A stretch of DNA of 42,322 bases from a bacterium (GTDB lineage: Bacteria > UBP14 > UBA6098), in the NCBI GenBank assembly GCA_023145965.1, contig JAGLDC010000078.1, forward strand, positions 1 to 42,322, in the 5' to 3' direction. Every line of letters begins with the position of its first letter. Position 1 is the stretch's first letter. Positions 1-42,322 of this stretch are shown one piece after another. The notes beneath the pieces were generated by a model, which ran no database searches, was not told the origin of the DNA, and saw nothing but the letters and a program-made list of their open reading frames with translations. The position numbers and the translations under genes were made by a program.

Positions 1-76
1 TAATGTGTAATTCCGTAGGGGAGGGGCTTAGACCCTCCCGCTAAAATGGGCGTTGTTGGGAGGATGACGTGCATTG

Positions 77-243
77 AAAATAAATGACCGCTCGATGGCG
101 CGGGTGGGTCGATGGCGCGCAATTTGCCCCTCTGCAAATTTCGTGACAGAGTGGTGGAAGGGATGGGATTTTTGCGGTCGAAAATCATGTAAAATTATTC
201 CTTATCGACCGTAGCAAAAATCGTGACAGCGACGGAGGAGGGT
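77..243 (+). repeat. Dispersed intergenic repeat, copy 1
   Basis: The segment 167-233 is identical over 67 bases to the reverse complement of 25626-25692, and the flanks remain clearly similar outward to about 77 and 243. Inside it, GATTTTTGC plus GGTCG (167-180) pairs with CGACC plus GCAAAAATC (206-222), giving a long hairpin with a loop of about 25 bases. A second small hairpin, ATTTGC/GCAAAT around a CCCTCT loop, lies near 122-139. TGTCACG-like words flank the hairpins. No ORF is present, so this is a non-coding miniature repeat whose mobility is unknown. Confidence 0.85.
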
Positions 244-300
244 GAGAAAAATGACATTATAATCCCGTAGCCTCTGCTTATTCACGATTTAACTTGATTT

Positions 301-306
301 TATAAT
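301..306 (+). promoter_or_regulatory. Candidate -10 box for argF
   Basis: A perfect TATAAT lies about 55 bases before the argF start, but no good -35 hexamer stands 16-18 bases upstream (only TTATTC). It is a tentative call. Confidence 0.3.
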
Positions 307-363
307 AAATTGTATTAGACTTAAAATTCTTAAAAATAATAAATCCTATTTCGTGAGGTTAGA

Positions 364-1284
364 ATGAAACGCGATTTTATCTCAATCGACGATCTAAACG
401 CCAAAGAAGTTAAAGACATCCTTGCCGGTGCAAAAGTTCTAAAGCATATGACAACTTGGGGTGATAATAGAAAGCCACTCGAAGGAAAATCAGTTGCACT
501 GATATTCCGCAAACCAAGCCTCAGAACAAGAGTAAGTTTCGATGTTGGCATATATCAATTTGGTGGCCACCCAATAGTTATTTCCGATGCGGAAATCGGG
601 ATGGGAAAAAGAGAATCGGTCCATGATATCGCAAAAGTATTATCGCGTTATGTTTCACTTATAGTTATTCGCACTTTCGACCAACCCGAAGTCCAAGAAT
701 TAGCAAAATATGCCGATATGCCTGTTATCAATGCACTCACTAATCTACTTCATCCTTGCCAAATTATGGGTGATGCCCTTACTATAATGGAACATCATGG
801 CTCTATCGACGGAATTAAAATAGCATATGTTGGTGATGGGAATAATATTGTAAACAGTTGGTTGAATTTATCAAAAAAAATCAAGATCGATCTTCGGATT
901 GGAACCTCCACAAATACCCATCCAGATACCAACATTCTGGCTGGCGCACAAACTGCAGGATTGAGCAAAATAACACTTACACATGATCCATTAGAAGCGG
1001 TTAACGGTGCCGACGTTATATATACAGATGTTTGGGCAAGCATGGGTGAAAAAGAAAAGGCCACTGAGAAAGCTTCACAACTCGGCAATTTCCAGATTAA
1101 CGCGGAATTACTCAAACATGCTTCACCGCATGCTATTGTTCTTCACTGCTTGCCTGCCGAAAGAGGCAAAGAGATTACCGATGAGGTTATAGACGGACCG
1201 CAAAGTGTAGTTTTCGATCAAGCAGAAAACAGACTTCATATTCAAAAAGCCATAATGCAGTTCTTGACTACCGGATTAGTGTAA
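364..1284 (+). CDS. argF: Ornithine carbamoyltransferase
   Basis: Makes citrulline from ornithine and carbamoyl phosphate in cytosolic arginine biosynthesis. The 306-residue length is normal for the family. Seen in sequence: the carbamoyl-phosphate loop as PSLRTRVSF (family S-x-R-T-R) near residue 57, HPCQ near residue 135, the ornithine-side SMG loop (DVWASMGEKEKA) and the HCLPA motif near the C-terminus. HPCQ, SMG and HCLPA together favour ornithine over aspartate carbamoyltransferase. The ATG is preceded by GAGG at good spacing. No other arginine gene adjoins it; the next gene is convergent with only 7 bases between, and no terminator is visible there. Other transcarbamylases (for example acetylornithine-specific) are possible but less likely. 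Confidence 0.93.
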   Translation: MKRDFISIDDLNAKEVKDILAGAKVLKHMTTWGDNRKPLEGKSVALIFRKPSLRTRVSFDVGIYQFGGHPIVISDAEIGMGKRESVHDIAKVLSRYVSLIVIRTFDQPEVQELAKYADMPVINALTNLLHPCQIMGDALTIMEHHGSIDGIKIAYVGDGNNIVNSWLNLSKKIKIDLRIGTSTNTHPDTNILAGAQTAGLSKITLTHDPLEAVNGADVIYTDVWASMGEKEKATEKASQLGNFQINAELLKHASPHAIVLHCLPAERGKEITDEVIDGPQSVVFDQAENRLHIQKAIMQFLTTGLV

Positions 1285-1291
1285 AGGATAA

Positions 1292-2833
1292 TTATGAGCC
1301 GTGCCAATATTTCCGGTCGAGGCTTCTATATTGAATAGCTTCTGAAACATGATGTGGCGCAATTTCAGGGGAATCTTCTAAATCGGCGATAGTCCGAGAT
1401 AGCTTGAGAATCCTATCATATGCACGAGCAGAAAGACCAAGTTTAGTGATCGCCATTTTTAGTAGCGCTTCTGAAGGTTCATCGAGTTGACAGAAGGCTC
1501 TAATGAGTTTTGTGTTCATGTGAGCGTTACAAAAAACCCCCGGAACATCCGTAAATCTCTTTTGCTGGTGAAGCCTGCTTTGCGATACTCTCTCTCGAAT
1601 TGTGTCAGAATGATCGCCCGAACTCGGGCCGGAAAGTTCGTTGTATTTAACGGCAGGAACCTCAATATGAATATCTATTCTGTCTAGAAGTGGCCCAGAT
1701 ATTCTCCCAACATAATTCTGTATTTGTGAAGGCGTGCAAGTGCATTCGTGATAAGGGTCGCCAAAATACCCACAAGGGCATGGATTCATCGCTGATACAA
1801 GAGTGAATTGAGAGGGGAAGGTCAATGTTATCGCCGCTCTTCCGATTGTAACATAACCATCTTCCATGGGCTGACGCATTACCTCGAGAACATTTTTTTT
1901 GAACTCAGGAAGCTCATCCAAAAATAAAACTCCATGGTGTGCAAGTGAAACTTCTCCGGGGCGTGGGTATGCTCCTCCTCCAATAAGGCCCGCATCCGAT
2001 ATAGTGTGGTGAGGCGCCCTAAATGGCCGTGTCGCAACGAGTGCGGTTTCTCCGGGAAGAGTTCCGGCAACAGAATGTATCTTCGTAGCATCGAGAGCCT
2101 CTTCGATGGAAAGCGGGGGTAGTATAGAAGGGAATCTTCTTGCTAACATGGTTTTACCAGAGCCTGGAGGTCCAATCATAAGCACATTGTGTCCACCCGC
2201 AGCTGCAACCTCGAGTGCTCTTTTAACATGATTCTGTCCACGAACATCGCTGAAGTCTGCGGTATATGCGCCTGCAGTCTTAAAAATATCCTGAACACTG
2301 GACTTGAATGGTGCGATGTCAAGATTTCCGCAGATAAAATCGACGGCTTCTTTGAGTGAAGAAACAGGATATACAGGCGGCCCCTGTGCTATTGCCGCCT
2401 CTCTAGCATTTCTAATTGGAACGATTATGCCATCGGCTTTTTCCTTCTTAGCCAAAATGGTGATAGGTAACATCCCTTTTATTGGCGCCACAGAACCATC
2501 GAGACCCAGCTCTCCTACAACAAAAAAGCCATTAATATAATCACCGGTAACCACACCTATTGCGCGAAGTAATCCCAGTGCTATTGGCAAATCGAAAGAG
2601 CTACCTTCCTTCTTAATATCGGCAGGAGCGAGGTTAAGCGTTATTTTACCTTGGGGGAATGGAAAACCAGCGTTCTTGATAGCACTCGTAACCCTTTCGC
2701 GGCTTTCCCTAACAGCGCTATCTGGTAAACCTACTACATTAAACGATGGTAATTTAGCTGAAACATCCGTTTCGACATCGACACGGTATGCATCAATTCC
2801 ATAAAGTGCAGCTGTTATGATGCGAGAAAACAT
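1292..2833 (-). CDS. comM: YifB/ComM-family Mg-chelatase-like AAA+ ATPase
   Basis: Members of this family are cytosolic AAA+ ATPases; ComM is a hexameric helicase helping branch migration during natural transformation, but many carriers are not known to be competent. Seen: the ChlI-like N-terminal domain starting SRIITAALYGIDAYRVDVE with GLPDSAVRESRERV, Walker A GPPGSGKT, Walker B VLFLDELPEF, and the cysteine cluster NPCPCGYFGD...CTC typical of YifB proteins, then the C-terminal Mg-chelatase domain. Starting at 2833 gives 513 residues, the normal family length, but there is no Shine-Dalgarno there. An in-frame ATG at 2923 has GGAG nine bases upstream and would add 30 unconserved residues, so the true start is open. 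Divergent from dxr. Confidence 0.9.
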   Translation of the reverse strand: MFSRIITAALYGIDAYRVDVETDVSAKLPSFNVVGLPDSAVRESRERVTSAIKNAGFPFPQGKITLNLAPADIKKEGSSFDLPIALGLLRAIGVVTGDYINGFFVVGELGLDGSVAPIKGMLPITILAKKEKADGIIVPIRNAREAAIAQGPPVYPVSSLKEAVDFICGNLDIAPFKSSVQDIFKTAGAYTADFSDVRGQNHVKRALEVAAAGGHNVLMIGPPGSGKTMLARRFPSILPPLSIEEALDATKIHSVAGTLPGETALVATRPFRAPHHTISDAGLIGGGAYPRPGEVSLAHHGVLFLDELPEFKKNVLEVMRQPMEDGYVTIGRAAITLTFPSQFTLVSAMNPCPCGYFGDPYHECTCTPSQIQNYVGRISGPLLDRIDIHIEVPAVKYNELSGPSSGDHSDTIRERVSQSRLHQQKRFTDVPGVFCNAHMNTKLIRAFCQLDEPSEALLKMAITKLGLSARAYDRILKLSRTIADLEDSPEIAPHHVSEAIQYRSLDRKYWHGS

Positions 2834-3033
2834 AATATAAAATATATAGGCATTACTAACCATTTGTAAAGGCCAATTTATTGGTTTCTTTACTGAGACA
2901 TATAAAAAATCAATTTCAATCATAGTTTTTTTCTCCAAAATACAAATCACTCGCATGGTTCCCACCTCAGTCCGTGGTCCGAGGCCTTGAGCCTTGGAAT
3001 CTCCGGCTCGATAAATATAACTTGGGATAGAAC

Positions 3034-3062
3034 TTGCGAGTTAGGAGTGATTTTGGTATTTT
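3034..3062 (+). promoter_or_regulatory. Candidate promoter for dxr
   Basis: TTGCGA (3034-3039), a 17-base spacer and TATTTT (3057-3062) lie just upstream of dxr. The same two hexamers with the same spacing are found in front of upp. Spacing is ideal, hexamers are moderate. Confidence 0.4.
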
Positions 3063-3082
3063 GTTAGAAAGAGAGGTTAATT

Positions 3083-4228
3083 ATGAAAAAAATAACAATA
3101 CTAGGTTCGGCCGGGTCAATAGGAACTCAAACTTTGGATATCGTATCTCGACTTCCTGAGCGTTTCGAAATATATGGCCTTGCAACTTTGAATGAGGCAG
3201 AAATCCTTGCCGCCCAATCTAAAATTTTCCAACCCAAAGTTGTAGCAATAGCCGATGAAACCGCAGTTAAAGAGTATGAGAACCTATTAGGCAACTATCG
3301 GCCGGAGATACTCGCCGGACCGAAAGGTGTCGAAGAACTTGCAAGAAGGGAGTCAGCGGATATTGTCGTAAATGCTATTGTGGGATCCGCAGGATTGATG
3401 CCGTCTATGGCCGCTATACGCTCGGGGGTTCGCCTTTGCACTGCCAATAAGGAATCTCTCGTTATTGCAGGACAAATACTCATGCCTTTAGTTCGTGAGA
3501 AGGGCGCCGAGCTAATCCCTATTGACAGCGAGCATTCGGCTTTGCTTCAGGCCTCATTGGCTGGAGCAGGTAAAGAGATTCGGCGGCTCATTATTACAGC
3601 TTCAGGAGGGCCATTTCACGGGAAAGAGGTTGACCTCGATTCAGTTACTGTCGAGGAAGCCTTGAAACATCCGAATTGGAAAATGGGTCCAAAAATAACA
3701 ATAGATTCAGCGACTATGATGAACAAGGGTCTCGAGGTAATCGAAGCAAGATGGCTTTTCGATATTCCTCCATCGCAAATTGATGTGCTTATCCATCCGC
3801 AAAGTATAATTCACAGTATTGTCGAATATGTTGATGGTTCACAAATAGCTCAAGCTAGCTACCCAGATATGAGGTTGCCGATTCAATATGCCCTCACATA
3901 TCCCGAACGAACTAAATCCCCTATTCCGATATTAAACCTTGCCGAATTGCGCAAATTAACCTTCGAAGAGCCGGACTATTTAAAATTTCCTTCGCTGCTT
4001 CTTGCCTATGATGCGCTTGAGGCTGGTGGTTCTTCTCCATGTGTTCTAAATGCTGCTAACGAAGCTGCTGTTAAATTATTTTTGGAGGGCAAAATTCGCT
4101 TTTCAGAAATCGCACGCATTGTTAACCGCGCCTTGACCAAACACAATAAATCTTTAGAACTCAATATCGATGGTATTTTGGAGCTTGATCGAGAGATTCG
4201 AGAGAGAACCTTAAGAGACTTCAATTGA
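3083..4228 (+). CDS. dxr: 1-deoxy-D-xylulose 5-phosphate reductoisomerase
   Basis: Converts DXP to 2-C-methyl-D-erythritol 4-phosphate with NADPH, the second step of the MEP isoprenoid pathway. Seen: the N-terminal nucleotide-binding GSAGSIGTQTLDIV (residues 8-21), TANKESLV near 120, metal ligands in IDSEHSAL (D148, E150), the flexible-loop region SGGPFHG near 174-180, and MMNKGLEVIEARWLF near 212-226, which supplies further metal and substrate ligands. The 381 residues match the family length and no key residue is missing. Start is ATG with GAGG six bases upstream. The gene stands alone: no other MEP-pathway gene adjoins, although in many bacteria it sits with cdsA, uppS or rseP. The long RNA locus follows. 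Confidence 0.96.
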   Translation: MKKITILGSAGSIGTQTLDIVSRLPERFEIYGLATLNEAEILAAQSKIFQPKVVAIADETAVKEYENLLGNYRPEILAGPKGVEELARRESADIVVNAIVGSAGLMPSMAAIRSGVRLCTANKESLVIAGQILMPLVREKGAELIPIDSEHSALLQASLAGAGKEIRRLIITASGGPFHGKEVDLDSVTVEEALKHPNWKMGPKITIDSATMMNKGLEVIEARWLFDIPPSQIDVLIHPQSIIHSIVEYVDGSQIAQASYPDMRLPIQYALTYPERTKSPIPILNLAELRKLTFEEPDYLKFPSLLLAYDALEAGGSSPCVLNAANEAAVKLFLEGKIRFSEIARIVNRALTKHNKSLELNIDGILELDREIRERTLRDFN

Positions 4229-4525
4229 GAAAAAAACCACTAAATGCCCATTTTTTGCCAATTTTATAACACTATATAATTATTCGTCAAGTTATTATTG
4301 GTGTTATAAAAACGCTTTTTTGCACAGTCTAATTCATTGACAATCATGATATTATTAGCTTATCAACATTGCGCTGAATCCCTTTTCAGGTCGTATTGTT
4401 TCTATTAGGCCATAAGCGTGTTTGTGATGTTTTTCACAATACAAAATAATTTCTTGTATCTCCTTTTATATCATTATGATATGGCTATCTGCCAATTCGC
4501 TTAAAAAAGTATTTCTGAAAAATTC

Positions 4526-4553
4526 TTGAGAAAATATTTTTCGCCAATATATT
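4526..4553 (+). promoter_or_regulatory. Candidate promoter of the large RNA
   Basis: TTGAGA (4526-4531), a 16-base spacer and TATATT (4548-4553) precede the structured region. This would put transcription start close to 4560, where the run of hairpins begins. Supported by position and hexamers only. Confidence 0.45.
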
Positions 4554-5682
4554 AGTATTGCCTTCGGGAAGATGAATAAGGCATCTTTGAAAACGAGGTT
4601 ACGAGGAGTGAAAAAAGGACTTTTTCGGTTCTTCCGGAGAAGGACTCTCATTCCAAGAAACTCGACCCAAAAGGTTGCTCGTGGGAGTTGCCCACCGGCA
4701 CATTGAAAACGGACTAAGGAACCCAGTGCTATTGAGCAAACTGCACTTTATCGGCGGCTTGACCCTTCGGGGTGTTCGTTCGAAAGGATGAACAGGAAAG
4801 CCATCGTCGACCGATTAGATGGCCGAAGAATTCGGCCGGTCGTGAGAGAAGAAGGTCTCTCTAGTTGATAGGAAACGAATTCACTGCCCTTCGGGGTGAA
4901 CGGGAGAAAAACCCGCAATGCAAAGGTGATACGGCACTATCGAACGGCAACCGATGTGAATTTTCTAAATCCTTCTGGGAGTGGTTTAACAACCATGAAA
5001 ATTCGGTTTGCATCTTCAGGGAAAACCGTAAGGCAATTCCTGAACGATCCTGCTCTTTATATAAATGCCTTCGGGTAGTTTATAGAGGTAGGGTTGGCAC
5101 TAGAGTGGCAAAACACCCTTCTTAATTGAAGAGAGAAAGGAGCAATTCTTTCGAGGCAACGCGTAGAGCCAGTCTTGTGAGGCCATTGAGCGCGTTTAGC
5201 GCGACATGTGGCATGATGCAGATTTATAACAACGGTGCGTAATGGGTTAGAAGCCCTTATGGGTTTGCCTTTAAAGGCAACGCAAGATTTTAACTCCAGC
5301 GCGGTTATAGGATGTAGTTCGCTAGATATCCGCCCTTCCTATGGAAGGAATCGGGCGAAAGCTACGATTGGTAACGCGGAGATTTAACGGAAAACATCCC
5401 TATGGTTACGGTCAAATCCACCCTAGAGGTTCGAAACGGGTAAACCGAATCGAAGCAATGGAAATAGGCCTTGATCCTGAAATTCTTCTGGTGAGGCTGT
5501 TTGGTCCCGAATAGCTATGAAAATTAGCTCTCTCGGAGGCAAAACAATCGAGCCGGACCATCGATAGGGTGCAACCCGGCACACAGAGAAACGGGCCCTT
5601 CGGGGCGCACGGAGTAATACTGTGCGAGAGATTCCGCGATATCGAATGCTGAAAGCTCAAAGAAATTAGATATTATATGCCT

Positions 5683-5720
5683 GATTTTTTCAGTACATGG
5701 ACCGAAAAATCCTGCCCATG
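5683..5720 (+). other. Candidate H-type pseudoknot at the RNA 3' end
   Basis: GATTTTT (5683-5689) pairs with AAAAATC (5705-5711). The loop of that stem holds CATGG (5696-5700), which pairs with CCATG (5716-5720) beyond the stem. The two stems interlock as in an H-type pseudoknot, four bases before the spacer to the terminator hairpin. Confidence 0.5.
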
Positions 5721-5723
5721 AGC

Positions 5724-5757
5724 AAAAAGAGGTCGTCTTAGGACGGCCTCTTTTTTT
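5724..5757 (+). terminator. Rho-independent terminator of the large RNA
   Basis: AGAGGTCGTC (5728-5737) pairs with GACGGCCTCT (5742-5751) over ten base pairs with a TTAG loop, followed by seven T. An A-run on the 5' side means it could also act on the minus strand. Confidence 0.9.
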
Positions 5758-5844
5758 ACATAGCATAGGCAAACGCCACTTGGGGGGTGTTTTATTAAAT
5801 ATTTTCCTTTTTTTTATCGACTGGACGTTTATACTTAATACATC

Positions 5845-6372
5845 ATGATTAGGAAAATTTATTTCATATTAATATTGGCGTCTGCTTTAACCTCTATACA
5901 ATGTGACCGAGCAGCAGGTTCTGATCCTCCATCAAGCAATGGTGGTAATGATGATTCCACAACCTACCTTATCGTCGACGTCAAAGATGGAGATACCATC
6001 GAGCTAGACAATGCCGAGACTATTCGTCTTGTGGGTATCGACACTCCTGAGATGAACTATGGTAGCACGCCAGAACCTTGTGCTGTTGAAGCGACAGAAT
6101 ATACCGAGACTTCTGCGCTGGGGAAACGATGTTATCTAGTGTATAATATCCCTGTTGGTGATTCACTAGATATTTATGGCCGAACTCTCGCCTTCGTTCA
6201 TATTCTGCCTGGTAGCACTTGTCTTAATATCGAGATATGCAGAGCTGGCTGGAGCGAGGACTGGGATAGCTTTCCGGTGCGAAGTGATTATGAATTGCAG
6301 TTTGAACAGGCTGAAACCGAGGCTATGAACGCAGATAGAGGTATATGGGATACAACAAATAACTGCGACTGA
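5845..6372 (+). CDS. Exported staphylococcal-nuclease-like (TNase) protein
   Basis: A calcium-dependent DNA/RNA nuclease fold, likely acting outside the cytoplasm. Seen: an N-terminal hydrophobic signal (residues 1-19) followed by Cys20; the lipobox is poor (Q at -1), so lipoprotein or cleaved signal peptide are both possible. A Ser/Gly/Asp-rich linker runs to about 40, then the SNase domain: VKDGDTIEL (D50), RLVGIDTPE (R61, D66, E69) and DIYGRT (R113), which match the active-site D21, R35, D40, E43 and R87 of staphylococcal nuclease. The C-terminal helix has the usual AxxxxRGIW end. The fold appears complete and catalytically competent. No Shine-Dalgarno is visible. deoC follows after 13 bases, suggesting co-transcription and perhaps use of environmental DNA. 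Confidence 0.88.
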   Translation: MIRKIYFILILASALTSIQCDRAAGSDPPSSNGGNDDSTTYLIVDVKDGDTIELDNAETIRLVGIDTPEMNYGSTPEPCAVEATEYTETSALGKRCYLVYNIPVGDSLDIYGRTLAFVHILPGSTCLNIEICRAGWSEDWDSFPVRSDYELQFEQAETEAMNADRGIWDTTNNCD

Positions 6373-6385
6373 AGCGAGGAACGCA

Positions 6386-7168
6386 ATGGATGAAAAAAGA
6401 CTCTACGAATTAGTGGAATTCACTAAAACCGAGATTGAATATAAAAAATTACAAAAGCCGCTTTCACCATCGTGGGTGGAATCCGAAATGGCAAGACGTG
6501 ACCATTGTAGATTCGTTAAAAATCCCCGTGATCTCGCACCACTTATAGACCATACGCTATTAAAACCTGTGGCTACAAAGCAAGATATAATTAGGCTTTG
6601 CGAAGAGGCTGCTAAATACGGTTTTGCCAGCGTATGCGTCAATCCCTACTGGGTGCCATTAGCTGCTGAGAATCTAGAAAATTCATCTACACTAGTTTGC
6701 ACAGTAATAGGTTTTCCTCTTGGTTCTAATATGTCGATAGTTAAGGCCGAGGAAACTCGTATATGTATCGAGTCTGGAGCAAATGAAATCGATATGGTAA
6801 TCAATATCGGGCAGGTGAAAGCGCACAACTGGCGCGAGGTATTCCAGGACATCGCGCAGGTTGTCGAGACAGCCGAAAATATACTCGTTAAAGTTATACT
6901 CGAAACATCGCTCCTCACCGAAGAAGAAATCGTTCAAGCCAGCACCGTTTCTTTGTCTGCGGGCGCTTCGTATATTAAAACTAGCACAGGCTTTGCCAGT
7001 GGTGGTGCCACAGTTGAGGCTATTTCGCTTATGTCCCAAACCATAGGAGATGAGATTGGCATTAAAGCCTCCGGTGGTATTGGCGATTTTGAGAAAGCTC
7101 TTTCTATGGTCCGCGCAGGGGCTACGCGAATCGGTTCGAGCCGCTCGATTAAAATCATAGGAGAGTGA
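6386..7168 (+). CDS. deoC: Deoxyribose-phosphate aldolase
   Basis: Cleaves 2-deoxy-D-ribose 5-phosphate to glyceraldehyde 3-phosphate and acetaldehyde in deoxynucleoside breakdown, in the cytosol. Seen: IDHTLLKP near residue 54, VCVNPYW near 83, CTVIGFPLG near 105, EIDMVINIG with D136, the Schiff-base lysine K198 in YIKTSTGF, and K227 in IKASGGI, so the catalytic Asp-Lys-Lys set is intact. At 260 residues it is longer than the common 220-residue form because of an N-terminal extension of about 50 residues. ATG with GAGG six bases upstream. It overlaps rlmH by four bases, so the two are translationally coupled. The nuclease upstream could supply substrate indirectly. Confidence 0.95.
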   Translation: MDEKRLYELVEFTKTEIEYKKLQKPLSPSWVESEMARRDHCRFVKNPRDLAPLIDHTLLKPVATKQDIIRLCEEAAKYGFASVCVNPYWVPLAAENLENSSTLVCTVIGFPLGSNMSIVKAEETRICIESGANEIDMVINIGQVKAHNWREVFQDIAQVVETAENILVKVILETSLLTEEEIVQASTVSLSAGASYIKTSTGFASGGATVEAISLMSQTIGDEIGIKASGGIGDFEKALSMVRAGATRIGSSRSIKIIGE

Positions 7169-7620
7169 AGCTCAAAATCATCATAGTTGGCAAACCGGAT
7201 GAGCAGGTGGCTAGCCTTATTGCGCATTACTCAAAAAGAATTGGCTATTACGCACAATTTAAAATTGTGTCCGTTAAACAGGGGAAACACCTTCCTCCTG
7301 AAGCCACGATTGAACTCGAATCAAAAAGACTGCTTGAAAAAGTCGAGGCGAAAGATTTCATTGTCGCACTTTCTGAAGAAGGCCGTAAATTAGATTCAAT
7401 TGAATTCGCTAAAAAATTATCCAATATAGAATTAGACGCTCGCAATGTAGTGTTTCTTATTGGTGGTGCTTATGGCCTCTCGGTTTCACTTAAATCCCGC
7501 GCAGACCTGATATTGTCTTTATCAAAAATGACATTCCAGCATGATATAGCTTTAACTGTTCTCTCCGAACAAGTTTACCGCGCGATGACCATCCTTCGAG
7601 GGGAAGAATATCACAAGTAG
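7165..7620 (+). CDS. rlmH: 23S rRNA (pseudouridine-1915 N3)-methyltransferase
   Basis: SAM-dependent SPOUT methyltransferase acting on helix 69 of 23S rRNA in the assembled 70S ribosome. Seen: N-terminal LKIIIVGKP, FIVALSEEGRKLDS in the middle, then the knot region with FLIGGAYGLS, ADLILSLSKMTFQHDIA and the C-terminal RAMTILRGEEYHK, all hallmark RlmH motifs. The 151 residues match the family. The start is GTG overlapping the deoC stop; GGAGA directly abuts the start, so coupling from deoC rather than a separate ribosome site probably drives initiation. In the family G-x-x-G-L-S is usually GGPDG or GGAYG, so nothing is odd here. Gene pair deoC-rlmH has no clear functional link. Confidence 0.95.
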   Translation: MKLKIIIVGKPDEQVASLIAHYSKRIGYYAQFKIVSVKQGKHLPPEATIELESKRLLEKVEAKDFIVALSEEGRKLDSIEFAKKLSNIELDARNVVFLIGGAYGLSVSLKSRADLILSLSKMTFQHDIALTVLSEQVYRAMTILRGEEYHK

Positions 7621-7755
7621 GGTAGGAAAAATGATATGTTTAATCTGTGATATAAGGATAAACGCTACAAAAAAAATCGAGCCTAATAAACAAACTAAAA
7701 TATTTGGATAAATAATCAAAATATTATTTGTGAGATTTAACAATTAAATAATCCT

Positions 7756-8484
7756 CTATCTGTCCTCTGGGAAAAATACTGCCCTTTCTCCACCGGTCAT
7801 TTCTAAAATGCGAGCCTCTAGGTCCTCCACTGAGATTCCTGAAATGGTTTCAATCAACTTTCCATTTGAAATAAGGCCGATCCGCGAGCATAATTCTGCT
7901 GCAACACTCAAAGTATGAGTGCTCATGAATATTGTGGTTCCGCGCTCGACGAGTTTCAGTAAAATATCTTTCACCAGCCTTTGTGATTGCGGATCGAGAC
8001 CAACCATAGGCTCATCGATAACAATAAGTTCAGGGTCGTGAAGAAGCGCTGATGCCATAACTATTTTTTGCCTCATACCATGGGAATATTCCCCCGCGTA
8101 ATCATCTCCCCATCCCTCGATACCGAATAGATCAAAAAGCCACTCGATACGGCTTTCAACAAGCTCTTTAGGCATATCGTATAAACCCCCAACAAGATTG
8201 AGAAACTCATGGCCGGTAAGTTTATCATAGATATATGGAGAGTCGGGGACATAACCCATATTCTTTTTTGCTTCTTCGGGTCTCTCCTGGATGTTAATTT
8301 CTTTAATAAAAACACTACCATCAGTGGGCTTTGAAAGACCGGTGATCATCTTGATAGTAGTCGTTTTGCCGGCACCATTAGGGCCAAGAAAACCGAAAAA
8401 CTCGCCTCTATTTATGGTTAGATCGAGCTTATCAACCGCCAGTGTTTTAATATACTTTTTAGAAACACCAATGATTTTGATCAT
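7756..8484 (-). CDS. ABC transporter ATP-binding protein (ABC-2/DrrA type)
   Basis: Cytoplasmic ATPase that normally powers an ABC-2 permease. Seen: Walker A GPNGAGKTT near residue 38, Q-loop region MGYVPDSP, signature YSHGMRQK, Walker B LIVIDEPMVGLD and switch His in STHTL. The 242 residues are typical. The ATG at 8484 is four bases after the stop of the transglutaminase gene. The only good Shine-Dalgarno (GGAGAAG, about 8509-8515) lies inside the upstream gene, 20 or so bases away; an in-frame TTG about 6 bases downstream of it is an alternative start adding a few residues. No permease gene is adjacent on either side, so the membrane partner must be elsewhere or is unknown. Confidence 0.88.
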   Translation of the reverse strand: MIKIIGVSKKYIKTLAVDKLDLTINRGEFFGFLGPNGAGKTTTIKMITGLSKPTDGSVFIKEINIQERPEEAKKNMGYVPDSPYIYDKLTGHEFLNLVGGLYDMPKELVESRIEWLFDLFGIEGWGDDYAGEYSHGMRQKIVMASALLHDPELIVIDEPMVGLDPQSQRLVKDILLKLVERGTTIFMSTHTLSVAAELCSRIGLISNGKLIETISGISVEDLEARILEMTGGERAVFFPEDR

Positions 8485-8488
8485 GGGA

Positions 8489-9994
8489 TTATCGTTGTTC
8501 AATTTCTTCTCCTTCATATTCGACATCGATAAAAGAAAGGCGTGCATCACCAAACCTGAGAAGGGCAAGCATCTGGTCGAGATTCCCAGAAGTAAGCTTA
8601 ATATGAGCAGCATCGGTGGGGCTCTGTCCAAGGGTTGGATCGAATGTGTGCCATGCGCTGTCGATATAAGCCTGCGGCCATGCATGATAATAAAAATATC
8701 CATCGAGATAGAGAAGCCCGACATTCATACGAGCTGGAATACCTATCGCTCTTGCTAAAGCGACAAATAAAATAGTGTGTTCGTTGCAATCTCCACGCAT
8801 TTTTTGTAAAACTTCCACGGCGTTTGGGATAGAAGCAGTGAGGTTCTTATCAATCTTTTTAAAAAGATATGTGTTGATCGCCTTGACTTTATCAAAATCC
8901 GTTTTCGAATCCCTCGTTATTTTCTCTGCTGCTGAAATTATCCTTCGATCATTACATTGGATATCCAGCGAGGCCAATGTATCTTCACTTAACACAACAA
9001 AGGAAAGTGAATCATCGAATCCGCGTGAATCGATGACAAGTGTCTGGCTGTCAGGATCCCATCTCTGGTTAAAATCATTTAGGTTAAAAAGTTCGGTTTG
9101 AAGATTTTTTATTTTTATAACCAGACGCACAGCATCGCGCGGTCTTTCAATGACCGAACCTCCAAGAGATACCGCAAACTCAGAAAGAAAATCGATATCG
9201 GCCGATTGACGAAGGTCGAACTTGAGCGCCTTTTCTTTGTTCTCCCTGACCGACATGAAGCCCTCCGCAGTCTTCTCCATAAGAAGCACCCCTGTCGAGT
9301 CAATCCATAAACCTGTGGTTAAAGGGCCATAGAATAAGCGAACCTCCCAGACATCCCGGTCGCCAAAACGCCTTAAACGGTCCCTGCCTATTACATCGAC
9401 TTTATATGATCTTGAATTGGCGGTTATAGGATCGAAGCTAGGCAACTCAAATCTCCCGCTCTCAAATCCACGTCTCTTTATTAATTCCGGTATCACTGAC
9501 GATGTATATATTTCACCATCAAAAGGTAGTTTAATGTTGCGGCTTCCAGAAGGCGTGTTGATCTCAACGAGAAGTTGGTCTTCCCGAACAATTGCATTAA
9601 TATTAGTTTCGTAACCACCACCACTAAAATGAAATGTCAAAACCTTCGCGCGCAAACTATCATCTACAGTTATTAGCCCCTCGGTTGTGATCTCTTGAGA
9701 AATCCCCCCGATAGTGAGGTTATAATAACTTGTCTCCTGATAAAGAAGTCCGCTGGGAAGCTTCCGCTTAATAACACTATTATAACCAATTTTCTTGCCC
9801 TTGAAAGTTACAGAATAGTAATCTTCGGAAATTAATTCTCCCATCTCGACTACATTAAAATCCGGCAAATCGGAGACCCTGGGAACAATGTTACGTTTTA
9901 CAAGGAAAAAAACCATTGTGCCCCACCATAACAATATAAAACCCATAACATAGGGCTTTATTCTCCTCCAAAGATGTCCTCTTTCATTCGACAT
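8489..9994 (-). CDS. Membrane-anchored transglutaminase-like protein
   Basis: A papain-fold transglutaminase core attached to the membrane; such proteins act as proteases, transglutaminases or amidases, and the substrate here is unknown. Counting from ATG 9994 (501 residues): one transmembrane segment at about 17-34, a long region of beta-type sequence (about 50-350), then the transglutaminase core with Cys403 (RGDCNEH), His437 (YYHAWPQ) and Asp452 (TFDPTLGQ), the expected triad. The open frame continues upstream to 10048, but those residues do not look like a signal. No clear Shine-Dalgarno. It is immediately followed by an ABC ATPase gene, so both probably form one transcript, divergent from the small ORFs at 10095. 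Confidence 0.82.
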   Translation of the reverse strand: MSNERGHLWRRIKPYVMGFILLWWGTMVFFLVKRNIVPRVSDLPDFNVVEMGELISEDYYSVTFKGKKIGYNSVIKRKLPSGLLYQETSYYNLTIGGISQEITTEGLITVDDSLRAKVLTFHFSGGGYETNINAIVREDQLLVEINTPSGSRNIKLPFDGEIYTSSVIPELIKRRGFESGRFELPSFDPITANSRSYKVDVIGRDRLRRFGDRDVWEVRLFYGPLTTGLWIDSTGVLLMEKTAEGFMSVRENKEKALKFDLRQSADIDFLSEFAVSLGGSVIERPRDAVRLVIKIKNLQTELFNLNDFNQRWDPDSQTLVIDSRGFDDSLSFVVLSEDTLASLDIQCNDRRIISAAEKITRDSKTDFDKVKAINTYLFKKIDKNLTASIPNAVEVLQKMRGDCNEHTILFVALARAIGIPARMNVGLLYLDGYFYYHAWPQAYIDSAWHTFDPTLGQSPTDAAHIKLTSGNLDQMLALLRFGDARLSFIDVEYEGEEIEQR

Positions 9995-10049
9995 GTAAAT
10001 ATTATATCCATCGCAAACTCTAACGCAAATGCAATCTGTTAATTGCATA

Positions 10050-10078
10050 TTGACATTGTATCAATATGTAAATAAATT
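10050..10078 (+). promoter_or_regulatory. Candidate sigma-70 promoter
   Basis: TTGACA (10050-10055, perfect -35), a 17-base spacer and TAAATT (10073-10078). The -10 lies in the inverted repeat GTAAAT-AA-ATTTAC (10068-10081), which may also be an operator. It would drive the two small ORFs that follow. Confidence 0.5.
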
Positions 10079-10094
10079 TACATTGATTAAAACA

Positions 10095-10259
10095 ATGAAA
10101 ACAATACCTTCAAATTCAGACACCTTAAAGGAAATTATATGGAGTTCTAATCCTTCGATTCCCTCTCCATGTGATATGCCCCACGAACCTTATATTTCAA
10201 CTTCTCCCGCTATCCCTTTTTCACAGGATATCCCAAAACAATCGGAGGATAATGAATAA
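10095..10259 (+). CDS. Small Ser/Pro-rich ORF of unknown function
   Basis: A 54-residue frame beginning MKTIPSNSDTLKE, rich in Ser and Pro, with no recognised domain, signal or membrane segment. It starts 17 bases after a plausible -10 box and ends overlapping the first codons of the DUF2007-like gene. No Shine-Dalgarno precedes it. It could be a real leader peptide or small protein coupled to the next gene, or just an untranslated leader that happens to be open; the evidence is only position and overlap. Confidence 0.3.
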   Translation: MKTIPSNSDTLKEIIWSSNPSIPSPCDMPHEPYISTSPAIPFSQDIPKQSEDNE

Positions 10260-10539
10260 TATGGAACCTGAAACGGTTATACTCGATGTTACCTTACGCT
10301 CGCTTGGTGAAATGATAAAAGAGATACTTCAAAATGAGGGCATTGAGGCTCATCTTATTGGAACAAGTTTCCTCAGCACCGCTTACCTTTGCGATGCTGG
10401 TTTGATCAAACCCGATGGTGTTGGTTGGAGGGTAGTCGTGCCTACAGAACAAGCCAAGCATGCAAGAGAGATCATTAAACAACTTGAAGACATAGGCGAA
10501 CTATCTTTTGACGAAAATTCGGTTATCGATGAAGATTAA
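10252..10539 (+). CDS. DUF2007-like putative signal-transducing protein
   Basis: A small cytosolic protein of 95 residues. Seen: VTLRSLGEMIKEILQNEGIE, then HLIG, and a C-terminal GWRVVVPTEQAKHAREIIKQL stretch; this alpha-beta pattern (side-by-side helix, strand, a 'VP' strand and a final helix) is that of the DUF2007 family, related to PII-like folds. Its role is unknown. GGAGG lies at 10242-10247 just before ATG 10252; a second ATG at 10261 is 12 bases from it, so either start could be used. An acidic tail (DENSVIDED) ends the protein. The gene is convergent with ribD, with about 100 bases between and no obvious terminator. Confidence 0.62.
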   Translation: MNNMEPETVILDVTLRSLGEMIKEILQNEGIEAHLIGTSFLSTAYLCDAGLIKPDGVGWRVVVPTEQAKHAREIIKQLEDIGELSFDENSVIDED

Positions 10540-10640
10540 TTCTTTAAGCTATATCCTTCTGTGAATTAATGGATTAAACTGGAATGTCAGTTTTTAGTGG
10601 CTGTGTTCACGAGAATTACAACTAAGTGTATAATAATTAA

Positions 10641-11741
10641 TCAATCCCGCTTGGAGTACCCAGAAATTATAATATCATCATCGAGATTTCTGTATTTCAC
10701 TTTTCCGAGTTTCAAAGCTTCATTTAGGTCTTTTGTTCCAATATCTCCGATTGCACTGATACCAGCTCCGATGAAGATCGGAGCAATAGCAATAAATATC
10801 TTATCGGCTGCCTTTGCCTTAAGTGCTGACGTGATTACTTTTCCGCCGCCTTCAAGCAAAACTGAACCGACACCTCTTTCATACAAGCTAGTCAGCAGAT
10901 TCTTCCAAAAAAACTTTCCACGAGGGACAAAGAGTGTTTCTACAAATTCTGGAAGAATCTCATCGCCAACATATTCTCCATCCCTAATAACTAATACCCT
11001 AGTGCTATCATTGGAAAAGACATTTAACGAACTCGCTAACTCTCTTCCACCAACAAGTATTATCCTTGCGGGTTTATGATGAGATTCCACCGATCTAATA
11101 TTTAGATGTGGATTGTCCATTGTAACTGTATTCGCGCCCACCGCCACCGATCCATGATGCGTCCGCAGAATATGCCCAAATTTCAAAGCCTTAGCACCCG
11201 ATATCCATTGAGAATGACCTGTTGCCGTAGCTATCATGCCATCGATACTTTGAGCCCATTTCAAGGTGAGAAAAGCTCGTCTTTCGGTCCGTTGAACGCG
11301 ATAATGATCGATAAGCTCCATACCCTCATCTGCAAGAACACCCTCATCGACCGAAATACCCTCTTCACGAAGTATGGCAATCCCCATACCGCACACCCGT
11401 TCGTCGAAATCGTCTCTGCAAGAAACGACAACACGGGTAATACCGGCCTTCAAGATTGCCTCTGTGCATGGAGGAGTTGTTCCATAATGACAACATGGTT
11501 CAAGCGTTACATAAAGAGTTGCACCTTCAGTATTATTCTTATTAGAGCGTGCATCCTCGATAGCATTTATCTCGGCATGCGGCTCGCCTCTATATCTATG
11601 CCATCCTTTGCCGATAATCCGACTGTCCTTGACCAAAATCGCTCCAACAGGCGGATTTGGAAAGGTAGAACCTTTACCACGTGCCCCGAGCCCGATGGCT
11701 ATTCGCATATAAAGTTCATCTTTTTTTACATAAGAATTCAC
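10641..11741 (-). CDS. ribD: Bifunctional riboflavin deaminase/reductase RibD
   Basis: Performs the second and third steps of riboflavin synthesis: deamination of the diaminopyrimidine and NADPH reduction of the ribosyl side chain. Seen: an N-terminal cytidine-deaminase-like domain with zinc site HAE (His55, Glu57) and PCCHYGTTPPC (Cys83, Cys92), then the reductase domain from about 150 with LTLKWAQSIDG, HSQWISG, VGANTVTMDNP and LLEGGGKV. The 366 residues are standard. The start is GTG with AGGTGA seven bases upstream, overlapping the hypC stop. No FMN riboswitch is seen before it and no other rib gene adjoins; it is the last gene of a minus-strand operon with hypC. Confidence 0.95.
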   Translation of the reverse strand: MNSYVKKDELYMRIAIGLGARGKGSTFPNPPVGAILVKDSRIIGKGWHRYRGEPHAEINAIEDARSNKNNTEGATLYVTLEPCCHYGTTPPCTEAILKAGITRVVVSCRDDFDERVCGMGIAILREEGISVDEGVLADEGMELIDHYRVQRTERRAFLTLKWAQSIDGMIATATGHSQWISGAKALKFGHILRTHHGSVAVGANTVTMDNPHLNIRSVESHHKPARIILVGGRELASSLNVFSNDSTRVLVIRDGEYVGDEILPEFVETLFVPRGKFFWKNLLTSLYERGVGSVLLEGGGKVITSALKAKAADKIFIAIAPIFIGAGISAIGDIGTKDLNEALKLGKVKYRNLDDDIIISGYSKRD

Positions 11742-11752
11742 TTATTGGTCAC

Positions 11753-11989
11753 CTATTTAGGATTGCCGATATTCAAGGCATTATCGACCTTATGTAGAGC
11801 GTCGAGAGTATCGATGGCGTCCCCTTCGGTCGTGGTGCCTATTGCAAACCCAGCATGAACGAGGACGAAATCACCTATTTTAGACTCGGACATAAGCATA
11901 AGATTCACCTTTTTTGTAAACCCGCCAAAATCGACCTCTCCATTTTCGCCGTCGATAGAAACTATTTTCCCGGGATATGCGAGGCACAT
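11753..11989 (-). CDS. hypC: Hydrogenase maturation chaperone HypC/HupF
   Basis: Small chaperone that carries the Fe(CN)2CO group with HypD and delivers it to the [NiFe]-hydrogenase large subunit. Seen: the diagnostic N-terminus MCLAYPGK with the essential Cys2, the middle VDFGGFTKKVNL, and VGDxVLVHAGFA-like GDFVLVHAGFAIG, then an acidic/polar tail. The 78 residues are normal. ATG has GGAG five bases upstream. Its start overlaps the end of the glycosyltransferase by 28 bases and its stop overlaps the ribD ribosome site. No hypD, hypE or hydrogenase subunit is in this window, so the rest of the maturation set must lie elsewhere if it exists. Confidence 0.95.
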   Translation of the reverse strand: MCLAYPGKIVSIDGENGEVDFGGFTKKVNLMLMSESKIGDFVLVHAGFAIGTTTEGDAIDTLDALHKVDNALNIGNPK

Positions 11990-13431
11990 GGATTCTCCTT
12001 CTCATCGAATATATAAACACTTATTATATTATCAGGGGAATCTAATCCCAAAATTATTTTCTTCAAGTATTTTATTTTTTCGTTTTCGGGAACAATGGAA
12101 AAACTATCGATAGGTGCGCCGCGTTCAGATAGTAGCCGTTCTTGAACCATCGAATCGAGCTCGAGTAGTTTGAAAGCTCCTGAACGCCATACGTGCGCGG
12201 CTTTTCCATCGGGAAGCTCGGTATCGAGTCCATCTCGAAGTAGGATACCTGTCATCTCTTGCCTCAAATAATGAACAGCACCCCAATCGCGCGAGATCGC
12301 AGATTCGACCTCTCTTTCTTTCAATCTCGATGTAACATCGCGCCAGGGCAAAACATAGACTGTGTTTATGTAGTCTTTACCGGATAGCACCCCAAAGATA
12401 CCCCAAATATAACCACTGAATAACAATAGTATTGTAATAAAAGCAGCCCTAGGCTTTAGAGATTCTGCCCCAATTCCCATGGCTATTGCAACGCAAGGAA
12501 GCAGGAACAATACACGCGCTGGATAATATGTGAATGGTAGTTTTTGAAATAGCACAGCAAGAACCAATGCGCCCAAGAGAAGTGGTGCTCCAGCTACGAG
12601 TATGGTTAAAGCCGTTTTTCTCTTAAGGGCTATAGCAAAAAGAAAAATTGCAGAGAGCAAGGCCAGCGCGGTCAAGATTTGCCAAGGATATCTTACCTCG
12701 CCAATAAGAAAATCATAAATTGTGAAACCGACGCCTATCACAACGCTTTTTAGCGATGGAACCGAATCTTCAGCATAACTAATCGCCGATCTAGCGAAAA
12801 AATAAATCGATGGTAGGGAAAGGGCAATGGCGCCGACAGTCACGATTATCCAGTTTTTTATCCTGGTTTTATTCTTTAAAAAAATAATCGAGAGATGAAT
12901 CGGAATAAGCAAATACACTGTGAAATTCGACCATAATGCAAGAGCAATGAAAACTCCATAGATGATCCATAGCTTTCCGTCTCTATCTATAGCACGTAGA
13001 AGAAAAATGGTTGAAGCAAGAAAAAGAGCCTCAGTGAAAAGATAATATCTGGCCATTCGCGCAAATATCCACATCGATGGATGTAGGGCCACTATCAGAG
13101 ATGAAATGATTCTACCTACACGGCCGAGTCCAAGCTGGCCTGCAAGTTTCCAGGTTAAAATAACTACAATAGGAAAAAACAGAATGGATGGAGCTCTCAA
13201 GCTAAATTCAGAAAAACCAAATATTCCGCCCCATAGCTTCAAGAGCGCAAAATACAGCGGTGGGTGTGGCTCGCCGGAGACAAACCATCCCAAAAAGCCG
13301 CTCCATTTTTCGGTGATTATTTCAACAGTCCCCGCCTCATCACCCCAAAATGCGAATCGCGTCCCAAAAGCGGATAAAAGTGTAATCGCCGAAAGGGCGT
13401 AAATAATATTCCTTTCGGCTCGATCGGTCAA
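11962..13431 (-). CDS. GT39/PMT_2-type membrane glycosyltransferase
   Basis: Polyprenol-phosphate-sugar-dependent glycosyltransferase of the ArnT/PMT (PF13231-like) type, transferring a sugar on the outer face of the inner membrane to lipid or protein. Seen: first transmembrane helix 8-28, then the catalytic acidic pair WGDEAG (D31, E32), EPHPPLYFALLKLW with HPP at 56-58 (family signature in the first periplasmic loop), and about ten further hydrophobic segments to residue 360, followed by a soluble C-terminal domain of about 120 residues. Start is TTG with GGAG six bases upstream inside the end of the OmpA/PD40 gene. Acceptor is unknown; the neighbour OmpA-like protein suggests an envelope role. 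Confidence 0.85.
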   Translation of the reverse strand: MTDRAERNIIYALSAITLLSAFGTRFAFWGDEAGTVEIITEKWSGFLGWFVSGEPHPPLYFALLKLWGGIFGFSEFSLRAPSILFFPIVVILTWKLAGQLGLGRVGRIISSLIVALHPSMWIFARMARYYLFTEALFLASTIFLLRAIDRDGKLWIIYGVFIALALWSNFTVYLLIPIHLSIIFLKNKTRIKNWIIVTVGAIALSLPSIYFFARSAISYAEDSVPSLKSVVIGVGFTIYDFLIGEVRYPWQILTALALLSAIFLFAIALKRKTALTILVAGAPLLLGALVLAVLFQKLPFTYYPARVLFLLPCVAIAMGIGAESLKPRAAFITILLLFSGYIWGIFGVLSGKDYINTVYVLPWRDVTSRLKEREVESAISRDWGAVHYLRQEMTGILLRDGLDTELPDGKAAHVWRSGAFKLLELDSMVQERLLSERGAPIDSFSIVPENEKIKYLKKIILGLDSPDNIISVYIFDEKENPCASHIPGK

Positions 13432-13432
13432 T

Positions 13433-14977
13433 TTAGTCTCCTATAATGTGGAACTCAGTTCGTCTATTAAGCTGGCGACCTTCCTCGGATACGTTATCCG
13501 CAACCGGCATCGATTCGCCGTATCCTTCGGCACGAAGTCGCTTGGTTTCAATCCCATGATCAACCAAGTATTTAAGGACAATAAAAGCCCTTCTTTCTGA
13601 AAGTAAGAGGTTATATTCGTCGCTTCCGATTGCGTCGGCATATCCCTGTATCTCGATGCGGAGCTTTGGATTATCTAGGAGGAGTTTAACAGCTCGCTTG
13701 AGCTCCGGTTCGGATTCTGGCCTTAGAGAGTCTGAATTGAAATCGAAGAAAATGTTGCGAATTTCGAAACTTTCACCGACCACAAGCCTAGAAAGCATGA
13801 AATCCATCTTTAGTTCTTGATAGCCCTCTTCGACTGGAATATCGTAGCGTTCGCTGGAGAAGGCGTAACCATCTGCTGTAACACTAATACCATAGGTTTC
13901 CCCAGCCGGAAGAACAATGAAGAACTCTCCAGTTTCGGGGTTTGTCTTTGGAGTTGCAAGGACCTCGCCGGTGGCAATACGCTCAACGGTTATTTCCGCA
14001 AAAAGGGGCATTTTGGTGTCTTTATCTCTCACTGAACCGGATAGTGTAGCAACTACCTTCGGGCGCAAGGCATCGGAAAGCGGAAGCCTGTAAATATCAA
14101 AGCCGCCATAGCCACCTTGCCTGTCACTCGAAAAATAGATAAGGTCGCCTTTGGCGGGCACACTGAAAAAGTAATCCGAACCTGGAGTGTTGACTGGCGG
14201 CCCAAGATTCAAAGGTTCAGACCATTTACCGCTTGAATCAACCTCTGACTTAAAAACGTCCAAAAGCCCCAAACCACCGTGGCCGGCACTCGAAAAGTAT
14301 ATGGTTTTGCCATCGGGATGAATGAAAGGGCTGGCTTGATCACGGGCATTATTGATGGGATAACCTATGTTCTTCGCTTTATCCCAACCCCTTTCCTTTT
14401 TGGCGGAAAACCAAATATCTCTATTGCCAAAACCACCGTAGCGGTTACTAGAATAATACAGACAATTTCCATCGGCAGAAATAGAAGGATGACCATCCCA
14501 ACCCTTACTGTTGACATTGTTGCCAAGGTTGCGAGGTTCACTCCAACCATCAACCACGCGCTCGGAAATATATAGGTCACAACTCCCGTAACTATCCTTT
14601 CTACCACAAGCAGTAAAGATTATTGTGTTGCCATCTGCGGAAATGGCCATACTACCTTCATTGGCCGTAGTGTTAATAGGTGAACCAAGTGAGACGGGAG
14701 TGTGCCACCTATTATCGCGAAATTCTGAAAGATAAAAATCCTCTTGTTCATCCTGACGGTTACTCGAGTAATATAGTTCCTTCCCAGAAGCCGAAACATA
14801 GGGTGCAAAATCCGAAAAAACAGAATTCGCGGTCGTCATATTTGTAGGCGATGCTAAATCAGCAAGAATATTAGTTTTCCCCGGCCTTTTACCCAAGGTA
14901 TCTGGTGTAATCCCGGTCGAGTCCGAATAAAGGATTCCAGCTAAACATAGAAAAATCAATATAACTGAGTTTTTCAT
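13433..14977 (-). CDS. PD40-repeat / carboxypeptidase-regulatory / OmpA-domain protein
   Basis: Peptidoglycan-associated envelope protein. Order: signal peptide 1-19; five or six PD40 (TolB-like) blades about 45-290, seen as repeated SADG..IYFSS.R.GG..DI motifs; a carboxypeptidase-regulatory-like Ig domain about 305-390 (GSVRDKDTKMPL...); and an OmpA C-terminal domain about 400-513 with FFDFNSDSLRPES, GYADAIGSDEYN, LSERRA and NRRTEF, which bind meso-diaminopimelate in peptidoglycan. This architecture is common in Bacteroidetes-like and FCB bacteria. It is the first gene of the OmpA-GT39-hypC-ribD operon, with one base between it and the next start codon. No strong Shine-Dalgarno is seen. Confidence 0.93.
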   Translation of the reverse strand: MKNSVILIFLCLAGILYSDSTGITPDTLGKRPGKTNILADLASPTNMTTANSVFSDFAPYVSASGKELYYSSNRQDEQEDFYLSEFRDNRWHTPVSLGSPINTTANEGSMAISADGNTIIFTACGRKDSYGSCDLYISERVVDGWSEPRNLGNNVNSKGWDGHPSISADGNCLYYSSNRYGGFGNRDIWFSAKKERGWDKAKNIGYPINNARDQASPFIHPDGKTIYFSSAGHGGLGLLDVFKSEVDSSGKWSEPLNLGPPVNTPGSDYFFSVPAKGDLIYFSSDRQGGYGGFDIYRLPLSDALRPKVVATLSGSVRDKDTKMPLFAEITVERIATGEVLATPKTNPETGEFFIVLPAGETYGISVTADGYAFSSERYDIPVEEGYQELKMDFMLSRLVVGESFEIRNIFFDFNSDSLRPESEPELKRAVKLLLDNPKLRIEIQGYADAIGSDEYNLLLSERRAFIVLKYLVDHGIETKRLRAEGYGESMPVADNVSEEGRQLNRRTEFHIIGD

Positions 14978-15161
14978 TTAAATATCCAATCAATAATTAA
15001 TCTTATTCGATATACTGGCAAGTTTTGCGCCAAGTTCAAGCCTTTTATCGTAAACACCCCATTTCTTCTAATCAACCGAAAAATAAAAAGATACGACGCC
15101 CCGAGCAGTGTTACTCTGAGCAAAATATATGTTAATCCAATATCGGCTTATAATAGCTAAA

Positions 15162-16493
15162 TTATTTTTGAAAGGGAAATGTTATCTCAAAGGTGCTACC
15201 GTTTTCGTTACTTCCAATAAGCTCGAGTTTACCACCTGCAGAATTAATAAATTTCTTAGCGATAGTGAGACCTATTCCTGTGCCTGTAGTTTTAGTGGTG
15301 AAAAGTGGATCGAATATCTTCGAGGCTATTTGAGAATCGATGCCTCGGCCTTCGTCAGATATAACTAGTTTAGCAATGTTCTCCTCAACGAAGAGGTTTA
15401 TTGTAATCGTTCCGCCATCGGGCATAGCCTCGATTGCATTGTTGATTATATTCAAAACAGCTCTTCTCACACCATCGACAGGAATTAATATCATCACCTT
15501 ATCTTTAAGTTTCATATTGAAAGCAACCGAATTTAATCTCGCTCTCGGTTCAAATTTTGAAACAATCTCTTCTACTAAACTGCCGAGTTCAACCGGAGAA
15601 ATAACTCCAGCCGATGGGCGAGCCAGCGAAAGATATTCGCTTATCGTCCTATCTATCCTCGCGATCTCTTCATTAATGTAATCGATCATTTCTTTTTGAG
15701 CATATGTCGATGATTTGGAAAGCCTCTCTGTCGATGCTTTGATTATTGCCAGCGGATTTCTTATATCGTGAGCCACTCCCGCAGCCATTTGGCCCATGGA
15801 AGCCAGTTTCGAAGCATCAATTAACCTCCGCTCCATCTTCCTCATCATATGAGAAGTTGAAAGGAGTATTATAATTCCAGCAACAACCACAAACATGGAA
15901 AAAATGCCAAATAATAATAGATTTCGGCGAAGATCTGCCAGAAGCTTATAGTATTCGGCGCCGGCCTCAACACTTAATACCCAGTTTATTCTGCCAATTT
16001 CATCCTCGATAGGTGCATAGGAGCCCCTAATAAGCCGGCCCTCACCCTTATATAACTCTGTGGTCGAGGCCATACCTGAAAGCGCGCTATTAAAAGAAAG
16101 CCTATCGCTCTCAACAAATGGATAGAAATCGCCCTTTTTATAAGCGGATTGAGACGATAAAACTACATTACCGAGTGTGTCGAGTATGCTTATAGAATTG
16201 AAAAGACCCTGCGTATAAAAATTTCCGATCTGCTCAACTAAAAGCGAAGCGTAAAGACCAGTGGAATCAACATTATATGATCGAATACGCGCCGGTCGGA
16301 TGGCCGAGGCCATAACCTGAGTCTCAAAAATCTGTCTTTGCGCCATACCCCCGGAGAGGGCAGGTTCTATTTTTCGATATTGCAACAGATTAATTAGATT
16401 GAAACCGATAAACACAACAGCAATAGCGATAGCCGTCCAACGGGTGAGAAGCCCGAGAGTGCTACCGGGAAATCGGCTCTCTTTTTTGGACAT
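15162..16493 (-). CDS. Membrane sensor histidine kinase
   Basis: Two-component kinase with an extracytoplasmic sensor. Seen: transmembrane segments at about 20-38 and 191-213, enclosing a periplasmic domain of about 150 residues with a Cache/PAS-like pattern (SISILDTLGNVVLSS, NWVLSVEAG). The HisKA box is MAAGVAHDIRNPLAII with phospho-accepting His242, followed by an HATPase domain with N box NIINNAIEAMPDG, G1 DEGRGID, F box IFDPLFTTK and G2 GTGIGLTIAKK. All catalytic boxes are intact. No response regulator gene is nearby, so it is an orphan in position. It follows a TPR lipoprotein gene by six bases and probably shares its promoter at 18558; its signal is unknown. Confidence 0.93.
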   Translation of the reverse strand: MSKKESRFPGSTLGLLTRWTAIAIAVVFIGFNLINLLQYRKIEPALSGGMAQRQIFETQVMASAIRPARIRSYNVDSTGLYASLLVEQIGNFYTQGLFNSISILDTLGNVVLSSQSAYKKGDFYPFVESDRLSFNSALSGMASTTELYKGEGRLIRGSYAPIEDEIGRINWVLSVEAGAEYYKLLADLRRNLLLFGIFSMFVVVAGIIILLSTSHMMRKMERRLIDASKLASMGQMAAGVAHDIRNPLAIIKASTERLSKSSTYAQKEMIDYINEEIARIDRTISEYLSLARPSAGVISPVELGSLVEEIVSKFEPRARLNSVAFNMKLKDKVMILIPVDGVRRAVLNIINNAIEAMPDGGTITINLFVEENIAKLVISDEGRGIDSQIASKIFDPLFTTKTTGTGIGLTIAKKFINSAGGKLELIGSNENGSTFEITFPFQK

Positions 16494-16499
16494 AAGAAT

Positions 16500-17246
16500 C
16501 TATTTTCCCCTGAGCTGAACCAGCTTCCGCTCAATTTCGGGGGCATCGACTGCGGATGGCGAAAGCCTCAAATATTCGTCGAGCATATTGACTGCCATAT
16601 CGAAATCTCCACGCTGATAATATGCAGTAGCTAGATTGGCGTAGGCCGAAGGATACAGAGGATTTACCTCCCGCGCGAGAGATAATTCAGCGATAGCTTC
16701 TTCGAACATTCCCATAAAATAATATACACCACCAAGGTCGTTATGGAATAGAGCGTTTTCGGGATCGATTTCGATGGCCTTTGTAAAATAATCCACTGAT
16801 TTTTCATAGTCGCTACGCTTAAAGGCCACCCATCCGAGACCAAAATATGCCCATGAACTTTGGTCATCGAGCTGAAGTGCCCTTTCATAAACGGCTTCTT
16901 GCTTTTCAAGCTCCGCAAGCAGTCTGCCATAAAGAAAATGGAACTTCGCCTCCCCCTGATTCTGTTTAAGGAGTCTGTCATATTCCTCGAGAAGCACTTT
17001 CGGTTCGACTTCTCGAGCACGAATGAGTTGATACTGAATGTGTGCCTCGGTAAACTCGGGGTATTTATCGAGAGCAAGAAGGACCTCTTCTTTCGCTTGA
17101 GAAGTTTTTCCCTCTCTGTTGTATGCAAGACTGGCCTCATAATTGGATCTAGCAAGAAGATACTGTTTCTCCGATTTGCTTGTCCAACAACCGGAAAGCA
17201 GAACAGTAATTAAAAGCGTTAAGAACAGTGTTTTATACAAGTGCAT
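16500..17246 (-). CDS. TPR lipoprotein
   Basis: A 248-residue lipoprotein anchored by a signal peptide MHLYKTLFLTLLITVLLSGC with a canonical LSGC lipobox. Six or so tetratricopeptide repeats follow, for example SWAYFGLGWVAFKRSDYEKS, FHNDLGGVYYFMGMFEEA and AYANLATAYYQRGDFDMA, which suggests a protein-binding scaffold in the envelope. The frame extends to a TTG at 17282 inside the previous gene, but that would put 12 charged residues before the signal, so ATG 17246 is chosen; its ribosome site is weak. It lies between another TPR lipoprotein and the histidine kinase in the same operon; a sensory or assembly role is guesswork. Confidence 0.85.
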   Translation of the reverse strand: MHLYKTLFLTLLITVLLSGCWTSKSEKQYLLARSNYEASLAYNREGKTSQAKEEVLLALDKYPEFTEAHIQYQLIRAREVEPKVLLEEYDRLLKQNQGEAKFHFLYGRLLAELEKQEAVYERALQLDDQSSWAYFGLGWVAFKRSDYEKSVDYFTKAIEIDPENALFHNDLGGVYYFMGMFEEAIAELSLAREVNPLYPSAYANLATAYYQRGDFDMAVNMLDEYLRLSPSAVDAPEIERKLVQLRGK

Positions 17247-17272
17247 ATGTGAAACCCGCCGTTTAATGAACC

Positions 17273-18523
17273 CTAATCGCAAATCTTGCCATCGAGTTCG
17301 GGATGAATAAAGAAGAACTCCTTCTTCTCTTGGGGTGTCGGCATGAACTGTTCGAGATAGCGTAGTTTCATGCGTGCGATATCGGCAACACGCTCACAAT
17401 CAGCGCAAATAGCGTTTTTATATATTTCATAGCAGCATTCGAAACGAAGTTTCTCTTTTATGCCAAGTCCTTCGGGTGGAACATCGGCGCGAGCCTTGCC
17501 AACACAAATATTCCCCTCGATAATTATTGCCTGACATGATTTAGGATCACAGCTTCTAGCTTTTCTGAGATATTGATTCGCCGAGGAATAACTGTTCATA
17601 TCGACATACGTATCTGCTATGTCCAAAAGGAGCTTAATATTGTTCGGAGCTAGTTTTTCGGCTTCTCTAAAAGCCTGTTGAGCGAGATCATATTTGCCCT
17701 TAGCTGTGTGAACAAGACCCATATATTGATAACCTTTAGAGTCCTCGGGGTTCGCTTCGATATATGCATCAAGCGTCGCTACAGCGTTTTCATACTCGCC
17801 GGTATTTGCCTGCGCCCTCCCTAAGTTAAGAATATACTCAGTGTTGGAGGGATCGATTCTTGTGAGATTTTGATAGGCCTCGCGTACTCCCACCCAATTA
17901 CCACGCACAAGATAGAGATCTGCCAGTTTTAGCCATGTGTCGATTTGGTCCGCGTCTGCCTTAACTGAATAATTAAACCAGACAACCGACGAATCGAGCA
18001 TACCACGAGAAAGAAGAATAAGACCGATCTGAGTTGCTGAATAGGACTCTGTGGAGTCTAATTTATAGGCCATAGCGTATTCTGTGATGGCACTGTCGAG
18101 ATATTCATGATTCTCGGAGGCTTTTCTCTGGAATAATGTGGCAATCCCGCGGTGGAGATAGCCTATCTCCGGGAACTTGGAGATTCCCTCTTTATAAACA
18201 GCAAAAGCGCTATCCGGTTGATCCATACGGAAATAGCTGTCTGCAAGGTATTTCCATGCACGGTTTTCCTCGGGATTGAGGTCATTAATTATTCTCTTAA
18301 AATGTGGTATTGCATCAACATATTGGCTATTTTTATAGTATTCCAAACCAAGAGATAAGGCTATTTTAATCTCCTGTTCAAGAGAATCGCTGCGTTGTTT
18401 TTCGGCCTCGGCGCGGGCAACTTCTTGAGCCTCGATCTGTTCAGCGGATGGTATTGTCGCACAAGATATGATAGCCATTAAAACAGTAGCTACAAAGATT
18501 GCAAAAACAATAAATCTCTTCAT
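17273..18523 (-). CDS. Large TPR lipoprotein
   Basis: A 416-residue lipoprotein: signal MKRFIVFAIFVATVLMAIIS with Cys after IIS (lipobox A-I-I-S-C, slightly off consensus), an acidic coiled-coil-like stretch 27-52, then about eight TPR units from about 55 to 325 (for example AWKYLADSYFRMDQPDSA, YILNLGRAQANTGEYENA and GYQYMGLVHTAKGKYDLA). A cysteine-rich C-terminal part (CCYEIYKNAICADC around 355-370) has no recognised family and could hold disulphides. ATG with AGGA eight bases upstream. It is the first gene of the TPR-TPR-kinase operon. Such proteins often sit in outer-membrane biogenesis or gliding-type complexes, but nothing here fixes a partner. Confidence 0.85.
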   Translation of the reverse strand: MKRFIVFAIFVATVLMAIISCATIPSAEQIEAQEVARAEAEKQRSDSLEQEIKIALSLGLEYYKNSQYVDAIPHFKRIINDLNPEENRAWKYLADSYFRMDQPDSAFAVYKEGISKFPEIGYLHRGIATLFQRKASENHEYLDSAITEYAMAYKLDSTESYSATQIGLILLSRGMLDSSVVWFNYSVKADADQIDTWLKLADLYLVRGNWVGVREAYQNLTRIDPSNTEYILNLGRAQANTGEYENAVATLDAYIEANPEDSKGYQYMGLVHTAKGKYDLAQQAFREAEKLAPNNIKLLLDIADTYVDMNSYSSANQYLRKARSCDPKSCQAIIIEGNICVGKARADVPPEGLGIKEKLRFECCYEIYKNAICADCERVADIARMKLRYLEQFMPTPQEKKEFFFIHPELDGKICD

Positions 18524-18557
18524 TTTTTCCTTACTTGATATTTAGCTTAATTTTAAT

Positions 18558-18586
18558 AGTATATTCCTTATCATTCCGTTTGTCAA
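18558..18586 (-). promoter_or_regulatory. Near-consensus sigma-70 promoter for the TPR-kinase operon
   Basis: On the minus strand TTGACA (18581-18586), a 17-base spacer and TATACT (18558-18563). The hexamers match the consensus at 11 of 12 positions. It stands after the iorA terminator and about 35 bases before the first TPR gene, which makes it the best promoter in the window. Confidence 0.75.
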
Positions 18587-18608
18587 CCCACGGGAATTAT
18601 TAGGAAAA

Positions 18609-18636
18609 CGAAAAAGGCGGGATACCCCGCCTTTTT
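18609..18636 (-). terminator. Bidirectional terminator after iorA
   Basis: AAAAAGGCGGG pairs with CCCGCCTTTTT around a short loop. It starts right at the iorA stop codon and isolates iorA from the TPR operon. Confidence 0.85.
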
Positions 18637-20418
18637 CTAATCGCTGAGCTCGATCGCACCTGTCGGGCAAACTTGATAACACAAGCCACATGCCTCGCCA
18701 ACACAGAAAAGCGGATTTATTTCCGCGCGCTTTTTCCCCTTTTCGTTGACCTCGCCGGTATTTATTGCAGGACACCCGAGTTTGAAACACTGGCCACAAG
18801 CAATACACTTATCAGGATCGACTTTGAAAGGCACTATCTTCATGCGTTTAATGTCCAGAAGAATGCACCTTCCGCGGTTGATAATAACCTTTGGTCCATC
18901 GAGGGTTTTTACCTTCTTTAAAATTTCGGTTATGTTCTCGATATCAAAAGCGTCTGTATCGAAAATATGCTCGATGCCTATAGCTTCAGCTAACTTGCGA
19001 TAATTGAGTTTGGGGGATTCCTCTCCCATGAGTGTGATACCTGTCCCTGGGTGTTGCTGATGGCCGGTCATAGCCGTTATCGAATTGTCGAGTATGACCA
19101 CCGTGATGTTGCTCTTATTGTAAACTATCTCGGCAAGGCCTGTCATACCGCTATGAATGAAAGTCGAATCGCCAATAAATGCTAGAGTGTTCTTGCCAAA
19201 TTCTTTACCTCGTGATTTTTCCAGACCCTGGGCTATTCCAATCGAGGCTCCCATGCAAATGCAGGTTTCTCCCATTTCTAACGGGGGCATCATACCCAGT
19301 GTATAACAACCGATGTCGGTTGTTCCGGTGAACTTGAGCTTATGGGCAACATAAAAAATACCGCGATGGGGACAGCCGGGACACAGAACAGGTGGGCGCG
19401 GAGGCAGATTGGAAACATCGATTCTGTCGGGTTGTTTCTGGTTGATCATACTTTCACGGACTATTCTTTGCGAAAGCTCATTCGTAATTGGAATGCGTTC
19501 TTTACCTATAGAGGTTATACCTGCCGCTTTAAGCTTCTCTTCGATAAAAGGTTCGTTTTCCTCGATAACCCATAATTCATCAACCTCGGATGCAAAATCT
19601 CTGCAAAGTTCAATCGGGAAGGGATAACACATGCCCATTTTCAGGAAGCGTGCTGTCGGAAAAGCTTCACGAGCGTATTGATAAGAAATACCACTTGAAA
19701 TGATACCTATTTTTTTACCATCAAATTTATAATCGCCTTCAACAACGAAGTTAATGGGTGTTGTTTCAGCATATTTCTTGAGTTCTGCGAGGCGTTTTTC
19801 AAGCGCAACATGGAGAACTCTCGCGTGTGCAGGAATAACAACCCTCTGTTTGAAATCCGGCTTGTAATCCTTCACTGGCACCTCGACCCTGTCCTTAAGA
19901 TCGACCAAGCCGAGACTGTGGCATAGACGAGTGCTCATCCTGAGAAGAACAGGCGTATTAAACCGCTCAGACATATCCATACCGATTGCGACCATTTCCT
20001 TCGCCTCTTGGCTATCCGAAGGCTCCAGAAGGGCTATCTTCATGAATTCGGCATAACGGCGGTTATCCTGTTCGTTTTGCGAGGAGTGCATTCCGGGGTC
20101 ATCGGCCGAGACAAGTATAAAGCCGCCATTGACACCGGTATATGCGAAGCTGAACAGAGGATCGGCCGCAACATTCACTCCGACATGTTTCATGGTGGTT
20201 ATAGTCCTTGCACCTCCATACGAAGCTCCTACGCCTACCTCGACTGCGACTTTTTCATTCGGCGCCCATTCGCAATAAATATCATCCTTATATTTAACCA
20301 CATTTTCGAGAATTTCTGTCGATGGCGTTCCGGGATATGCGGTCGCAACCTTAATTCCGGCCTCGTATGCGCCACGGGCTACCGCCTCATTCCCCGATAA
20401 TAACACTTTTTCTGACAT
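18637..20418 (-). CDS. iorA: Indolepyruvate ferredoxin oxidoreductase subunit alpha
   Basis: Oxygen-sensitive enzyme that oxidatively decarboxylates aryl pyruvates from aromatic amino acids to aryl-CoA, reducing ferredoxin; needs thiamine pyrophosphate and Fe-S clusters. Seen: N-terminal pyrimidine-type domain (LLSGNEAVARGAYEAGIKVATAYPGTPS), central and C-terminal TPP-binding region GDSTFIHSGMTGL with ILDNSITAMTGHQQHPGTG, CPGCPHRG, and two ferredoxin-type 4Fe-4S motifs at the C-terminus (CIACGQCFKLGCPA and CVGEACGLCYQVCP). The 593 residues are normal. ATG with GGAGG seven bases upstream. Its usual partner iorB is not adjacent, and the gene is bounded by its own terminator, so it appears as a single-gene unit. 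Confidence 0.95.
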   Translation of the reverse strand: MSEKVLLSGNEAVARGAYEAGIKVATAYPGTPSTEILENVVKYKDDIYCEWAPNEKVAVEVGVGASYGGARTITTMKHVGVNVAADPLFSFAYTGVNGGFILVSADDPGMHSSQNEQDNRRYAEFMKIALLEPSDSQEAKEMVAIGMDMSERFNTPVLLRMSTRLCHSLGLVDLKDRVEVPVKDYKPDFKQRVVIPAHARVLHVALEKRLAELKKYAETTPINFVVEGDYKFDGKKIGIISSGISYQYAREAFPTARFLKMGMCYPFPIELCRDFASEVDELWVIEENEPFIEEKLKAAGITSIGKERIPITNELSQRIVRESMINQKQPDRIDVSNLPPRPPVLCPGCPHRGIFYVAHKLKFTGTTDIGCYTLGMMPPLEMGETCICMGASIGIAQGLEKSRGKEFGKNTLAFIGDSTFIHSGMTGLAEIVYNKSNITVVILDNSITAMTGHQQHPGTGITLMGEESPKLNYRKLAEAIGIEHIFDTDAFDIENITEILKKVKTLDGPKVIINRGRCILLDIKRMKIVPFKVDPDKCIACGQCFKLGCPAINTGEVNEKGKKRAEINPLFCVGEACGLCYQVCPTGAIELSD

Positions 20419-20800
20419 AAATAACCTCCATATTTAATTTATACAAGTTACTAAATTTAACCAATCGAGACCCTAAAATCAAACTGTTTATCGCTATTCT
20501 TTCTATTTGTAATATCCTCTCAGGCACAAATGCGATAAAATTCGATTATTGAATAGTGGCGGACATGAGGCTCGCTCGCTTATAATACATAAAATCTAAA
20601 GCGCAATTGAAAGCCCACAAGCCTGTGACTAAATGGATGACGCTGACCAAATATTCATTCAAGTATCGACATTGATGGCACTTTCTCACTGTGTTCGCGC
20701 TTTTATAAAAATGATGAAGGTGAATTAACAAGAAAAGGGGGTAAAAGAACCACCTATTCAATAATAATATCCAATACGTGAAATCCAATCCCTGTTTGTT
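20419..20800. other. Gene-poor intergenic stretch
   Basis: 382 bases between iorA and the hypothetical outer-membrane gene. A possible -35/-10 pair for iorA lies near 20450-20475 (TTGGTT and TATAAA, 15-base spacer, minus strand), which is weak. An open minus-strand frame at 20546-20788 needs a TTG start without a ribosome site and has no recognisable fold. Otherwise I see nothing. Confidence 0.5.
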
Positions 20801-22213
20801 TTAATGCTTGAAATTCAATCTCACAAATGGATAGGTTCTGTCATCGGTGGAATCTGATTTGGAAATAATTAAACCGTTTTTGGAAATAGTCTTGCCATTA
20901 CCCCATGCTACTCCAACCTCGATTGTAGGTCTTAAAAGTGCAGATTTCAAAAACCAGAATTCAAAACCTCCCGAAAGATATAGACCGTATCCCTCGGCAT
21001 ATTTTGCCTCCGGGTTTTCAAGGAAGCGCATCTTATAAATGGAAGGTTCAGATGTTTTTCCTTGCCCAAAACCAGCTTTGATTATAAAAGGGAAGTATTT
21101 CCATACATTTCGGCCAAGGAAGACCTTTCCGCTGAGCTCATGTTCAGTTATCCATCCATGGGCTGTGGGGCGAAATGGATTGGAATCAAGAACAAAGATG
21201 TAATATAATTCGGAGGACCACAAATCTCCATAAAACCATGTAATTCCGGTTTTTAGCGCGGTTGGGAATGGTGAAAGGACAATCTCGTAATCGAATCCCG
21301 CTGAAATTGCTTTTTTTTGAAGCCCCGGAATAGCACCCGATATATCAACACCGAGCACCACATCTGAGGGATAAGGTCCGTAAGCATCCTGATCATCGAC
21401 AACCCAGACTATCGATGGATTGAAATAAAGCCATTTTTTAAGTTGAAGCGATTCTTTTTCTCCAGAGTATAATGATATTTTTTTGCTCCAAAAACCGAAT
21501 TTTTTCACCTTGAATTGGTTGAACTCGTCGTCCAAAAGCAAGGGAACTTTGCACCAAGTCTTAGAAGTCGCCAATTTGCGGCAACAAGGCTTCGCCCTAA
21601 TCGCCCTTATACGCCTGATATAATGATAGCGATATGATGCTCGAAAATAACCGAATTTCAACGGTTCGAGGCGAACTTCTTCGGGGTCCTCATTGTAACT
21701 AAGCCATGTGATCGTGGGATAGTGCTTATCACTGAAAACTAATATCGGCGAGCGGTTGATCGAGTCTATATAATCGACCTCGCATTGCTCGCCCATCACA
21801 CGTAAGTCCGGTTTAAAAAACCTGAAAGGTAAAGAATCTTCGGGGACTTCCATAAAAAGCAGATCAGCGGTTATAAGATTCATACCGATAGAATCTTCTT
21901 TACCCAGCATTATTTTCCGAGAGTTTCCAGAGATTATTTCTTTCCAATCAGCTCTATAAGAACACAGGAAAGAGTCGGGTTTCTGGCCCTTCGGAACACC
22001 CTTTATCAGAAAGAAAGAGGAATCGGATTTCGAATCGGGTTCTATAAAGGCAAAATCAAAATCTGGGTAATCTTCCCAGTCAAAATTTTCATACTTAACA
22101 CGAATCGTATCCACGCAACCTGCAGCGGAAAAGAGGTAAAAATCGGCTTTATAAGCGTAAAGCGTTATTACGAATATTATTAGGGGAAATATTCTTTTTA
22201 GCAAAGCAGACAT
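20801..22213 (-). CDS. Exported protein of unknown function, likely outer-membrane barrel at C-terminus
   Basis: I do not recognise this 470-residue protein. Seen: a basic-plus-hydrophobic N-terminus (1-31) that looks like a signal peptide. Residues about 35-240 are acidic and aromatic with scattered Cys, suggesting a periplasmic domain. From about 245 to the end, alternating aromatic/hydrophobic strands (for example FPTALKTGITWFYG, ELYYIFVLDSN, PTIEVGVAWGNG) end in FVRLNFKH, resembling a beta-barrel with a terminal aromatic strand. It lies 118 bases downstream of another outer-membrane-type gene. No Shine-Dalgarno is obvious at ATG 22213. A porin-like or assembly role is only possible, not shown. 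Confidence 0.6.
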   Translation of the reverse strand: MSALLKRIFPLIIFVITLYAYKADFYLFSAAGCVDTIRVKYENFDWEDYPDFDFAFIEPDSKSDSSFFLIKGVPKGQKPDSFLCSYRADWKEIISGNSRKIMLGKEDSIGMNLITADLLFMEVPEDSLPFRFFKPDLRVMGEQCEVDYIDSINRSPILVFSDKHYPTITWLSYNEDPEEVRLEPLKFGYFRASYRYHYIRRIRAIRAKPCCRKLATSKTWCKVPLLLDDEFNQFKVKKFGFWSKKISLYSGEKESLQLKKWLYFNPSIVWVVDDQDAYGPYPSDVVLGVDISGAIPGLQKKAISAGFDYEIVLSPFPTALKTGITWFYGDLWSSELYYIFVLDSNPFRPTAHGWITEHELSGKVFLGRNVWKYFPFIIKAGFGQGKTSEPSIYKMRFLENPEAKYAEGYGLYLSGGFEFWFLKSALLRPTIEVGVAWGNGKTISKNGLIISKSDSTDDRTYPFVRLNFKH

Positions 22214-22331
22214 CAGACATTAAATCAATAATCAGAATGTTACATCAAATCGACTACCGAATGTCTCTTCCGATGGATTCTGAAACAGAAATTCCCTCTT
22301 TTGGTTTTCATATTTTTGGATATTACCCAGT

Positions 22332-22862
22332 TTAAAGGTCTTTTTCCCAACTTCCAGTGACACCGCCTCCAAGCGACCATGAACCGGTTTCGTTCGCATT
22401 TGCGATATCCTCTACGCGATATTTAAAATCGAACTCGAAACCGAATTGGTTTTTGGGTTTGTATGTCACTCCACCAAGCAATTCCGCCCCGATTGTGAGT
22501 TCGGTTTTGTCATCCTGTTCTGCTGTATAATCATATTGGCGAAAATTAACACCTAGACCGACACCGGTATAAGGGTCAAATACTCCGATGCCAAAAGGAT
22601 GCACCTCACCATCTACAGCGATAGGGATATAGGTTATTTCTGCATCGTTGTAGTTGTATTGAGTCCAAGAACCGCTACCAGTAGCAGCGAGGAAGGCGTT
22701 AAAGCGATATTTTCCTTTAATCGTGAACATGGGCGCAATTTTTGCAGAACCTGGTGGATCGTAAATTTCGACTTTAGCGGTCAGCGATATATGACCTTTA
22801 TCTGCGCTAAATGCAACAGATGCTAGCAAAACCACTAAAATCATCAGAATAAATTTTTTCAT
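22332..22862 (-). CDS. Small outer-membrane beta-barrel-like protein
   Basis: 176 residues beginning MKKFILMILVVLLASVAFSA, a clear cleavable signal peptide with AxA-type end. The mature part has amphipathic strand repeats such as FTIKGKYRFNAFLAATGSGS, AVDGEVHPFGIGVFDPYTGV and FEFDFKYRVEDIANANETGS, and ends in a short strand GGGVTGSWEKDL. This fits an 8-strand OmpW/OmpA-type or autotransporter-associated barrel, or simply an unknown envelope protein. The start is fixed by GGAG seven bases before ATG 22862; the longer upstream frame is not needed. It is divergent from lepB, and TTGACA-N16-TAATTT is found upstream on the minus strand. Confidence 0.7.
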   Translation of the reverse strand: MKKFILMILVVLLASVAFSADKGHISLTAKVEIYDPPGSAKIAPMFTIKGKYRFNAFLAATGSGSWTQYNYNDAEITYIPIAVDGEVHPFGIGVFDPYTGVGLGVNFRQYDYTAEQDDKTELTIGAELLGGVTYKPKNQFGFEFDFKYRVEDIANANETGSWSLGGGVTGSWEKDL

Positions 22863-22882
22863 TATAGCTCCTTTTATTTTAC

Positions 22883-22910
22883 AAATTACTTTTAGTTTAT
22901 GGCATGTCAA
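22883..22910 (-). promoter_or_regulatory. Candidate promoter for the small outer-membrane protein
   Basis: Minus strand: TTGACA (22905-22910), 16-base spacer, TAATTT (22883-22888), then the GGAG ribosome site and ATG 22862. The -35 is perfect, the -10 is moderate. Confidence 0.5.
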
Positions 22911-22972
22911 GTGCAAAGCACTTAAAAGAATTAACTTGTGAAAAACCTTGTGTGAATATACATTCTATAATT

Positions 22973-23992
22973 ATGAAATTTATAAAACGAAAAAGCGAAA
23001 TTAAGGACAAGAAAAAAAACACGAAAATATTTCTAGGAGGGCTAAGGGCCATTGTGGAGACAGTGGTGGTGGTTCTTCTTTTAAGGGCATTTGTTGTCGA
23101 GGCTCACGCCGTGCCCACCGGAAGTATGATACCTACTATACTTCCGGGAGAATATCTCCTTGCTGAGAAGCTTTCATATCGCTTTGGCGACCCTCAAGGT
23201 GGCGATGTTGTGGTGTTTAAATACCCGGTCGAACCTAAAGTGGATTATGTGAAACGCTGTCTGGCGGTTGGTGGCCAGACCTTCGAAATAAAAGACCGTA
23301 AGCCCATTATCGACGGCCTTGAAGTTCCGGATAGTCACGCCCATTTCGAGAATACTTTACCACCCGTTCCAAATATCCTCGGCATTTCCGACTCCGACTG
23401 GCAGAAAGCATGGGAATCGCGAGACCTTTTTGGTCAGGTGATGAAGCTTGTCTCCCAGAAACCTGGCATTGTGAAATCGCTTTATGCTTTTGTGGCTACT
23501 TACGAGGCAAATAGCGCAGGAATGGAAATTGAATATGATAGCCTTAGAACAGCAATAACCAACATCACTCCTAAGAGCAACAGGTGGGACGAATATCTCA
23601 GGATCGCTTTAATCGAAGGCTTTGAAGCCTATCTTGACACTGATTTTTCCAGTGAAGAGGTCATTCCGATAATCAATAAAGCACTTACCTATAATATGCA
23701 GCAGCTTATTTATTTTTCGATCTCCGATAACTTCCAGAAGGTTACTATCCCTGAGGGTTATCTTATGTGTATAGGGGATAATCGTGACCAAAGTTACGAT
23801 TCGCGTTTTTGGGGACCGGTTCCTCTCGACAATGTCAAGGGTCGCCCATCGATGATTTATTATTCGGTGGAAGTTCAGCCACCAGCCCCGGGTAAGACAC
23901 CGACTATCTTCGATAATATACTGATAATATTCAAGAGTTGGTTCCACCCGAAGGAAATTCGTCCGGACAGATTTTTTACGCTTCTGTTTTAA
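22973..23992 (+). CDS. lepB: Signal peptidase I with a large internal insertion
   Basis: Inner-membrane Ser-Lys protease that removes signal peptides. Counted from ATG 22973 (339 residues): a membrane segment at about 21-45; catalytic Ser51 in PTGSMIPT; box GGDVVVFKYP near 76-85; catalytic Lys94 in YVKRCLAVGGQ; and box GDNRDQSYDSRFWG near 268-281. The core motifs are intact. Between the last of the Lys-side strands (about residue 125) and the GDN box (about 256) lies an insertion of about 130 residues, mostly helical and rich in charged residues (DSDWQKAWESRD, NMQQLIYFSIS), not seen in typical bacterial enzymes. It is followed three bases later by fetA. No good Shine-Dalgarno is seen. Confidence 0.92.
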   Translation: MKFIKRKSEIKDKKKNTKIFLGGLRAIVETVVVVLLLRAFVVEAHAVPTGSMIPTILPGEYLLAEKLSYRFGDPQGGDVVVFKYPVEPKVDYVKRCLAVGGQTFEIKDRKPIIDGLEVPDSHAHFENTLPPVPNILGISDSDWQKAWESRDLFGQVMKLVSQKPGIVKSLYAFVATYEANSAGMEIEYDSLRTAITNITPKSNRWDEYLRIALIEGFEAYLDTDFSSEEVIPIINKALTYNMQQLIYFSISDNFQKVTIPEGYLMCIGDNRDQSYDSRFWGPVPLDNVKGRPSMIYYSVEVQPPAPGKTPTIFDNILIIFKSWFHPKEIRPDRFFTLLF

Positions 23993-23995
23993 TTT

Positions 23996-24760
23996 ATGAA
24001 CGAGCGTGAAATAATTGTCGAGCTCAGAGGTTTAGGGCGTAAGAAACGGCGCTCTCTGAAGGATGAATATGAGTGGATACTTCGCGATGTTAATCTTAAG
24101 GTTCCCTCGGGTGACCGGTTGGCGATAATAGGTCCATCCGGTTCAGGCAAAACAACACTTCTTCGCATGATGGCCGACCTCGAGCCATATAATGAAGGTG
24201 AAATTTTTTTTAATGGGAAAAATTTAATTGAGATAGAGCCTACGGAGTATCGAAAAAATATTGGCTTTGTTCAACAAGCGCCTTCACTATTCGAGGGCTC
24301 GGTCGCCGATAATATTCGTTATGGGCCAGCGCTTGCCGGCGAGAATATTACTGATGATAAGGTAGAGCATCTTCTCGATTTAGTAGGACTTGCTTCGAGC
24401 ATAATATCCTCGAAGTCCGATTCGCTTTCTATCGGTCAGATACAGCGAGTCGCCATTGCACGGGCGCTTTCCACAGGTCCGAATATCCTTATGATGGATG
24501 AACCTACATCGGCACTCGACATTAAAACTGCAAAGAAGATCGCTAATTTAGTTAAAAGACTTGCTATCGAATTGGATCTTACGGTGGTTATGATTCTTCA
24601 TGATCTTGCTCTTGTCCGGGGTTTTGCTCTCGATGTGGCTTTTATTGCAAACGGAACATTAATTGAAGTCTCTGAGGCTAAGGATTTTTTTATTAATCCT
24701 CCACCCGAGTTTATCGAGCAAATTGGCATGCTAAAAAGCGGCGATGATTGCCATGAATGA
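23996..24760 (+). CDS. fetA: FetA-type ABC transporter ATPase
   Basis: ATPase of the FetAB (YbbL/YbbM) exporter, linked to iron homeostasis and oxidative stress in E. coli. Seen: Walker A GPSGSGKTT near residue 46, Q-loop GFVQQAPS, signature LSIGQIQRVAIARAL, Walker B ILMMDEPTSALD, and H-loop ILHDLALV. It resembles phosphate/amino-acid importer ATPases, so identification rests on the partner: the next gene overlaps it by 17 bases and encodes the FetB-type permease. It begins four bases after the lepB stop, with no separate ribosome site, suggesting coupling to lepB. Whether it moves iron in this organism is unproven. Confidence 0.85.
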   Translation: MNEREIIVELRGLGRKKRRSLKDEYEWILRDVNLKVPSGDRLAIIGPSGSGKTTLLRMMADLEPYNEGEIFFNGKNLIEIEPTEYRKNIGFVQQAPSLFEGSVADNIRYGPALAGENITDDKVEHLLDLVGLASSIISSKSDSLSIGQIQRVAIARALSTGPNILMMDEPTSALDIKTAKKIANLVKRLAIELDLTVVMILHDLALVRGFALDVAFIANGTLIEVSEAKDFFINPPPEFIEQIGMLKSGDDCHE

Positions 24761-25535
24761 CATGCTTCATCTCTCGACATACTCGCTAATTGCTGCTGCT
24801 GCCATGGTATCTATCGCTGCAGTTGTTAGTATTATTCTCAAACTGAAGCTCGAAAAGGATCTTTTTGTAGGCGTTTTACGCTCTTTTCTTCAATTGATGG
24901 TTGTCGGTTACATTTTGGATTGGGTGTTTGTCCTCAACCGTTGGTATCTTGTTACATCATGGCTTCTATTAATGGTGGGTATTGCGGCATATAACGCTAT
25001 GCGCAGACAGGGCAAAGGCTTATCCGGTCTCACCGGTAGGTTTTTCGTATCTATTTTTGCTTCAAGTGCGATATCTATAGTTCTTGGAGTATGCTTTATT
25101 ATCAAACCAACGCCTTTTTGGGGGCCTCAATATTTAATTCCTATAGGTGGTATGATTATTGGCAACGCTATGTCTTCGGCGGCGCTTTCTGTTAATCGTT
25201 TATTCTCTGAGATGAAAAATCGTTCTGGTGAGATAGAGGCGGCACTTTCACTCGGCTCTGATGTCCACAATGCTTGTCTTCCGGCGGTGCGTGCCTCGGT
25301 GAAGACCGGCATGATGCATATTATTAGCACCACTATGGTGGTTGGGTTAGTTCATATTCCTGGGATGATGACAGGCCAGATAGTTAGTGGAGTTGAACCG
25401 AGTGAAGCTGTTCATTATCAGCTTGTGATTATGTATATTCTTCTGACCACCACCGCCTTATCCTCACTCATGTCAGTTTTGTTTGTCCGTCGCCTTTATT
25501 TTGATAAGAGGCATCACTTGCTCTTGCCGGAATAG
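24744..25535 (+). CDS. fetB: FetB-type ABC transporter permease (UPF0014)
   Basis: Inner-membrane permease of the FetAB exporter. The 263 residues carry seven hydrophobic segments from about 10 to 250. Family motifs seen: RSFLQLMVVGYIL near 48-60, MVGIAAYNAMRRQGKG near 77-92, IGGMIIGNAMSSAALSVNR near 134-152, EAALSLGSDVHNA and the conserved end PGMMTGQIVSGVEPSEAVHYQLVIMYI, typical of YbbM. The start is ATG 24744 or the fourth codon ATG 24753; no Shine-Dalgarno decides. Overlap with fetA supports a working pair. No further gene follows in the operon, and I see no clear terminator before the repeats. Confidence 0.9.
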   Translation: MIAMNDMLHLSTYSLIAAAAMVSIAAVVSIILKLKLEKDLFVGVLRSFLQLMVVGYILDWVFVLNRWYLVTSWLLLMVGIAAYNAMRRQGKGLSGLTGRFFVSIFASSAISIVLGVCFIIKPTPFWGPQYLIPIGGMIIGNAMSSAALSVNRLFSEMKNRSGEIEAALSLGSDVHNACLPAVRASVKTGMMHIISTTMVVGLVHIPGMMTGQIVSGVEPSEAVHYQLVIMYILLTTTALSSLMSVLFVRRLYFDKRHHLLLPE

Positions 25536-25617
25536 AGGATTATTTTTTTGGTATTTCACTGTGATTTAGGGTAGATGCCAATCGCCATTAAATATTTCGA
25601 TTTATTGATCTTCTTAC

Positions 25618-25787
25618 CCTCCTCGGTCGCTGTCACGATTTTTGCTACGGTCGATAAGGAATAATTTTACATGATTTTCGACCGCAAAAATCCTCCCCCT
25701 TCCACCACTCTGTCACGGAATTTGCAGAGGGGCAAATTCTGCGCCATCGTCCCTGCCCGCGCCAGCGACCGGTCAATTATTTTTTCG
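25618..25787 (-). repeat. Dispersed intergenic repeat, copy 2 (inverted)
   Basis: Reverse complement of copy 1: 25626-25692 matches 167-233 at all 67 positions, with flanking similarity further out to about 25787. It keeps the hairpin arms GATTTTTGC (25637-25645) and GCAAAAATC (25684-25692). Inverted with respect to copy 1 and 25 kb away. Confidence 0.88.
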
Positions 25788-25816
25788 AAGGCTTTAATGC
25801 GCGCCATCCTTCATTC

Positions 25817-25836
25817 CCGTCGGTTGAAACCGACGG
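25817..25836. repeat. Short perfect hairpin
   Basis: CCGTCGGT and ACCGACGG pair perfectly around a TGAA loop. No U-run follows, so a terminator role is unlikely; it looks like a palindromic intergenic element. Confidence 0.7.
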
Positions 25837-25858
25837 CGAAGAGGGTTTTTACGAATCT

Positions 25859-25931
25859 CTGTCATTTTGAGTACAGCGAGGAATCTCGTCCGATACGAAG
25901 GAGATTTATTCTCTTTGGGTCGCAATGACAG
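25859..25931. repeat. 73-base imperfect palindrome
   Basis: CTGTCATT (25859-25866) and AATGACAG (25924-25931) form the ends; GAATCTC and GAGATT lie inside as a second paired block. The TGTCATTxTGAxTxxxGxGAxGAATCTC pattern resembles a short palindromic repeat often seen between genes of environmental bacteria. No ORF is inside. Confidence 0.75.
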
Positions 25932-25980
25932 GGTAATTTTGGAGATTTTTCGTCGATTTGCGCGCTCATGATCGCTTGAT

Positions 25981-27333
25981 TTAAACCTCGCCGTATTCCT
26001 CGAGTTTACGGTAAAGGGTTCTTAGGCCTATGCCTAGTATCTCGGCAGCGTGTTTTTTGTCTCCGTCACATTCTTTGAGGGTTTCCAGAATGGCTTGTTT
26101 TTCTAGATCGCGGATTGGGATGCCGCCCAGGTTGTTATTAGCGAATGATTTTTTGACATGTATGGTCTCTGGAACATTTGAAAGCATTGGTTCTGGACTG
26201 AAGATAGCCATCTGTTCGAGCGCATGTTTAAGCTCGCGGATATTACCCGGCCAATCGTATTCCATGAATATATCCATTGCTTCTTCGGATAATCCGGTAA
26301 GCTCGCGTTCCAGTTGAATTGAGAGCTTATTAAGGAAATAGTCTATAAGGCGTGGAATATCCTCTTTCCTTTTGCGAAGAGGTGGTAGGTCGATAGTCAC
26401 GACGCGAAGGCGATAAAGCAAGTCTTGACGGAATTGGCCCTGCCGAACTACCTCATCTAAATCGCGATTTGTAGAGGAGATTACTCGAAGATTGAGTTGT
26501 TTTGTTCCTCTTCCCCCGAGCCTCTCGACTGTCGAGTTTTCGAGAACGCGAAGCAGCTTTGGTTGGAGTTTGAGGGGAACGTCTCCTATTTCGTCGAGCA
26601 CGATAGTACCACCGGAGGATTGTTCGAATTTACCGGCTCTACTGTCGATTGCTCCGGTAAATGCGCCCTTTTCGTGGCCAAAAAGTTCGCTTTCCATAAG
26701 CGATTCCGGTATAGCGGAGCAATTAACCTTTACCAGCGGTCCCTCGGCGCGTTTAGAGACTCTATGTATTGCGTCTGCCACGAGCTCCTTCCCAGTGCCG
26801 CTTTCGCCAGTGATTAGGACAGTCGAGTTTATCGGCGCAGCGGCCTTTATCCGCTCGAAGACCTTAGTTATTGCGGGAGATTCCCCGATTATTCCCATAA
26901 AACCAACCTCACCTAGAAGCGCACTTTCAAGCTCTTTTTGGCGGCTTAACATGTGCGAAACCTCCAACGCCTTATTGGTAACCGCTTTAAGACGCTTTAT
27001 ATCTACCGGTTTCGTGAGATAATCGTAGGCGCCCTTTTTCATGGCCTCGATAGCCGTATCGACAGTGCCGTGGCCGGTTACAAGTATCACTTCAGCGGAG
27101 GAATCCTCACTCCGAGCTATTTCCAAAAGCTCGATTCCGCCGATCTCTCCCGGAAGCATTAAATCTGCAATAAGAAGATCAATATTAAGCTTCTCGAAAA
27201 GCTTCTTGGCTTGTTCGCCGGTTTGAGCGGTGTGTATTATTCTATTGTCGGCTTCGAGGACCTCTTTCAATGCTTCAAGTTGTCCAATTTCGTCATCGAC
27301 TAAAAGAAGGTGATCTTTTTTATTTTTCATCAT
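25981..27333 (-). CDS. NtrC-family sigma-54-dependent response regulator
   Basis: Transcription activator for sigma-54 RNA polymerase. Seen: receiver domain 1-120 with acidic pocket DDE (13-15), phospho-acceptor Asp57 and conserved Lys108; AAA+ domain with Walker A GESGTGKE (176-183), GAFTGA loop (223-228, the sigma-54 contact) and Walker B IVLDEIGD; R-finger region and a C-terminal Fis-type helix-turn-helix near 425-448 (KHAAEILGIGLRTLYRKL). All key residues are intact, so it should need sigma-54 (rpoN), which is not in this window. It follows the histidine kinase gene by 17 bases and is its likely partner; the operon begins with a phosphate transporter gene. Confidence 0.95.
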   Translation of the reverse strand: MMKNKKDHLLLVDDEIGQLEALKEVLEADNRIIHTAQTGEQAKKLFEKLNIDLLIADLMLPGEIGGIELLEIARSEDSSAEVILVTGHGTVDTAIEAMKKGAYDYLTKPVDIKRLKAVTNKALEVSHMLSRQKELESALLGEVGFMGIIGESPAITKVFERIKAAAPINSTVLITGESGTGKELVADAIHRVSKRAEGPLVKVNCSAIPESLMESELFGHEKGAFTGAIDSRAGKFEQSSGGTIVLDEIGDVPLKLQPKLLRVLENSTVERLGGRGTKQLNLRVISSTNRDLDEVVRQGQFRQDLLYRLRVVTIDLPPLRKRKEDIPRLIDYFLNKLSIQLERELTGLSEEAMDIFMEYDWPGNIRELKHALEQMAIFSPEPMLSNVPETIHVKKSFANNNLGGIPIRDLEKQAILETLKECDGDKKHAAEILGIGLRTLYRKLEEYGEV

Positions 27334-27350
27334 TATATATCACTTTTGTA

Positions 27351-28625
27351 TTAGCGTGGGAGCGAAACAGTGAAGCTCGTTCCTTCGCCGGCTTTGCTTT
27401 CAACACGAACGCTTCCGCCATGGTCCATCGCAACCCTTCGCACGATAGCCAGGCCTACGCCTGTGCCGTTTTCCTTTGTGGTTGTATATGGTTTAAAAAT
27501 ACGTTCGATACGGTTTTTCTCTATACCACATCCCTGATCCAATACAGTTATATGAACTCGTCGCGGAGTTTTACTAATAGTGATAGTGATTTCGTCGCCC
27601 TTATCGGAAGCATCACGCGCGTTGAGTATTAGATTCAAGAAAAGTTGGCGTAATTGTTCGGCATCACCACGGATTTCGGGAATTTCCTCTAATAAATCGA
27701 GGCGAAGCCTCAGACCAGAGTTTTCAAGTTCGGGCCCGAAGAACTCGACTAATCTAGTAAGCACCTCGACAATGTTAATCTTCACGAGATTGAGCTTTGG
27801 TGGTCTTGCGAAACGCAGGAAACTCGTAAGAATGCCATCCAAGCGAATAATCTCGGAGCGTATTCGAGTGAGTTTAGTTTTAGTTTTATCATCGCCATTT
27901 GAAAGCTTCTCATCGAGAAGCTGAATATTCATATTAATAGTATTCAAGGGATTACGGATTTCGTGCGCGAGGCTTCCGGCGATCTCCCCCAAATAGGCTA
28001 ATCTGCTTTGTCTTTCTATTTCCTGCCGAAGTCTCTTGACTCTTCTAACCATGAAACCACCGTAGGCAATCGCAGCGGATATTCCTCCAAGCGCAAGAGC
28101 GAAAAGCACTCGAAGTAGATTCCCTGCCATGTCAGTAACCTTGGCAAGCTCAGGAGTGAGGCCCTCTTGGGGTATCCCCGCATGCAACATCCTACTTCCC
28201 GGCATAGTAACGGCTATATCGTAAACTGGTATTCTTACTCCCGGGCCGGTTAAAACGAGTGGCAATATCCCAATATTCTGTTCTTTTCCAAGATTGAGAG
28301 CTTCCGCGATTCCCATATTGAAAACAACTCCTCCATCGGAGTCGGCTGCAACTATATAAACAAAGCCATATTTTTCTTTAATTTCCCTAATTCGAGCTCT
28401 GTCGTTGGGTGAAATAAAACCCTCTTCGAGCCTATCAGATATGAATCCGCTTAACTCTCTGGTGTCGGTGAGAGCGTCTGAAAGTGTTGCTTCCAATAGT
28501 GTCTCAGAGAAATCGGCGAGATAAAACCGGCTAATGGCATAGGCACCTAAGACAACTGCTACGAATACTAGCGCTGCACGCATGGCGATTTTAATAGCCT
28601 TTTTTCTCTCCTCAGTTCTCATCAT
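27351..28625 (-). CDS. Membrane sensor histidine kinase paired with the NtrC-type regulator
   Basis: Two transmembrane segments (about 13-32 and 172-193) bracket a periplasmic domain of about 140 residues. The HisKA box LGEIAGSLAHEIRNPLNTI has phospho-accepting His221; the HATPase domain has NLILNARDAS, DQGCGIE, IFKPYTTTK and GTGVGLAIVRR. It overlaps the upstream transporter gene by four bases (ATGA), and the response regulator follows, so the three are almost surely co-translated. The kinase could sense the transporter directly or a related signal such as phosphate. Start could be the first or second Met. Confidence 0.95.
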   Translation of the reverse strand: MMRTEERKKAIKIAMRAALVFVAVVLGAYAISRFYLADFSETLLEATLSDALTDTRELSGFISDRLEEGFISPNDRARIREIKEKYGFVYIVAADSDGGVVFNMGIAEALNLGKEQNIGILPLVLTGPGVRIPVYDIAVTMPGSRMLHAGIPQEGLTPELAKVTDMAGNLLRVLFALALGGISAAIAYGGFMVRRVKRLRQEIERQSRLAYLGEIAGSLAHEIRNPLNTINMNIQLLDEKLSNGDDKTKTKLTRIRSEIIRLDGILTSFLRFARPPKLNLVKINIVEVLTRLVEFFGPELENSGLRLRLDLLEEIPEIRGDAEQLRQLFLNLILNARDASDKGDEITITISKTPRRVHITVLDQGCGIEKNRIERIFKPYTTTKENGTGVGLAIVRRVAMDHGGSVRVESKAGEGTSFTVSLPR

Positions 28626-30247
28626 ACCTTGCCTAAAATAGCGTAAGCAATATATGAAACATGGATTGCTATTCGGCTTAAGTCGGAGATCAAGTCGAGG
28701 TGGATTGTGCTTGTCTCGGATGAATATTTAACTCCCGCATGAAGTCGTTCGATATGGTTTCTGTTGAGCTGTCTTTGCTTTTTAATTATCTCTTTTGTTT
28801 TTTCGATGATGTCTTTAGCAATTGAAGTGTCCCTTAAGGCAATAAGATCCAGGGATTCTTTCAAAAGCGCCTTAACTTCGTTATGGAATTCTCTGATTTC
28901 AACAAGGCCTTCTTTGGAAAAATAATAACCCATATCCAATCTTTTAACGACATGCTGTGAGAGGTTTTTACTGACAACATCTGCTATATGCTCGAGCTCC
29001 AGCGTGATAGTTAGAAGCTCGAGTTCGGTGCGAGATTCCTTAGCTGAAAGTTCTGATTCGGTTAGCCGTGTGAGGTAATCCGTGATGGCTTCCTGTTCTA
29101 TGTCCACCCGGTCATCGCGTTCGACTATTTCAATTAAAAGCTCGCGGTCATACTCTTCGAGCGCAATCATAATATCCTCGAGCATGGAGAGAACGATATC
29201 CCCTTGTCTTAGTATCTCTCTTGCAGCGCTCCCGAGCGCCAGTGAGGGGTTATTCATGGCATTCGGTTCTAAATAGATGGGTTTAAAACTATCATCATCG
29301 TCAGAAGCCGGCACTATTTTCTCGACAATTTTTGAGAGAGGTTTATTGAATGGCAAGAACACTATTGCGGCGCTGAGGGCAAACATCGTATGAAGATGGG
29401 CGATAGCTCTCGCCGGGTTGTCGCTGAGATAATTAGCAAGTTCGATGTAATATTTCGAAAGCACAAAGACTATAATACCTGCGCATGATCGGATTATCAG
29501 CTCCGTCCATGCGACACGCTTGCCTTTTGAACCGCCGCTTGCTGCACCGATAAATGCGATTCCACAACTTCCGATATTAGCACCTACTATAAATGGCAAG
29601 GCAGTCTCTACATCTATAATTCCACTGAACCCAAGCGTTAGAAGAAGTCCGAGTGTTGCAGCGCTTGATTGAAAAAGAAGTGTTATACCTGCAGCGAGAA
29701 CAGCGGCGAAAAACGGGGTTCGCGAGAAAAAGCCTATGGCTTCGGAGAAAAAGGCCTCTTTAACCAATGGAGTTGTGCCCTCGGTGATGAGGTGCATTCC
29801 TAGGAAGACCAGACCGAAAGAAAATATCGCACCACCTATATCGCGCATCCTATCGGAGCGAGTGATCTTCATTAAAATGAAACCAAAAAGCAGCATGGCC
29901 GGTGCCCATGGATGAATCTTGAAAGCTAGTAGCTGAACAGTGAGTGTCGAGCCGACTCCAGCACCCAGAATTATGCCCACAGCATTCATCAACAACAGAA
30001 GGCCGTTGTTAGACAACGCCACAATCATAAGCATAACAGCAGCTGAGGATTGAAGCGATAGCGCGACCATTAAACCAAGCAAGAATCCGCGTAACCTTCT
30101 ATTAGTCATACGTGTAACAACAAGCTTGAGGCTAGCGCCGGCAAAATCCTCCAGCGATTTAGTCACTTTGCGAATTCCATAGAGGAAAAGGGTGACACCA
30201 CCGAGTATCTGAAATATTAATAGAGTTATGTTATAATCATTTGTCAT
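28622..30247 (-). CDS. Na+/phosphate cotransporter with C-terminal PhoU-like domain
   Basis: NptA/YjbB (SLC34-like) family: sodium-coupled phosphate movement across the inner membrane. Seen: eight to ten hydrophobic segments in residues 1-310 and the two inverted-repeat QSSAA motifs (66-70 and 193-197) that form the substrate site. Residues about 335-541 are helical and acidic, matching a PhoU-like domain that in other bacteria links phosphate transport to signalling. The 541-residue length agrees with the transporter plus PhoU fusion. No Shine-Dalgarno is clear. It is the first gene of an operon with a kinase and an NtrC-type regulator, so phosphate sensing may run through this pair. Confidence 0.92.
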   Translation of the reverse strand: MTNDYNITLLIFQILGGVTLFLYGIRKVTKSLEDFAGASLKLVVTRMTNRRLRGFLLGLMVALSLQSSAAVMLMIVALSNNGLLLLMNAVGIILGAGVGSTLTVQLLAFKIHPWAPAMLLFGFILMKITRSDRMRDIGGAIFSFGLVFLGMHLITEGTTPLVKEAFFSEAIGFFSRTPFFAAVLAAGITLLFQSSAATLGLLLTLGFSGIIDVETALPFIVGANIGSCGIAFIGAASGGSKGKRVAWTELIIRSCAGIIVFVLSKYYIELANYLSDNPARAIAHLHTMFALSAAIVFLPFNKPLSKIVEKIVPASDDDDSFKPIYLEPNAMNNPSLALGSAAREILRQGDIVLSMLEDIMIALEEYDRELLIEIVERDDRVDIEQEAITDYLTRLTESELSAKESRTELELLTITLELEHIADVVSKNLSQHVVKRLDMGYYFSKEGLVEIREFHNEVKALLKESLDLIALRDTSIAKDIIEKTKEIIKKQRQLNRNHIERLHAGVKYSSETSTIHLDLISDLSRIAIHVSYIAYAILGKV

Positions 30248-30563
30248 TTTGACAATAAGATAGAGCTACACCGCCGATAATCAAGTAAAAAGTTATAATG
30301 AATATCCTTATTGGTTTATTCATTTGTATTAAGAAAGCAATTAGAGGCTCGATGGCACTTTTTGGAGGGCGTCGTTCTTCGAGGCTTTATGCCTCGAAGG
30401 CAGGCTGGAAGCTGGCAGAAAACTGAGTTTTATATCTATATTGAATTTCGGCTTCCAGCCGATTTATTTACCGATGGAAAGATTTCTTTCCTTTCGGCAA
30501 ATAAATTCGACGCCCCCCAAAAAAACTTATATTTGAAGTTTGGTGATTTGATCTGCGCTCTGG
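30248..30563. other. Intergenic stretch with a cloverleaf-like element
   Basis: 316 bases between the divergent-facing phosphate transporter start and upp stop. Nearly half is occupied by the inverted-repeat element at 30359-30513; the rest is plain A/T-rich sequence. No gene is supported. Confidence 0.75.
30359..30513. repeat. Cloverleaf-like inverted-repeat element
   Basis: Outer arms: TTTTTGGAGGGCGTCG (30359-30374) pairs with CGACGCCCCCCAAAAA (30498-30513) at 15 of 16 positions. Inside lie three hairpins: TTCGAGGC/GCCTCGAA (30378-30398), GGCTGGAAGC/GCTTCCAGCC (30403-30412 with 30451-30460, itself holding an AAAAC/GTTTT stem) and an A/T-rich arm 30461-30498 ending in GGAAAGA/TCTTTCC. Together they make a four-way-junction shape of 155 bases with no ORF. 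It could be a miniature mobile element or a structured RNA; no target-site duplication is visible. Confidence 0.8.
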
Positions 30564-31193
30564 TTATAGAGTGCCATAATAGCGGTCGCCTGCATCGCCC
30601 AACCCTGGACGAATATACGCATTTTCATCGAGTCGCTTATCGAGTGCGGCAAGATAGATATCAATTTGAGGGAACGTGGTTCTGAGCTTATTCATGCCAT
30701 CGGGTGCACCAATTATACCGCAATAAACGACCTTATTAGGTTTAAGCTCTATAAGCTTTTTGGCAGCGGATACTGCACTTCCGCCGGTCGCAAGCATAGG
30801 ATCGAGCATAAAAACAGTTTTATCAGAAAGGTCCACTGGAAAGGAATCATAATAGTAATGGGGTCTGAAAGTCGTTTCATCTCTGCGCATGCCAATATGA
30901 TATATTGAAGCGCCGGGAAGAAGCCTGAGAAAAGCTCTTTCCATACCGAGACCGGCCCTTAAAATCGGCACGGCTATTACTTCCTTTTCGGAAATGCGAC
31001 GAACTTTAGCTGTTTCGAGGGGGGTCTCTATTTCTATTTCCTTAAATGGTGCGGAGCGTAGCGCGGTGGCTACGACCAAACTCGCCAATGTATCGGTTCG
31101 AGCAACATACTCAGAGGTTGTTGTTGTGCGATCCCGAAGAATGGATAAAAGATGGGCGACTGAGGGTTCGTTTTCAAGAATTACTGGTTCCAT
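30564..31193 (-). CDS. upp: Uracil phosphoribosyltransferase
   Basis: Salvages uracil to UMP using PRPP in the cytosol. Starting at ATG 31193 (209 residues, standard length) with GGAG seven bases upstream. Seen: SLLVVATAL-like region, VPILRAGLGMERAFLRLLP, HIGMRRDE, and the PRPP-binding loop MLDPMLATGGSA. The C-terminus GPGDAGDRYYGT-like (GLGDAGDRYYGTL) is the conserved end. No key residue is missing. The gene is the only one in its unit; a candidate promoter lies at 31222-31250. It has a plausible functional tie with the distant pyrC through UMP pools, not by operon. Confidence 0.96.
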   Translation of the reverse strand: MEPVILENEPSVAHLLSILRDRTTTTSEYVARTDTLASLVVATALRSAPFKEIEIETPLETAKVRRISEKEVIAVPILRAGLGMERAFLRLLPGASIYHIGMRRDETTFRPHYYYDSFPVDLSDKTVFMLDPMLATGGSAVSAAKKLIELKPNKVVYCGIIGAPDGMNKLRTTFPQIDIYLAALDKRLDENAYIRPGLGDAGDRYYGTL

Positions 31194-31221
31194 TTTTTTC
31201 TCCATCGATGATGTTTGAAAC

Positions 31222-31250
31222 AAAATAGTGAGAAATACATGCTTTCGCAA
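31222..31250 (-). promoter_or_regulatory. Candidate promoter for upp
   Basis: Minus strand TTGCGA (31245-31250), 17-base spacer, TATTTT (31222-31227), identical hexamers to the dxr candidate. Confidence 0.45.
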
Positions 31251-31455
31251 GTTCTATAAGTTGAAATGGGAAATTTCTTGAAACATATGATTCAAGTTAA
31301 AATCCCATAAGTAAGTTTTCGAGGAGAACTTTATAATTGAAATATATACTTGCTGTGCAACGAATATTAATCAAGGAACTATACAAAAAATAGGCACCGA
31401 GCATGCCTACCATTTACTTTAACGCAATTAATGGTATTTTTATTTGATAAAGAAC

Positions 31456-31484
31456 TTGCATTTCATTCGCCTCAGGCATAAATT
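31456..31484 (+). promoter_or_regulatory. Candidate promoter for tRNA-Lys
   Basis: TTGCAT (31456-31461), 17-base spacer, TAAATT (31479-31484), about 43 bases before the tRNA. Moderate hexamers only. The rest of the 333-base gap between upp and the tRNA shows nothing. Confidence 0.35.
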
Positions 31485-31526
31485 TACGCATACTCGGTTG
31501 ATTAAGCCGAAGAATTTTATTTAAAT

Positions 31527-31599
31527 GCCCCATTAGCTCAGTTGGCAGAGCAACTGACTCTTAATCAGTGGGTCGGAGGTTCGAATCCTCTATGGGGTA
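31527..31599 (+). tRNA. tRNA-Lys (anticodon CTT)
   Basis: Cloverleaf read by eye: acceptor GCCCCAT with ATGGGGT, D arm GCTC...GAGC with GG in the loop, anticodon stem ACTGA/TCAGT around CTCTTAA (CTT decoded as Lys), and T arm GGAGG-TTCGAAT-CCTCT. The CCA end is not encoded. The first acceptor pair is G1-U72 rather than the usual G-C, followed by A73. It sits 140 bases upstream of the tmRNA. Confidence 0.93.
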
Positions 31600-31739
31600 T
31601 TTTTTATTGATTAACAAACAGAATGTTGATAATATTGTTATGATATGCATAATAATATTAGCCTAAAAATATTTGCTATTTGAAAATTAAACATCGAATA
31701 CTCGATGGACCGACCATATTTTGACACCTCTTTTCAAGA

Positions 31740-32095
<356 letters not shown>

Positions 32096-32102
32096 CGTTG
32101 AC

Positions 32103-32133
32103 AAAAAGGCCGAGCTTTAGCTCGGCCTTTTTT
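32103..32133 (+). terminator. Terminator after tmRNA, shared with the RND operon
   Basis: AAAAGGCCGAGC and GCTCGGCCTTTT pair with a TTTA loop, with T-runs on both sides. It ends tmRNA transcription and, read on the minus strand, the efflux operon that stops 30 bases away. Confidence 0.9.
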
Positions 32134-32162
32134 CGTAAAAAACGTATTACCGTTTATTGCTA

Positions 32163-35100
32163 TTAAATATCACAGCTATCGGTATCGATAGCTATTTTGG
32201 TTGCTTCATCTTCACCATGAACTACAGAAACCAAATTTTTCTGTGCTTTCCTAGAGAATTTATCCGCAACAGAATAGAAAATTGGGACGTATAGCAATGT
32301 AAAAACCGTAGCCGTGATCAGCCCACCGATAACCGTAAGCGCTATCGGCGCGCGCATCTCGGCGCCATCGCCGGAGGAAAACGCCATCGGGATCATACCG
32401 AATATCGTTGTCAACGCCGTGATAAGAACCGGTCTCATCCTGTCAAATCCACCTTGAATTATAGCATCCTTCATGCGGAGACCGGAAACCCTAAGCTTAT
32501 TTATATGATCGACAAGCACGATCCCGTTATTCACCACAATACCCGCAAGAATAATAACACCTACGAAAGAAACAACGGAAAGTGCCGAACCGGAAAGAAG
32601 GAAAATCCATACAACACCAATTGCCGCAAGCGGAAGCGTAATCATAATCACTAAAGGCTGAATGAGCGATTCGAAAAGCGCGGCCATAATCGCATATACA
32701 AGCACAATGGCAAGAAGGAGTGCAATCGCAAGGTCCTTGAAGGCGTCCTGCATATCCTCCTGTTCACCGGAAATATTGAAATCATATCCGGGTTCAAAGT
32801 TCTTAACCAACGGAGCGATTTGCGCCTTGATGTCCTTTACGATACCGCCGACATCCCTGCCCCGACGGTTACCATAAACATGAACAAGTCTTGTCTGACT
32901 CTCGTGCTCGATTTGTAAGGGGCCTTTACACTCGACGAAATCCGCAACCTCTTTAAGCGGGACTATGCCCATCGGTGTGGAAATCGGTAGATTTTTTATC
33001 TTTTCTATTTCATCCCGCTGATCTTCCCTAAGCCTAACGCGGATATCCGTCTCCTCACCAGCCTTATCGCGTAGTCGTGTCGATACACTGCCTAGTGTAA
33101 GGGTAGTAATTTGACTTGCAAGAAGGTAAGTCGGAACACCAAGTCGCGATGCCTTTTCTTTGTTAATTCTGATCTCGATTTCCGGTTTACCTTGTTCCAC
33201 ACTTGATCGAACATCTTCAAGACCGGGGATATCCTTTGTTAATTCGACTATTTCAAGAGAGTAATCCCTAAGTTTATCCAGATCGTCGCCGAAAACCTTA
33301 ATATCTATATCGCCTTTACCGGAACTCATCATGTTTATCTGGCTGAATTGAAGCTTGATTCCTTCATAATCAGGAAAACGAGATTTGATTTCCTTAGTTA
33401 TTTCAGCCTGTGTCTTTTTGCGATTTGCGTCGAGAACAATCATCACCATTGATTCGTTCGAGTTCTCTGGTCCAAAAGTCATCTGTGAATTCGAACCGAC
33501 CATTGTCATAGCTTGGTTGACTTCGGGTATATCGAATAGGATATTTTCCAGAATCTGAATCTTTTCATCGGTAACTGATAGTTTTGTTCCAACTGGAAGT
33601 TTCATCCTGACAATCAACATATCGTCATCGGATTTCGGGAAGAACTCCGTTCCAATGAATTTGAAAGTCAAAGCCGTAATCACAAGCCCAGCCAATAGGA
33701 ACAGCGTCATCAAACCCTTGTGATTGACGCTCCAGCGTAAAACCGATCTATATTTCAAACGTAACTTCGAGAAGAAACCCTCTTTATGCTTATTATGTTT
33801 GCCCTGTTTCTTGAAAAGGATCGAGGCTATCATTGGAACAATTGAAAGTGCTACGATAAGACTACAAATCAGTGCAAACGAAACAGTAAGAGCTAATCCG
33901 CGCGTAAGCTGACCCGCGAGTCCCGATGAGAATACCATCGGCAAAAATACGACAATTGTCGTGAGCGTGCTTGCAGTAATGGCCATAGCAACCTGATTGG
34001 CACCGTCCTTAGCGGCTTCGCTCCTAATCTTACCCATCTCGATATTTCTGTATATATTCTCGATAACAACAACCGCGTTGTCAACGAGCATACCTACTCC
34101 CAAGGCCATTCCTCCAATAGTCATTATGTTAAGTGTGTATCCAGCTAATTTAAGCGGTATAAACGTTGCGATAACAGAGAGTGGAATAGCAATCGAAATC
34201 GCAAAAGTCGGGCGCCAGTTGCGCAGGAATATCCAAATCATCAATATCGCCAATAAACCGCCGATAATTGCAGTAGATCCTGTAGCAACCGAGGTGCGAA
34301 TAATCCAGTCATGCATATCCATGCCGAATCCATAGCTAATATTATCCGGTATGTTGACCATAAGCTCTTCGATAGCCCTTTTGACATCTCCACCGACGGA
34401 AACGCTATTCGAACGCGACTGCTTGAATATCATCATCAAGACGCCTTCTTCGCCGTTCCCGCGTATGTATGAATTTTTCTCGACTAGACCGTCCTCGACT
34501 TCGGCTATTTCACGAAGATGAATCGGTTGTCCGAACGGTGTCGCACCAATGACAATATCTTCTACCTCTTCAACGCTTTTAAATTCTCCTATTGTGCGAA
34601 GCAAATATTCTTTTTGCCCTATATCGATATTTCCGGCCGGCATATTCATGTTGTGTGCGGCCAATGCCGAACTGATATCTGAAGGTGAAATGTGCAACTC
34701 GTGCATTTTCAAAGCATCGAGATAGACATGAACTTCTCTTTCATCTCCACCCATAACAAGAACACTAGCAACTCCCTCGAGTCGTTTAAGGGGAGCGGCT
34801 AATTTGTCTTCTATTAATTCTCGAAGAGCTTTTGTATCCTCCATTCCGACGAAATGGATTGACATAATTGGCATTTGTCCGATGTCAAATTTCGATACGT
34901 AAGGTCTTCGAACGTCTTCGGGTAGAAGACCTATTGCCTCGTCGAGCGAAGCTCGAACATCCTGTGCGGCAAAATCGATATTCGTGCCCCATTCGAATTC
35001 GAGCATAAGAATTGAGATATTCTCTCGAGAAACAGAATGCACTTTTTTAAGATTGCTAACCGTGCCGACATAGCCTTCGAGAGGTTCTGTAACAGTTTTT

Positions 35101-35279
35101 TCTATTTCCTCTCCTGCGGCGCCAGCGTAGACTGTTGTGACTGTAACCATCGGAAATTCTATATCCGGGAGAAGATCGAGTCCGAGAGTCCATAGAGACC
35201 AAATCCCCATAACAACAAGGATAAGCGCGAACATGGCAATGGTTACACGTCGCTTAACTGAAAAATCGGGTATTGTCAC
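32163..35279 (-). CDS. RND-family inner-membrane efflux transporter (AcrB-like)
   Basis: Proton-driven antiporter of a tripartite drug/metal/lipid efflux pump. The 1,038 residues match the family. Seen: one membrane segment at the N-terminus, two large periplasmic loops (about 40-330 and 545-860), and the conserved membrane motif GMALGVGMLVDNAVVVIENI (proton-relay Asp within), plus the second-half FVGVIILAGIVVNNGIVLVDHI. The start is GTG overlapping the stop of the membrane-fusion gene, with GGAGG seven bases upstream. It is the last gene of the tetR-tolC-mfp-rnd operon. The substrate cannot be read from sequence; the heavy-metal signature is not present, so hydrophobe/amphiphile export is more likely. 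Confidence 0.93.
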   Translation of the reverse strand: MTIPDFSVKRRVTIAMFALILVVMGIWSLWTLGLDLLPDIEFPMVTVTTVYAGAAGEEIEKTVTEPLEGYVGTVSNLKKVHSVSRENISILMLEFEWGTNIDFAAQDVRASLDEAIGLLPEDVRRPYVSKFDIGQMPIMSIHFVGMEDTKALRELIEDKLAAPLKRLEGVASVLVMGGDEREVHVYLDALKMHELHISPSDISSALAAHNMNMPAGNIDIGQKEYLLRTIGEFKSVEEVEDIVIGATPFGQPIHLREIAEVEDGLVEKNSYIRGNGEEGVLMMIFKQSRSNSVSVGGDVKRAIEELMVNIPDNISYGFGMDMHDWIIRTSVATGSTAIIGGLLAILMIWIFLRNWRPTFAISIAIPLSVIATFIPLKLAGYTLNIMTIGGMALGVGMLVDNAVVVIENIYRNIEMGKIRSEAAKDGANQVAMAITASTLTTIVVFLPMVFSSGLAGQLTRGLALTVSFALICSLIVALSIVPMIASILFKKQGKHNKHKEGFFSKLRLKYRSVLRWSVNHKGLMTLFLLAGLVITALTFKFIGTEFFPKSDDDMLIVRMKLPVGTKLSVTDEKIQILENILFDIPEVNQAMTMVGSNSQMTFGPENSNESMVMIVLDANRKKTQAEITKEIKSRFPDYEGIKLQFSQINMMSSGKGDIDIKVFGDDLDKLRDYSLEIVELTKDIPGLEDVRSSVEQGKPEIEIRINKEKASRLGVPTYLLASQITTLTLGSVSTRLRDKAGEETDIRVRLREDQRDEIEKIKNLPISTPMGIVPLKEVADFVECKGPLQIEHESQTRLVHVYGNRRGRDVGGIVKDIKAQIAPLVKNFEPGYDFNISGEQEDMQDAFKDLAIALLLAIVLVYAIMAALFESLIQPLVIMITLPLAAIGVVWIFLLSGSALSVVSFVGVIILAGIVVNNGIVLVDHINKLRVSGLRMKDAIIQGGFDRMRPVLITALTTIFGMIPMAFSSGDGAEMRAPIALTVIGGLITATVFTLLYVPIFYSVADKFSRKAQKNLVSVVHGEDEATKIAIDTDSCDI

Positions 35280-36292
35280 TCTTCAACCTCCTGAACGACG
35301 TAAACTTCAAGTCCATCTTTAAGACCGACCGCCCCTTTAGATACAACAGTATCCGTTATTTCGAGACCAGAAATAACCTCGATTATATCGCTTGTAATAA
35401 TTCCGATTTCAATAATCCGTCTGCTTGCTTTCCCTTTGTCCACAACAAATACTATACTATCGTTGACCACCGAAGATCGGGGTATAATCATTGCATTGTC
35501 TTTAGTCGATGTAATAACACCCACTTCAACGAACACTCCGACTGGAAGATTATTGTTCTTATTATCGAGAGTAATTTCACCGCTGAAAAGACCGGTATAT
35601 GGGTCTGCTCCTGGAGAGATATTCCCCAATGTGCCTTCGAACATTTTATCCGGATAAACATCCGAAAAAATACGTGCCGTCATACCTTTTTTAAGATTTG
35701 GGAAATCCTTGGCAGCAATCTCTATGGGAAGTTTGAGTTTATCGGTTTTAGCGAGACGAAGAATCCCTCTAAGGCCAGGGGCGTAGACATCGTGTTCGTT
35801 GTAATATTTTCCTACAATTGTCCCTGAGAAAGGGGCCCGAAGGTCAGTGTTATCCAGAACCTGTTTGTAACCCGCCTTAGCTGCCTTATAACCTGCTTCT
35901 GCTTGGTCGTAGCTTTGCGGGGCTATTAGACTGTCTTCATACAGCGCTTTAGTTCTCGAATAAGTCGTTTTGGCGGCATCATATTGCGCCTTAGTTTGGT
36001 CGAGCGTTTCACCATTCATTCTCACTAATAGTTGATTGAATTTAACCTTATCACCTACGCCGACGTGAATCTTCTCAATTGTTCCAGGGATTTGCGGAAA
36101 GACCATTATATCTTTGCGTCCTTCGAGACGCCCCGAAAACTTAACCATTTTTTCCAAGGTGGTTATTTCCACTGGCTTGATTTTAACGGATGCTTTTTCC
36201 TGCGCGATATTTTTAATATCATCGCTTTTCCCGCATCCTGCAATAGAAGCGATAAAAATCACGAATATTATCCAGATAATCCTCGTCCTCAT
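35276..36292 (-). CDS. RND efflux membrane-fusion lipoprotein (AcrA-like)
   Basis: Periplasmic adaptor joining the RND pump to TolC. Seen: lipoprotein signal MRTRIIWIIFVIFIASIAGC with lipobox SIAGC, a barrel-sandwich region with VFPQIPGTIEKIHVGVGDKV, a short helical hairpin (about 110-155, LDQTKAQYDAAKTTYSRTKA), the second lipoyl half DLRAPFSGTIVGKYY, then beta-barrel and membrane-proximal domains. The 338 residues are normal for a shorter-hairpin adaptor. ATG with GGAG upstream. It overlaps the RND start by four bases. Gene order tolC-mfp-rnd agrees with a full pump. Confidence 0.93.
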   Translation of the reverse strand: MRTRIIWIIFVIFIASIAGCGKSDDIKNIAQEKASVKIKPVEITTLEKMVKFSGRLEGRKDIMVFPQIPGTIEKIHVGVGDKVKFNQLLVRMNGETLDQTKAQYDAAKTTYSRTKALYEDSLIAPQSYDQAEAGYKAAKAGYKQVLDNTDLRAPFSGTIVGKYYNEHDVYAPGLRGILRLAKTDKLKLPIEIAAKDFPNLKKGMTARIFSDVYPDKMFEGTLGNISPGADPYTGLFSGEITLDNKNNNLPVGVFVEVGVITSTKDNAMIIPRSSVVNDSIVFVVDKGKASRRIIEIGIITSDIIEVISGLEITDTVVSKGAVGLKDGLEVYVVQEVEE

Positions 36293-36297
36293 AATTT

Positions 36298-37593
36298 TTA
36301 CTCCTTTAAGAGCGAACTAATTGCCGCTTCGTATTGAACGACGGCGAGTTTTAAATTTACTACAGCAGAGATATATTCCGCTTGAGCTTGAATAAGTGTA
36401 CTATTTGCATCGAGAACATCGGTGTTAACCGCCATGCCTGTGCTGAACTCGGCTTCCGCCACACGATAACCTTCGTTAGCCTGTTCGAGCTTAATTCGGG
36501 ATACATCGAGGGATTGAGTTTTTTCCTCGAGGTTATTGTAAAAAATTCTAATCTCCATCTCCGCCGCGCGATGCACCATATCGAGCGTTTCCTCTGCCTC
36601 ACGCCTCTGAGAATTTGCTTTGCGCACACCAAAAATCCTCTCTCCGAAGGAAATCAGAGACCAGCTTGCTGCGAGAGTCACATTCCATGAATCGTAGAAT
36701 TCTTCTTCGAGAGCTTGATTTGGACGCTTATACGACCAATTAAAAACACCGACAACATCAGGTGAAAAAGCGCCCAAAGCGATTAGTTTTCCGGCTTTTG
36801 CCGCATCGAGGCCATATTCGAGCATTTTTATATCAGGCCTGTATTTAAGCCCATAATCGAGCCCCCATTCCAAGGAAGCCCACGAAACCTCGATTTGTGC
36901 TGTATCGGGATCGAGTTCAAGAGTTGTGTCAGCCGGAAAATCGAGAAGGAAGTTCAAGACGAGTCTCGAGGCTTTAACTGCATTTCTCGATTGGATGATC
37001 ATCAAATCGATTTCAGAACTTGCAACCCGCGTCTGAAGGAGGTTGTTTCGGCTGATAAGGCCTTGTGTAAACATACCTTCGATTACTTTAAGATGCCCAT
37101 TCATCCGTTTGCGAGCTTGTTGCATCGTATTTCCAAACAAATCAGCTTTAACAACCCCATAATAAGCCTCTGAAATGCTAACAGCGGTCGAACTTTTTTG
37201 ATTTCTAAGGTTTTCTTGTTGAATCTTTGCGCCATTTCGTGCGGCGCGGTAGCCATTAATTATCTTACCACCAGTGAAAATTGGCTGTTGAACTCCGAGG
37301 GTTAAGTTATAGTTATTCTGTTTGCCCATTTCTATACTCATCCCACCGAACTCAAGCGGCATGGTCATAACAGGGACTTCATCGAGGCGAGTATATGAAC
37401 CGTCCGCCGATGCATGCGGAAGCAGGCCTGTAAATGCAATTTTTGCGTCCTCTTTTGCGCTATCTCTTTTATAACCGGCCGTAAGAACTTGAGAATTTGC
37501 TTCGAGACCACGGGAAATTGCCTCTTGGAGTGTTATAGCTCCGAGGCTAAAAGTTACAACCAAAACGAGAGATACTCGAATTATCAATTTCAT
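36298..37593 (-). CDS. TolC-family outer-membrane efflux protein
   Basis: Outer-membrane channel of the efflux system. Seen: a signal peptide 1-19 ending near LGA, then two repeats of about 200 residues of long coiled-coil helices with the family's LSLxEAISRGLEANSQV-type start, for example TALQEAISRG-like ITLQEAISRG and the second repeat YRPDIKMLEYGLDAAKAG. A Glu/Ala-rich tail VQYEAAISSLLKE ends the protein. The 431 residues fit. ATG with AAGGAAAA just upstream. It follows tetR after 53 bases without a strong terminator, so both may share one transcript. Confidence 0.92.
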   Translation of the reverse strand: MKLIIRVSLVLVVTFSLGAITLQEAISRGLEANSQVLTAGYKRDSAKEDAKIAFTGLLPHASADGSYTRLDEVPVMTMPLEFGGMSIEMGKQNNYNLTLGVQQPIFTGGKIINGYRAARNGAKIQQENLRNQKSSTAVSISEAYYGVVKADLFGNTMQQARKRMNGHLKVIEGMFTQGLISRNNLLQTRVASSEIDLMIIQSRNAVKASRLVLNFLLDFPADTTLELDPDTAQIEVSWASLEWGLDYGLKYRPDIKMLEYGLDAAKAGKLIALGAFSPDVVGVFNWSYKRPNQALEEEFYDSWNVTLAASWSLISFGERIFGVRKANSQRREAEETLDMVHRAAEMEIRIFYNNLEEKTQSLDVSRIKLEQANEGYRVAEAEFSTGMAVNTDVLDANSTLIQAQAEYISAVVNLKLAVVQYEAAISSLLKE

Positions 37594-37646
37594 GAATTTT
37601 CCTTTATATTTATTTGAAGCCCAAGCGTAATACTATGAATCCCATG

Positions 37647-38252
37647 TCACATTTTTTTCAAAGACCCATTAAGAATAAGTTCAAAAATTACTTTTTCTTT
37701 ATCTAGTAGGTTGAATTCTCCTCCTGCTGCAATCCACTGGCCAACGCTTCCGGTTGTTATTGAAATAATCATTAAGGCAAGATCATTTGAAGAGATTTTA
37801 GGATTGAGTTCATCCTCGAATTGTTCGATATGCATTTTTAATTTTTCCAAAAATACACCCATTCCTTCAAAAACTTTGCGATGAATCTGTTCTTTAGGGA
37901 GACATTCTTGCTTAAAAGCCTCGGACATCATTGCAAGATAGAAGTTCCGTTTATTTTCTAAAATTTCAAAAGATAGATGAATATATTTTTTAATTCCTTC
38001 AGAGAGGCTTTTACTTGCGGGAAAAATCTCATCGATAGATGAATTCAGATTTGAAAAAACAACATCGACTGATTCTACAAGGAGGTGGTCTTTACCATCG
38101 AAGTAGTTGTAAATAGTCCCTTTAGAAAATCCGGCCTTATCGGCGATTTCTTCCATGGATGTGTTGAAATAGCCTTTTTCTTCAAAAAGAACCTCAGCGG
38201 ATTTAAGGAATAAATCCTTATTTCTTATCCTATCTTTTTCCCTTTGTCTCAA
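37647..38252 (-). CDS. TetR/AcrR-family regulator of the efflux operon
   Basis: DNA-binding dimer that most likely represses this pump operon and is released by a ligand. Seen: N-terminal helix-turn-helix (about residues 10-56, ILFEEKGYFNTSMEEIADKAGFSKGTIYNYF) preceded by a basic stretch, then an all-helical ligand domain (57-201). The 201 residues are typical. The start is TTG with GAGG five bases upstream, and first of the operon. The imperfect palindrome TGACTCAGAGTTCA at 38302-38315 upstream is a candidate operator. Ligand is unknown. Confidence 0.9.
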   Translation of the reverse strand: MRQREKDRIRNKDLFLKSAEVLFEEKGYFNTSMEEIADKAGFSKGTIYNYFDGKDHLLVESVDVVFSNLNSSIDEIFPASKSLSEGIKKYIHLSFEILENKRNFYLAMMSEAFKQECLPKEQIHRKVFEGMGVFLEKLKMHIEQFEDELNPKISSNDLALMIISITTGSVGQWIAAGGEFNLLDKEKVIFELILNGSLKKM

Positions 38253-38290
38253 TGTTTCCTCTTTAAATAGTTAAGTGCACCAAACAATAC

Positions 38291-38315
38291 AGTATATTTA
38301 ATGACTCAGAGTTCA
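38291..38315 (-). promoter_or_regulatory. Candidate promoter and operator of the tetR-efflux operon
   Basis: Minus-strand TATACT (38291-38296) stands before the tetR start. Just upstream is an imperfect inverted repeat TGACTC/GAGTTCA (38302-38315), placed where a TetR protein would block RNA polymerase. The matching -35 is poor, so this is tentative. Confidence 0.4.
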
Positions 38316-38465
38316 ATCTTACAAAATTTATTTTACGAAAACATTTTTTTTTTGCAAGAACAAACAAGGTTTTTTATTAGAAATTAGCTATGAACTTTTC
38401 CTTTATTGATTTTGGGTTTCACAAGGATTTGCCTTATCGGTGGATGAGAAACACTTTCCCGCCCA

Positions 38466-38580
38466 GCGCTGTCACGATTTTTGCTATTTCTCAAACTCAG
38501 GAGTATAGCCAGTTATTTTCGCGCGCAAAAATCCCATAGCCCCATTTTCTTCCCTTCCCGCGCCAGCGCACCTGCATGGA
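38466..38580 (-). repeat. Dispersed intergenic repeat, diverged copy 3
   Basis: Keeps GCTGTCACGATTTTTGC (about 38468-38484), GCAAAAATC (38525-38533) and the outer CCCGCGCCAGCG block of copy 2, but the loop and inner arm differ (GGTCG/CGACC lost). The orientation is that of copy 2. Confidence 0.7.
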
Positions 38581-38793
38581 ATTTCAACCTTTGAATATTT
38601 GAGCCATATGCTTGTTGTTCACACATATTGGTTTTTGTTTTGGAATAGGATAAATTTGGGTGTTTAATTAAATAGAGATAAGGTTGGTGTGGGAATTAAT
38701 CCAAGTGATTTAGCGTGAAAGCCAGATTTTGATTTTCATGGGGGGCTATCGTCTTTTGGATAGAGTGGGTATGATGATTCGTATAAATGCACT

Positions 38794-41067
38794 TTAGGCT
38801 TGATTTATATTTTTTCTTGCAAGAGAATCTATTCGTTGAATTAGGACATCGAAATCGTAGGGGGGGATTAAATAATCATCTGCGCCGAGGCAGAATGGAA
38901 TCTCGTCTGTTTCTTGTGGGGTTTTGTCGGTAATTAAAAGCAATGGAAGGTCTATAAAGCAAAGGTGCGAACGGATTTCCTCGAGAAAATCGACAGCATT
39001 ACTATCAACTGTTTTATCGATAACGATAAGTGCTGGTTTTTGTTTATGTAGAAACTCGATTATGCTATTTGGGTTTGAAAGGGCGATAGTATTTAAGCGC
39101 TTTTTGATTAAGTGTTTTTCGACTTTATTTACAATTTTTTCTTCGAGGCCACAGAGAAGCACATCGAGAAATGGCAATAAATCGTCAACACTGGTATCCC
39201 TGTTTATAGGTTTATTCTCTTGGTCGTTTTCATCTGAGACGAGGTTATCGCGGCTTTCAAGTTGTTTTTCGGATTGTTTTTTATTAGTGGATGTTATACC
39301 ATGACTGACTTCGTTAGATTCGCTATTGTCTTGGTGTTTTTCATTGAGCAGATACACGGATCGTGCCGTCGATTTCAATTCTGTGATGCCTTTATCTATC
39401 AATTCGAGAGCTGTGAGGTTCATGGGTTGCATTCCGCTATCGATTGCCTCGGCACGAACCTTATTTTCCGATCCTGTAGCCATAGTGTCTTTTACACGAG
39501 TATTTAAAACAAGTAGTTCTATCGCAGCAGTCCTACCAAGAAAACCAGTCCAGTCGCAGTGAGAACAACCTTCGCCGATAGAGAACCGGATATTTGGATT
39601 GTATTTTCTTGCGGTTTTCACAAGATACTCTGGTAGCTCGCTTTTTTTCGCATCGCGTTTGCAATATGGACATATTTTTTTAATTAGTCTTTGTGCTAGA
39701 ATACATAGTGTAACTTCTTTGATAACAGATACATCAGTTCCAAGCTCTTTAAGGCGCGAGATCGCGCCGACAGAATCGTTTGTGTGCAAGGTAGAAAACA
39801 CAAGATGACCGGTTTGTGCTGCCTGAACGGCTATTTTGGCTGTTTCTGGATCTCTAATTTCACCAACAAGTATAACGTCTGGGTCTTGCCTAAGAACCGA
39901 TCTCAAACTTGAAGCGAAAGTAATTCCGCGTTTTGGGTTTACTTGAACCTGATTCACTCCTTCTATTTCATATTCGACAGGGTCTTCGATAGTTGTGATA
40001 TTAATATTCTTGTCTTCGCTTTTGAGATATTCGATTGCGCCATAAAGCGTGGTCGATTTGCCAGAGCCGGTAGGGCCAGTGACGAGTATTATTCCTTGCG
40101 GGCGTCTTATCGTATTTAGGAAACGCTCTAGTGTTTCGCCAGTAAATCCAAGGTTTTCAAGAGATGAGAACATCGTTTTTCCATCTAAAAGGCGAATAAC
40201 GACCTTCTCTCCCCATATCATAGGTAATACTGAAATCCGTAAATCGAGGGGTTTACCGTCGATTTTGACATGTATCTTGCCATCCTGAGGTGAAAAATGA
40301 TTTGCTAGGTCCAATTCCGAAAGCACCTTGATACGGCTAATAAGAGGGGGGCCGATGAGTTCGGGAAAATCCATTTTCGCGATGAGTTCACCATCGATGC
40401 GGTATCTAATAAGAACCTTGTTATCTTGTGGTTCGATATGTATGTCCGATGCTCTGTGTGCAAAGGCATCTATGATTATAATATTTAAAAGTTTAACTAT
40501 TGGCGCTTGAAGAGTTTTTTCTTCGGCGACCGATTCGATGATCTTCCCTCTATCAAAATTTTCATATTTGATATTACTATGTTTATTGCTGGTTCTTTGC
40601 ACAAGACCTTGAATATAATTATCGGTGTTGTAAAGAAACTCGATAGCCTTCTTGACATCACTAAGAGTGGCAAGTTTATAGGTCGCTGGCCTATTAGCTA
40701 TAAAATTGACCGTGTCTTTACCGGCGGTATCGAATGGATTGGCGATAGCAACAAGAAGGCTTTCGTCTTTAGCCATTTTAAGCGGCACTAGGTTAAAAAT
40801 TTGTGCGTCTTTTGGTGGAATAATATTGGATAACTCTACTGAGGGTTCCAACTCATTGATATTGGCAAGAGGTATCTTAAAATATGCGGAATAAGCCTCA
40901 TATAACTTTTTCTCGTCGATCAGTTTTTCTGAAACTAGATTCCCAAAAAAGTAGAAACCGTTGGATTTGATTTTTTCTGATCCGATAGCTTTAGTATAGG
41001 CCTTTTTATCTACATATTTATTTTCGAGAAGAAATTCCAGTATTTTGGCATTGAGATTTTTATACAT
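38794..41067 (-). CDS. GspE/PilB-type secretion ATPase with a C-terminal pseudo-receiver
   Basis: Hexameric cytosolic ATPase driving type II secretion or type IV pilus assembly. Order in 757 residues: an N-terminal MshEN-like domain (about 1-160); ATPase domain with Walker A GPTGSGKS (331-338), Asp box ITTIEDPVE, Walker B VILVGEIRD (398-406) and HTNDS (428-432); tetracysteine zinc site C466, C469, C501, C504. A charged linker (about 575-625) leads to a receiver-like domain (627-757) with Asp684 but with Lys replaced by Pro735 and the acidic pocket missing, so it should not work by normal phosphorylation. No pilin or other secretion genes adjoin, so it stands alone. Confidence 0.9.
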   Translation of the reverse strand: MYKNLNAKILEFLLENKYVDKKAYTKAIGSEKIKSNGFYFFGNLVSEKLIDEKKLYEAYSAYFKIPLANINELEPSVELSNIIPPKDAQIFNLVPLKMAKDESLLVAIANPFDTAGKDTVNFIANRPATYKLATLSDVKKAIEFLYNTDNYIQGLVQRTSNKHSNIKYENFDRGKIIESVAEEKTLQAPIVKLLNIIIIDAFAHRASDIHIEPQDNKVLIRYRIDGELIAKMDFPELIGPPLISRIKVLSELDLANHFSPQDGKIHVKIDGKPLDLRISVLPMIWGEKVVIRLLDGKTMFSSLENLGFTGETLERFLNTIRRPQGIILVTGPTGSGKSTTLYGAIEYLKSEDKNINITTIEDPVEYEIEGVNQVQVNPKRGITFASSLRSVLRQDPDVILVGEIRDPETAKIAVQAAQTGHLVFSTLHTNDSVGAISRLKELGTDVSVIKEVTLCILAQRLIKKICPYCKRDAKKSELPEYLVKTARKYNPNIRFSIGEGCSHCDWTGFLGRTAAIELLVLNTRVKDTMATGSENKVRAEAIDSGMQPMNLTALELIDKGITELKSTARSVYLLNEKHQDNSESNEVSHGITSTNKKQSEKQLESRDNLVSDENDQENKPINRDTSVDDLLPFLDVLLCGLEEKIVNKVEKHLIKKRLNTIALSNPNSIIEFLHKQKPALIVIDKTVDSNAVDFLEEIRSHLCFIDLPLLLITDKTPQETDEIPFCLGADDYLIPPYDFDVLIQRIDSLARKNINQA

Positions 41068-41102
41068 AAGCCTTAGATCAATTGTATCTATTATTATAGT
41101 AT

Positions 41103-41130
41103 AAGATAACTCATGGATTTAAATTGGCAA
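41103..41130 (-). promoter_or_regulatory. Candidate promoter for the GspE-like gene
   Basis: Minus-strand TTGCCA (41125-41130), 16-base spacer, TATCTT (41103-41108), about 35 bases before the start codon. Moderate match. Confidence 0.35.
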
Positions 41131-41186
41131 GCCTTGAATCCCAGAATTAACCAAAAATAAAAAGTAGGAATAAGATAAAACAATAA

Positions 41187-42322
41187 CTACATCTCGTTGA
41201 ATATTATCTCGCCGGCAACCATGGTCCATACCGCTTTGCCGGTAAGCTCCCACCCTTCGAAAGGAGTGTTCTTCGATTTGCTGGCAAATTTAGAAGAATC
41301 GACCGTCCATTTTTTTGTGGGATCAAAAATGCAAACATCGGCGTTTGCGCCCTGAGAAAGGGTTCCGGCGGAAATATCGACAAGACGCGCAGGATTTGTG
41401 CTCATAAGCTCGACCATTTTTACGATATCGATAACGCCGGTATTAACCAATTTGGTGTAAATCAGGCTTGCGGAGGTTTCTAGACCAATAATTCCGAATG
41501 GCGCAATTGCAAACTCACAGTCTTTATCCTCAGGTGGGTGAGGCGCATGATCGGTGACAATGCAGTCTAAAGTGCCATCTATCAACGCCTCGCGAAGTGA
41601 CTCCACGTCTTCCTTAGTGCGAAGTGGTGGGTTCATCTTAAAATTGCTATCGAAATCCGAATTCACAACATCTTCATCGGTTAAAATAAGATGATGCACA
41701 GCAGCTTCTGCCGAAACTGCGACTCCCTTAGCCTTAGCAGTTTTGATTATTTCGACACTTTCCTTTGAACTTACATGACAAATATGGATTCTAGCCTCAA
41801 GGAACTCGGCTAAGAGGACATCTCGAGCGATCATGCCAGCTTCAGCAACCGAAGGAATGGCTTGCATCCCCACGATTCCGCTTGCTATTCCCTCGTGCAT
41901 GTGTCCTCCTCGCGAAAGGTCGAGGTCTTCTTCGTGCAGAAGTAGAGGAAGCTCGAACATCTTTGAATAAGAAAGCGCGTTGCGTAAAAGCTGAGAGTTC
42001 ATCACTGGTTTTCCATCGTCGGAGAAACCTGCCGCGCCTGCCATAGCAAGATCATACATCTCAGAAAGCTCGATCCCCTCGAGTTTTTTGCTAATTGTCG
42101 CAATCGGATAAACCCAACAATATGCATCCCTTCCACGATCATAAACAAATTTGACCAGCGCTGCGTTGTCTAAAGGAGGATTTGTGTTAGGCATACAGCA
42201 AACAGAGGTAATTCCTCCACGGACTGCTGCAAGAGAGCCAGATTTGATGGTCTCGGCATCCTCACGCCCCGGTTCCCTGAAGTGGACATGAATATCTACT
42301 AAACCCGGGAAAACGAATTTTT
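41187..42322 (-). CDS. pyrC: Dihydroorotase, cut by the window end
   Basis: Zinc amidohydrolase making dihydroorotate in pyrimidine synthesis (class I/PyrC type). The frame runs off the right edge: reverse complement of 42195-42320 continues upstream in frame with the metal-binding DIHVHFREPG motif and GGITSVCCMPNTNPP, so the ATG at 42194 is internal. Seen further on: ICHVSSKES, VTDHAPHPPEDKD (catalytic Asp) and the end NPARLVDIS...GAWTM-like region with KAVWTMVAGEIIFNEM. What is missing is only the extreme N-terminus. No other pyr gene is in view. Confidence 0.95.
   Translation of the reverse strand, partial: KFVFPGLVDIHVHFREPGREDAETIKSGSLAAVRGGITSVCCMPNTNPPLDNAALVKFVYDRGRDAYCWVYPIATISKKLEGIELSEMYDLAMAGAAGFSDDGKPVMNSQLLRNALSYSKMFELPLLLHEEDLDLSRGGHMHEGIASGIVGMQAIPSVAEAGMIARDVLLAEFLEARIHICHVSSKESVEIIKTAKAKGVAVSAEAAVHHLILTDEDVVNSDFDSNFKMNPPLRTKEDVESLREALIDGTLDCIVTDHAPHPPEDKDCEFAIAPFGIIGLETSASLIYTKLVNTGVIDIVKMVELMSTNPARLVDISAGTLSQGANADVCIFDPTKKWTVDSSKFASKSKNTPFEGWELTGKAVWTMVAGEIIFNEM

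Follow-up and report, generated by a model that had tools for sequence, protein, structure and literature searches.

GOLLD, ROOL and OLE are the described RNAs closest in kind to the one analyzed here. GOLLD is a very large ornate bacterial noncoding RNA with one conserved and one variable part, and the GOLLD RNA that has been solved is 833 nt long (PMC12286853). ROOL, of ~660 nt, is a large, multi-branched RNA without a known protein partner (PMC12286853); it is phage-associated, and its variable linker shows little structural similarity among homologues. OLE, a bacterial noncoding RNA of ~600 nt, is likewise large, has an ornate structure conserved in evolution, is found mainly in Bacillota, and has Oap protein partners. 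OLE, ROOL and GOLLD have recently been shown to form RNA-only assemblies or oligomers (PMC12286853).

The RNA described here comes from candidate phylum UBP14 (Idrufiota); the 12 genomes that a review counts for this phylum originate in hydrothermal sediments and in wastewater (PMC11382960). The window, i.e., the whole stretch of DNA that was analyzed, is the 42,322 nt of contig JAGLDC010000078.1. The RNA of the window is called W, and its homologues from four other genomes are called G1 to G4; the source genomes are metagenome assemblies. We conclude that positions 4558–5757 of the plus strand are the gene for a folded noncoding RNA of ~1.2 kb, the first member of a new family of large structured RNAs that has no detectable relatives and falls within the loosely defined group of large, ornate bacterial ncRNAs. 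The probability that this is a real and new structured noncoding RNA family is put at about 0.95.

The RNA Gene and Its Signals

The gene and the signals that delimit it are as follows.

4526–4553, plus strand: promoter, with −35 TTGAGA (4526–4531), a 16-nt spacer and −10 TATATT (4548–4553), from a consensus scan
4558–5757, plus strand: large noncoding RNA, its ends being deduced from the promoter and the terminator
5724–5757, plus strand: intrinsic terminator with a 12-bp stem, a UUAG loop and a U tract, conserved in all five homologues with compensatory changes

A sequence-only reading of the window had placed a structured RNA here, and its coordinates were right: the RNA starts at ~4558–4560 and the terminator ends at 5757. 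The promoter, then described as near-consensus, matches the consensus at 10 of 12 positions; its −10 TATATT is kept in 5/5 homologues, as is a TTG ~22 nt upstream, at the −35 position. The terminator is likewise present, and conserved in 5/5, although its stem has 12 pairs and not the ten first counted. An automated search for terminators missed it, so that the terminator is read from the sequence and from its conservation in all five homologues. These signals suggest that the large RNA is transcribed independently, with its own promoter and terminator, and would act in trans; the whole explanation to which this belongs is given even odds.

The gap of ~320 bp between dxr, the gene upstream, and the RNA carries several conserved blocks, including the following two.

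4337–4368, plus strand: block TTGACA-N17-TTATCAACA, recognizable at the same distance in 5/5 homologues
4422–4439, no strand: palindrome TTGTGA-N6-TCACAA, upstream of the promoter, a putative operator

Candidate readings of the first block are a second promoter or a DnaA-box-like site. The palindrome, which resembles a Crp/Fnr site, is probably an operator: TGTGA-N6-TCACA is intact in four of the five homologues and degenerate in G4, and lies at a fixed spacing of ~125 nt before the −10. A CRP regulon is unsupported. That is, the palindrome 18-mer occurs elsewhere once each in three genomes (G000, G001 and G002), inside coding sequence, and a search for Crp-type HTH proteins gave just a weak match in the window's genome and weak, sparse matches across 17 UBP14 genomes.

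The locus is noncoding. As first claimed, no credible protein is present: there is no open reading frame of at least 90 amino acids between the end of dxr at 4228 and position 5845, and the longest frame within the RNA has 86. Where short frames of the homologues resemble one another, they do so on both strands and in several frames, a scatter that fits a conserved RNA and not a protein. Folding bears out the description as a highly structured RNA. The minimum free energy is −428.3, versus −358.4 (sd 10.0) for dinucleotide shuffles (z = −7.0), whereas two coding stretches of similar size give z = +1.1 and +1.7; the antisense strand gives −3.2, and the four homologues −4.0 to −5.2. Three identical CCC-UUCG-GGG hairpins are indeed found (at 4763, 4887 and 5596), and the orientation deduced from UUCG loops holds, as CCTTCGGG occurs five times on the plus strand and not at all on the minus strand.

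Comparison with Catalogued RNA Classes

Cut with short flanks, the RNAs measure 1211 (W), 1007 (G1), 1089 (G2), 1404 (G3) and 1864 nt (G4). Large ornate noncoding RNAs are taken to be noncoding, longer than ~500 nt and extensively structured with covariation, and at 1007–1864 nt the five RNAs are all of these. A search with the covariance models of Rfam 15, at gathering and at permissive E-values, found no family match in W or its four homologues, as the sequence-only reading had anticipated. The models for GOLLD, ROOL and OLE gave 0 matches in the window or the homologues, permissive E-values included. Base pairing in the aligned homologues covaries far above shuffled and slid controls, and this covariation and the lack of an Rfam match together support a new large RNA family.

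GOLLD and ROOL lie in phage or prophage settings, often near tRNA genes. The new RNA adjoins the housekeeping gene dxr, and phage and plasmid collections hold no match to it; one viral contig (L024) matches over 18 nt, in apparent coding sequence, and this is put down to chance. GOLLD has a conserved and a variable part, whereas the new RNA has both ends conserved and the middle variable. The variable part, unlike the linker of ROOL, consists of repeated three-way junctions.

RNase P RNA (RF00010) lies on a different contig (G000:C17), and likewise on other contigs of the remaining four RNA-bearing genomes, which rejects that identity for the new RNA. A group I or II intron is rejected too: no model matches, and the locus is intergenic and fixed beside dxr. 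The window has its tmRNA at 31740–32095. A strongly diverged representative of a known class (GOLLD, ROOL, OLE, RNase P, or a group I or II intron) might still have been missed by the models, since lineage-specific RNAs can escape them, and the size and ornate structure do resemble those of GOLLD, ROOL and OLE. Even so, such descent is extremely unlikely: five homologues give no match at permissive thresholds, all five genomes have their RNase P RNA at another place, there is no phage or intron context, and the domain layout is different. This alternative, which had been left standing earlier, is unsupported, given the separate RNase P RNA and tmRNA and an architecture and gene context unlike those of GOLLD, ROOL and OLE. 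The new RNA is novel in its layout (conserved ends, a modular middle, variable copy number), in its size, to 1.9 kb, and in its chromosomal setting.

Distribution and Genomic Neighborhood

The homologues found by blastn, in four other genomes, all belong to the same bacterial family of UBP14. A pattern for the conserved core (see below), allowing ≤3 mismatches, is present in 5/17 UBP14 genomes; these are 5/5 genomes of that one family, with 0/12 among the others. An exact 20-mer scan for the core across ~85,000 species returned four of these same contigs and no others, and covariance models of the module and the 5′ domain gave no credible match in 386 genomes. Weak model matches in G006, G009, G011 and G156 all lie within coding sequence and were set aside. 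It is suggested, as part of the same evenly balanced explanation, that the RNA family is restricted to this lineage and occurs in a single bacterial family of UBP14.

The RNA lies directly after dxr in 5/5 genomes; in six genomes of other families, dxr is present and the RNA absent. In the window it is flanked by dxr (3083–4228) and a staphylococcal-nuclease-type gene (5845–6372), and the neighbors are argF, yifB, dxr, the nuclease gene, deoC and rlmH. The nuclease gene follows the RNA in W and G2, the order nuclease-deoC-rlmH being shared by G2; in G4 no nuclease gene was found behind the RNA, and the contigs of G1 and G3 end soon after the RNA.

This neighborhood raises the question of a cis-acting element, either an extended leader of the downstream nuclease gene, deoC or rlmH, or a 3′ extension of dxr. 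The constant position after dxr, and the same three genes downstream in G2, would suit such an element. However, the RNA has its own conserved promoter and a strong conserved terminator ahead of the next gene, the nuclease gene was not found after it in G4, and dxr of other families does without it. A role in cis is very unlikely.

The position of tmRNA relative to dxr also varies: the two are ~27 kb apart in the window and a few hundred bases apart in G1 (tmRNA at 3375–3732 of L011). The genes have thus been rearranged, with the RNA keeping its place beside dxr.

Conserved Ends, Core and Long-Range Helix

The sequence-only reading overlooked a long-range helix that joins both ends of the RNA, and the organization of the interior as an array of related modules. 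The conserved elements are the following.

4560–4676, plus strand: 5′ domain, a three-way junction with a closing helix (4560–4567 with 4667–4676), a hairpin (4568–4588) and a branched arm (4594–4664), from RNAalifold and pair counts
4677–4685, plus strand: 5′ strand of the long-range helix, GCUCGUGGG, pairing with 5715–5723
4702–4728, plus strand: invariant core AUUGAAAACGGACUAAGGAACCCAGUG, 27/27 positions identical in five genomes of three genera, just after the 5′ strand of the helix
5702–5723, plus strand: conserved 3′ segment CCGAAAAAUCCUGCCCAUGAGC, near-invariant in five species, its final 9 nt being the 3′ strand of the helix

In the 5′ domain, 97.5% of cells are paired and 7/40 pairs show a compensatory change, a count that includes the 4677–4685 segment and that 0/500 shuffles equal; slid controls each give ≤2 compensatory pairs and ≤52% pairing. 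The long-range helix pairs GCUCGUGGG (4677–4685) with CCCAUGAGC (5715–5723) over 9 bp and spans up to ~1.7 kb. Independent full-length partition-function folds of the five RNAs give it mean probabilities of 1.00, 0.93, 0.98, 1.00 and 1.00, and favor it over a competing local hairpin, GUGGG:CCCAC. The sole change in the helix is a C to U that retains a G-U pair. Since the helix is nearly invariant, its support is thermodynamic and from conservation, not from covariation.

A pseudoknot can also be drawn in the first 28 nt (window 4560–4588), GCCUU:AAGGC with AAGAU:AUCUU, in five species with one mismatch in G4. Nearly all its cells pair but not above shuffles (205/500), and it competes with the better-supported 5′ closing helix. 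As the two are mutually exclusive, the pseudoknot is possibly an alternative fold or part of a conformational switch.

Large ribozymes typically have a conserved core surrounded by peripheral domains that vary. The new RNA, with its conserved core and variable middle, fits that pattern, and its 27-nt invariant core and near-invariant 3′ segment would be brought close by the 9-bp helix. It could thus be a large ribozyme or a ligand-responsive RNA in which these two elements form the active site and the modules are structural padding. We consider this quite unlikely: the RNA resembles none of the catalytic families in Rfam, it interrupts no gene and occupies the same site in 5/5 genomes, and the gene context suggests no substrate or ligand.

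The Three-Way-Junction Modules

Between the conserved ends, the RNA is built from modules with a common plan, as follows. A closing stem, P1, encloses a short hairpin, usually UUCG-capped, a second hairpin, in many cases GNRA-capped, and a purine-rich joiner of the GGCAA type that leads back to P1. In class A the junction is flush, the second hairpin has ~10 bp and the joiner is GNAA; class B features AGA, a second hairpin of 7 bp and GAGGCAAC. A joint MAFFT alignment misaligned the two classes, which are therefore treated apart. The elements of the window's RNA are:

4756–4802, plus strand: module with P1 GGCU:AGCC, a UUCG hairpin, a GAAA hairpin and an AGGAA joiner (descriptor scan)
4844–4861, plus strand: covarying hairpin GAGAGA-AGAAGG-UCUCUC, paired in all five species
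4881–4929, plus strand: module D, with P1, a UUCG-type hairpin, a CGGG-AGAAAAA-CCCG hairpin and a joiner, at a fixed position in five RNAs
5111–5167, plus strand: class B module, with a hairpin, AGA, a 7-bp GNRA hairpin, GAGGCAAC and P1 (covariance model R2, 62.2 bits, E 2.1e-16, this copy being in the training set of R2)
5327–5382, plus strand: a diverged further module (R2, 17.3 bits, E 0.008, outside the training set)
5592–5636, plus strand: module C near the 3′ end, with P1, CCC-UUCG-GGG, a 7-bp hairpin with a 7-nt loop and an AGAGAUU joiner (descriptor)

Pairing in these elements is retained while sequence changes. The stem at 4844–4861 reads GAGAGA, GGAGGG, GAGCG, AGCGC or CGCGC across the five species. 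In module D, 98.3% of cells are paired and 8/12 pairs show a compensatory change, against 0–1 in slid controls. The 7-bp stem of module C covaries in four species; module C was not recognized in G2. Compensatory changes affect 13/17 pairs in class A and 13/17 in class B (nine copies each), counts in which structure is favored because the modules were selected and aligned with structure in mind. In slid controls of class B, pairing falls from 85% to 34–52%. P1 is weak in the window's own class B copy (5111–5167). With five homologues from one family, the covariation rests on few lineages and on copies within one RNA; these copies are 58–96% identical and retain their pairing. The sequence-only model R1 preceded the structured R3 and adds little. 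Selection for base pairing is strong, and the locus encodes a structured noncoding RNA.

A descriptor search finds 6, 6, 2, 8 and 9 three-way junctions in W, G1, G2, G3 and G4, versus shuffle means of 0.35–1.3 (0.45–1.3 for W, G3 and G4); for W, the 6 compare with 0.45 per shuffle and a maximum of 3. In single-sequence folding, not every module always forms. Module starts in G3 and G4 are mostly 81–108 nt apart, or about twice that (170–176), which gives the longest RNAs a module period of ~90 nt. Their number runs from ~3 to ~12 among species and tends to rise with RNA length, and within these genomes class B modules, as found with R2, occur only inside the large RNA. The computations show an RNA with conserved ends, joined by a long-range helix around an interior of three-way-junction modules that vary in number.

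Repeated structural elements within one RNA are also known from CsrB and CsrC, in which each repeat is a single hairpin that carries a GGA loop and binds CsrA. By analogy, the new RNA could be a molecular sponge: each module would bind one copy of an RNA-binding protein, and a burst of RNA would titrate the protein, as CsrB and CsrC titrate CsrA. Repeated modules with a conserved joiner (GGCAA or GAGGCAAC), in copy numbers that differ among species, speak for this, and the conserved operator-like palindrome upstream suggests regulated expression. Against it, the repeats are three-way junctions with UUCG or GNRA loops, not GGA, and conservation is strongest in the single-copy core and the ends, not in the repeats. 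CsrA (PF02599) is absent from 17/17 UBP14 genomes and was detected in three control genomes; its absence weakens the sponge reading, which could still apply to another protein. On balance, a sponge is unlikely.

Proposed Mechanism and Significance

As the likeliest mechanism, held at slightly less than even odds, we propose that the RNA works as a trans-acting scaffold. By zipping together, the 5′ and 3′ segments would expose the invariant core, which would serve as the site of activity or of binding, and the module arms, capped by GNRA and UUCG loops, would form a rigid, extensible body. This body may pack on itself, may pack on other copies of the RNA, as OLE, ROOL and GOLLD do, or may carry protein. 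Homo-oligomerization of the new RNA is suggested by analogy only.

A more tentative proposal, which we hold less probable than the scaffold itself, is that the RNA is of a categorically new kind, an extensible machine. It would combine a single helix-closed core with an evolvable array of three-way junctions of ~90-nt units, and species would tune the size of the particle through gain and loss of modules.

Very large bacterial noncoding RNAs are few, and the new RNA, at up to 1.9 kb, is more than twice the length of the solved 833-nt GOLLD. It occupies a stable chromosomal site, not a phage, and is built of repeated modules, the number of which differs among species. As nature provides variants of different length around a fixed core, the growth and the role of giant RNAs become directly testable in this family.
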